From the IMG/VR virus record IMGVR_UViG_3300044946_000060, positions 1 through 37,531 of that record: DNA of 37,531 nt; one strand, written 5' to 3'. A program made the position numbers and the translations under genes. This document shows positions 1 to 37,531 of the stretch, in pieces; position 1 is the first letter of the stretch, and every line of letters starts with the position of its first letter. This stretch comes from a virus. The notes below the pieces were generated by a model. That model was not told the origin of the DNA and ran no database searches. It saw only the letters and a program-made list of their open reading frames with translations.

Positions 1-127
1 TATACAGTCGCTGTATACGCCTTATATAGGTTCACCATTGCCGATGACGCTCCCCGATATCAGTGGTAAAACAGTATTTGATAGTACCAATAGGGTATCA
101 AAACAATTTATAATAACATATGATGGT
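1..127. repeat. Terminal direct repeat, left copy (circular join)
   Basis: Bases 1-127 are identical to 37405-37531. The copy lies inside a coding sequence that reads without interruption across the join. An exact 127-base overlap is a common graph-assembly k-mer length, so this is best read as the assembly overlap of a circular or circularly permuted genome rather than a true physical terminal repeat. Confidence 0.93.
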
Positions 128-181
128 TCAACGCCACCAAACATTGTAACGGCAGCGTGGAAAACATTCGCTTACGTTTAA
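1..181 (+). CDS. Virion-associated small protein, 3' part (continues from 37214)
   Basis: This is the end of a 123-residue protein that starts at 37214 and crosses the circular join. The frame is codon positions 2-4 onward and stops with TAA at 179-181. The C-terminal half contains a hydrophobic stretch FIITYDG and ends FAYV. It sits between the gp10-like stabilisation protein and the first ejection-type protein, the slot where P22 carries its tail-needle gene 26, but it is far shorter than gp26 and has no visible coiled-coil repeat, so I do not assign it as a needle. It is probably a small virion or tail-assembly protein. Confidence 0.8.
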   Translation, partial: IQSLYTPYIGSPLPMTLPDISGKTVFDSTNRVSKQFIITYDGSTPPNIVTAAWKTFAYV

Positions 182-200
182 AATAATGGATTATGACAAC

Positions 201-216
201 AGTCTAAGGACGGACT
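201..216 (+). promoter_or_regulatory. GGA-loop hairpin over the ribosome site of the 218 gene
   Basis: AGTCT pairs with GGACT (one G-U pair) around the six-base loop AAGGAC, which is also the ribosome-binding site of the gene starting at 218. The loop fits the ANGGAN form bound by CsrA/RsmA. The stem is only five pairs, so on its own this could be chance; it gains weight from similar leaders at 3990, 6910, 21582, 25365, 29297 and 31848. Confidence 0.4.
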
Positions 217-217
217 T

Positions 218-820
218 ATGAGTTGGTTAAGCAGTTTATTTAGTGGTTCGCCAAATCCGGCAAATTCCGCTATCCCCTATCTTCAACAAATCCCTGGTCA
301 AACTAGCCCTTATCTAGATCCTTTCTTCCAGGCTGGCAAAGGTATGTTAGATCCCTTAACGCAACAATACTCGCAATTGATGAGCAATCCAGGTGCTCGT
401 GTTAATGAAATTGGTGGGGAATTTGAGCATTCACCTGGTTACCAAGCATCGATTGATCAGGCCATGAAAGCTAGCAACAATGCTTCTGCCGCAGGAGGCA
501 TGGCCGGAACGCCACAAAATGAATATAACTCCATGAAGATGGCAACTGACTTATCTAATCAGGATTATTACAACTGGCTTGGTAACGCGCTAGGACTCTA
601 TAAAACTGGTTTGTCAGGTGGGCAGCAAATGGCTGGCATGGGGCTAAATGCTGGTAAAAGTATGGCGGATATTATTGCTCAAACATTATCCGGTGAAGCT
701 GGATATTCCTATGCTGGCCAAGCAGGTAAAAATCAGAATATGTATGGTTTTATGGGTGACTTAGCAAAAGCGATGGGTTCGGCAGTAGGTTGGGGAAATA
801 CACCAACACCAAGAGTATGA
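218..820 (+). CDS. Ejection-type virion protein (P22 gp7-like role)
   Basis: A 200-residue protein rich in Gly, Ala, Met, Asn and Gln. It starts with a hydrophobic MSWLSSLFSG segment, then has a helical region with the pattern SAAGGMAGTPQNEYN followed by LSNQDYYNWL and repeated G-L/M-N-A-G segments. This pattern is typical of small DNA-ejection proteins found after the connector genes in P22-like phages. It opens a three-gene block (218, 834, 2009) that matches P22 genes 7, 20 and 16 in order and rising size. The start is supported by AAGGA seven bases upstream. The assignment rests on composition and position rather than a catalytic motif. Confidence 0.65.
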   Translation: MSWLSSLFSGSPNPANSAIPYLQQIPGQTSPYLDPFFQAGKGMLDPLTQQYSQLMSNPGARVNEIGGEFEHSPGYQASIDQAMKASNNASAAGGMAGTPQNEYNSMKMATDLSNQDYYNWLGNALGLYKTGLSGGQQMAGMGLNAGKSMADIIAQTLSGEAGYSYAGQAGKNQNMYGFMGDLAKAMGSAVGWGNTPTPRV

Positions 821-833
821 GGAGTAATAATAA

Positions 834-2009
834 ATGAGCTTTACACTATGGGTTCCGCCCATGCTTACGCGCGCTCAGTCAGGAGGCATACCGGATATTT
901 TTGGAAATCTTCTGAGCGGTTATCAGGAAGGGCAAAAAGCTAAGTATCTGAAACCTAGTCTTGAAGAAGCATTGAAGAAGGCGCAGATAGCTAATAAGCA
1001 TGCTGAACTTGCTAACACGCACGCAAAGATGGCTAATGATTACTACAAGCCGCTTAATGATTCGCTGTTGGAATTGAGACAAGCCCAGACTGGGGAAGCA
1101 CAAGCTAAGGCACAAAAGGCAAAGCTCATACAGGCGATGCAAGCGCAATTACTGGGTGGTGGTAATCCTGAAGCAATGCAGGGCGGTGAACAAGGCAATG
1201 GGCAGATGCAGCCAAACTTATCACCTTATATCGCAAATGCAGCAGCAAACGGTAATGGCGCACCGTCTGAACAAGGGCAATACGCACTTAATGATGAGCA
1301 AATGGCGCGGTTATATAAAGCTATGCCACCTCCTCAAAATTCTCAAAGACAAAATCCCCAGGGCATGCAATCTTCAGACTATGCCAAAAATGCGATGATT
1401 TCACATCTTCTTGGGCTTGGTCAACCACAAGTAGTGCAAGATGCGAGCGGCAAATACATAGCTACTTCGCCTTTGGGAAATGCCGATACTGGGGTCAGTG
1501 GTTTAAGTGAAAAAGACAAGGCACGGGAAAAAGAATCAGCAAAAATAAATGCTCAAAAAGATTTGGCGGACTTTAAAACATCTTCGCAAGCACAACAAGA
1601 TCTTCCTGTGCTTCAAAACGCTTTGAAATCTGCTTATCGTATGAGAGATATTATAAAAAATAGGCCAGGATTTTGGGGACATTATATAGCACCAGAACTA
1701 TTTGCTAAAAGAGCCGATGATCCTTTAGTGGGAGAATTTCAAGGACGTTTAGTGCCTCAAATTGCTGAGATAGAAAAACAATTATCAGTCAAAGGTAATC
1801 AACTTGCCCTTAAAACTGCCAATCAAAAAGTGCCGTTATTTTCTGATTCTCAGACAACAGCTTTAGGAAAAGCTGATGCAATGATTGAATCTTTAATTGA
1901 TAGAATCAAAGAAACTGAGAATTTATCAGGTGGCGTTATACGCAGAGGTAACAAACGTTTTAAACGCGTTAATGGCGAATGGCATGAGCTTGAAAAGGAT
2001 GAGCGATAA
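834..2009 (+). CDS. Ejection-type virion protein (P22 gp20-like role)
   Basis: A 391-residue protein with an N-terminal LSGYQEGQKAKYLKP segment, then a long Ala/Lys/Gln-rich helix (about residues 40-105) likely to form a coiled coil, a low-complexity Gln/Asn/Gly/Pro linker (about 110-175), and a second charged helical half ending in a basic tail. Helix-rich, linker-separated architecture is usual for phage ejection proteins, which are carried in the head and delivered with DNA. GAGGAG lies upstream of the ATG, and the stop overlaps the start of the next gene by one base, indicating translational coupling. No enzymatic motif is visible. Confidence 0.6.
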   Translation: MSFTLWVPPMLTRAQSGGIPDIFGNLLSGYQEGQKAKYLKPSLEEALKKAQIANKHAELANTHAKMANDYYKPLNDSLLELRQAQTGEAQAKAQKAKLIQAMQAQLLGGGNPEAMQGGEQGNGQMQPNLSPYIANAAANGNGAPSEQGQYALNDEQMARLYKAMPPPQNSQRQNPQGMQSSDYAKNAMISHLLGLGQPQVVQDASGKYIATSPLGNADTGVSGLSEKDKAREKESAKINAQKDLADFKTSSQAQQDLPVLQNALKSAYRMRDIIKNRPGFWGHYIAPELFAKRADDPLVGEFQGRLVPQIAEIEKQLSVKGNQLALKTANQKVPLFSDSQTTALGKADAMIESLIDRIKETENLSGGVIRRGNKRFKRVNGEWHELEKDER

Positions 2010-3979
2010 TGAAAAAAGTTACCGATAAGTCGCTTATTGATTCATTAAATCAAGAATATGACGATTCATCAGAAAAGCTTAATGAATCACCAATCGACTA
2101 TGTTTCAGGAGAATCAAAAGGTGTTGGTGGGATCGCTTCTGACGCGCTTAACAAAGCAATTGAACTTGCTTTAGGATTGCCAGGGGCTATTGCCAACATA
2201 CCTAGTGAAGTTTATGGAGCAACAAAGCAATCACTAATAAACCCTAAACGCGCGTCACAAAATATTCTTGGTGGCTTTGGACAACTAGGACACGGGGTCT
2301 TGAGTGCTCCTGCTAATGCTCGTGATTATTTAGTGAAAAAGGATCTTCTTTCTCAAGGATCGCCAAGCTTGAGACTTCCAGAATCATCATTGCCTAAAGA
2401 TTATAACTATGCTGAAGCATTAGGCGCGCATGGCCAACAAGCAGGAGATGAGCTATTACGTAGTCTGCCAAGCAGTATAGCCATGGCACCATTAGGCGAA
2501 GGTTTAACCGCTTTAGATGAATCCATGGCACCAATGCTTGCAAAGACTGGTAAAGTAAGCAAAGCCAATAGACTAGGCGCTGAAAGAGATCTTGCTAAGG
2601 CTGCTTATGAACAAGATCAAGCGTTAGTTGACGCGCTACTTAAGAAACACGCCGAAGAAGGCACAGGGCTTAATAAACCAGAAACTATTACTCGACAGAT
2701 GAATGAGAACGCAAGGAAAATTCAAGAGTTACATCCTGCTACGCAAATACCGGAAGAAAACCTACAAAACCTATTAAACTGGCCTACGGGTGAAGACTTA
2801 GTGCCTAATGCTATGAAAGCTAAAGATATGCAGCTTCGCGAAATAGAGCATTATATAGGCAAAGGGAAAGCTCATGATGTGGAATTGGCTAGTGAAATCA
2901 ACAATTCAGTAAAACAGGCAAAACAGCACATTCAAAAAAATTACTACGAGCCAGTTGAAGAATATACTAAAAATAATTACGTGCAATTACCGCGTACTCC
3001 TGACGTAGTAGAAATTGAAAAAGAGCTAGAGAAAATAAGTAAATCCCCAGAATTCAAACAATCACCTGGTTTTGACAAATTAAAACAGGAACTTATTAAA
3101 CAGCGTTCTAAAACAGATTTAGTACCTGCTCACGATTTCGTTAAACAATGGAAAGAAACCAAGCAAGCGGCAGCTAAAGCACGTAGAAAAGGTTATCAAG
3201 AGGGTGGAGAAAGCCAAGCATATTGGCAAGATCAGGCAGAAAATCTAAAACAATTAGCAGACAAACAATTACAAGTATTGCAACATCATTTGCCGCCAGA
3301 ACATTTCAATAAGTTAATGCAAGCTAATAAACTTTGGAAAGAAGAAATAACCCCATTTTATGGTAATAAAATCTATGAGCAAGCCAAAAAACTTGGGCGC
3401 GTCGATGTATCAAATATTATGCACGAAGTAAGAGGGCATGGTATGGGTCAAGATAAAATGCGTGAGTTACTATTATCCAATCCTAAATTGACAAAATTGG
3501 CAATTGGACATTCTTACGCAAAAGCACCAGAGAAATTATTAACTGCTGGTGAAAATGAACAAGAATTTATTGCAAAACTCCCACAGCTTCAAGGCATGCT
3601 CGAACGTCTAAAAGGCCACAACCGCAATATAGAAATCGCCAAGGCTCACGAAAACATATTAAAAGCAAATCGCGCGCGCACAGAAGGCGTCCATCAAGAA
3701 TTATTTAAAACCCAAAAAGAACGCCAACATGCGATAGCTGAAACAGAACGCTTGAATCAACACAACATTGATCTAGGAAATAAGAGGCAAGAACTTGAAG
3801 AAAGTTTCAAGAATAAAGACATTTCCAAAGAAAAATACGAAAAATTAGATAAAGAACATCAAGAGACCATAAAAAATAATAATCGCTTATTGAGAACAAT
3901 TAAAAAAGGCTTGGGTTATGGAGCCGCCGCAATTGGCGGTTTCGAAGCACAAGACATAATCAGGAAATTGTTAGGATAA
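2009..3979 (+). CDS. Large ejection protein (P22 gp16-like role)
   Basis: A 656-residue protein. Residues about 37-115 are hydrophobic and Gly/Ala-rich (ALNKAIELALGLPGAIANIP, ILGGFGQLGHGVL), suitable for membrane interaction. The middle and C-terminal parts (about 190-640) are long charged helices with coiled-coil character, and the extreme C terminus has a short hydrophobic GYGAAAIGGF segment. Size and place match P22 gp16 (about 609 residues), which is released into the cell during infection. I see no lytic transglycosylase or peptidase motif. It overlaps the preceding gene by one base. Confidence 0.6.
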   Translation: MKKVTDKSLIDSLNQEYDDSSEKLNESPIDYVSGESKGVGGIASDALNKAIELALGLPGAIANIPSEVYGATKQSLINPKRASQNILGGFGQLGHGVLSAPANARDYLVKKDLLSQGSPSLRLPESSLPKDYNYAEALGAHGQQAGDELLRSLPSSIAMAPLGEGLTALDESMAPMLAKTGKVSKANRLGAERDLAKAAYEQDQALVDALLKKHAEEGTGLNKPETITRQMNENARKIQELHPATQIPEENLQNLLNWPTGEDLVPNAMKAKDMQLREIEHYIGKGKAHDVELASEINNSVKQAKQHIQKNYYEPVEEYTKNNYVQLPRTPDVVEIEKELEKISKSPEFKQSPGFDKLKQELIKQRSKTDLVPAHDFVKQWKETKQAAAKARRKGYQEGGESQAYWQDQAENLKQLADKQLQVLQHHLPPEHFNKLMQANKLWKEEITPFYGNKIYEQAKKLGRVDVSNIMHEVRGHGMGQDKMRELLLSNPKLTKLAIGHSYAKAPEKLLTAGENEQEFIAKLPQLQGMLERLKGHNRNIEIAKAHENILKANRARTEGVHQELFKTQKERQHAIAETERLNQHNIDLGNKRQELEESFKNKDISKEKYEKLDKEHQETIKNNNRLLRTIKKGLGYGAAAIGGFEAQDIIRKLLG

Positions 3980-3989
3980 TAATAACGCA

Positions 3990-4002
3990 GCAAAGGATTT
4001 GC
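3990..4002 (+). promoter_or_regulatory. GGA-loop hairpin over the ribosome site of the 4004 gene
   Basis: GCAAA and TTTGC flank GGA directly before the ATG at 4004, with the AAGGA ribosome site inside the structure. Opening the innermost pair gives loop AGGAT. This is one of a series of GGA-containing loops in front of virion-region genes. Confidence 0.4.
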
Positions 4003-4003
4003 A

Positions 4004-4312
4004 ATGCTAGAAAATACAATACTCCAAAAAACTACATTATTAGATTTTGACGTGTCTTACCAACCCCACAGACCCTATCTAACATTTATCATAAAAGACA
4101 GAAAGTGCGAAAAATGTTCGAAAGACATATTAATGACATTAGGGAGCTTGCACCCATTCAAGGGCTTTATGTGTGTAATACAGTGCGAATTAAACTGTCA
4201 CAGGCTCTCGCAGAAAGTAACCACGGAGTTTATTTTAGGTATTAGCGATAGGGAAGTTATCAGCGTTGCGAAAAAATTTCGTAGGCATCAGAAGAACAAG
4301 CTTAAGGACTAG
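4004..4312 (+). CDS. Small cysteine-containing protein of unknown function
   Basis: A 102-residue basic protein not recognised. It has a CEKC pair near residue 35, then further Cys and His residues (FMCVIQCELNCHRL), so metal binding is possible. The C terminus is strongly basic (KKFRRHQKNKLKD). It sits between the ejection-protein block and the tail-collar gene, which suggests a morphogenesis or accessory role. Its last codons contribute the first GGA motif of the unusual leader that follows. The start is chosen for the AAGGA six bases upstream. Confidence 0.6.
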   Translation: MLENTILQKTTLLDFDVSYQPHRPYLTFIIKDRKCEKCSKDILMTLGSLHPFKGFMCVIQCELNCHRLSQKVTTEFILGISDREVISVAKKFRRHQKNKLKD

Positions 4313-4385
4313 CAGGAAGATAGCGGGAAATAGGGAAATCATAAGGAAATCGGGAACACTACGGAAACAACCCAAGGATTAGGGA
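4306..4385 (+). promoter_or_regulatory. Leader with nine GGA motifs before the collar gene
   Basis: GGA begins at 4306, 4315, 4326, 4334, 4345, 4353, 4363, 4376 and 4383, about every 7-13 bases, ending seven bases before the ATG at 4392. Only one is needed as a ribosome site. The strand is purine-rich (GGGAAAT, AAGGAAAT, CGGGAAC). Arrays of GGA are how CsrA-binding RNAs are built, and this phage encodes a CsrA. CCC (4371-4373) can pair with GGG (4382-4384) around AAGGATTA. A simpler reading is a run of degenerate ribosome sites. Confidence 0.45.
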
Positions 4386-4391
4386 ACTACA

Positions 4392-6434
4392 ATGTCAATT
4401 AATACATCGCTGCTAATCGCAGCACCCATGCTGCAAGATGCCCTGGTAGCTAAAAACGGTTCGCCACTAGTGGACGGCGTCGTCACTTGCTATCAAGATA
4501 ACAGCCGGACAACATTGAAAAACTGGTACTATCAATCTGGCACCCCAGGTAACTACACCTACATAACGTTGCCTAACCCGCTGACATTAAGCGCCGCTGG
4601 TACAATCTGTGATATTAACGGCGTAGACACCATACCGTTTTTCTATCCCTATGATGAGAACGACGATGCTGTGTCACAGCCATACTATATTACCGTCGTA
4701 GACCAATTTGGAACGTTGCAATTTACACGTGCGAACTTTCCTTTTGTTAGAACTTCAACCACTCCCGTGATCCCTCAAATAGAAACATTCAATAATTTGA
4801 TTATCAATAATGGGTTCTGGCGTAATATTCAGCCTAACTATATTAACCAAACACTGGTTAGTGTTGCGCTTAATACTTATGCAGTGGGCGGTGTTGTGAA
4901 TGTTGTTGTAGCACCGAGTCAACATGATGGTCTTACCATGCCAGATATACGTTTTCTCAAAAACAATACCAGTGCCACGGACACGGTAACATTTACACCG
5001 TTTCCCGCATCAAATAGTCCGGTGATCTCACTGGCTGGTACGCCATACACCACCCCAGAATATTATATTAATCATCAATGCACCTCAGTTGGAAGCGGTG
5101 AAACGCAAAAATGCTATCAATTTCCAATCGCATTACATCTTAATAACTTGGCGAATTTACCTTTTACGGTTTCTATACAAGCGCAGTGGGGCGGTTCAGG
5201 TTCCCAGGTGATACAATTAAACTTACTGCAATTTACGGGGACTGGCACAACTTCGCCAGCACCCATTAGGATTGGCGGTACGTCGATTACGCTAACCACT
5301 GCATGGACTAACTATAATCTCATAGATGTATTCCCATCGATAGTAGGTCTACCATTAGGTCTTGGCGAAGATGACGCATTCTATTTGCAAGTGCAAATGC
5401 CCTTTAACGCTTCATGCGCGATTAATTTTACGAAACCGAGTTTATATTTAACTACTGAAGCATTACCTGTTAATGACTTTCAACTCTACGATCAGGTAGC
5501 GGCGATAACTAATAGCCCACGTGTAGGAGATACGCGCTCTGGTTATAACAGCTTTTATTATTTCGGTTGGCTACCCATGAACAATGGCCTAATAGGCTTG
5601 ACCAATCCTGGCAGTAGCACGGCTTACGTACGCGCGAATTCTGATACCTGGAAACTATTTAATCTATTATGGACAATAGGCAAAACCTACGATACCGGAA
5701 GCAATTTTAACCGTCTGTTCCCAATGTACACGAATACTGCTGGCACACTTGCTCTTACCAATTATGGTTCAACAGCATATGGCGATTTCACGACATCATC
5801 ACCATCTCGTGCTCTAAGTCTGCCGTATCAAATGGGTTTAGTCATGATGGGTACTGTTCCATTAGCAGCGTTGCTACAAGCTAATAGTACTTTTACTGGC
5901 TATCAGGTGCCAGTTACCGCCTCTAATGGCTCGCCAGCATTGACGTTTAATTATACCAATACGCTTAATTTCGGCATATTTCTAGGTGCTACAATATCTT
6001 TTCAAGCGACCGGAAGTTTGCCCGATGCTATACAAGCAAATGCGATTTACTATGCGATCCCAAGTACTGGTACTGCGGGACAATTCACAATAGCCACAAC
6101 ATTTGCAAATGCGATAGCGGGCACTGCGATAGCTTACGGCACAACTTCAGGCTCAAATATTGTCGCCTATTTATTCCAAGCAGCGTCGAGTACTGGCGAA
6201 TATGGGCATATGGAGCTACTCAATGAAATGAAACAGCATACACATAATACTTTACTATCAAATTATAGTTATCTAACCGAAAGCACAAGCGGTAGCACAG
6301 GGTGGCCTTCTGGCACATCTGCGCACACATCGTCGTTAGATTCAACCACAGGTAATGTAACAAGCTTAGGCACTCAACAAGCATTTAACGTCACGCAACC
6401 AGGCGTATTTGCGAATATTTATATTAAGTTGTAA
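4392..6434 (+). CDS. Tail collar / receptor-type tail protein
   Basis: A 680-residue protein. The first about 115 residues form a compact domain (MLQDALVAKNGSPLVDGVVT to FPFVRT) that resembles virion-attachment domains of tail proteins. A beta-rich middle of about 250 residues follows. The C-terminal third looks like a phage tail-collar domain: a LYDQV...PRVGDTRSGYNSFYYFGWLPMNNG region, then ending with H-x-H (QHTHNTLL, about residue 616) and a Ser/Thr/Gly-rich tip. It is probably a trimeric adsorption protein. Its leader has the nine-GGA array. No endosialidase or hydrolase motif is seen. Confidence 0.7.
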   Translation: MSINTSLLIAAPMLQDALVAKNGSPLVDGVVTCYQDNSRTTLKNWYYQSGTPGNYTYITLPNPLTLSAAGTICDINGVDTIPFFYPYDENDDAVSQPYYITVVDQFGTLQFTRANFPFVRTSTTPVIPQIETFNNLIINNGFWRNIQPNYINQTLVSVALNTYAVGGVVNVVVAPSQHDGLTMPDIRFLKNNTSATDTVTFTPFPASNSPVISLAGTPYTTPEYYINHQCTSVGSGETQKCYQFPIALHLNNLANLPFTVSIQAQWGGSGSQVIQLNLLQFTGTGTTSPAPIRIGGTSITLTTAWTNYNLIDVFPSIVGLPLGLGEDDAFYLQVQMPFNASCAINFTKPSLYLTTEALPVNDFQLYDQVAAITNSPRVGDTRSGYNSFYYFGWLPMNNGLIGLTNPGSSTAYVRANSDTWKLFNLLWTIGKTYDTGSNFNRLFPMYTNTAGTLALTNYGSTAYGDFTTSSPSRALSLPYQMGLVMMGTVPLAALLQANSTFTGYQVPVTASNGSPALTFNYTNTLNFGIFLGATISFQATGSLPDAIQANAIYYAIPSTGTAGQFTIATTFANAIAGTAIAYGTTSGSNIVAYLFQAASSTGEYGHMELLNEMKQHTHNTLLSNYSYLTESTSGSTGWPSGTSAHTSSLDSTTGNVTSLGTQQAFNVTQPGVFANIYIKL

Positions 6435-6536
6435 TTGCAAACTGTGAGATAATATTATATGTCGATATGATAAACATGATGTTTGGATATGTCGAAAATT
6501 TAGGATTTTTTACCCATATACATAAGGACATGGACT

Positions 6537-6902
6537 ATGAGCACCGAATTAGCATTTGGGCGTGACATGCAAGGTTATAATGCCTATGCTCCGCAATTTC
6601 CTACCGATATTTTCACCGCTACTTTAGCCGCGAGCACCGCAGAATCAATCACAATACCGTCGAATTATCCTGTGTGGATTATGTACGTGCGTCTACAGCC
6701 TAATGGTTGGTGTTGGGTATCTCGTAAAACAACCGCAGCCGTACCCGCGGGTGGCACTCTCGCTGCTGCATCCTCAGAACTTATCGCGGGCACCATTGAA
6801 TATAGACGCTTGGTTTACGCAAAAGATGTAATTAGTTTTATCACCGCAAATACTACGTGCGATATTTCGGTAAGCCTGTATAACGCTTCTGCCAGACAGT
6901 AG
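6537..6902 (+). CDS. Small virion surface protein
   Basis: A 121-residue all-beta protein. The opening AFGRDMQGYNAYAPQFPTDIFTATLA and the Ala-rich segments that follow resemble a small structural protein family I recognise from podovirus genomes, whose exact position in the virion is not known to me. It lies between the collar protein and the fibre-like proteins. The AAGGAC ribosome site (6524-6529) is flanked by CAT and ATG, a three-pair stem around the hexamer, a weak member of the leader-hairpin series. An upstream ATG at 6530 is out of frame and soon stops. Confidence 0.6.
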   Translation: MSTELAFGRDMQGYNAYAPQFPTDIFTATLAASTAESITIPSNYPVWIMYVRLQPNGWCWVSRKTTAAVPAGGTLAAASSELIAGTIEYRRLVYAKDVISFITANTTCDISVSLYNASARQ

Positions 6903-6909
6903 CAGCGAG

Positions 6910-6942
6910 TAAAACGGATTTTATACACTAAAAAGGATTTTA
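6910..6942 (+). promoter_or_regulatory. Tandem GGA-loop hairpins before the 6946 gene
   Basis: Two hairpins lie five bases apart. The first is TAAAA-CGGA-TTTTA (6910-6923) and the second TAAAA-AGGA-TTTTA (6929-6942). Opening the last A-T pair gives loops ACGGAT and AAGGAT, both fitting ANGGAN. The second holds the ribosome site for the ATG at 6946. Identical stems with different loop bases in tandem are hard to explain as plain ribosome-site variation. Confidence 0.5.
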
Positions 6943-6945
6943 AAC

Positions 6946-8469
6946 ATGGCCGTCGAGGAAATGATCACATCGTTGCCAACCGTAACGTCAGCAACACTTA
7001 ACGACATAATTTACGCGGTTCAAGGTTATGTGTCTCCTACGCAACTAGGAACATCCGTACAAGAAACCTTGCAACAGGTTTACACGCTCTTTCAGTCAAA
7101 CATTATTTTGTTTAACTCGGGAAATCCAAACGGCGCTGTAGCAGGTAGTACATATCAGTTCTGCTGGGATACTTTAGACGCAATACTCTATATATGTACG
7201 ACTACTGGCACCGCATCTACGGCTGTGTGGACACGCGCAGATATCAACAGCGGCTATACTACGACAGTGACCGCGGCATCAACTACCACACTTACCGCGC
7301 TAAGCTATTATTGGCAGTTCTTCACGGGTTCCACAACACAAACGGTCGTCATGCCTATTACTAGTACGCTCGCACTAGGCGTCTCATGGTCGATAGTAAA
7401 TAATTCCTCTGGCACCGTGACGATACAGTCATCAGGCGGCAATACCATCACAACGTTAGCAGCGGGACAGGTCGCTATAGTCACGTGTATATTAACATCC
7501 GGCACTACGGCTACATCATGGAACGCTATAGTTTCGGCCATGGGCGGCGGCGTGACGTCAATTACGGGCACTGCACATCAAGTCATCGCTTCGGCTTCCA
7601 CAGGTGCAATAACCCTGAGCACGCCTCAAAACATTGACACCACAAGTACGCCAACATTTGGTGGCCTTACGTTAACAGCCGCATTGACACCGCCAAATGG
7701 TGGCCTTGGGATTGCCACAGTACCCACTAATGGTCAAATCCCGATAGGTAATGGTACAAACTATACCGCAGGCACCCTAACCGCTGGAACTGGGATCTCT
7801 GTCGTAAACGCCTCTGGCAGCATAACCATAAATGCCACAACTGGTGGGGTCACATCCATAACCGGCACGGCAAACCAGATCATAGCTTCCTCACCTACGG
7901 GCGCTATCACGCTGAGCACACCGCAGAACATCAATACCACTTCTTCACCAACGTTCGCGGCATTGACGTTAAGCGCGCCATTAGTACCAGGCAGTGGCGG
8001 CCTAGGAATCGCGACAACCCCAACAAACGGCCAAATACCTATCGGCAATGGCACGAACTACACAGCAGCAACCTTAACAGCGGGCACGGGGATCTCAATA
8101 GGTAATGGCGTTGGCACTGTTACTGTAACGGCAACAGGTATCTCAATTGGTTGGAATGGTGTTAGCGGTACAACACAAGCGGCCGCGGTGAATAGCGGAT
8201 ATGTTATACAAAACGCCTCGCAAACTACAGTGACGCTACCTGCCACCGCTGCGATTGGTTCAATAGTCATTGTCACTGGTTTAGGCGCAGGTGGTTTTAT
8301 TTTAGCAGCAAATACAGGACAAACCATCAAGATGGCAGCGAACACGACATCAAGTGGTGGCTCATTAACCAGCGCTGAACAATACGATTGCGTCACAGTT
8401 GTGTGTGTGGTTGCTAATACCACGTGGGCTGTGACTTCAGGGATCACAACAGGATTTACGATTGCATAG
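6946..8469 (+). CDS. Fibre-like virion protein with two 99-residue repeats
   Basis: A 507-residue Gly/Thr/Ser/Ala-rich protein. An N-terminal domain (about 1-115) carries QVYTLFQ and a GSTYQFCWDTLDAILYICT segment common in phage fibre proteins. A beta-rich section follows, then two tandem repeats starting at V203 and V302, each opening with GVTSITGTA and containing NGQIPIGNGTNYTA and LTAGTGIS. The last about 110 residues form a different globular tip. Such repeats form extended trimeric fibres. It is likely a side fibre or head decoration fibre; the receptor cannot be inferred. Confidence 0.65.
   Translation: MAVEEMITSLPTVTSATLNDIIYAVQGYVSPTQLGTSVQETLQQVYTLFQSNIILFNSGNPNGAVAGSTYQFCWDTLDAILYICTTTGTASTAVWTRADINSGYTTTVTAASTTTLTALSYYWQFFTGSTTQTVVMPITSTLALGVSWSIVNNSSGTVTIQSSGGNTITTLAAGQVAIVTCILTSGTTATSWNAIVSAMGGGVTSITGTAHQVIASASTGAITLSTPQNIDTTSTPTFGGLTLTAALTPPNGGLGIATVPTNGQIPIGNGTNYTAGTLTAGTGISVVNASGSITINATTGGVTSITGTANQIIASSPTGAITLSTPQNINTTSSPTFAALTLSAPLVPGSGGLGIATTPTNGQIPIGNGTNYTAATLTAGTGISIGNGVGTVTVTATGISIGWNGVSGTTQAAAVNSGYVIQNASQTTVTLPATAAIGSIVIVTGLGAGGFILAANTGQTIKMAANTTSSGGSLTSAEQYDCVTVVCVVANTTWAVTSGITTGFTIA
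7552..8136 (+). repeat. Tandem 99-codon repeat inside the fibre gene
   Basis: Unit one begins at 7552 and unit two at 7849, a period of 297 bases. The encoded repeats are nearly the same over long blocks (LSTPQNI, GGLGIAT, PTNGQIPIGNGTNYTA, LTAGTGIS), while the DNA differs at many third positions, for example in the codons for NGQIPIGN. The protein repeat is kept while nucleotide identity is lowered, which would limit recombination between the copies. Confidence 0.8.
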
Positions 8470-8473
8470 AAAG

Positions 8474-8505
8474 TTCTGTCAGATTCTGTCAGATATTCTG
8501 TCAGA
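8474..8505. repeat. Triple 10-bp repeat between two fibre genes
   Basis: TTCTGTCAGA occurs at 8474-8483, 8484-8493 and 8496-8505, directly after the stop of the 6946 gene, followed by the 12-bp perfect palindrome TAGAACGTTCTA at 8509-8520. The spacer before the next gene is only 85 bp. It could be a protein-binding site, a processing site or a slippage-prone element. I see no T-run that would make it a standard terminator. Confidence 0.75.
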
Positions 8506-8554
8506 ACATAGAACGTTCTACGTGAAACATGCAAACACATCAAGGAGTATAATT

Positions 8555-9292
8555 ATGACAACTGTAAACTCAGTTGGGGTCGGTTTAAGCGGTGCTACTG
8601 GCACAGGGAATTTTGTGGGTTCTACATCTCCCACATTAGTCACACCAGCACTTGGAACGCCGAGCAGTGGCACTCTAACCAATTGCACGGGTCTACCAGC
8701 TAGTACGGGGATTTCAGGGCTTGGTACTGGGGTCGGTACGGCGTTAGGTCAAAATGTCACAGGCTCAGGCGGCATCGTGCTTGTGACGTCGCCAACTATG
8801 GTTACGCCAACGTTGGGGGCTGCGAGCGCTACGAGCATAACGTTTAGTTCAACGAGCGGCATTATAGGCACAACCAGTAGCGCAAATGCGGCGGCTGGAA
8901 GTGTAGGGGAATTAATTAGCAGCATCATTAACGAAGCTTCTGCCATATCTTTGACTACTGTGACACCAGCAGATTTGACGAGTATTTCACTGACTGCGGG
9001 TGATTGGGACGTCGAAGGAAATGTAAACTTTCTTCCAAATTCAACTACGAATATAGTAAATATATTGGGATGGATAAGTACTACAAGCGCTACACAACCC
9101 GATTATTCCCAGATTGCTATGTTGCAATATACGACGGCTGGCTCTGTGGTTGGTGGACGTGTAGGTTTTGTCGTGCCTCCACAAAGAATTACCATATCTA
9201 GTCCAACTACCGTGTACATATCGGTCAATAGTTCTTTCACCATTTCCACACTTAAAGTTGATGGAAGAATTCTTGCCAGAAGGCGAAGATAA
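8555..9292 (+). CDS. Fibre-like virion protein
   Basis: A 245-residue Gly/Ser/Thr-rich protein. The N-terminal half has the motif SPTLVTPALGTPSSGTLTNC and LPASTGISGLGTGVGTAL, repeated in weaker form as TSPTMVTPTLGAAS; this pattern is very common in fibre proteins of tailed phages. The C-terminal half (about 110-245) is a beta-rich globular domain ending in a basic ILARRRR tail. The ATG at 8555 is preferred over an in-frame ATG at 8462 because AAGGAG lies just upstream and the intervening segment encodes the 10-bp repeats. Confidence 0.7.
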   Translation: MTTVNSVGVGLSGATGTGNFVGSTSPTLVTPALGTPSSGTLTNCTGLPASTGISGLGTGVGTALGQNVTGSGGIVLVTSPTMVTPTLGAASATSITFSSTSGIIGTTSSANAAAGSVGELISSIINEASAISLTTVTPADLTSISLTAGDWDVEGNVNFLPNSTTNIVNILGWISTTSATQPDYSQIAMLQYTTAGSVVGGRVGFVVPPQRITISSPTTVYISVNSSFTISTLKVDGRILARRRR

Positions 9293-9294
9293 AT

Positions 9295-9681
9295 ATGATG
9301 CAGCGCCTTAAAATGCTTAAATCCGGCGACATATCAGAAGAAGCCATCCAAAAGACCGTAATCCAATGGGTAAGGACTTTTCCTTACCTAAGACGCATCG
9401 TGATGCACTTTCCCAATGAAGGCAAGCGCAGTATGTACTACGGCAAGCTCTTAAAAGATATGGGCATGCGCGTTGGCGTTTCAGACTTGTTTATTGCATT
9501 GGCTAATCATGACTTCATAGGTGCGTGGATTGAGCTAAAAAGCGCGAATGGCGTGGTTAGCCTCGCGCAGAAAGAGTTTTTAAAAGATATGGGGCAACAA
9601 GGCTATTTTACCGCAATCTGCTGGTCTATTGATGAGGCAATAGATACTATTGCCTGGTATTGTGGTATTGCTTCACCCTGA
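9295..9681 (+). CDS. VRR-NUC domain nuclease
   Basis: A 128-residue single-domain protein. It has the signature of the VRR-NUC branch of PD-(D/E)xK nucleases: helix with E16 and Q19 (SEEAIQKTVIQW), N41-E42-G-K44-R, G61-x-x-D64, E80-x-K82 (WIELK) and Q92. D64 and E80-x-K82 form the expected metal site. Small stand-alone VRR-NUC proteins in phages probably act on branched DNA in recombination or packaging. It follows the fibre genes by two bases but functionally belongs with the convergent recombination operon that starts on the other strand seven bases beyond. Confidence 0.82.
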   Translation: MMQRLKMLKSGDISEEAIQKTVIQWVRTFPYLRRIVMHFPNEGKRSMYYGKLLKDMGMRVGVSDLFIALANHDFIGAWIELKSANGVVSLAQKEFLKDMGQQGYFTAICWSIDEAIDTIAWYCGIASP

Positions 9682-9688
9682 CTATTAA

Positions 9689-10072
9689 TTAATAATTCCC
9701 GCAATTATCGTCATCTTCAGTAGCCTTACCATCTTTAAAACGTCGTTTATTATCTGTCGGAATAAACTTTACAGTATCAGCAGTAATTGAATATGTGTAT
9801 TGTGACTCATGTCCTGCTTTATCTGTTCGCTTATTTTGTATTTCACCGCGTACATAAACTAGATCTCCTATTTTGATATACTTATTTGCGATTTCCGACA
9901 CCTTATGGAAACAATTTACAATATGCCATGTTGCTAGCTCTTGTATTTTTCCCGTAGGGTCTTTGTAATTTTTATTTGTTACAACGAAAAGTACCGTAAT
10001 TTCTCCGCCGTTTTTTAAAGTCTTATGCTCTTTTTTATCGACTCTGCCGATTAAAGTTGCCGTGTTAATCAT
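9689..10072 (-). CDS. ssb: Single-stranded DNA-binding protein
   Basis: A 127-residue OB-fold protein of SSB type: INTATLIGRVDKKEH at the N terminus, VTNKNY, the conserved TWHIVNCFHKVSEIANKYIKIGDLVYVRGEI core, and a YTYSITADTVKFI strand. The C terminus is acidic (EDDDNCGNY) but lacks the usual D-D-x-P-F tip that recruits host partners, so host interactions may differ. It is the last gene of the minus-strand recombination operon; its start overlaps the stop of the RecT-like gene by one base. Confidence 0.88.
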   Translation of the reverse strand: MINTATLIGRVDKKEHKTLKNGGEITVLFVVTNKNYKDPTGKIQELATWHIVNCFHKVSEIANKYIKIGDLVYVRGEIQNKRTDKAGHESQYTYSITADTVKFIPTDNKRRFKDGKATEDDDNCGNY

Positions 10073-11067
10073 TAAGAACGCTCCAATTGTGACAAGAATT
10101 TATCGGCTTGTTTGTATGATAATTTTTCAAGGGCGTCAACTTTGTAATAGGCTAATGCTTTGTCGATACGTTCTTGATTAAAGAGTTTGATTTCGAAAAG
10201 CTCTTCTATTTTGTTTAACTGTTCTTTGGAAATCATCAAATCGTCGTCTACCTGTTGCTGTGCTGATGTATACTCATCATTATTTGTAGCATCGGCTATA
10301 TCTAAAACTTGCTTTAGCTTATCTACATGAGATAAGTTCTGGTCATTTGATGGTCTTTGGATGATTTCACCCTCCATGATTTCGCCATCTTCGTTTTCTA
10401 TTTCAGCAATTCTTATACCTCTAAGAGCATCTGCGAATTTATCACGTATTGCGATACGAGCACGCATTTGTAACATGCGCGAAGGATAGTTTTGCCATAC
10501 GCCGCCTTTGCCTAATAAACCCGCACACTTAGCGTCTTCGACAGTAAATTGTTTCACATGTTCATCATGTCCTTTACGTTTAACTTTACACGTATAGCCT
10601 ACAATTCTGCCTTGCTCATTTAAAATTGGACTTTCATTGATATATTCACAAGCGTGATGGCTTATAGCAACAGCTAACAACCCATCTCCCCATAGACATG
10701 GCCTACCATTAATTACTGCAATATCTTGTAACGATTGTTCCACAGGAAAGCCTAATTGATAACCCATAGCCATTGCAACAAAAATATCTTCAGGTTTGTT
10801 ATGATAGGATTTTGGGATAAGTTGTGATCGTGATAGTGACATCGCCACTTTTTGATAATGCTCAAAAAGTGCTGGTGAGTATAAACTATCTTCTAATTTA
10901 GAAGCTTTTTCAACTTGAACGCGTTCAAGTCTGTATTTAAGCTCTACAAGCTCATTTTTTTGTTTTTCAATAATCAGGTCTTTTTGCAGCGTCATTAATT
11001 CAGTATTAGCGCTATCAACGCCATTAATGCTACTTGCATTCATAAAATCACTAGTTCTCATGCTCAT
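10072..11067 (-). CDS. RecT-like single-strand annealing protein
   Basis: A 331-residue protein. The N terminus is a charged coiled coil (about 25-60). The core has the RecT-family pattern: PEDIFVAMAMGYQLGFPVEQSL, then IAVINGRPCLWGDGLLAV, a KRKGHDE loop and YPSRMLQMRARIAIRDKFADALRG. These proteins anneal complementary strands and work with a 5' exonuclease, here the adjacent YqaJ-type gene. It ends with a separate small helical domain (about 265-331). The start has AAGGA upstream. Confidence 0.8.
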   Translation of the reverse strand: MSMRTSDFMNASSINGVDSANTELMTLQKDLIIEKQKNELVELKYRLERVQVEKASKLEDSLYSPALFEHYQKVAMSLSRSQLIPKSYHNKPEDIFVAMAMGYQLGFPVEQSLQDIAVINGRPCLWGDGLLAVAISHHACEYINESPILNEQGRIVGYTCKVKRKGHDEHVKQFTVEDAKCAGLLGKGGVWQNYPSRMLQMRARIAIRDKFADALRGIRIAEIENEDGEIMEGEIIQRPSNDQNLSHVDKLKQVLDIADATNNDEYTSAQQQVDDDLMISKEQLNKIEELFEIKLFNQERIDKALAYYKVDALEKLSYKQADKFLSQLERS

Positions 11068-11068
11068 A

Positions 11069-11908
11069 TTATTTTCCTTGTTTAACTAAGAATGTTCTTG
11101 AACCGTTCTTATTTGCTTTCCACGACACCAGCGGCTGACCGTTCTCATTGACCAAACATTCAGCATCTTGCATGAACTGCATAACATTAAATTTGTATTT
11201 TTCTTCAACATCATTAAGGCTCTTGATCTTAAAACGTGTTTCGTTAAGTAATGTTAGCTGCTCTGATATGTCGGGTTCGACTTGCTTAACCTTCTCGGGA
11301 TCATGCTTTGGAAACATTAACCGTAAATCTATCTGTTTGACTGGCGGCGGCGGGGTTCGTGTTTTGACGCACTCCCAAAACTTCTTAGCTTCTGCAATGA
11401 TAGTTTCTTCGATATTAAGATCCCTAGTATATTTGAACTGCCTATACTCATTACCGCCGAGCAATACTGCAATATAAGCGTAATCAGCGTTGGTTATCGC
11501 ACAATAGTGCGCAACTTGTAATAAATACTGAAATGGTATTTTATCAGAGTTGTTTTCGCCAAACTCATGCGCCATAAAGCTAGATGAGCATTTTATCTCT
11601 AATACGGCGTTCCACTCTGGGATGAAGCCATCTAGGTTACCTAACATAAAATCATAGAATGGATGATGTATTGTATCAGGTGTTTCTACGGTGACATTAT
11701 TACGCTTCTGAAATTCCTCACGTATAACAGGCTCTAAAGCATTGCCCCAATATTGTGATTCTGATGTTTCGTTTTCAGAGTTGATATCTCCTAGCTTCTC
11801 AAGATAGAGCTGGTAAGGGGTTTTGTAGTTTGATAGACCCATAATTATAGGCAGATCAGAACCACCAATACCAAGTTTACGGGTTTCACGTTGTTTATCT
11901 GTAATCAT
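11069..11908 (-). CDS. YqaJ/lambda-exonuclease-type recombinase nuclease
   Basis: A 279-residue protein with the YqaJ family motifs in order: GIGGSD at 13-18, LYLEKLG at 35-40, G-N-A-L-E59-P, MLGNLDG with D93, LEIKCS with E104 and K106, and a FQYLLQVAHY helix near 126-135. D93, E104 and K106 are the expected catalytic residues. It resects duplex DNA ends 5' to 3' for the RecT-like partner next to it. It is the first gene of the minus-strand operon, about 110 bases after the predicted transcription start. Confidence 0.88.
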   Translation of the reverse strand: MITDKQRETRKLGIGGSDLPIIMGLSNYKTPYQLYLEKLGDINSENETSESQYWGNALEPVIREEFQKRNNVTVETPDTIHHPFYDFMLGNLDGFIPEWNAVLEIKCSSSFMAHEFGENNSDKIPFQYLLQVAHYCAITNADYAYIAVLLGGNEYRQFKYTRDLNIEETIIAEAKKFWECVKTRTPPPPVKQIDLRLMFPKHDPEKVKQVEPDISEQLTLLNETRFKIKSLNDVEEKYKFNVMQFMQDAECLVNENGQPLVSWKANKNGSRTFLVKQGK

Positions 11909-12028
11909 TTCTTAATCTCCTAATATCGCTAATTAAAACAGTAATAATTGAAAATCCAATTTTCATAAATCCCATCCTTGTGTTTAAAGCTACTACCAAT
12001 TCATAAATAAAGTTGAATTGATGTATGC

Positions 12029-12057
12029 ATTATGCTAAGTTACTTGGCATATGTCAA
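12029..12057 (-). promoter_or_regulatory. Sigma70-type promoter of the recombination operon
   Basis: Reading leftward, TTGACA (12057-12052) is separated by exactly 17 bases from CATAAT (12034-12029). This is a perfect -35 and a five-of-six -10. It faces the YqaJ, RecT and SSB genes. The same arrangement occurs at 18210-18182 for the accessory operon. Confidence 0.85.
12031..12051. promoter_or_regulatory. Operator copy A (8-3-8 dyad in promoter spacer)
   Basis: ATGCTAAG-TTA-CTTGGCAT is an inverted repeat with one mismatch per arm, extended by an outer T-A pair, and it fills the promoter spacer. The 32-bp block around it matches the 18182 region at 28 positions. A bound repressor would block polymerase on the minus-strand promoter. 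The adjacent Cro-like gene at 12088 is a natural candidate for the binding protein. A second AT-rich dyad, AAATATT-AA-AATATTT, lies at 12062-12077. Confidence 0.75.
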
Positions 12058-12087
12058 TTAAAAATATTAAAATATTTAAGGGTAATT

Positions 12088-12285
12088 ATGAGATTTTCTG
12101 AATTAATGGTGTTTTTTGATTACAAAATGACTAATATAGCACGGGCTTTAGGCGTAAGCCGAGAAACCGTACGCACATGGAAACACAACGATAAAATACC
12201 GCAAGAAAAACAATACAAAATAGAAGTATTAACTCAAGGAAAGTTAAAGGCTGAAGTTGAAAAACCTCATAAGGATGAGCTATGA
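12088..12285 (+). CDS. Cro-like helix-turn-helix regulator
   Basis: A 65-residue protein. Residues about 9-45 form a helix-turn-helix: a MTNIARALGVSRETVRTWK segment where ALGVS is the turn and RETVRTW the recognition helix, followed by a NDKIPQEKQYKIEVLTQGKL segment as in Cro/YdaS-type proteins. It is divergent from the recombination operon and its start lies just beyond operator copy A. The ATG at 12088 has AAGGG seven bases upstream; a longer frame from 12025 would run through the operator and is rejected. It probably binds the twin operators. Confidence 0.75.
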   Translation: MRFSELMVFFDYKMTNIARALGVSRETVRTWKHNDKIPQEKQYKIEVLTQGKLKAEVEKPHKDEL

Positions 12286-12638
12286 CCTATACGATAAAAA
12301 CCAAAAATTCCACTATTAAAGTTGGAGATATTGGAGAAGGCGACAATAACGAGATTGAAAAAGCTTTTTTTGAATCTAGAGAAGAAATTGTGGAACATAT
12401 AATGCTACTGCTGAAGAAATGTTATTTGACTAATATCAGTCAAGATAATCGAAATAGTATACTTTCTAATGGTAATTTTTTAATTACATTTTTATCTAAT
12501 ATTTACATAAGACTTTTACATGCTTTATTTGAGAATACAGGAGATTCTCTAGAGTTTCATGAAGAATTTAATAATGGCATCACACAGATTTTGACTTCTA
12601 TGAAAGTCTCGCAGACTTCCACGGAAACCATGAACTAA
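12282..12638 (+). CDS. Small helical protein of unknown function
   Basis: A 118-residue acidic protein, not recognised. It overlaps the Cro-like gene by four bases (ATGA) and so is co-translated with it. After a short N-terminal beta-like part (TYTIKTKNSTIKVGDIGE) it is predicted helical, with a hydrophobic stretch FLITFLSNIYIRLLHALF at about residues 67-85 followed by an amphipathic helix. The same plan appears in the next two genes. CTCAT and ATGAG flank AAGG at its ribosome site (12266-12279). Confidence 0.6.
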   Translation: MTYTIKTKNSTIKVGDIGEGDNNEIEKAFFESREEIVEHIMLLLKKCYLTNISQDNRNSILSNGNFLITFLSNIYIRLLHALFENTGDSLEFHEEFNNGITQILTSMKVSQTSTETMN

Positions 12639-12666
12639 ATTATGTTATATAAGGAGATAATCCAGG

Positions 12667-13011
12667 ATGAATAATATAGAAATGTTTGACGAATTAATTA
12701 GCTGCAAAGATGCAATGGGCATAATATTACGTGAAACATTAACAAAAATTTTAAAAGATAAATCCATCGAAGATATCACTCCTGATAAAGTAATGGAATT
12801 AACAACAAGTTTGTTGGCCATGATTAGTATTGAAATACTTACTAAAATTTATTTAATGACTGACATGCATGAGCGCCAATGCGAAAAATATATTGATATA
12901 ATCAAACAATACTTCGCGACAGACATTGAAGATCTCTATAAATTGCAAAAAAACAATATGATTAAATTAAAAATTGAAATTTCTCGTGAGACTATGGAGA
13001 CTATCCAATGA
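12667..13011 (+). CDS. Small helical protein of unknown function
   Basis: A 114-residue all-helical protein, not recognised. It shows the layout of its neighbours: a hydrophobic helix (ELTTSLLAMISIEILTKIYL, about residues 45-64), a short polar turn, then an amphipathic helix (YIDIIKQYFATDIEDLY). AAGGAG lies upstream and its last bases overlap the next start. It is probably part of the early operon led by the Cro-like gene. Confidence 0.6.
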   Translation: MNNIEMFDELISCKDAMGIILRETLTKILKDKSIEDITPDKVMELTTSLLAMISIEILTKIYLMTDMHERQCEKYIDIIKQYFATDIEDLYKLQKNNMIKLKIEISRETMETIQ

Positions 13012-13367
13012 CAGATACACCAAAATCTATTAAAATAAGTTACGAAATTTCCAGTGAGTTGGCCACAACAATTTACGATAAATTACCTGAAATATTTGGG
13101 GAAAGCATAGTAAACGGTGAAGTAGAAAATAGTGAAGTATTTATACATCTGGCATTTATTATTTCTCAGTTGATAAATAAATTATTTTTAAGCACTTTCC
13201 CTTGTACTGGAATATCAGATGGTGAATCTGATATTATTTTTAAAAGATTTTTAGAAAGCATCAGCTCTCAGACTTTATTATATTTTAAAGAATATCAAAA
13301 ACATCTTCTACTTCATGTTCATGAAAACGACCAATCCCAAGCTGAGCATGAACGGGAAACTCATTAA
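13008..13367 (+). CDS. Small helical protein of unknown function
   Basis: A 119-residue protein, not recognised. Its start overlaps the previous stop by four bases. It carries a hydrophobic helix (FIHLAFIISQLINKLFLST, about residues 46-64), a turn, and a second helix (IIFKRFLESISSQTLLYF), like genes 12282 and 12667, suggesting three diverged copies of one family. The C terminus is His/Glu-rich. It converges with and slightly overlaps the minus-strand gene ending at 13364. Confidence 0.6.
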   Translation: MTDTPKSIKISYEISSELATTIYDKLPEIFGESIVNGEVENSEVFIHLAFIISQLINKLFLSTFPCTGISDGESDIIFKRFLESISSQTLLYFKEYQKHLLLHVHENDQSQAEHERETH

Positions 13368-13606
13368 AGATTTATTATATCAACATCAGTAAAGCTTTTA
13401 ACATATTCTGCCATACACTCCCAGCACATCGTTTTTGATTCATCATCTGGCAGTAACGCGCGTATAGTACGTTTTTTTTCGCTAATCCACATATATTGTC
13501 CGCATTTTGGGCATTTTTCTATGATGCAATTATATTGATCGTCTGGAGGGGATGGATAAATTTTTACAGGTGGCCCGATGATTAGCATTAACTTAGAATC
13601 AGACAT
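13364..13606 (-). CDS. Small zinc-ribbon protein
   Basis: An 80-residue protein with two CxxC pairs: CPKC at about residue 32 (CPKCGQYMWISEKKR) and CWEC near residue 61 (MCWECMAEYVKSF). Four cysteines in this spacing make a zinc ribbon. The WISEKKR segment between them is typical of a small phage zinc-protein family of unknown function. No clear ribosome site is seen upstream. It is a single minus-strand gene between two plus-strand genes, and its 3' end overlaps the neighbour by four bases. Confidence 0.6.
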   Translation of the reverse strand: MSDSKLMLIIGPPVKIYPSPPDDQYNCIIEKCPKCGQYMWISEKKRTIRALLPDDESKTMCWECMAEYVKSFTDVDIINL

Positions 13607-13884
13607 AGTATCAAAAATATATACAATTTAACGTGGAATTATAGATTTTCATTGACTCACACATCCTAGCTGTGGCAATTTCTTATTTTGAACTGCGCCG
13701 TGAGTTACAACTACCCACGGCACTTATCAAACAAAGGAAACTTATTTACTAAACTCAACTAAAGTAAACAAAAAATAAGCTTAAGTCGACTATTAAACAG
13801 TAAGTTCAATTTTAACCAACATAACAAGAACATTATTATTAAACAGTAAGTTTAACTTAAGCTTACACAACAAGGAAATTATAC
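13607..13884. other. AT-rich repeat region, candidate replication origin
   Basis: This 278-bp gene-free stretch holds a GCCGTG/CACGGC hairpin (13697-13721), a TTTACT/AGTAAA inverted repeat (13745-13768), an 11-bp perfect inverted repeat TAAGCTTAAGT (13776-13786) and ACTTAAGCTTA (13855-13865), and between those arms two direct 16-bp repeats TATTAAACAGTAAGTT at 13791-13806 and 13837-13852. It lies immediately before the O-like replication gene. Direct repeats nested within an inverted repeat in AT-rich DNA fit an initiator-binding origin, though an operator for the same gene is also possible. Confidence 0.5.
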
Positions 13885-14982
13885 ATGAGCTACTCATTAT
13901 ACGCAACAAAAAAATCACTAAATTTCACAAAAAATACAAATATCAAAATAAATGCCAAAATCGCACAAATGTACGGAACAGATGTTGCGACACTCTTAAG
14001 CTATCTTGCAGGCTGGATAAAACATAACCGTGAACATAAACAAAACATCATCAACAACCGCTGCTGGACTTTTGATTCTCTCGATAAGATGCTCAAAAAA
14101 TTTACGATTTGGGGTCGCTCTAAACTCTACAGGGTTATTCAAAAGGCAAAACGTGCTGGATTAATTATAATCAGCAAGTTCAATAAACGCAAAGATGATC
14201 GCACGAATTGGTACGCATTTAGCGACGAGTGCGACAAGCTATTTTCGGGCGTTTCAGCCCCCCCAAATACAAAGAACTATCAGACACATAGGAAGAGGTC
14301 AAACACTCAAGTAGATGATTTAAACCATATTTCGATTTCGGAACGGGCCTGTTTCACTTTCGAAACAGCGTTACCAGATCCCTTAACAACAAAAGAAATA
14401 AATATAACAAACAACAGTAGTAATACAGAGATCTCAGAGGCTGTTGTCTGTGATTTTGAAAATGTGAAAGAAGAACACGAGCGCGAACTCGAAAAGTTGC
14501 GCCAAGAGAAAGAAGCTTTAGAGAATCTTGACGTTGAAGAGGGTAAAAAACTGAACGATATAGGAGAAGATCACCAAAAAAGATACAAATACATGCAATA
14601 TCTCGGCCATATACGCGGCAAGATCTCTGATAAAGAGCGCGAAATTGCCAAAAAAGAACAAGACATGCGCAATTTAAAAGCTAAACATGCCAAGGAAGCG
14701 TCCATAATCGGACAAATTGACCATGTTTTAAATAAACCTGGTGATAGAGCCGTTGAACCACACCTCTTTAGCAAGATTTGCCGTACGCTGGCTATGAAGC
14801 ACAAAGGACAAGAGCTGATAAAGCACGTCAATGAGGTTGTTCATGAAGTAAGATTTGGCACATTGAGCAAAAAATCTCTAAAGGGCAAAGATTTAACGGT
14901 AGAGCATGCAGTGAATATTGCGTTGAAACTTGTTAAAGAGAACCGCTGGCAGACGCCAACGGCATTTGTAGAGGCGATTTAG
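13885..14982 (+). CDS. O-like replication initiation protein
   Basis: A 365-residue protein. Residues about 15-115 form a winged helix: NAKIAQMYGTDVATLLSYLAGW, WTFDSLDKMLKKF and IWGRSKLYRVIQKAKRAGLI, the pattern of phage replication initiators (lambda O, RepO). A linker (about 120-195) is followed by a long charged coiled coil (about 197-275) and a C-terminal helical domain that may contact the helicase loader. AAGGA precedes the ATG. The repeat region just upstream is the probable binding site. No helicase or primase is encoded, so host enzymes are presumably recruited. Confidence 0.65.
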   Translation: MSYSLYATKKSLNFTKNTNIKINAKIAQMYGTDVATLLSYLAGWIKHNREHKQNIINNRCWTFDSLDKMLKKFTIWGRSKLYRVIQKAKRAGLIIISKFNKRKDDRTNWYAFSDECDKLFSGVSAPPNTKNYQTHRKRSNTQVDDLNHISISERACFTFETALPDPLTTKEINITNNSSNTEISEAVVCDFENVKEEHERELEKLRQEKEALENLDVEEGKKLNDIGEDHQKRYKYMQYLGHIRGKISDKEREIAKKEQDMRNLKAKHAKEASIIGQIDHVLNKPGDRAVEPHLFSKICRTLAMKHKGQELIKHVNEVVHEVRFGTLSKKSLKGKDLTVEHAVNIALKLVKENRWQTPTAFVEAI

Positions 14983-15060
14983 AGGCATTAGGAAGCGATT
15001 TTAATAGCTTTGGTATGTTACCCTACGTGGTATAGTTTAAAATCGCTTATTTGGGCCTCT
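14981..15060. terminator. Long hairpin between convergent genes (bidirectional terminator)
   Basis: AAGCGATTTTA (14993-15003) is perfectly complementary to TAAAATCGCTT (15038-15048), and an outer AGAGGC (14981-14986) pairs with GCCTCT (15055-15060). The replication gene ends at 14982 on the plus strand and the 15037 gene ends here on the minus strand, so the structure separates converging transcripts. Its right arm overlaps the last codons of the minus-strand gene. Confidence 0.65.
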
Positions 15061-15324
15061 TATGGGGTTTTTATGCGCTTTTTGCTTGTCTTGCTTTAGT
15101 GATTCTACGGCGGCGTCAATTCGCCTGAACAATCGACCGAGTACCGCATAGACAATGTCGTGGTGAAGTATTGGTTTGCTGTAGTTGCATCGACGACATT
15201 TTAGAAAGCACCCGAATATTTCGGGAAGGTTGTTTTTGTCTTGAAATTCGAAAGACAACAACTCGAGGTGTTCGTCATGAAAGCCAAGTAGGCATTTAAT
15301 TTTGTTAGAGATGAGCTGTGGCAT
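15037..15324 (-). CDS. Small cysteine-rich protein of unknown function
   Basis: A 95-residue protein. The N terminus (IKCLLGFHDEH) and the CFLKCRRC cluster near residues 39-46 look like a small zinc-binding fold. The C-terminal third is basic. AAGGA lies upstream. It is the last gene of the minus-strand accessory operon, and its 3' end forms part of the terminator hairpin. Confidence 0.6.
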   Translation of the reverse strand: MPQLISNKIKCLLGFHDEHLELLSFEFQDKNNLPEIFGCFLKCRRCNYSKPILHHDIVYAVLGRLFRRIDAAVESLKQDKQKAHKNPIRGPNKRF

Positions 15325-15336
15325 GATGAATTTTCC

Positions 15337-15426
15337 TTATCTGGCATAAAACGCTATTGTGTAAACTTTAGTCGTTGCATTTTTTGCAATTAGTGGTGTA
15401 ATTACGTGTTTGTAAATTTTTGGCAT
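15337..15426 (-). CDS. Possible 29-residue basic peptide
   Basis: From ATG at 15426 a 29-residue peptide beginning MPKIYKHVITPLIAKN is preceded by TAGGAA at usable distance. It fills most of the gap between the 15324 and 15440 genes. The frame stays open further upstream only through the DUF551-like gene, so a longer version is unlikely. No homology is recognised and it may not be expressed. Confidence 0.3.
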   Translation of the reverse strand: MPKIYKHVITPLIAKNATTKVYTIAFYAR

Positions 15427-15439
15427 TAGGGTTCCTATA

Positions 15440-15718
15440 TTATTTATGCTTATCAATAATCTCTTGTGGTATTTTTGGTAAAGGTTGCCAGTGTGTGACA
15501 CATGGTAATGTAATATGTCCGTGAGCATGATTTTTTGCTATTAATTCTATAATTTCGTCTTCATCAGCAATAATTGGGTGTAGAATATGTACAAAAAGGT
15601 TAATAGAATCGTCGTAAATTCCTGTAGTGATCTCACCATTTTCTAAAATTAAAACTTCTTTTCTATGTGCTGGCACAGCATCTTTTACGCTAATCCAGCC
15701 GTGAATTGTTTCTAACAT
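15440..15718 (-). CDS. DUF551-like protein
   Basis: A 92-residue protein that opens with GWISVKDAVPAHRKEVLI and ends with VTHWQPLPKIP, the two landmarks of the DUF551 family, common in phages and prophages and of unknown function. The middle carries an acidic IADEDEIIEL segment that differs from most members. AGGAG lies upstream. It is in the minus-strand accessory operon. Confidence 0.75.
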   Translation of the reverse strand: MLETIHGWISVKDAVPAHRKEVLILENGEITTGIYDDSINLFVHILHPIIADEDEIIELIAKNHAHGHITLPCVTHWQPLPKIPQEIIDKHK

Positions 15719-15746
15719 GTTTGCTGCTCCTGGTTATGGTAAATAG

Positions 15747-15959
15747 TTAAAACGCGACATCATCTTCAACAGAACAATCTAGAGGATATTCATCGATATA
15801 AAAACTTTCTTCTAACATTCCATAGATTTTTATCATGTCTTGTTGGAATTTTTCGGCTTTTTCATAAGTGGAAAAATAGCCTTAAATATCATCATCATCA
15901 TCAGCAGCATCACTATTGATGAAATACAAAATATAAATTCTTTTTTCTGTTCCTGACAT
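15747..15959 (-). pseudogene. Small acidic protein gene interrupted by one in-frame TAA
   Basis: From ATG at 15959 the frame reads MSGTEKRIYILYFINSDAAD and a run of Asp, then TAA as codon 26 (15884-15882), and continues in the same frame with GYFSTYEKAEKFQQD, FYIDEYPLD and an acidic end to a TAA at 15749-15747. Both halves look like parts of one 70-codon small protein, and the second half alone has no good start. This is a single nonsense mutation, a variant in the population, or read-through. It sits between intact genes of the same operon. Confidence 0.7.
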
Positions 15960-15962
15960 AGG

Positions 15963-16256
15963 TTATCCAATTATTTTAAGTATGGGTTCGAGTAGAGTTT
16001 TTTTAATCTCTAAACAATCATAATCTTCTACTATTTTCTTACAATATTTTTCTATAGTTTTTAGTTTATCATTGTCGCTTATGTGATGTTCTACCCAATC
16101 ATCAGACGTTAATAGCTCGTAATTTGCCAGGATTGGTTCTTGTTCGCCGTTGCAAAAATAAGTTAAATTTGACGCTTTATTAAAGAAAATATAACCGTCA
16201 AAGTTCCAAGATTTTCGCCGATAAGTTTTATTAATTTGTAGTTCCGTTATTTTCAT
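15963..16256 (-). CDS. Tad2/DUF2829-like small protein (possible anti-defence)
   Basis: A 97-residue protein. Residues 1-56 carry the hallmarks of the DUF2829 family, which includes Thoeris anti-defence protein Tad2: a basic RRKSW followed by an aromatic strand GYIFF, and a C-terminal LTSDDW near residue 53. In that family the protein traps the cyclic nucleotide signal of the Thoeris system. A 40-residue charged helical extension follows. The match is motif-level only. It overlaps the membrane-protein gene by four bases. Confidence 0.45.
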   Translation of the reverse strand: MKITELQINKTYRRKSWNFDGYIFFNKASNLTYFCNGEQEPILANYELLTSDDWVEHHISDNDKLKTIEKYCKKIVEDYDCLEIKKTLLEPILKIIG

Positions 16257-16450
16257 AATTTGTTCTTAGTTAATTTCATACAATTTTGATATTCGCGTAA
16301 AGATGTCGTATATTTTGTACATATGGCTGATGTTCGTTTTAATATTTCTGTTTTGTGTACATAATATGCTGAAAAATTAATCGTGGCTGTAGTTATGAAA
16401 AATACTATCACTAGTAATATCATGGCGAATTTTTGTGGAAATTCTTGCAT
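16253..16450 (-). CDS. Small single-pass membrane protein
   Basis: A 65-residue protein with one clear membrane segment (FAMILLVIVFFITTATINFSAY, about residues 8-29) and a basic cytoplasm-type tail with two cysteines. The role is not known; size and topology would fit a superinfection-exclusion or lysis-control peptide, but nothing specific supports either. AAGGA precedes the start and its stop overlaps the next gene start. Confidence 0.55.
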   Translation of the reverse strand: MQEFPQKFAMILLVIVFFITTATINFSAYYVHKTEILKRTSAICTKYTTSLREYQNCMKLTKNKL

Positions 16451-16461
16451 GGTAATATTCC

Positions 16462-16734
16462 TTATGCAGATTCTTTTTGTAAATCATGTAACGTACAATT
16501 TCTTAGCATAAAAAGAAAGTTTTTGACTTCTTTTAACAGGAGAATACCATTTTTGGTTGGTAAAATACGCACCATTTGATGCGTATTACCTGGTATTGAT
16601 GCGCTTATTGCTAATTCGTGTCGCATATTTACAATATTGATTGAAAACTGTTTATTATCTTCTATAAATTTTCTGATAATAGCGCAAGTTTTTTCAATGT
16701 AATATGGATTAATAGAATTGTTAGAATTGTTCAT
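16462..16734 (-). CDS. Small protein of unknown function
   Basis: A 90-residue protein, not recognised. It is predicted mostly helical, with an Asn/Ser-rich start (MNNSNNSINPYY), a central IVNMRHELAISASIP segment and a helix KEVKNFLFMLRN. AAGGA precedes the start, which overlaps the end of the upstream Cys-rich gene by four bases. Part of the accessory operon. Confidence 0.55.
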   Translation of the reverse strand: MNNSNNSINPYYIEKTCAIIRKFIEDNKQFSINIVNMRHELAISASIPGNTHQMVRILPTKNGILLLKEVKNFLFMLRNCTLHDLQKESA

Positions 16735-16892
16735 TGTGTTACATCCTTATAGTTTAGTAATTTTTGTTCGCGCCAATCATTATCAAAATCGGAGCTATCG
16801 TAATTCTCAAAGCAATTATTACAATTATTACAATTACCGTGGCATTCGTACTCGTCCCCGTGCCAACCGTCCATTTGTCCTTTGTAGCTCAT
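16731..16892 (-). CDS. Small Cys/Asn-rich acidic protein
   Basis: A 53-residue protein starting MSYKGQMDGWHGDEYECHGN. Four cysteines occur in C-x3-C-x2-C-x2-C spacing with a histidine between the first two, so it may hold a metal ion. The C-terminal half is acidic. The ATG at 16892 is chosen over the longer frame from 16919 because GAGGT lies six bases before it. Confidence 0.5.
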   Translation of the reverse strand: MSYKGQMDGWHGDEYECHGNCNNCNNCFENYDSSDFDNDWREQKLLNYKDVTQ

Positions 16893-16941
16893 AGTATACC
16901 TCGTGTTTTTTTGTGTCAATGTTGCTATGTTTGTGATTACG

Positions 16942-17244
16942 TTAATAAGTTAATAATACTTGTGACTTTAGGTAATCTAATAGCTTTTGCGAATATTTCT
17001 CTTCTTTACGCATTACCCAGTTATCCCATCCATATCTACCATTTGGATTACGCCAAAATTTTCTTTGATGGATAAAAGTATTTTCCTCTGCTTCTTCTGT
17101 AATCATAGCTTCGCACCCATATTCAAGATTTTTTGTAGCTATTCTTCTAGCGCCAGCAATGCTTTTCGCCTGAATTGTGGATGAATATACAAGTAGACCA
17201 TGTTGATTATGTATTATTAATCGATATTGCTTTTTTATTTTCAT
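16942..17244 (-). CDS. Small protein of unknown function
   Basis: A 100-residue basic protein, not recognised. It looks alpha/beta: a first strand (QYRLIIHNQHGLLVYSSTI), a helix (AGARRIATKNL), a second strand and a WRNPNGRYGWDNW aromatic segment, then a C-terminal helix. GAGG precedes the start. Part of the accessory operon. Confidence 0.5.
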   Translation of the reverse strand: MKIKKQYRLIIHNQHGLLVYSSTIQAKSIAGARRIATKNLEYGCEAMITEEAEENTFIHQRKFWRNPNGRYGWDNWVMRKEEKYSQKLLDYLKSQVLLTY

Positions 17245-17260
17245 TTTATATACCTCATTA

Positions 17261-17458
17261 TTATGTTAATGGTTCGACAAATACTTCCCAATCGTCGGCG
17301 CACATGTCGTCAAGAGTTATAGATGTATCTGTAGGTTTTGTATATTTCCACACATAATAAGAAAGTCTTTTTTTAGTAAAAATAATAGTATATTCTTCTT
17401 TGACCCAATTTTTACGTCTAATTTTTTTATATTCGCCAGAAAAATCTTTAAGCATCAT
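17261..17458 (-). CDS. Tad2/DUF2829-like minimal protein (possible anti-defence)
   Basis: A 65-residue protein with the family landmarks close together: YKKIRRKNW (about residues 10-18), then beta strands, then ITLDDMCADDWEVF (about 47-60). The closing A-x-DWEV is the most conserved part of DUF2829 proteins, and Tad2 members sequester Thoeris signalling molecules. It is shorter than typical members (about 80-90 residues). AAAGGAG precedes the start, inside the upstream csrA coding end. A second related gene lies at 15963. Confidence 0.5.
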   Translation of the reverse strand: MMLKDFSGEYKKIRRKNWVKEEYTIIFTKKRLSYYVWKYTKPTDTSITLDDMCADDWEVFVEPLT

Positions 17459-17459
17459 G

Positions 17460-17657
17460 TTATTTTTTCTCCTTTAATAATTTCTCATAAATTTCTTTTC
17501 TGTGTACAACCATGTTAGATGGAGCTGTGACCCCAATCTTGACGAAATTTTCCTTTATGTAGATTATTTTAAATTCCATCATTGATTCTTCATGACCAAA
17601 CATACCTTCTGGGTAAATGCAGATTGTTTCTTTTTCTTTTCTTCCTAGTACTAGCAT
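17460..17657 (-). CDS. csrA: CsrA/RsmA-type RNA-binding regulator
   Basis: A 65-residue protein with the CsrA fold: MLVLGRKEKETICI at the start, FVKIGVTAPSNMVVHRKEIYEKL in the second half. R53 in VHRKEI corresponds to E. coli R44, and L4 to L4, both key RNA contacts. A nine-residue insertion (within PEGMFGHEESMME) lengthens the loop after the first strand. CsrA dimers bind GGA in hairpin loops, often over ribosome sites. It has AGGAG upstream and sits in the accessory operon under operator copy B. Many plus-strand leaders here carry GGA loops. Confidence 0.88.
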   Translation of the reverse strand: MLVLGRKEKETICIYPEGMFGHEESMMEFKIIYIKENFVKIGVTAPSNMVVHRKEIYEKLLKEKK

Positions 17658-17677
17658 TTTGTCTCCTGTTGAGTTTA

Positions 17678-17917
17678 TTAATGGCTGGTGTTATTATTTT
17701 TTTCGTTTGAAAATATTTGTTTTAATACTTCTAGTTGTAATTGCTCATCATCTGCATACTTATTCCAAATAGTATTAATGTGAATTGCGTATTCTGCACT
17801 ATGGTTTTTTAAATCGTTAATTATATTCATGTAATACATATGTACCGTAGGGCCTTTTAATGAATTTAATGTGTTAGCTATTATCTCCATAATAGTTTCC
17901 ATGTCATGTTCAGTCAT
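17678..17917 (-). CDS. Small helical protein of unknown function
   Basis: A 79-residue acidic, Met/Asn-rich helical protein (MTEHDMETIMEIIANTLNSL; later DDEQLQLEVLKQIF). Not recognised. It lies directly upstream of csrA in the same operon. TTTTA and TAAAA flank GGAGTAA at its ribosome site. Confidence 0.5.
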   Translation of the reverse strand: MTEHDMETIMEIIANTLNSLKGPTVHMYYMNIINDLKNHSAEYAIHINTIWNKYADDEQLQLEVLKQIFSNEKNNNTSH

Positions 17918-17928
17918 TTTTATTACTC

Positions 17929-18117
17929 CTAAAATTTATTGTTACAGTGCAAATTTGTAAGCATTTGCATAATTTTGTTTAAATCATCTTTTACATAACT
18001 TACGCTATGAGGAGGAAGCGTGATATTAAAATAGCAATCTGCACCATCATCTATAATGCTATTAGTCATCTCATATTTGAAAGAAAAGCTCAAAATTGTT
18101 GCGTTATTGTTTGACAT
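17929..18117 (-). CDS. Small protein of unknown function, first in accessory operon
   Basis: A 62-residue protein, not recognised. It has a beta-like first half (TILSFSFKYEM, CYFNITLPPHSV) and a short C-terminal helix (DDLNKIMQMLTNL). AGGAG precedes the start. It is the first gene after the operator-bearing promoter at 18182-18210 and so should be expressed early with the rest of the operon. Confidence 0.55.
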   Translation of the reverse strand: MSNNNATILSFSFKYEMTNSIIDDGADCYFNITLPPHSVSYVKDDLNKIMQMLTNLHCNNKF

Positions 18118-18181
18118 ATCTAATCTCCTGTTATCTCTATTTAGTGTTATTTACAGACAATATTTACTGTCTATGCTTTGC

Positions 18182-18210
18182 ATTATGCCAAGTAGCTTTG
18201 CATATGTCAA
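18182..18210 (-). promoter_or_regulatory. Sigma70-type promoter of the accessory operon
   Basis: Reading leftward, TTGACA (18210-18205) and CATAAT (18187-18182) are 17 bases apart, the same boxes and spacing as the recombination-operon promoter. It drives the genes from 18117 down to 15037, including csrA. Confidence 0.85.
18184..18204. promoter_or_regulatory. Operator copy B (8-3-8 dyad in promoter spacer)
   Basis: ATGCCAAG-TAG-CTTTGCAT, again with one mismatch between arms, occupies the promoter spacer as in copy A. An extra half-site CTTTGCAT is present at 18176-18183. Shared operator sequence implies that one repressor controls both minus-strand operons. Confidence 0.75.
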
Positions 18211-18221
18211 TACTGATTTGT

Positions 18222-18240
18222 GAAAATATTAGATATTTTC
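18222..18240. promoter_or_regulatory. Second AT-rich dyad near operator B
   Basis: GAAAATAT-TAG-ATATTTTC is a perfect 8-3-8 inverted repeat beside operator B. A comparable perfect AT-rich dyad, AAATATT-AA-AATATTT, lies at a similar place near operator A (12062-12077). These could be secondary operator sites or control rightward transcription. Confidence 0.5.
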
Positions 18241-18305
18241 TTTCAAAGATTTCCCATGCTATTATCTGGTTGTTAATTATGGATTTAGGGTTAAGGATAA
18301 CAATT

Positions 18306-18536
18306 ATGAGTAAATTATGTTGCCGCTGTAATGGTACACGAGAGTATCTAGGCAGTGGAATGATGATAAAAGACTGCGAATTATGCTTAGAAAAAGATGA
18401 ATTACCAACGCTCGATAAAATAGATCGCACTACAAAATCTTATAAAGCTACGATTAAAAGTTTAATGCAAGCTGATCCCAAACTTACGAAATCTGGGGCG
18501 GTTAAATTATTTGATGAACTATATTATAAGGTGTGA
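18306..18536 (+). CDS. Small zinc-finger protein
   Basis: A 76-residue protein. The N terminus has CCRC and CELC pairs (residues about 5-27, with CNGTREYLGSG between), like one arm of a DnaJ-type zinc finger. The rest is helical with a KSGAVKLFDELYYKV end. The ATG at 18306 has AAGGAT upstream flanked by GTT and AAC, a three-pair stem around the hexamer. It is the first rightward gene after operator B and directly precedes terS. Confidence 0.6.
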   Translation: MSKLCCRCNGTREYLGSGMMIKDCELCLEKDELPTLDKIDRTTKSYKATIKSLMQADPKLTKSGAVKLFDELYYKV

Positions 18537-18540
18537 TCAT

Positions 18541-18999
18541 ATGGCAACTAAACGCAAAGACCCAAAAGATTTTGAAAAATTAGGCAGACCAAGTATTTAC
18601 AGCGAAGAACTTATAGACGAAATATGCAGTGCTATTGCAAGTTCAGAACTTGGACTCGCACAGCTAATAAAAAAACATCCGCATTGGCCAACGCGCGAAA
18701 CAATTTTTGATTGGAAAAGAAAATACCCAAATTTTTCTGACAAGTATTATGAAGCAAAAAAACATCAAGCATGTGTGATGTTCGAACACGTGCAAGAAAT
18801 AATACACGATGAACACGACAAAGATGACGTACCTTTTCTCAATTTAAAAATCACAACAATAAAATGGCAAGCGGGAAGATTAAATAAAGAGCGTTACGAT
18901 ACTACGCAAAAAGAATTAATCATTAATAATGATCACATCAAAAACGATTGCGAGCAGCGCATGAAAGATTTAGATAAAAAGAACAAAAAGGAGTATTGA
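18541..18999 (+). CDS. terS: Terminase small subunit
   Basis: A 152-residue protein. The N-terminal half carries the small-terminase helix-turn-helix pattern: GRPSIYSEELIDEICSAIAS, then HPHWPTRETIFDWKRKYPNFSDKYYEAKKHQA. The second half has a coiled region, then ITTIKWQAGRLNKERY, the conserved end of this family, and a charged tail. It recognises phage DNA and regulates the large subunit. The ATG at 18541 follows AAGGTG; a frame start at 18511 overlaps the previous gene and is rejected. It lies about 2.6 kb before terL, unusually far. Confidence 0.8.
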   Translation: MATKRKDPKDFEKLGRPSIYSEELIDEICSAIASSELGLAQLIKKHPHWPTRETIFDWKRKYPNFSDKYYEAKKHQACVMFEHVQEIIHDEHDKDDVPFLNLKITTIKWQAGRLNKERYDTTQKELIINNDHIKNDCEQRMKDLDKKNKKEY

Positions 19000-19000
19000 T

Positions 19001-19288
19001 TTGTCAGATACTACAATCATAGACACAGATAAAATAAAAAATATCATGGCCTTTTTTACGATTATGTTTTCTGGCGATGACTGTGAGCCATACGTTTATC
19101 GTGAGATTTTAAAGAAATCTCCTGCATATCTCATTGAAAAGTTTGAGCGTTATATTTTATCAAATAGTCCTGACCACAACTGGGGAATACATCCAGGCAC
19201 AAGACACTCATTTTTTGATGCTTATTGTAAGCAATGGAAAATTGGAATTGAACCTAATGACAAACAAGACTACAAAGACAATTCCTAA
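19001..19288 (+). CDS. Small protein of unknown function (TTG start)
   Basis: A 95-residue acidic protein, not recognised, starting at TTG (MSDTTIIDTDKIKN). The TTG is supported by a strong AAGGAG seven bases upstream and by one-base spacing from the terS stop. It contains FERYILSNSPDHNWGIHPG followed by FFDAYCKQW. It belongs to the small-gene cassette between the terminase subunits. Confidence 0.6.
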   Translation: MSDTTIIDTDKIKNIMAFFTIMFSGDDCEPYVYREILKKSPAYLIEKFERYILSNSPDHNWGIHPGTRHSFFDAYCKQWKIGIEPNDKQDYKDNS

Positions 19289-19496
19289 AGTTGTTAATAT
19301 CAAGCATAAAAGGCTGCATGATCTTAAGAAAAAACTAATACATCATCTAATACTTACATTGATAATGTATGAGCAATCAATAGTCAATAATGAATATGAA
19401 GATGAAAATCACAAAATTTTATTGTCTATGTTAAAAGTATGTAATGAGTTTTGCGAGATAGTTATTTTATATCAATCACAACAAGGGAGCGCATGA
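19257..19496 (+). CDS. Small basic helical protein
   Basis: A 79-residue protein beginning MTNKTTKTIPKVVNIKHKRL. It has a basic N terminus, a long helix with hydrophobic face (LKKKLIHHLILTLIMYEQ) and a second helix (LLSMLKVCNEFCEIVILY). The ATG at 19257 overlaps the previous gene by 32 bases; no strong ribosome site is visible, so coupling is likely. Function unknown. Confidence 0.5.
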   Translation: MTNKTTKTIPKVVNIKHKRLHDLKKKLIHHLILTLIMYEQSIVNNEYEDENHKILLSMLKVCNEFCEIVILYQSQQGSA

Positions 19497-19738
19497 AAGT
19501 TACATCGATAGAAAATAAAGCACTATGTGAAGGTTTTTTGGCAGGTAAAAAAGTAGACGCTGCATCTATATTTAACAGATTTACCGAAGATTTAAGATTC
19601 TTAAAAAAAGGTGAGGCTTCAAAAGATCTTTTACTGATATTGCAAAATATAACCAATGATTTAATGGCATACGAACTCTTGCTAGCAATGGAAAAAGTAG
19701 AATTAAAGGAACCAGTCAATGGCGAACTTAACAACTGA
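19493..19738 (+). CDS. Small helical protein of unknown function
   Basis: An 81-residue protein starting MKVTSIENKALCEGFLAGKK, with AAGGGAG just upstream and a four-base overlap with the previous gene. It is all helical, with SIFNRFTEDLRFLKKG and LLLILQNITNDLMAYELLLAM segments. Not recognised. Confidence 0.5.
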   Translation: MKVTSIENKALCEGFLAGKKVDAASIFNRFTEDLRFLKKGEASKDLLLILQNITNDLMAYELLLAMEKVELKEPVNGELNN

Positions 19739-19988
19739 AGAACAGCAAAAAATATTAGCAATACTAGTGGAAAAAGGCGTTAAACAGCCATGCTCACGAT
19801 GTGGTCATTGTACGCACACATTGCTGGAAGCTTGTATGAGTCACAGATTATTTGATTATAGGTTACAACCTTCAGATGCTTCACTACCCTGCGTTGCTAC
19901 AGTCTGCAATAACTGCGGCTATCTCGCGCAACATGCAATGGGTGTTTTGAAGGCATTACTAAATAAGGAAATTAAACATGAGCACTGA
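19719..19988 (+). CDS. Zinc-ribbon protein
   Basis: An 89-residue protein. Residues about 1-22 form a helix (LTTEEQQKILAILVEKG), then PCSRCGH (CxxC) and, near residue 67, TVCNNCGYLAQHAMG (CxxC). This is the two-knuckle ribbon of a small phage protein family often encoded near terminase or recombination genes, of unknown function. It overlaps both neighbours, indicating a tight operon. Confidence 0.65.
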   Translation: MANLTTEEQQKILAILVEKGVKQPCSRCGHCTHTLLEACMSHRLFDYRLQPSDASLPCVATVCNNCGYLAQHAMGVLKALLNKEIKHEH

Positions 19989-20217
19989 ACCATGGATTTG
20001 TCCTCGATGTAATCGTGTAAATGCGGGATGGTTACCGTTTTGTAATTGTCATATTACTGCCAGTGTTCCCAGTATGGATAATGAGGCGATATGTCACACC
20101 TACACACCTGGTACAACGGAATCCTTTACGCCAATAGCTTACATGCAGGCTTATTGCGGTAATTGTAATAAAGTACATCTTATCGGTACTAGTTGTGAAC
20201 AGATTAACTTTGCTTAG
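19978..20217 (+). CDS. Double zinc-knuckle protein
   Basis: A 79-residue protein with CPRC near residue 8 (WICPRCNRVNAG), a second Cys pair FCNC near 22-24, and YCGNCNKVH near residue 60. These could form two small metal sites. It overlaps the preceding zinc-ribbon gene by 11 bases. Function unknown; possibly a protein-protein or nucleic acid adaptor. Confidence 0.6.
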   Translation: MSTEPWICPRCNRVNAGWLPFCNCHITASVPSMDNEAICHTYTPGTTESFTPIAYMQAYCGNCNKVHLIGTSCEQINFA

Positions 20218-20225
20218 ATTATATT

Positions 20226-20642
20226 ATGACTAAAATAATTAACATGTTTGAAAATCTACCAGGATGTAAAGAATTAACCAAAGATGAGCGACTTGCTTTA
20301 TTAAAACACCTAGAAAATAAAAATATGAATAGACAATATTACAAATTAGAGGGTAAAAACGTTATCCCATGCGATTATGAAGAATGGTTTGAAATATTAA
20401 AAGAAGATTGGGTGATAGGTAAATGGATTATGGGTAGCAATCTAGTGTCTACGGTTTTCGTTGGATATTTTCAAAATTTTGCGCCAGAAGATACAAGGTT
20501 TTTTGAAACTAATATTACGTGTGGTGGCAAAGAACTATTGTGTATACGCTCTACGACATATGATGAGGCATTAGATAACCATGCAATGGCATGTGAATCG
20601 GTAAAAAATGGTTGTGTGGAGAACGGTACTCATGACAAATAG
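20226..20642 (+). CDS. Phage protein, first of a tandem paralogue pair
   Basis: A 138-residue protein. After an N-terminal helix it has the core YYKLEGKNVIPCDYEEWFEI, an SNLVSTVFVGYFQNF strand pair, FFETNI, and a C-terminal helix EALDNHAMACESVKNG. This is a widespread small phage protein family of unknown function. The next gene repeats the same plan, so the two arose by tandem duplication; they overlap by 11 bases. Confidence 0.7.
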   Translation: MTKIINMFENLPGCKELTKDERLALLKHLENKNMNRQYYKLEGKNVIPCDYEEWFEILKEDWVIGKWIMGSNLVSTVFVGYFQNFAPEDTRFFETNITCGGKELLCIRSTTYDEALDNHAMACESVKNGCVENGTHDK

Positions 20643-21018
20643 CGAAACCCTGAATAATGTTGACTGGCATTATTATAAATTAGATAGACATAAAAATGTT
20701 ATATCATGCCCAGAAGATGAATGGGAAAAACGAAGGCTAAGAGCGCGTAGAAGAGATTGGATTATAAAACAATCTATCATGAACGACTATACGATAATTA
20801 CTATTTTTTTAGGGGTTTTTCAGAGATTTTCACAAAAAAGCTCAAGATATTTTCGCACAACAATACTTCATAATAATTGGGATGTCATGAGTTTTTATGC
20901 AAGCACATATGCTCAATCTTTAGAAAAGCATGAAATTGCCTGCCAAAGAGTAATCGATGGCGATTTTGTCCCAACAAGATTAAAAAATGCAAAATTAAAA
21001 CAAGGACGTAAAAAATGA
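20632..21018 (+). CDS. Phage protein, second of a tandem paralogue pair
   Basis: A 128-residue protein with the same core as its neighbour: WHYYKLDRHKNVISCPEDEW, YTIITIFLGVFQRF, YFRTTI and SLEKHEIACQRVIDG. It differs by a strongly basic insert (KRRLRARRRDW, about residues 33-43) and a basic tail (RLKNAKLKQGRKK), so this copy may bind nucleic acid. The ATG at 20632 is preferred over an upstream in-frame ATG because it begins where the shared core starts. Confidence 0.65.
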   Translation: MTNSETLNNVDWHYYKLDRHKNVISCPEDEWEKRRLRARRRDWIIKQSIMNDYTIITIFLGVFQRFSQKSSRYFRTTILHNNWDVMSFYASTYAQSLEKHEIACQRVIDGDFVPTRLKNAKLKQGRKK

Positions 21019-21245
21019 AAGACCCAACAAGGAAGATATTTTCAGAAAGACTCAAAGCAACACGAGAAATGCGCCACTTCAGCCAGGCGCAATTAGCTGA
21101 AAAAGCTGCCATTGATATTAATTCTTTAAAAAGCTTTGAGAAAGTAACGGGTATGATGAAGCCGTCATTTCATACGCTTAAATTAATGGCTAGAGGGTTA
21201 GATGTGAGTATCGATTACTTACTAGGGTTAACTGATCATGTTTGA
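21015..21245 (+). CDS. XRE-family regulator, first of tandem pair
   Basis: A 76-residue helix-turn-helix protein: FSERLKATREMRHFSQAQLAEKAAIDINSLKSFEK followed by KPSFHTLKLMARGLDVSIDYLLGLTD, the complete Cro/CI-type five-helix DNA-binding domain without an extra domain. It overlaps the next gene by eight bases; the second protein is a paralogue. The pair lies directly before terL and may control late genes or bind the twin operators. Confidence 0.85.
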   Translation: MKDPTRKIFSERLKATREMRHFSQAQLAEKAAIDINSLKSFEKVTGMMKPSFHTLKLMARGLDVSIDYLLGLTDHV

Positions 21246-21564
21246 GTACCGACAGATATTTTCACAACGCTTGAAATTGATGCGCGAAAAAAGACGTTTT
21301 ACTCAACGGCAATTATCTATCAAATGTGAGCTTGATGTAACAATAATATCGCATTTTGAAAATGTGAATAGTAAGCGTAAGCCATGTTTTTTTAATATTA
21401 TTAAGATTGCAAAGGCTCTCAATGTCACGGCAGATTATCTGTTAGGTCTTTCGCCAGAATATACGCCATCTAATTATGATGATGCACTTTACTGGAAAAT
21501 ATTAAGGTTAAGCGAAAGCGAACGTAAATCAGTCGAATATTTTATTCATGATTTGGTTGGCTAA
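21238..21564 (+). CDS. XRE-family regulator, second of tandem pair
   Basis: A 108-residue paralogue of the preceding protein: FSQRLKLMREKRRFTQRQLSIKCELDVTIISHFEN, then KIAKALNVTADYLLGLS. A further about 30 residues (YTPSNYDDALYWKILRLSESERKSVEYFI) add two helices that could mediate dimerisation or a partner contact. Recognition-helix residues differ from the first copy, so the two may bind different sites or form a heterodimer. Confidence 0.85.
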   Translation: MFEYRQIFSQRLKLMREKRRFTQRQLSIKCELDVTIISHFENVNSKRKPCFFNIIKIAKALNVTADYLLGLSPEYTPSNYDDALYWKILRLSESERKSVEYFIHDLVG

Positions 21565-21581
21565 ATATTAGATTACTAGCA

Positions 21582-21594
21582 CGCCAGGGAGGCG
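21582..21594 (+). promoter_or_regulatory. GGA-loop hairpin at the terL ribosome site
   Basis: CGCC and GGCG pair around the five-base loop AGGGA, placing part of the GGGAGG ribosome site of terL (ATG at 21601) in the loop and part in the stem. The four-pair stem is all G-C, unlike the AT-rich surroundings. This is one of the stronger members of the GGA-loop leader series. Confidence 0.5.
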
Positions 21595-21600
21595 CGCAGC

Positions 21601-23148
21601 ATGGAAGAATTAGTATTAGACAAGGAAGTCATAGCCTCGCGCTTGCGCGGAAGCTTATTAACATTCACGGAATATTTCTATTTTATTCTTACGGGACGTA
21701 GGTTTATTATCTCCCAGCCCATCGGCCGTGAATCTCATCATATCACTATCGCAAAAGCGCTCACACGTGCGGCACGATTAGAGCTTCTTACCCAGCGTTT
21801 ATTGGTAAATGTTCATCCTGGGTCTGGTAAATCTACGCTACTTTGTATGTGGATCGCGTGGTGCATGGCACCTTTCCCAGATTCTCGTTTTTTGTTTCTT
21901 TCTTTTTCCAAAGTCCTCGCTGCAAAGCACACAGAAACCGTTAAGCGCATTATGCAGTTGCCGCAGTATCAATATCTATTCGGCGTGACTATTCGGCATG
22001 ACTCAAAAGCTAAAGAGTTCTTCCAGACCACCGCTGGTGGCGCTGTGGCGGCCTTTGGAACGGGGGGGGCCATAACGGGGCAAGATGGCGGCCTTCCCGG
22101 ACTTGAGAGATTTTCGGGCGCTGTGATTATTGATGATGCACACAAACCGGATGAAGTGCATTCAGACACCATACGCGCGAATGTAATTAACAACTGGCGT
22201 GAGACGATACAGCAACGTACACGTGGTATTAACGTACCGTTTATATTCATCGGGCAACGACTTCACGAAGACGACTTAGCGGCTTATTTATTAGCTGGCA
22301 AGGATGGCTACGAATGGGAACAAGTCATCATAGAGAGCTTAGATGCTGCGGGTAATGCGTTGTACCCCGAAGTCTACCCCCTCGAAAAGCTTTTAAAACT
22401 GAAAGAAACAGACCCATACGTTTTCGCCAGCCAGCACCAGCAAAATCCGATTCCCGCGGGCAACTCGCTATTTAACAAAGACTGGTTTGTGCTGCTACCA
22501 GAAGAGCCGAAAATACTATCCAGCTTTATTATGTGCGACACTGCCGAGACCAACAAAAGCTACAATGACGCGACAGTGTTTTCATTCTTCGGTATTTATG
22601 AAATTGAGGTCCTAGGCGTTAAAACCGGTCAATATGGTCTGCACTGGATTGACATGCTAGAGTGCCGCATTGAGCCTAAAGACTTGAAATCTACGTTCTT
22701 AGAGTTCTGGGCGAACTGTATGCGCTATCCCGTGCCGCCGCAACTCATAGGTATTGAGGCTAAGTCTACCGGCAGTACTTTGCTTAGCGAAATATCAGAA
22801 ATACGTACAATTAGGCTCTTAAGCATAGAACGCACACGCGCACAAGGGGGCAAAACGAAGCGATTTTTGGCAGTTCAGCCCTACGTTGCCGAGCGCCGAA
22901 TATCTTTGCCGGAATATGGCAGACATACCAAAGTCTGTACTGACCACATGATTAAAATTACAGCAAATGAGACCCACCGCTGGGATGATATCGCAGATAC
23001 TCTAGCGGATGGTGTTAGAGTTGCGCTCATTGAGAAAACTTTGCTCCTACCGATAACTTCAGGCGCTAATTACAGTGAGCTTGCAAAAAATGTGACTGGA
23101 TATCAGAATAAGGTAAATCAATTAAGAAGGCGGGCTTATGGCAGATGA
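21601..23148 (+). CDS. terL: Terminase large subunit
   Basis: A 515-residue packaging motor. The ATPase half has Walker A HPGSGKST at residues 72-79, Walker B VIIDDA near 175-180, and a conserved FIGQRLHEDDL segment near 215-226. The nuclease half has RNase H-like acidic residues: D313 (FIMCDTAETNKSYND), E386 (IGIEAKSTGS) and the WDDIADTLADG motif (about 461-471). It cuts concatemers and drives DNA into the head through the portal. Its stop overlaps the start of the alpha-CTD-like gene by 11 bases. Confidence 0.95.
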   Translation: MEELVLDKEVIASRLRGSLLTFTEYFYFILTGRRFIISQPIGRESHHITIAKALTRAARLELLTQRLLVNVHPGSGKSTLLCMWIAWCMAPFPDSRFLFLSFSKVLAAKHTETVKRIMQLPQYQYLFGVTIRHDSKAKEFFQTTAGGAVAAFGTGGAITGQDGGLPGLERFSGAVIIDDAHKPDEVHSDTIRANVINNWRETIQQRTRGINVPFIFIGQRLHEDDLAAYLLAGKDGYEWEQVIIESLDAAGNALYPEVYPLEKLLKLKETDPYVFASQHQQNPIPAGNSLFNKDWFVLLPEEPKILSSFIMCDTAETNKSYNDATVFSFFGIYEIEVLGVKTGQYGLHWIDMLECRIEPKDLKSTFLEFWANCMRYPVPPQLIGIEAKSTGSTLLSEISEIRTIRLLSIERTRAQGGKTKRFLAVQPYVAERRISLPEYGRHTKVCTDHMIKITANETHRWDDIADTLADGVRVALIEKTLLLPITSGANYSELAKNVTGYQNKVNQLRRRAYGR

Positions 23149-23707
23149 GATTAGCATTGATGTTTTAGCGCTAACAATGCGCGCAGAGAATGCTTTAAAA
23201 GACAAAGGACTTGATACCATTTCTAAATTAGAAGAATTTATATATAGATGTAAGCTCCGAGGAAGTCGTGGTCTTAGAGAAATTCACAATATTGGTGGTC
23301 TTAGTGAAAAAGTGATATTGGATGAGCTGAAATTTTATCGAGAGAAGCACCCGCACTCCATACAATTGATTGATAATGTAAAGCCCGAGCCAGAAATAGA
23401 CTACGAAAAAATCCAAGATAATATTATCCTCGCCCTAAGAGGTATGATTAATACATTTAAAAGAGATCTCGAAGAAGGTTTGCATGAGCATGTGAAAGCT
23501 TACATAAACCCTCTCGGTAACGACTTGCATTCGAAACTTTTACAACATATTAACGAACTCAGAACCATCGTCTTAGAACAATCGCGTATCTTAGAAGGCG
23601 TACAAGCACTTAGACAACCAAACGGCATTATCAACAAAATCGCAGAAAAAATACCAGGTTTTGACACTACGATTTATGAATTGTATAAAAAGCTGTATGG
23701 GGAATAG
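23138..23707 (+). CDS. RNA polymerase alpha-CTD-like protein
   Basis: A 189-residue protein. Residues about 6-70 resemble the helix-hairpin-helix domain of bacterial RNA polymerase alpha-CTD: LTMRAENALKDKGLDTISKL and IHNIGGLSEKVILDEL. R15 and N18 match E. coli R265 and N268, the main DNA contacts, and N51, G53 and S56 match N294, G296 and S299. The remainder is a helical, coiled-coil-like region ending in a small domain. It may bind DNA or contact polymerase. It is translationally coupled to terL. Confidence 0.65.
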   Translation: MADEISIDVLALTMRAENALKDKGLDTISKLEEFIYRCKLRGSRGLREIHNIGGLSEKVILDELKFYREKHPHSIQLIDNVKPEPEIDYEKIQDNIILALRGMINTFKRDLEEGLHEHVKAYINPLGNDLHSKLLQHINELRTIVLEQSRILEGVQALRQPNGIINKIAEKIPGFDTTIYELYKKLYGE

Positions 23708-23715
23708 CGATTTTT

Positions 23716-23746
23716 AGGAATAAAAAGGAATAAATTTAAGGAATAA
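23716..23746 (+). promoter_or_regulatory. Triple AGGAATAA leader
   Basis: AGGAATAA occurs three times (23716, 23726, 23739) just before the ATG at 23751. Only the third is at usual ribosome-site distance. The extra copies may be ribosome standby sites or extra GGA contacts for CsrA. Confidence 0.5.
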
Positions 23747-23750
23747 TATT

Positions 23751-23987
23751 ATGACAATTAAAAATACGGAAGAATTAAGGGAATTTTTATCAAATGAAAT
23801 GTCGAGATTAGGAAGTGGTGAGACTACCCCAGCTTCTGTTAATGCCATGGCTAATCTTGCAGGGAAGATGCTGCAATCAGTAAAACTTGAGATTGATTAT
23901 AATAGGATTGTGGGAGCTACTCCTAATATTGAATTTCTTGGTAAGATTAAAAAAATTAAGGCTTTGGAAGATGCAGGCGACAAATGA
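23751..23987 (+). CDS. Small phage protein of unknown function
   Basis: A 78-residue helical protein. The central segment TPASVNAMANLAGKMLQSVKLEIDYNRIVGATPNIEFLG is typical of a small phage protein family found beside terminase and regulatory genes. It ends with a Lys-rich helix. No function is known. Its 3' end overlaps the next gene by 17 bases. Confidence 0.6.
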   Translation: MTIKNTEELREFLSNEMSRLGSGETTPASVNAMANLAGKMLQSVKLEIDYNRIVGATPNIEFLGKIKKIKALEDAGDK

Positions 23988-24435
23988 GATAGTGAAAATT
24001 TGCAAACATCATGGCAGCTTAAAATTACATGAAGTTTATGTTAGAAAAGTAAAATATTTTGATTGTAAATATTGCAGTTTAAAAAATAACAAGGAATGGG
24101 TAAAGAATAATAGAGAGAGAAGAAACGAAAGTAAGCGGCGAGATAGCAGAAAGAATTCACATAGATTTAAGGAGTACTACGCAAAAAATCGTGAAAAATT
24201 TAGGGAATATTCAAAAAAATCTAGACTAAAAAATTTGGATAAAATCCGCGAGCAAAAGAAAATATATATTAAAAAAACAGGCAATATAGCTTCTAAAAAA
24301 CTTTCAGATAGCTATATAAGAAGGCTTATTAATGGGAAACATCCTCAATGCGTTCCACCGGAAATTATCCCAGCCTACCGCGAATACATCAAACTAAGAA
24401 GAATGCTCAGGGAAGATAAATACAGAATCAAATAA
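23971..24435 (+). CDS. Basic zinc-finger protein, HNH-associated type
   Basis: A 154-residue, very basic protein. The N terminus holds CKHHGSLKLHEVYVRK and CKYC, a zinc knuckle of the kind preceding HNH or helicase-type domains in phage and giant-virus proteins. A long Lys/Arg-rich helix with YYAKNREKFREYSKKSR repeats follows, then a SDSYIRRLI and YIKLRRMLR end. No H-N-H catalytic triad is visible, so nuclease activity is not claimed. ATG at 23971 has AAGG upstream; GTG at 23992 is an alternative. Confidence 0.55.
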   Translation: MQATNEIVKICKHHGSLKLHEVYVRKVKYFDCKYCSLKNNKEWVKNNRERRNESKRRDSRKNSHRFKEYYAKNREKFREYSKKSRLKNLDKIREQKKIYIKKTGNIASKKLSDSYIRRLINGKHPQCVPPEIIPAYREYIKLRRMLREDKYRIK

Positions 24436-24444
24436 GGATATACC

Positions 24445-25032
24445 ATGTCAGAATATCAAATAGACATAAGAATAAAAAATGGACTTATTTTACAGAAGAT
24501 AAAGCAGCAAGGTTATGAAAGCCTAGCTGCATTTTGCAGGGCTACGACAGTTTGCCTTCATTCATTACACCAACTATTAGCTTTTAAACGTTCACCATTG
24601 GACACAAAAGGTAATTATCGTCCCATAGTATATAAACTATGCGAAACCCTAAATTGCGTTCCTGAAGAACTGTTTACTGCTCAACAAATGGATTTAGAGC
24701 TAAAATCTAATAAGCGGACACTGCTCGTTAATGAAGCAGAAATGCGCCATCATCTTGAGCGATTTAATGATGTAAAGAGTTTGGAAGACCAGCGCATGGA
24801 TGAACAATTGCATGAAACATTAAATAATACTTTAGAGCAGCTTACAGCGCGAGAACAAAAGGTATTAGATATGAGATTTGGATTGACGGACGGGATATCA
24901 CATACTTTAGAAGAGATTGGGATAAATTTTGGAGTTAACCGCGAACGCATTCGACAAATAGAAGCCAAAGCATTACGTAAACTAAGAAACCCTAACTTTG
25001 GCGGTCAACTCCGCGAATTTATACAACAATGA
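24445..25032 (+). CDS. XRE-sigma region 4 fusion regulator
   Basis: A 195-residue protein joining two DNA-binding parts. Residues about 24-78 look like an XRE-type domain ([20 protein letters not shown], then [14 protein letters not shown]). Residues 128-183 are a clear sigma70 region 4: [38 protein letters not shown] and EAKALRKLR, the -35-binding helix-turn-helix. Sigma region 2, needed for -10 recognition, is absent, so it cannot be a complete sigma factor. It may redirect host polymerase at phage late promoters. Confidence 0.85.
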
Positions 25033-25043
25033 GGAACTAGCAC

Positions 25044-25343
25044 ATGCCTTTATTTAGACCCCATAGATTTTTACTAAAAGATTCTCTTAAAGCTACGAAA
25101 ATAGTAAAAAATATCGATGAATTACGTGAAGTAATTATTGAGGAATTCAAGTGGCCATGTCCTATTGAAAACTGTAAATTTATTATGATTATTGAAGCAT
25201 ATCCTACTATAGATAGTTGTTTCGATAAACGTACAGGGTGGTACACTCATATTATTACAGTTAATATATATGATCCTGATAAATTTGTTGTTGCAGGCTT
25301 TTTAAGCGAATCTCTTGATGATTATGATTGTTCCATCCCATAG
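25044..25343 (+). CDS. Small acidic protein of unknown function
   Basis: A 99-residue alpha/beta protein, not recognised. It has a helix (NIDELREVIIEEFKW), then strands (CKFIMIIEAYPTID, THIITVNIYDPDKFVVAGF) and an acidic end. GAGGA precedes the start. It separates the regulatory cassette from the portal gene. Confidence 0.55.
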   Translation: MPLFRPHRFLLKDSLKATKIVKNIDELREVIIEEFKWPCPIENCKFIMIIEAYPTIDSCFDKRTGWYTHIITVNIYDPDKFVVAGFLSESLDDYDCSIP

Positions 25344-25364
25344 CTAAATAATATACAATAATCA

Positions 25365-25404
25365 GGCAATACAGGACGTATTGTCACACTTGTAAGGGAC
25401 TACA
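25365..25404 (+). promoter_or_regulatory. Tandem GGA-loop hairpins before the portal gene
   Basis: The first hairpin, GGCAATAC with GTATTGTC (one G-U pair), has loop AGGAC (25365-25385). The second, TGTA with TACA, has the six-base loop AGGGAC (25391-25404) and contains the portal ribosome site. ATG follows at 25406. A stem-loop GGA upstream plus a GGA over the ribosome site is the classical layout of a CsrA-controlled leader. Confidence 0.6.
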
Positions 25405-25405
25405 C

Positions 25406-27508
25406 ATGCAAGACGTAGCAAAGCGCTATCAAGACAACCTTGCGCGCATCAAAAAGACCATCAAAAACGCGCATGACTATTTTAAACCCAATTATGACCG
25501 CTACACAGAGTTTCGAAAATTCGTCTTTGAATCATCCCTGACTAACGATGAAATAACGCTACTCATGACCATGGGTCGCCCGCAGTTAGAGTTTAACATT
25601 CTCGAAGCTTATATCAGTCGGTTACTCGGTGAGTTTTCAAAGCAAGAGCCAGACATTGAAGTAAGCGCGTATGACCAAGATGACGCCGACCCAATCACTA
25701 TAAAAGTCGTTGAGCAGCATCTAAAACATGTCTTCATGGACTCTAATAATCAGAATCTGCGTTATGAGGTTTACAAAGACTTGCTATCAGGCGGCTTCTC
25801 TGCGGTCAAGGTTTATACCGACTACGAACACCCAATGTCAATGAAACAGGTTATTAAGTTTTCTAAATGTGAGCCAACACTTGTAGGATTTGATAGCCTT
25901 GCCACGGAATCACACAAAGGTGATGGTAGGTTTTGCTTTGAGTTGTTCCCAAAAAGCAAAGAAGAGTTTATGGAGGAATACCCAGATATCCCAGTAAACA
26001 CCATAAGTTTCCGACGTGATCTAGCGGGGTTTAACTGGTCATATTTGAATGATCATACTAAAATTGTGATTATTGGTGATTATTATGAGCTAGTCCGCAA
26101 AGAAGAAACGCTAGTAGGCTTACGTGATGGCCGCACCATGTTGCAACGCGATTATCGAAAAATGCTAGACACCTGGAATGATATTACCATGCCACCCGCG
26201 ATGGTTGGTAAACCCAGAAAAACACTATTAGATAAAATTGTAAGATACAGACTTATTGAAAACAAAGTCATTGAATACGAAGAAACAGACTATACACACT
26301 TACCCATAGTCTTTGTTGACGGTAGCTCACTCAGAATAAGAGAACATCTAAATGGCAACATCAAACAAGTTACACGCCCCTATGTCTACCATGCTAAAGG
26401 CGGACAGCGTCTTAAGAACTACGCCGGTATTTCACTCGCAAATGAAATTGAAAACACAGTACAGCACAAATTCATGGTGGCAAAAGAGGCCCTCCCCAAA
26501 GAAGAAGAATTCCTAACCGCCTACAAAGATGTACAAAAAGAATCAGTATTGGTTTACAACTCATATCACGAAAACAACCCAGACATGCCGATTAGTAACC
26601 CTGTGCGCGAAATACAGCGTGTGCCTGCGCCTCCTGAAATAGCGCAAACATTTGGAGCTGTTGATTCTCTGATGCAAAATATTCTCGGTTCTTATGATGC
26701 AAGTTTGGGAATTAATAACAATCAACTCTCAGGTATAGCGATGATAGAAGGTGCCAGTCAATCAAATGCCGCAGCAATGCCGTATATTGAAGGTTGCCTT
26801 GAAGGCTTCCAGAGACTTGCCCAAATTTATATTGATCTCATGCCTAAATATTTCGTAACACCTAGAACATTGCCTATTTATGATAAAGACGGCAAACGCA
26901 TGTACGTTAAAATAAATCAGCCTCAAGGACTGCCTATAGATTTTGAGCCAAATGCTTTGAATGTCTCTGTAAAAGCAGGTGCAAGCTTCCAGGTACAAAA
27001 GTCTCGCACGATAACCATGGTAAAAGAAATCATGGGCATGTCGCCGCTGTTCCAGCAATTCATGGCAGAAAAAGGTTTGAATTTTATTTTAGACAATATG
27101 GAAGGTCACGGTATCGAAGAACTAAAAGCATTAACAAAAGAATGGGTAGAGCAATATCAAAAAGAAAAAGCCCAAGCGCAACAAGCAGCGCAACAAAATC
27201 CGCAAGCTATGAAAGCGCAACTCGATATGGCTAAATTGCAGCAAGAACAACAAAAAAACCAACAAGATTTTCAACTTGATCTGAAAAAGTTAGAGCATGA
27301 TCAAAATAAATTAGTTGCAGACTTGCAAATGAATAAAGAATCATCCAATATACAACTTGTAAAAGCTTTAACAGAACAATTTGCAAAAAAAGTCGATTTA
27401 GAAATGAAGCATTATGATATGCAGCATCGACACAAGAAAGAAGCTATCGAAACTCATCATAAAATAACGAGTGAAAAACATGGGCAAAAAGAACGAGCCT
27501 CAGGTTGA
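25406..27508 (+). CDS. Portal protein, P22 type
   Basis: A 700-residue protein matching the P22-like portal family in length and pattern: an N-terminal RYQDNLARIKKTIKNAHDYF helix, TMGRPQLEFNILEAYISRLLGEFSKQEP, DSNNQNLRYEVYKDLLSGGFSAVKV, and an IEGASQSNAAAMPYIEGCLEG stem region. The last about 110 residues are a Gln/Lys-rich coiled coil like the barrel of P22 gp1. It forms the dodecameric ring through which terminase packages DNA. Its 3' end overlaps the next small gene. Confidence 0.9.
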   Translation: MQDVAKRYQDNLARIKKTIKNAHDYFKPNYDRYTEFRKFVFESSLTNDEITLLMTMGRPQLEFNILEAYISRLLGEFSKQEPDIEVSAYDQDDADPITIKVVEQHLKHVFMDSNNQNLRYEVYKDLLSGGFSAVKVYTDYEHPMSMKQVIKFSKCEPTLVGFDSLATESHKGDGRFCFELFPKSKEEFMEEYPDIPVNTISFRRDLAGFNWSYLNDHTKIVIIGDYYELVRKEETLVGLRDGRTMLQRDYRKMLDTWNDITMPPAMVGKPRKTLLDKIVRYRLIENKVIEYEETDYTHLPIVFVDGSSLRIREHLNGNIKQVTRPYVYHAKGGQRLKNYAGISLANEIENTVQHKFMVAKEALPKEEEFLTAYKDVQKESVLVYNSYHENNPDMPISNPVREIQRVPAPPEIAQTFGAVDSLMQNILGSYDASLGINNNQLSGIAMIEGASQSNAAAMPYIEGCLEGFQRLAQIYIDLMPKYFVTPRTLPIYDKDGKRMYVKINQPQGLPIDFEPNALNVSVKAGASFQVQKSRTITMVKEIMGMSPLFQQFMAEKGLNFILDNMEGHGIEELKALTKEWVEQYQKEKAQAQQAAQQNPQAMKAQLDMAKLQQEQQKNQQDFQLDLKKLEHDQNKLVADLQMNKESSNIQLVKALTEQFAKKVDLEMKHYDMQHRHKKEAIETHHKITSEKHGQKERASG

Positions 27509-27686
27509 TGAGAAAACAAAACAACGAATAAGTGATGTTATTACTGTTCATGAATTTTTCGAAGTATTAGGCATACCATTTGATATAATATATCCGAATA
27601 TTCCAATTCCCAAGAATTCGAGGGAATTAAGTAGTAACAGTAAAATCTTAAAGGACGAAGATTATGAGAAAAGTGACATGGAATGA
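27480..27686 (+). CDS. Small protein of unknown function
   Basis: A 68-residue protein beginning MGKKNEPQVDEKTKQRISDV. ATG 27480 is taken as the start, with GTG 27471 as an alternative. It contains HEFFEVLGIPFDIIYPNIP and a charged end. It overlaps the portal end by 29 bases and the next gene by 23, so the four small genes after the portal are a tightly coupled series. Not recognised. Confidence 0.55.
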   Translation: MGKKNEPQVDEKTKQRISDVITVHEFFEVLGIPFDIIYPNIPIPKNSRELSSNSKILKDEDYEKSDME

Positions 27687-27834
27687 TTTGCACAACGCTA
27701 CATTTAAAGAACTGCAAAAAACCTATAAGCTAAGCGACCGACAACTCGAAAACCAAGTGCGCAAGCATCTTGATGGTGCCAATCCAAAGGAGCGTCGCGA
27801 CATGTACGGTACTGTATGGAACAAAAAATCATGA
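27664..27834 (+). CDS. Small basic helical protein
   Basis: A 56-residue protein beginning MRKVTWNDLHNATFKELQKT, followed by YKLSDRQLENQVRKHLDG and a NPKERRDMYGTVWN end. It is helical and basic. AAGGACG lies 5' of its ATG. Its stop overlaps the next start as ATGA, so translation is coupled. Function unknown. Confidence 0.6.
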   Translation: MRKVTWNDLHNATFKELQKTYKLSDRQLENQVRKHLDGANPKERRDMYGTVWNKKS

Positions 27835-28073
27835 TATTGCAATTAAACCCACCAATCCCGCTTGATACTACTAAGGGCGAAGGCTTAGCGCATCTCGTGA
27901 TTGATTACGGCATTGAAAGTGATCTTTATTGGGTAGTATTTATCAATGACACTAAAGAATGCTGGACTTTTCCAAATTCTGAAGTGCGGGCGTGTAAGAA
28001 TATAACTCTAGGGCGTATTGGCAAAAATACTATGGGTATGAAGTTTATGGAAGGCATAGGGTCATATGAATAA
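27831..28073 (+). CDS. Small conserved phage protein
   Basis: An 80-residue protein starting MILQLNPPIPLDTTKGEGLA, then HLVIDYGIESDLYWVVF, ECWTFPNSEVRA and ITLGR. This is a recognisable small phage family found after portal genes or near structural modules. Function unknown. The ATG at 27831, within ATGA, is preferred over 27816 because it matches where this family starts and couples to the previous stop. Confidence 0.7.
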   Translation: MILQLNPPIPLDTTKGEGLAHLVIDYGIESDLYWVVFINDTKECWTFPNSEVRACKNITLGRIGKNTMGMKFMEGIGSYE

Positions 28074-28251
28074 GAATAACGCTAATAACTTATTGTTATC
28101 GACTATAATGCCACGTGATAACTGGAATGTTGAAGATAAGAGAATGTTCTCATCGACTAAATGTCGATATTGTAATGGCAAAGGTTATATAGGTACGGTT
28201 GGTATATCACCAATGCCATGTATTGATTGTAAGGGTAGAGGATATATTTAA
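28066..28251 (+). CDS. DnaJ-type zinc-finger peptide
   Basis: A 61-residue protein. Its C-terminal half has two C-x2-C-x-G-x-G knuckles: CRYCNGKGYIGT and CIDCKGRGYI. This is one zinc module of the DnaJ cysteine-rich domain. Alone, it may act as a folding or assembly adaptor. It overlaps the previous gene by eight bases. Confidence 0.7.
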   Translation: MNKNNANNLLLSTIMPRDNWNVEDKRMFSSTKCRYCNGKGYIGTVGISPMPCIDCKGRGYI

Positions 28252-28260
28252 GGATTACAA

Positions 28261-28665
28261 ATGCCACTAAAACATGGTAAATCACAAAAAACGATTAGTA
28301 GTAATATCTCAGAAATGGTAGCTTCCGGTTATCCACAAAAACAGGCAGTGGCTGCAAGTTTAAATGAATCCAGAAACTCAGGTGCCAAAATCCCAGTAAA
28401 AAAACATAATCAGGAGAAAATAACCATGAAAAAAGAGCATCACAAAAAAGAGCATAAAGAACACCACAAAAAAGAACATGAGCACAAAGAGCACAAAGAG
28501 CACAAGGCCAAGCATCATAAAGGCAAAGAAGTGCATCACGAAAAACACAAAGATCATAAAGATCTACATAAGCACCATAAAGAAATGCAAAAGCACCACA
28601 TGAAAGAAATCAAGCATCATGAGAAAATGATGAAGCACCACGAGAAACATTTAAAAAAAAAGTAG
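28261..28665 (+). CDS. His/Lys-rich virion-region protein, with internal start and slippery end
   Basis: A 134-residue protein. Residues 1-50 have the pattern SQKTISSNISEMVASGYPQK and QAVAASLNESR, a common small phage motif found near portal genes. From residue 56 it is almost pure His/Lys/Glu (KKEHHKKEHKEHH and similar), a histidine-rich domain that may bind metal or nucleic acid. An internal in-frame ATG at 28426 has AGGAG nine bases before it, so a shorter product is possible. The end, A-AAA-AAG then TAG, allows a -1 frameshift. Confidence 0.7.
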   Translation: MPLKHGKSQKTISSNISEMVASGYPQKQAVAASLNESRNSGAKIPVKKHNQEKITMKKEHHKKEHKEHHKKEHEHKEHKEHKAKHHKGKEVHHEKHKDHKDLHKHHKEMQKHHMKEIKHHEKMMKHHEKHLKKK

Positions 28666-28736
28666 AACATCCTGACGAAAAGCAAGATATAAAACTTGTA
28701 AAACAAATGGTCAAGGAAAGTAGCCTAAAGGGATAG
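28656..28736 (+). other. Candidate -1 frameshift site and C-terminal extension
   Basis: Nine A residues and G, read as AAA-AAA-AAG, are followed directly by TAG (28663-28665). Slipping back one base on A-AAA-AAG gives GTA and 23 more codons (VEHPDEKQDIKLVKQMVKES and three more, to TAG at 28734-28736), a 158-residue form. The extension is charged and helix-forming, unlike random sequence, and has no start of its own. A-AAA-AAG is a known slippery site in bacteria. Confidence 0.55.
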
Positions 28737-28756
28737 AAGCATAAAAGGGATTTAGT

Positions 28757-28987
28757 ATGAGCTTAATACTATCATTACTAGCAATGAAAATTGATGAGGC
28801 TTTAAAGTTAAATGCAGACACATTTACTACCGAAAGTTTGGGTAAGGTCATGGAAAGTATAATTGTCCAGATTTTTACGGAAATAGAGCCTCATTTTGTC
28901 GAAAGTGCAGTCGAAGAACTTAAAGACTCGATACACAATTTTATAGATTATATTGCCGAAAAAGTTGCTATTAATAGAAAAAAATAA
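28757..28987 (+). CDS. Small helical protein of unknown function
   Basis: A 76-residue acidic helical protein beginning MSLILSLLAMKIDEALKLNA. It contains MESIIVQIFTEIEPHFVESAV and a helix ELKDSIHNFIDYIAEKVA. The hydrophobic helix/turn/amphipathic helix layout resembles genes 12282-13367 and 35189. TAAA and TTTA flank loop AGGGA at its ribosome site (28742-28754). Confidence 0.55.
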   Translation: MSLILSLLAMKIDEALKLNADTFTTESLGKVMESIIVQIFTEIEPHFVESAVEELKDSIHNFIDYIAEKVAINRKK

Positions 28988-28998
28988 GGATCATTAGG

Positions 28999-29025
28999 CA
29001 ACTGTTCGGAATTTCCGAATAGTTG
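28999..29025 (+). promoter_or_regulatory. Stable hairpin upstream of the 29060 gene
   Basis: CAACTGTTCGG pairs with CCGAATAGTTG (one G-U pair) around AATTT. This 11-pair stem lies between genes 28757 and 29060. No T-run follows, so it is not a standard terminator; it may stabilise the downstream message or mark RNA processing. TTGACA begins at 29023 within its right arm and could be a -35 box, but no good -10 box is visible at the right distance. Confidence 0.6.
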
Positions 29026-29059
29026 ACAATTAAACAATAATTACAATAAGGAAATTACA

Positions 29060-29260
29060 ATGAAAAAAAAGCACTCCCACAAAGACGGTATGATTGATAA
29101 CAAGAACGTAGGTGGAAACCACCAACGCGGTATTGAACGTGTTTTACAACGTGGTCATGATAAGCGCGATTGCGAAGGTCATGAAGGCAAGATGGGCGCT
29201 AAGAAAGGCAAAGGACATTGGAGTCGTAGCGGAGATTCTTTGACACCACGCAAGGCATAA
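29060..29260 (+). CDS. Small basic Gly/His/Lys-rich protein
   Basis: A 66-residue, highly basic protein (KKKHSHKDG, KNVGGNHQRGIERVLQRGHDK, KMGAKKGKGHWSRSGDSLTP). It has no hydrophobic core and is likely disordered and DNA- or virion-associated. AAGGA precedes the start and is flanked by AAT and ATT. Not recognised. Confidence 0.55.
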   Translation: MKKKHSHKDGMIDNKNVGGNHQRGIERVLQRGHDKRDCEGHEGKMGAKKGKGHWSRSGDSLTPRKA

Positions 29261-29296
29261 TAAATTTTTTAGCAATTTTCTAGCATAATGCAACTG

Positions 29297-29335
29297 TGGC
29301 ACTAGGACAGTGCCATCTAACAATAAAGGACTATT
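29297..29335 (+). promoter_or_regulatory. Tandem GGA-loop hairpins before the 29339 gene
   Basis: TGGCACT-AGGAC-AGTGCCA (29297-29315) is a perfect seven-pair hairpin with GGA in the loop. Six bases on, AATA-AAGGAC-TATT (29322-29335) presents the ribosome site in a six-base loop. ATG is at 29339. The loop sequence AGGAC is identical to that of the first hairpin in the portal leader. Confidence 0.6.
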
Positions 29336-29338
29336 AAC

Positions 29339-30346
29339 ATGGGTATTGTACAATTTCCTACACCAATTCCTGTAACTAACGGCACCGCACCTAATTTAAG
29401 ATTTGCGGTTTTTACTGACAACTTAGCGACTATTACAGCCGCTGGTTATTTAAGTTCTGCGTCTATTGAGGCGGGAATACCACTTTCAAATCGTGATGTT
29501 GTATTCTGCTTATATAGTTATAGCTTAACAACTACTTCTGGTACTTTTGGAATATTCACCGTTAGTATTTCAACTTCCACAGGACAGATTACGCTTAGCG
29601 AATGGACGGGAACAAGCGGCGTCGTATTACCAACCATTGCTAATCATATTGCGACCTTTACCAACACTACCGGACAATTAAGCGAAGATCCTGCAACTGC
29701 TATTAGTGGTGGCAATATTCAGGCTGGATTATCAGGAACCGCGGGAACAGTAGCGTCATATCCTGGTACTGCTAGCAAAGGTTCATTAATATTGGCGGCT
29801 GTTGCTAATACTGGCAATACTAATACTACCATTTCTAACGTCGCGATGGGTCAAGCTTCCGTGATTAGCATTCCTGATCCTGGTGGTGCCACCGCAGATT
29901 TTGCAATAGCGCCTGCTGCTTTAGTCAATAACAATTTAATCAAAGCAAGCGGCACCGTAGGTTTGATTGCTGATGCAGGCATTGCCGCAGCTAATGTCAT
30001 GGTCACTAATGCTACCAACACCTTGACTTCATCAGGCAGCATTGTGGCTAATAAGGTCAACGGTACTGAGGCAGCTAATGCGGTTACAGCTAGTGGTATG
30101 GCAGGTACGATAACCACATCATCACTTACAACAGCAGGTGGGGCAAACTATGCTATTACATGGACTAATACATTTATTACTGCCACATCTTGCATACAAG
30201 TAACACTTAGTGGTGGCACAAACACAACAGAAAATATTACTTTGAAGGCTGCTCCTGGTGCTGGAACTGCAACGTTGACGATTTATAACAACACGGCAGC
30301 TACGGCACTAAATGGTACAATATTAATTTCGTATTTAGTGTTTTAA
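29339..30346 (+). CDS. Gly/Thr/Ala-rich virion surface protein
   Basis: A 335-residue beta-rich protein: MGIVQFPTPIPVTNGTAPN, a first globular part to about residue 115, then a repetitive region (SGGNIQAGLSGTAGTVASYP; TASKGSLILAAVANTGNT; MGQASVISIPDPGG; ALVNNNLIKASGTVGLI) typical of a fibre or surface protein family in podoviruses, and a C-terminal beta domain. It lies between portal and scaffold, a usual place for head decoration or head-fibre genes. No signal peptide or enzyme motif is seen. Confidence 0.65.
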   Translation: MGIVQFPTPIPVTNGTAPNLRFAVFTDNLATITAAGYLSSASIEAGIPLSNRDVVFCLYSYSLTTTSGTFGIFTVSISTSTGQITLSEWTGTSGVVLPTIANHIATFTNTTGQLSEDPATAISGGNIQAGLSGTAGTVASYPGTASKGSLILAAVANTGNTNTTISNVAMGQASVISIPDPGGATADFAIAPAALVNNNLIKASGTVGLIADAGIAAANVMVTNATNTLTSSGSIVANKVNGTEAANAVTASGMAGTITTSSLTTAGGANYAITWTNTFITATSCIQVTLSGGTNTTENITLKAAPGAGTATLTIYNNTAATALNGTILISYLVF

Positions 30347-30407
30347 AATTGTGGACTTATTGCCAACTGTAAAGTAATATTTGACAGTTCAAAGTAGTAG
30401 ATCCTTG

Positions 30408-30457
30408 GATGAGTGGAGTTTTTTTACCTCTTTCCTTTATTGTTTGCTTCACTCATC
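30408..30457. terminator. Possible terminator after the 29339 gene
   Basis: GATGAGTG (30408-30415) and CACTCATC (30450-30457) are perfectly complementary around a T-rich 34-base loop, followed by ATTATTTTTA. A smaller imperfect ACTGT/ACAGT hairpin lies just upstream at about 30366-30388. The position between the plus-strand 29339 gene and the minus-strand 30465 gene suits a bidirectional terminator. The large loop lowers confidence. Confidence 0.45.
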
Positions 30458-30464
30458 ATTATTT

Positions 30465-30659
30465 TTAAGCACATTCTATTAGATTTTTCTTAAACCATTC
30501 ATCAACGCTTATTTCTTCATAGTAAATTTTGTTATGAAGTTTACAATATGGAGGACTGCATTTATCGTATCTTGCTCTTCTGAACCAAGATACTGGCAGA
30601 CCGTATTTTGTTGAAAGCTCCTTTTCCCCTAAATATTTTTTACCATCAATAGTAATCAT
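30465..30659 (-). CDS. AlpA/excisionase-like helix-turn-helix protein
   Basis: A 64-residue protein. It reads ITIDGKKYLGEKELSTKYGL, then PVSWFRRARYDKCSPPYCKL and IYYEEISVDEWF, the compact winged-helix layout of AlpA and phage excisionase proteins. It is the only minus-strand gene within the structural module, followed upstream by a 440-bp gene-poor region containing direct repeats that could be its target. No integrase is present, so a transcriptional role is more likely than excision. CAGGGA precedes the start. Confidence 0.7.
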   Translation of the reverse strand: MITIDGKKYLGEKELSTKYGLPVSWFRRARYDKCSPPYCKLHNKIYYEEISVDEWFKKNLIECA

Positions 30660-30838
30660 AATGTCCCTGATTGTAATTGTTTCTTTTTTATAAATTCTCT
30701 TCGTAAGTGTCTTAACGAATCAAAAATATAATATAACATCGACAATCTTTAATAAATACCAACTAAATTACATTAATATCAATTTATGGATATCTTTTAT
30801 CATTTGTGGATATCTTTTATTGAATGTCTTATTTGTTC

Positions 30839-30867
30839 TTATTGTTCATTGAATAGCGCCATATAAT
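30839..30867 (+). promoter_or_regulatory. Candidate promoter of the head operon
   Basis: TATAAT at 30862-30867 is a perfect -10 box. TTATTG lies 17 bases upstream but is a poor -35 match, as expected if an activator or altered polymerase supplies contacts. It faces the scaffold and coat genes and lies 19 bp after the paired 14-bp repeats. Confidence 0.45.
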
Positions 30868-30932
30868 TAAGTAAATTGGTTGTGTGGATTGCAATGGCTT
30901 TGAATTGGTTCTCCATTACTATTCAAAGATAG

Positions 30933-31088
30933 TTGCAAAGGATTGCGGCTAAAGAAGTTACAAAGGATGGTGGCTTCTGCTCTCCACAACAAAGAACGAG
31001 ACTCGCGCGTTATGCGAGGTATAAGCGTGATGGCGTAATAATCCGAGATCTGTGCGACAGCAGAGTAACTACCGTGGCGGGGAAATAG
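30933..31088 (+). CDS. Possible 51-residue basic protein upstream of scaffold
   Basis: A TTG-started frame runs 51 codons to a TAG 12 bases before the scaffold gene. The product is basic, with QQRTRLARYARYKRDGVIIR followed by DLCDSRVTTVAGK, which looks more protein-like than random. There is no clear ribosome site and no known homologue. The alternative is a structured leader RNA: the CTCGC/GCGAG hairpin lies within it. Confidence 0.3.
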   Translation: MQRIAAKEVTKDGGFCSPQQRTRLARYARYKRDGVIIRDLCDSRVTTVAGK

Positions 31089-31100
31089 CTAGAAGGACTT

Positions 31101-31832
31101 ATGGACAGTAATGTTATGGATAACGCGTCTGATCTTAATCAGACCCAGGCAGCACCAGCAGCACAAGGTAGTGCTGAAAAAATGGTGCCTCAATCACAAG
31201 TGAACGAAATTGTTGGCAATGCAAAGCGTGAAGCTGCTGAACGTGCTATTGAAACTTATCGAAGACAACAAGCGCAATCAGCCAGTCAAGTACAAGCAGA
31301 GCCGCAATATCAGGGATATGCAAATCCCGCTCGTAATGCGTCAGAAGAGGACGTAAAACGAGTAGCGAATGATGAGATTAAGAAACACTTTGATCAACTA
31401 AAGCAGGAAGCACAGGAACGCATGAGCGTTGCTGAAGCTAATCGAGTTGTTAGTTTGTTTAAAGAAAAAGTCTTAGCTGGGAAAGATAAGTACGAGGACT
31501 TTGACACGGTAGCCGGTAGCGTCGCAATGCAACATTATCCAAATGTCGTGCATCTTTTAGCAGAACACGTGGATAATTCAGCAGATGTTCTCTACCATCT
31601 CGCTAAGAATCGATCGAAACTTTCTCAGCTAGAATTTACCTGTGCTCACAATTCACCAGATGCCATTTACGAGATCAAACGTTTGTCAGATTCTATCAAA
31701 GCAAACGATGACGCCTCACAAATGAAAAATGCCAAAGCGCCACTGTCACAGACAAGACCTTCTAACATCGGCACGGATTCGGGTGGTGGTTCTTTGTCTA
31801 TTGCGGATTTAAAGCGCAAATACAGGGGTTAA
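31101..31832 (+). CDS. Scaffolding protein
   Basis: A 243-residue, Gln/Ala/Lys-rich helical protein directly before the coat gene. It has a disordered N terminus (about 1-70), long helices (DEIKKHFDQLKQEAQERMSVAEA) and a basic C terminus (SIADLKRKYRG), the part that binds coat subunits in P22 gp8. It guides procapsid assembly and leaves before DNA packaging. It is shorter than P22 gp8 (about 300). AAGGAC precedes the ATG. Confidence 0.78.
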   Translation: MDSNVMDNASDLNQTQAAPAAQGSAEKMVPQSQVNEIVGNAKREAAERAIETYRRQQAQSASQVQAEPQYQGYANPARNASEEDVKRVANDEIKKHFDQLKQEAQERMSVAEANRVVSLFKEKVLAGKDKYEDFDTVAGSVAMQHYPNVVHLLAEHVDNSADVLYHLAKNRSKLSQLEFTCAHNSPDAIYEIKRLSDSIKANDDASQMKNAKAPLSQTRPSNIGTDSGGGSLSIADLKRKYRG

Positions 31833-31847
31833 GCTAAGCACCTCGGA

Positions 31848-31872
31848 TCCTAACTTACGGACAAGTTAGGAG
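31848..31872 (+). promoter_or_regulatory. Coat-gene hairpin: ACGGAC loop, ribosome site in stem
   Basis: TCCTAACTT (31848-31856) pairs perfectly with AAGTTAGGA (31863-31871), a nine-pair stem closing the six-base loop ACGGAC (31857-31862). The ribosome site AGGAG (31868-31872) is in the right arm, so folding hides it from ribosomes. ACGGAC is an exact ANGGAN loop, the form RsmE/CsrA binds, and a second GGA lies in the ribosome site itself. ATG follows at 31881. It is the strongest candidate regulatory RNA in the window. Confidence 0.7.
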
Positions 31873-31880
31873 CAATTAAC

Positions 31881-33197
31881 ATGGCAGTTTTCCCTACAAA
31901 TATTTTACAACAAGTGCAGACGTATCAACGTTCTGGGCTTGCTCTATTACAGAACTTATGTTGTCATATTTCGACAGCTAATACAAAATTTAAAGATTTT
32001 GACAAGATACAGGCCAATTTGGGCAGTACGGTAACCTTCGATCTTCCTCCAAGATTTACGACCACTGCTGGTCTAGTAGCTGCGTGGCAATCTGCGGTAC
32101 AACGCGTATTACAGTTAACCTGTGACCAAGCTAACAACACCTCATTCGCTGTTACGGCACAACAACGCATCTTCAACTTGGAAAAAGGCGAAGAAGATTA
32201 CATGCGTGTGTTTGGCAAGTCTGCGATTGCAGAAATTGCAGCTCAAGTTGAAGGTAATGTTGCGTTAAATTGGGCTTCAGCAGTTGTAAGCCAGCTAGAC
32301 GGAACGACTAATACTTTTTCAGGGCCATACCGTTTTTACGGAAACGGTTCTACAGCCATCAGCTCATACCAGCAATTAGCTCAGGCCATCATGTTTTTCA
32401 AAAACTATGGCAGCGTCGCTGAAGGAATCAAGGTTTATCTACCTGATACCATCATCCCAAGCGTTGTTGGTAATGGTTTGAACCAATTCGTACCCCATCG
32501 TAATGATGAGATAGCCAATAGTTGGGAAGTGGGCGATTTCGGCACGCCATTAGTAAACTATTATCAATCAAACTTAATGCCTATCCACGTGTCTGGCGAT
32601 ACTGGCGTTAATCAGCAAACATTGACCGTAGTATCTACTAATGATCCTACAGGACAAAACGTTACACAAATTACGTTAAGTGGTGCTACCGCTAGTGATG
32701 CTAATGCTGTTTTTGCTGGGGATTTGTTCCAATTTCAAGATGGCGTAAGCGGTCAGCCGAACATGCGTTATTTGACATTTATTGGACACTTTCCAAGCGC
32801 TAACCCTGTGCAGTTTCGGGCAACGGCAAATGCTGCGGCAAATACTTCTGGTAATGTGACAATCAATATCACACCTGCATTGAACTGGGCTGGTGGTCAA
32901 AACCAAAATGTTAATAATCCTATCGTAGCAGGCATGCAAGTTTTGGGATTGCCCTCGCACCGTTGTGGCGGCATTTTAGGTGGCGATGCTTTCTTTATGG
33001 CGATGCCTCAATTACCCGAACAAGATCCTTATCCAACAGCAAATGAGTATGACGAGACAACACACGCATCGTTACGTTTGACCTATGGCTCTCTCTTCGG
33101 ACAAAACCAAACCGGAATGATTTACGACGAAACTCACGGCTCAGTAATGGTGCCAGAGTACACAATGCGTTACATCATCCCACTATCACAAGGCTAA
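31881..33197 (+). CDS. Major capsid (coat) protein, P22 gp5 type
   Basis: A 438-residue HK97-fold coat protein. The N terminus resembles P22 gp5 (QQVQTYQRSGLALLQNLCCH; KFKDFDKIQANLGSTVTFDL PPRFTTTAGL), followed by a spine helix region and an inserted beta domain (about 240-330) like the P22 I-domain, and it ends EYTMRYIIPLSQG. Length is near P22 gp5 (430). It assembles the head on the scaffold. Its leader has the strongest GGA-loop hairpin seen here. Confidence 0.92.
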   Translation: MAVFPTNILQQVQTYQRSGLALLQNLCCHISTANTKFKDFDKIQANLGSTVTFDLPPRFTTTAGLVAAWQSAVQRVLQLTCDQANNTSFAVTAQQRIFNLEKGEEDYMRVFGKSAIAEIAAQVEGNVALNWASAVVSQLDGTTNTFSGPYRFYGNGSTAISSYQQLAQAIMFFKNYGSVAEGIKVYLPDTIIPSVVGNGLNQFVPHRNDEIANSWEVGDFGTPLVNYYQSNLMPIHVSGDTGVNQQTLTVVSTNDPTGQNVTQITLSGATASDANAVFAGDLFQFQDGVSGQPNMRYLTFIGHFPSANPVQFRATANAAANTSGNVTINITPALNWAGGQNQNVNNPIVAGMQVLGLPSHRCGGILGGDAFFMAMPQLPEQDPYPTANEYDETTHASLRLTYGSLFGQNQTGMIYDETHGSVMVPEYTMRYIIPLSQG

Positions 33198-33209
33198 GGG
33201 GTAATAACT

Positions 33210-34067
33210 ATGGCTAATCCACAAATTCAAAATGAAACAATATACGCGTTGCCTCACTTGTATGTATCTGGTCTGGCCATTTCACCCGCTTCAACTACGG
33301 TTTTAGCGGTTGCGCCAGGTGCTGCACGTGATTCGACGAACAGTATTGATATGGTCGTAGGGTTGCAAAACTATTTCGGCATTGATAATCCAGCCGTGCA
33401 ATTTAATGGTTATCAAGCAGGATTGTTTATCAACTCTGCGGTCAATGGCATAAATGGTCTTGATACTGGCACCATTGCTGCTAGTACACAATATGCGATT
33501 TACCTAATCGGTGATTCTCGTAATTATAATCCTACGGGAGGAATACTTAGCTTAACTAGCAATGTTGCGCCTGTATTACCGGCTGGTTACGATTCTAATC
33601 GTTTAATTGGATTCATCGAAACGGATAGTAGTTCACACTTTGTTTATGCCACACATAAACCGCAAAATATTGGCGGCCTGCTAACCTATTTCAATAATCC
33701 TGGCATTTCAGTTTTAACCGGCGGTACTGCGACAACATTTACAGCTATTGATTTGACTACCAATAGCGCAATACCTACAACGACGTTACCCAATGTTATT
33801 GTGACCTTCCTTGCTACATTCACTCCTGTAGCAGTTGGTGACGTTGCTCAATTTAGACCTACTGGCTCTACTGCGACCGGCAATCTACCCACGATAACTG
33901 GCATAGCCGCAGGTTTTGCACAAACACAGTACATCCAAGTCATTGCGGGCGTTGGTTCTTCAAAGCCTGAAATTGACTATCTTGTCACGTCAAGCAGTGA
34001 TGCTCTGACGCTGACGGTTGTTGAATGGGCTGGTGTTTCAAACAGCGCATATCCTGTATTGGTATAA
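33210..34067 (+). CDS. Virion protein of unknown position
   Basis: A 285-residue beta-rich protein. It begins MANPQIQNETIYALPHLYVS, and contains VVGLQNYFGIDNPAVQFNGY and a second half of Thr/Val-rich strands (VTFLATFTPVAVGDVAQFRP). It sits between coat and gp4-like genes, a slot that in related phages holds head decoration or head-fibre proteins. Not recognised further. GGGG-type ribosome site upstream. Confidence 0.6.
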   Translation: MANPQIQNETIYALPHLYVSGLAISPASTTVLAVAPGAARDSTNSIDMVVGLQNYFGIDNPAVQFNGYQAGLFINSAVNGINGLDTGTIAASTQYAIYLIGDSRNYNPTGGILSLTSNVAPVLPAGYDSNRLIGFIETDSSSHFVYATHKPQNIGGLLTYFNNPGISVLTGGTATTFTAIDLTTNSAIPTTTLPNVIVTFLATFTPVAVGDVAQFRPTGSTATGNLPTITGIAAGFAQTQYIQVIAGVGSSKPEIDYLVTSSSDALTLTVVEWAGVSNSAYPVLV

Positions 34068-34090
34068 TAGTTAACATAGGAGCGGTAATC

Positions 34091-34873
34091 ATGGCTTACA
34101 CGGCTGAACAACTGGTTACACGCTCCTGGTTCTTGTCAGGTATTGTCGCAAGAAACCTGCAAATAGCTACCGGTGATCAGATTAACGATGGTCTCCAAAT
34201 GCTTAATGACATGCTCAACTTTAAGCAGATAGAGACCGATTTAATACCATACTGGCAATATATTACTTTCAATTGCGTACCACAGCAGGAGTATTATTTT
34301 TTGCCATATGTGGCGGCTATTGAACTATCTACGTTTAACATTAATGTTGTTAGATATCCGATGGTTTCGACCAGTCGTACTGACTACTTCGGCTCATCTC
34401 GCGTTGATAATATTTACACATTGCCGTTCTCTTGGAATTATGATCGCGCTGTTGGCGGTGGGTCATTTGGAATGTACTTTATTCCTGATCAACCATACCC
34501 CATAAAGATGAAGGTTAAAATATTCTTAGTGGATGTAACACTCACGACTGACCTACAGGACGTTACCGAGAGTTTTACTAATACCTACAATGTACCTAAT
34601 TACACGCCTTATACGTTCATCAATAATGATATTCAAGGTTATGATACTGCTTATATAGAGTATTTAAGATATTCATTAGCTCGGTACATGTGCTCGGAAT
34701 ATGGGATCTTATTTAACCCAGAATCTGAGAAGATTTATCAAGCGATGGTTAGGAAGCTCATGTATATGAGTCCGCCGGATTTGACAGGTAAGAAGTTGTC
34801 TATTTTGAACGCTAGTCGTGCGCCAGGGTACTCATGGGGAGATGTCAATGTCGGGATGGGTTGGAGGCCATAA
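34091..34873 (+). CDS. Head-tail adaptor, P22 gp4-like
   Basis: A 260-residue protein. It begins MAYTAEQLVTRSWFLSGIVA and contains ATGDQINDGLQMLNDMLNFK, a helical layout typical of the P22 gp4 tail accessory factor family, and a C-terminal AYIEYLRYSLARYMCSEYGI segment. P22 gp4 (166 residues) seals the portal after packaging and has a muramidase-like activity; that activity is not inferable here. The ATG at 34091 with AGGAG is chosen over a longer frame from 34025. Confidence 0.8.
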   Translation: MAYTAEQLVTRSWFLSGIVARNLQIATGDQINDGLQMLNDMLNFKQIETDLIPYWQYITFNCVPQQEYYFLPYVAAIELSTFNINVVRYPMVSTSRTDYFGSSRVDNIYTLPFSWNYDRAVGGGSFGMYFIPDQPYPIKMKVKIFLVDVTLTTDLQDVTESFTNTYNVPNYTPYTFINNDIQGYDTAYIEYLRYSLARYMCSEYGILFNPESEKIYQAMVRKLMYMSPPDLTGKKLSILNASRAPGYSWGDVNVGMGWRP

Positions 34874-34937
34874 TTTAAACACGCTGCATCATATTGCCGA
34901 CGCCGGCAAAATGGTCACACAGCAAGGACGCACTGTA

Positions 34938-35141
34938 ATGTCAGAACAAGAAGCAATTTTAAGAATGTCCCAATACAAAAGCTTAGTAGAAGCAAGATTG
35001 ACGCGACTGGAAATACACAATCAAAATATTCTGGATGACATCAAAGAAATAAAGCTTTCTATACGATGGCTTATTGGTGCTGTGTTTGGTTTGAACACTA
35101 CGATTATTGGGATTTTGACTAAGGGGTTTGGGATTTTTTGA
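34938..35141 (+). CDS. XhlA-like membrane protein (possible lysis factor)
   Basis: A 67-residue protein: a coiled-coil helix (VEARLTRLEIHNQNILDDIKEIKLS) followed by one membrane segment (IRWLIGAVFGLNTTIIGILT). This is the layout of the XhlA haemolysin family, which acts with holins in some phages. No endolysin was identified beside it. AAGGAC lies nine bases before the ATG at 34938. Longer in-frame starts upstream lack ribosome sites. It is the best candidate for a lysis component here. Confidence 0.6.
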   Translation: MSEQEAILRMSQYKSLVEARLTRLEIHNQNILDDIKEIKLSIRWLIGAVFGLNTTIIGILTKGFGIF

Positions 35142-35188
35142 GGAAATTAAATTATCATTACTAGCCAATAATAAATCGAGAATAAATA

Positions 35189-35476
35189 ATGGTTAAAGAT
35201 AATGATAAATTAACTGACGTGCTCAATGAGACATGTGTTGATATGGTGACTTGTATTAGAAATCATATCAATGATTTAGATAATAATGAGATGTTCCAAT
35301 TTGGAATAGAGATAGCAGGATGGCTTTTAGCGTATACGGCTCATACTTTAATTAAAGATGATTCACCATCAGCAGTAAAATATGAACTTATTGATGACAT
35401 AAAAGATATAGCCAAGAGTATACTAGAAGTATTTATTGAAAGGCATGAAAAAATGGTAATTAAACAGAAAGAGTAA
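35189..35476 (+). CDS. Small helical protein of unknown function
   Basis: A 95-residue acidic protein. It has a Cys-containing N-terminal helix, a hydrophobic helix (EIAGWLLAYTAHTLI), a polar turn, and an amphipathic helix (IDDIKDIAKSILEVFIERH). The plan is like genes 12667, 13008 and 28757. No strong ribosome site is visible. It lies in the connector module but need not be structural. Confidence 0.55.
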   Translation: MVKDNDKLTDVLNETCVDMVTCIRNHINDLDNNEMFQFGIEIAGWLLAYTAHTLIKDDSPSAVKYELIDDIKDIAKSILEVFIERHEKMVIKQKE

Positions 35477-35519
35477 TTTACCAACTAATTACCGACTAAC
35501 CAAGGATGGAACAAAGCAA

Positions 35520-37211
35520 GTGATTGCAAGAGGACAGAATTTCAAACAAGTTCCGCTTAATATTGTAGGTTCGAGCGTTTTTGGAAGATATCCGAAAATT
35601 AGCATCGAAAAAACCTACAATATGTTCCAATCTGATAATTTTTTAGTGCCCTATGCTGGATATAATATAAGCATCTTGGCATCGTACTTTAATAACGCAG
35701 TTGAAGGACGTGGTGTGTTTACCAGTACTAAATTTAATCGCCTAGTCGTTGTCCAAGGCTCTAGCGTTTATTTAGTCAATGTTAATTACTCACAGCGAAC
35801 CCAGAAAGTTACATTTTTCGAAGTCATTAAGATTGGGCAATTACAGACTAATACCGGTGTGGTCTATATCGCTGAAAATAATAAACCACAAATTGGTATT
35901 TCAGATAACACCGCGTTCTATATTTACGATCCCACATTATCACCGTCATTTCAGGCCATCCCGCTAGACTTCCAGCCAGGCTATCTTACCTTTCACGATA
36001 CGCATTTTATCATGCCAGCGGTTGGTACTAACAATTGGCGGTTATCAGGCAATAATGATGGTACGCAATGGCCATTTGATCAGTTCAGTGTAGGCGCTCT
36101 GCAATCTAAACCCGATAATACGGTAGCAGTTGTACGGTTTCCGTCGAAAGGTAACATGATATTTGTCATGGGAAGTATCGTAACGGAGGCATGGTTTGAT
36201 ACCGGCGCGCAATTGTTTCCTTACCAACGCACGAACCAATTTAATATTGACTACGGCTGTTTAAATCCAGCAACCGTTGCCTACATGGATGAAATCGTAG
36301 TATGGCTTGCCCAGAACGAAAAATCTGGCCCGATTATCATGTACTCTAATGGTGGCATGCCGCAAAAGATTACAACCGATGGTTTCGATTATCTATTTTC
36401 AACACTACAAAACCCGTCAGATGCACAAGCGTTTCTATATCGCCAAGATGGCCATTTGTTCTATCACATCAATTTTTACAGTGATAATTTATCGCTCTAT
36501 TATGATTTTTCTACGCATAAGATTTATCACGCATGCGATCAGAATCTAAATTATTTCATAGCGGCTCAGGTAGCGTTTTTTAATAATCAGTATTATTTCG
36601 TGTCGCGTAACAGCGGCAATCTATTTGCATTTGATACGACGCTCAATACTTATGAAGACGTAGATTCGCTAGGCAATATTACAGTCAATGAAGTTCCCAG
36701 AATTAGAACATGTGCCAACATTAGGCAGCCATCACAAGAATACCAAATTATTAATGATATTGGTTTTACAATTGAAAGTGGCGAGACAAATTATCAGCAG
36801 CAGTCGCTAGGCGAAATTATCCTAATTACGCAAGATGGTAACCCTATAGTGACTCAAGGTATGTTTCTAGGTCTTATCACGCAAGATTTTAAACTCATAA
36901 TCACACAAGATGAAAACTGGATTGTGAGCCAGCAAAACGGTCAAGGCACCGAAGCAGAACTTATCGCACAACAATATGCTAATACCGGAACGAGTAATTT
37001 ATCACTGCCGCATGTGGATTTATCCATATCAACCGATGGTGGCGCATCATTCGGCAACGAGTGGGCTTACTATTTGCCGCCAATTGGCGTGAGAAAGAAC
37101 CGTTTAATGTGGTGGCAATGCGGGATCGCAAATGATTTTGTGCCGCAATTTAAATTCTGGGGCTTAGGAAGATTCGTAGTCACAGATGGCGTAGCTAATA
37201 CAAGGACGTAA
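35520..37211 (+). CDS. Packaged-DNA stabilisation protein, P22 gp10-like (GTG start)
   Basis: A 563-residue beta-propeller-like protein of the P22 gp10 family: VPLNIVGSSVFGRYPKISIE, TYNMFQSDNFLVPYAGY, then FTSTKFNRLVVVQGSSVYLV, NNWRLSGNNDG and a W/F-rich series of blades. P22 gp10 (472 residues) plugs the portal after packaging. An added Gln-rich segment near residues 430-470 repeats ITQDGNPIVTQ, ITQDFKLIITQDENW. The start is GTG; a five-codon frame MEQSK from ATG 35506 ends overlapping it, suggesting coupled initiation. Confidence 0.85.
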   Translation: MIARGQNFKQVPLNIVGSSVFGRYPKISIEKTYNMFQSDNFLVPYAGYNISILASYFNNAVEGRGVFTSTKFNRLVVVQGSSVYLVNVNYSQRTQKVTFFEVIKIGQLQTNTGVVYIAENNKPQIGISDNTAFYIYDPTLSPSFQAIPLDFQPGYLTFHDTHFIMPAVGTNNWRLSGNNDGTQWPFDQFSVGALQSKPDNTVAVVRFPSKGNMIFVMGSIVTEAWFDTGAQLFPYQRTNQFNIDYGCLNPATVAYMDEIVVWLAQNEKSGPIIMYSNGGMPQKITTDGFDYLFSTLQNPSDAQAFLYRQDGHLFYHINFYSDNLSLYYDFSTHKIYHACDQNLNYFIAAQVAFFNNQYYFVSRNSGNLFAFDTTLNTYEDVDSLGNITVNEVPRIRTCANIRQPSQEYQIINDIGFTIESGETNYQQQSLGEIILITQDGNPIVTQGMFLGLITQDFKLIITQDENWIVSQQNGQGTEAELIAQQYANTGTSNLSLPHVDLSISTDGGASFGNEWAYYLPPIGVRKNRLMWWQCGIANDFVPQFKFWGLGRFVVTDGVANTRT

Positions 37212-37213
37212 AT

Positions 37214-37531
37214 ATGACATCAACTCCCAATAACCCAAAATCAATATTTCCTGATTTACCCAGGGAAGTACCCGCGGTTGATAAAGATGGTGATTTTAAT
37301 GAGTTGTGGAGTCTTGGGTTTGCGTCATTGTTTCAGGCGCTACAAGAAAATTTCAGCAATGAGGGCATATTATTTCCGCCATTAACAGCAACAGAAATTG
37401 CGTCTATACAGTCGCTGTATACGCCTTATATAGGTTCACCATTGCCGATGACGCTCCCCGATATCAGTGGTAAAACAGTATTTGATAGTACCAATAGGGT
37501 ATCAAAACAATTTATAATAACATATGATGGT
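37214..37531 (+). CDS. Virion-associated small protein, 5' part (continues at 1)
   Basis: The gene starts at ATG 37214, two bases after the gp10-like stop, with AAGGAC upstream flanked by TAC and GTA. The first part reads MTSTPNNPKSIFPDLPREVP, then DKDGDFNELWSLGFASLFQ and ALQENFSNEGILFPPLT. It runs off the window and continues in frame at base 1, giving 123 residues in all. Family not recognised with certainty; the LTATEIASIQSLYTP and FDSTN parts suggest a virion assembly component. Confidence 0.8.
   Translation, partial: MTSTPNNPKSIFPDLPREVPAVDKDGDFNELWSLGFASLFQALQENFSNEGILFPPLTATEIASIQSLYTPYIGSPLPMTLPDISGKTVFDSTNRVSKQFIITYDG
37405..37531. repeat. Terminal direct repeat, right copy (circular join)
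   Basis: Identical to bases 1-127. The reading frame started at 37214 passes through this copy and continues correctly at base 128, which supports circularity of the assembled genome. Confidence 0.93.

Follow-up and report, generated by a model that had tools for sequence, protein, structure and literature searches.

What does a hairpin do on the ribosome site of a viral coat gene, and what might read its loop? This question is raised by a stretch of viral DNA of 37,531 nucleotides (IMG/VR record IMGVR_UViG_3300044946_000060, positions 1 to 37,531), referred to below as the window. An earlier note, made from the letters alone, had described a hairpin in the coat leader that hides the ribosome site and displays an ACGGAC loop, and had suggested CsrA as a protein that could bind it. 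The genes and elements concerned are as follows.

31101..31832, + strand: scaffolding protein gene (PHROG 8865, head scaffolding, E 5e-9)
31848..31871, + strand: coat-leader hairpin of 9 bp sequestering the Shine-Dalgarno (SD) sequence, from folding prediction; conserved and covarying
31857..31862, + strand: apical hexaloop ACGGAC (ANGGAN, CsrA/Rsm-type); ANGGA also occurs in relatives' leaders
31868..31872, + strand: coat-gene SD, AGGAG, with AGGA within the stem
31881..33197, + strand: coat protein gene, 438 aa, from tblastn to annotated coats and gene order

The hairpin on the coat ribosome site

The 438-aa product was assigned as the coat protein because it has 22% identity to annotated coats of Shewanella phage X14 and Vibrio phages (tblastn, E 2e-6 to 3e-6), because the gene order in the window, i.e., portal-scaffold-coat, is the same as in X14, and because a P22-type portal (PF16510, E 1.3e-96) and the scaffold-family match lie upstream. 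Pfam gave no match to this product, and PHROG gave a weak match only. Its start codon is the ATG at 31881.

The hairpin in front of it has the sequence UCCUAACUU-ACGGAC-AAGUUAGGA (31848-31871, + strand), with 31848-31856 pairing with 31863-31871 in nine Watson-Crick pairs. The perfect nine-pair stem, the ACGGAC loop and the pairing of AGGA claimed in the earlier note were thus all confirmed, both in the sequence and by RNA folding; the last G of the SD (31872) is unpaired. Folded alone, the hairpin had a predicted energy of -9.6 kcal/mol, and in its context the GG of the SD had a predicted pairing probability of 1.0. By itself, however, such a hairpin is unsurprising, because perfect hairpins of at least 9 bp with loops of 4-10 nt occurred at three places in the window, compared with a mean of 1.35 in shuffled sequences, and because the folding z-score of the surrounding 141-nt region was only -0.68. 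The evidential weight lies in the position of the hairpin on the ribosome site and in its conservation, not in its mere occurrence. A promoter or terminator reading of the region was rejected, since candidate sites were no more numerous than in shuffles and no U-run lies 3' of the stem.

Elsewhere on the + strand of the window, a hairpin AATCTT(AAAGGACG)AAGATT at 27644-27663 lies directly 5' of an ATG (27664), and its loop may contain a ribosome site. Of the genes at 24445-25032 and 23138-23707 (+ strand), one matched sigma-70 region 4 (E 1.4e-16) and the other gave a weak match to the C-terminal domain of the RNA polymerase alpha subunit.

Conservation of the stem and its loop

Stem conservation was assessed across the leaders of related coat genes, 99 distinct ones including that of the window; a second, alignment-based coat scan recovered the same 80 loci. 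In the minimum-energy fold, the GG of the coat SD was paired in 93 of the 99 leaders (mean z -2.44), compared with 133 of 373 leaders that carry an SD in front of other open reading frames at the same loci, and its mean pairing probability was 0.96 in the coat leaders versus 0.47 in the 373 controls. Among 71 leaders that were aligned, 88.6% of stem cells paired, a value flattered by the choice of leaders with recognisable arms, whereas the count of 93 out of 99 is not so biased. The same alignment contained 29 stem cells changed on both sides, compared with 12.2 after shuffling (0 of 500 shuffles), and pairing fell to 25.9-53.5% when the partner was slid by 1-3 columns.

Two stem types, UCCUAAC and UCCGAAC, were seen among the relatives, and the second contains a G-A mismatch. 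At the two pairs that involve the G's of the SD, the 5' side varied only from C to U, giving G-U pairs, which argues that the pairing acts in the + strand RNA. This same variation, together with the asymmetry of the frequent G-A mismatch, disfavours a reading of the palindrome as a DNA operator. In a further 48 leaders, mostly with 45-80% coat identity over the matched stretch, the SD was paired in 36, and the stem sequences were mostly unrelated (e.g., UCUCC..GGAGA). These comparisons give good support to the coat gate as a conserved RNA structure. The earlier note had reckoned with relatives that keep AGGAG only, without stem or loop; what was found is that compensatory changes maintain the stem in relatives, and that about half of them keep an ANGGA loop. 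In L348, L405, L416 and other distant relatives, a GYCATTRTC-like motif was present at, or just 5' of, the 5' arm of the coat hairpin.

CsrA binds GGA in hairpin loops, within ANGGA, the high-affinity form being CANGGANG hexaloops (PMC4894983, PMC7492729). An ANGGA with a free N in hairpin loops is specifically a CsrA/Rsm signature, and the window loop, ACGGAC, carries A-N-GGA at its apex; its closing pair is U-A rather than the C-G of the high-affinity form, a pair that is not demanded of every CsrA site.

An apical-loop GGA was present in 54 of the 99 leaders, and in all 54 it formed part of ANGGA; the one other GGA caught by the loop check was L202's own SD. The ANGGA loops occurred in 35 distinct contexts, with N being U in 21, A in 10, C in 2 and G in 2. 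On a maximum-likelihood, midpoint-rooted coat tree, parsimony gave 16 changes at N, 13 and 15 at the adjacent flanks, and none at the A; loop positions had been set by GGA only, and GGA itself could not vary in this count, whereas the A was not selected for. Two distant loops, ACGGAU and AUGGAC, sat on unrelated stems at 63-64% coat identity. The 13 rows of the deepest clade all carried ANGGA, as did several other early branches; the coat-loop motif is therefore probably ancestral and appears to have been lost several times, whereas the stem was not lost. The 45 leaders without a loop GGA nearly all keep the stem, which argues that the stem has a role independent of CsrA, and that CsrA cannot be a general opener or locker of these hairpins. 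A reading of the loop GGA as a second Shine-Dalgarno sequence was disfavoured, since N is mostly U and the A is kept two bases 5' of GGA.

Elements upstream of the scaffold gene, and csrA

Further elements on the same strand lie upstream of the scaffold gene.

30930..30951, + strand: second ANGGAN hairpin, UAGUUGCA-AAGGAU-UGCGGCUA; exact hexaloop in relatives
30953..30978, + strand: further hairpin with GGA loop AAAGGAUG, 9 pairs including G-U; from the window sequence alone
30997..31043, + strand: tandem pseudoknot RNA, unit 1; covariation over 57 units
31044..31090, + strand: tandem pseudoknot RNA, unit 2, from the unit model; ends directly before the scaffold ribosome site

Of 73 phages, 30 have a hairpin with at least four pairs and an exact ANGGAN hexaloop in front of the scaffold gene, about 20 nt before the tandem pseudoknot RNA, compared with 0.3 expected from shuffles; the 30 phages are interrelated, and the excess does not amount to 30 independent events, the independent evidence being the varying stems around a fixed loop rule. 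These stems differed by compensatory changes (UGCA/UGCA, UGCC/GGCA, UGCU/AGCA and GUGUC/GACAU), and in several relatives the loop was closed by a C-G pair (e.g., UGCC-AUGGAU-GGCA). The upstream hairpin was kept in several phages whose coat loop has lost GGA. As far as sequence comparison goes, two conserved hairpins sharing one loop rule are the best evidence for a putative CsrA-family reader of the operon.

In L204, L136 and L279, two adjacent ANGGA hairpins, possibly inside an outer helix, sit about 205-225 nt upstream of where the scanned region ends and are reminiscent of Rsm/Csr sponge RNAs. A hairpin GUUA-UGGA-UAAC at 31111-31126 (+ strand), in the first scaffold codons, recurs in relatives (GTGTTATGGATAACGC) and could reflect a protein-coding constraint.

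Each unit of the tandem RNA measures some 48 nt and was modelled as a pair of H-type pseudoknots; unit 2 runs right up to the ribosome site of the scaffold gene, AGAAGGA (31091-31097). Across 57 units, 96.3% of the cells were paired and 8 of 11 pairs changed on both sides, with 135 double-change cells compared with 42 after shuffling, although the structure was drawn by eye from these same 57 units, which favours the percentage paired and, to a lesser extent, the double changes. The covariation score was 0.572 versus 0.242, and pairing reached at most 47.8% when slid. An Rfam scan of the whole window gave no match, the tandem RNA included, and a lax threshold around the site gave a single, chance-level match to a CRISPR repeat. 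A pattern scan detected the unit in further contigs, and 70 out of 82 of these also have a gene for a relative of this coat, so that the tandem RNA looks confined to this phage family. We regard it as a candidate new RNA family, set apart from the HK022 put RNA, which we weighed as an identity for it, by the description of the latter only. Its position suggests that it controls translation of the scaffold, whose synthesis is autoregulated in P22, and the tandem double pseudoknot may perhaps be a more novel object than the coat hairpin.

The phage also carries a candidate reader of its own, on the opposite strand.

17460..17657, - strand: phage csrA, 65 aa (Pfam CsrA, 51.6 bits; cut-off 27)

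Its VHRKEIY aligns with VHREEIY of a solved CsrA, so that the R44 region, VHR.EIY, is kept and the product belongs with the CsrA family. Genes for csrA are known in a few phages, with 30 having been counted (PMC7366521). Most relatives with a loop ANGGA that are represented by long contigs had no csrA, an absence limited by the possible incompleteness of the contigs; this suggests that the reader, if it is CsrA, is usually the host's protein. An attempt to name the host from MAG contigs was set aside, since Bacteroidetes, Parvularculaceae, Sulfuricurvum and beta-proteobacterial bins disagreed, these probably being stray phage contigs. Seven out of eight csrA-bearing leaders lacked a coat-loop GGA (one of the seven having only a partial csrA at a contig end), and among csrA-bearing relatives the gene and the loop GGA occurred together only in the window. 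This negative association (Fisher p 0.018) is a suggestive lead, the events being non-independent: csrA changes only three times on the tree, and there are only three independent pairs. Phage csrA as an obligate partner of the loop was rejected as a general rule, because most loop phages lack csrA and most csrA phages lack the loop GGA. The csrA-bearing L047, L065, L066, L075, L076, L079 and L188 had neither a coat-loop GGA nor an upstream ANGGAN hairpin, the window being the exception.

The CsrA reading of the coat loop is supported by strong motif evidence. As put forward in the earlier note, this reading stood in part: the second ANGGAN hairpin and the presence of csrA in the phage spoke for it, whereas the 45 out of 99 leaders without a loop GGA, and the restriction of csrA plus loop GGA to the window, spoke against it as a general account. 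The on/off switching in that note, and its ranking of coat as the most highly expressed virion gene, are assumptions.

Reading the proposed gate

We favour, with moderate confidence, a translational gate on the coat gene, closed by default and read by a protein of the CsrA family that is probably the host's in most relatives; in this phage, the reader could also be its own CsrA. The gate would act in cis within the scaffold-coat transcript, the folded hairpin hiding the coat SD from the 30S and keeping coat translation low by default, and capsid production is probably gated at translation. The apical ANGGAN loop would be a CsrA/Rsm-family binding site. Our first choice is that CsrA would bind the closed hairpin and lock it, causing repression, and our second that it would unfold the hairpin, as with E. 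coli ymdA. Locking is ranked above opening because the GGA lies wholly within a stem-supported apical hexaloop, only 7 nt from the paired GGA of the SD, so that binding should favour the folded state. Late in infection, the extra ANGGAN hairpins near the scaffold gene on an abundant capsid transcript could titrate CsrA and so free coat synthesis. Because leaders that have lost the loop motif retain the stem, sequestration of the SD would have a value of its own, to which the loop adds a reader. The earlier note had also envisaged CsrA on both the loop GGA and the ribosome-site GGA; a single dimer is unlikely to do so while the hairpin is closed, because the spacing between them, 7 nt in the window and 7-11 nt in relatives, is at or below the bridging range of 10-63 nt (PMC7652899), and because the SD GGA is fully paired.

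Would the hairpin work as well with no CsrA at all? It could make coat translation depend on what happens on the scaffold gene, i.e., arrival of a ribosome or reinitiation, or fix the ratio of scaffold to coat, with the loop GGA a modulator in some lineages or irrelevant. Retention of the stem where GGA is lost, and the SD pairing that persists in more distant leaders, would fit such a gate, as would the closeness of the scaffold stop, which lies 15 nt before the hairpin in the window and, in 94 relatives, at a median distance of 14 nt. However, this distance ranges from -1 to 74 nt, and, by the geometry of the mRNA channel, a ribosome terminating 14 nt upstream should stop just short of the stem; the spacing neither fixes nor excludes translational coupling from scaffold to coat. 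Since such a gate also leaves unexplained the frozen A before an NGGA whose N changes 16 times, and the second ANGGAN hairpin, we consider it rather unlikely. It is less probable still that CsrA activates by melting the hairpin and opening the SD. If a hairpin shuts off a needed gene by default, something has to open it, and the ymdA leader, with an SD-sequestering hairpin that holds a CsrA site, is the closest experimental precedent (PMC7492729). Yet the ymdA site is partly buried in its stem and has a second site just upstream, whereas here the GGA is fully apical and no upstream ANGGA adjoins the coat hairpin, and phages without a loop GGA still need coat. Autoregulation by a phage protein, i.e., coat or scaffold binding the hairpin with ANGGA as its own motif, seems very improbable. 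It is known for coat or scaffold in other phages, and coat or scaffold would be available as a partner in every relative, but neither protein shows any sign of RNA binding in Pfam or PHROG, and ANGGA is the CsrA/Rsm signature and is missing in about half of the relatives.

A wider version of the favoured CsrA-read gate may be offered tentatively: a podovirus-like family would have placed its capsid operon under host Csr, the ANGGAN hairpins and a new class of tandem pseudoknot RNA tying scaffold and coat synthesis to free CsrA and to the state of assembly, and phages with their own csrA would mostly have lost the sites. If the gate is as we propose, phage csrA and host Csr gain a concrete viral target, and one can test directly whether a host carbon and stress regulator sets the timing of capsid synthesis in phages.

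Control by CsrA/Rsm is known for bacterial mRNAs, and in the open-access literature we found no capsid gene for which a conserved hairpin of the CsrA type had been described. The coat operator hairpins of RNA phages lie, as here, at a phage translation start, but they have a different loop motif, belong to an RNA genome, and repress the replicase rather than the coat. In the E. coli ymdA leader (PMC7492729), as in ours, a hairpin fully sequesters the SD and holds a CsrA-type GGA; unlike ours, this is a bacterial gene for which activation has been shown, and whose CsrA site lies partly within the stem and is closely preceded by another, whereas the phage GGA is at the apex. The E. coli glgC leader, where CsrA bridges loop and SD (review PMC7652899), shares a loop GGA and an SD GGA with ours, but its SD lies outside the hairpin and within bridging range; the dual-site arrangement of glgC was not found here. 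The Campylobacter jejuni flaA leader, which is repressed by CsrA and self-titrating (PMC4894983), also serves an abundant, self-assembling structural protein and has ANGGA hexaloops, stem-loops supported by compensatory changes, and a GGA at the ribosome site. It differs in that ANGGA occurs in two stem-loops, whose GGAs are separated by 21 nt and of which the second covers the ribosome site, whereas the phage leader has a single ANGGA loop whose stem contains the SD, and its GGAs are 7 nt apart. The proposed titration by the other ANGGAN hairpins of the phage transcript would parallel that of flaA.
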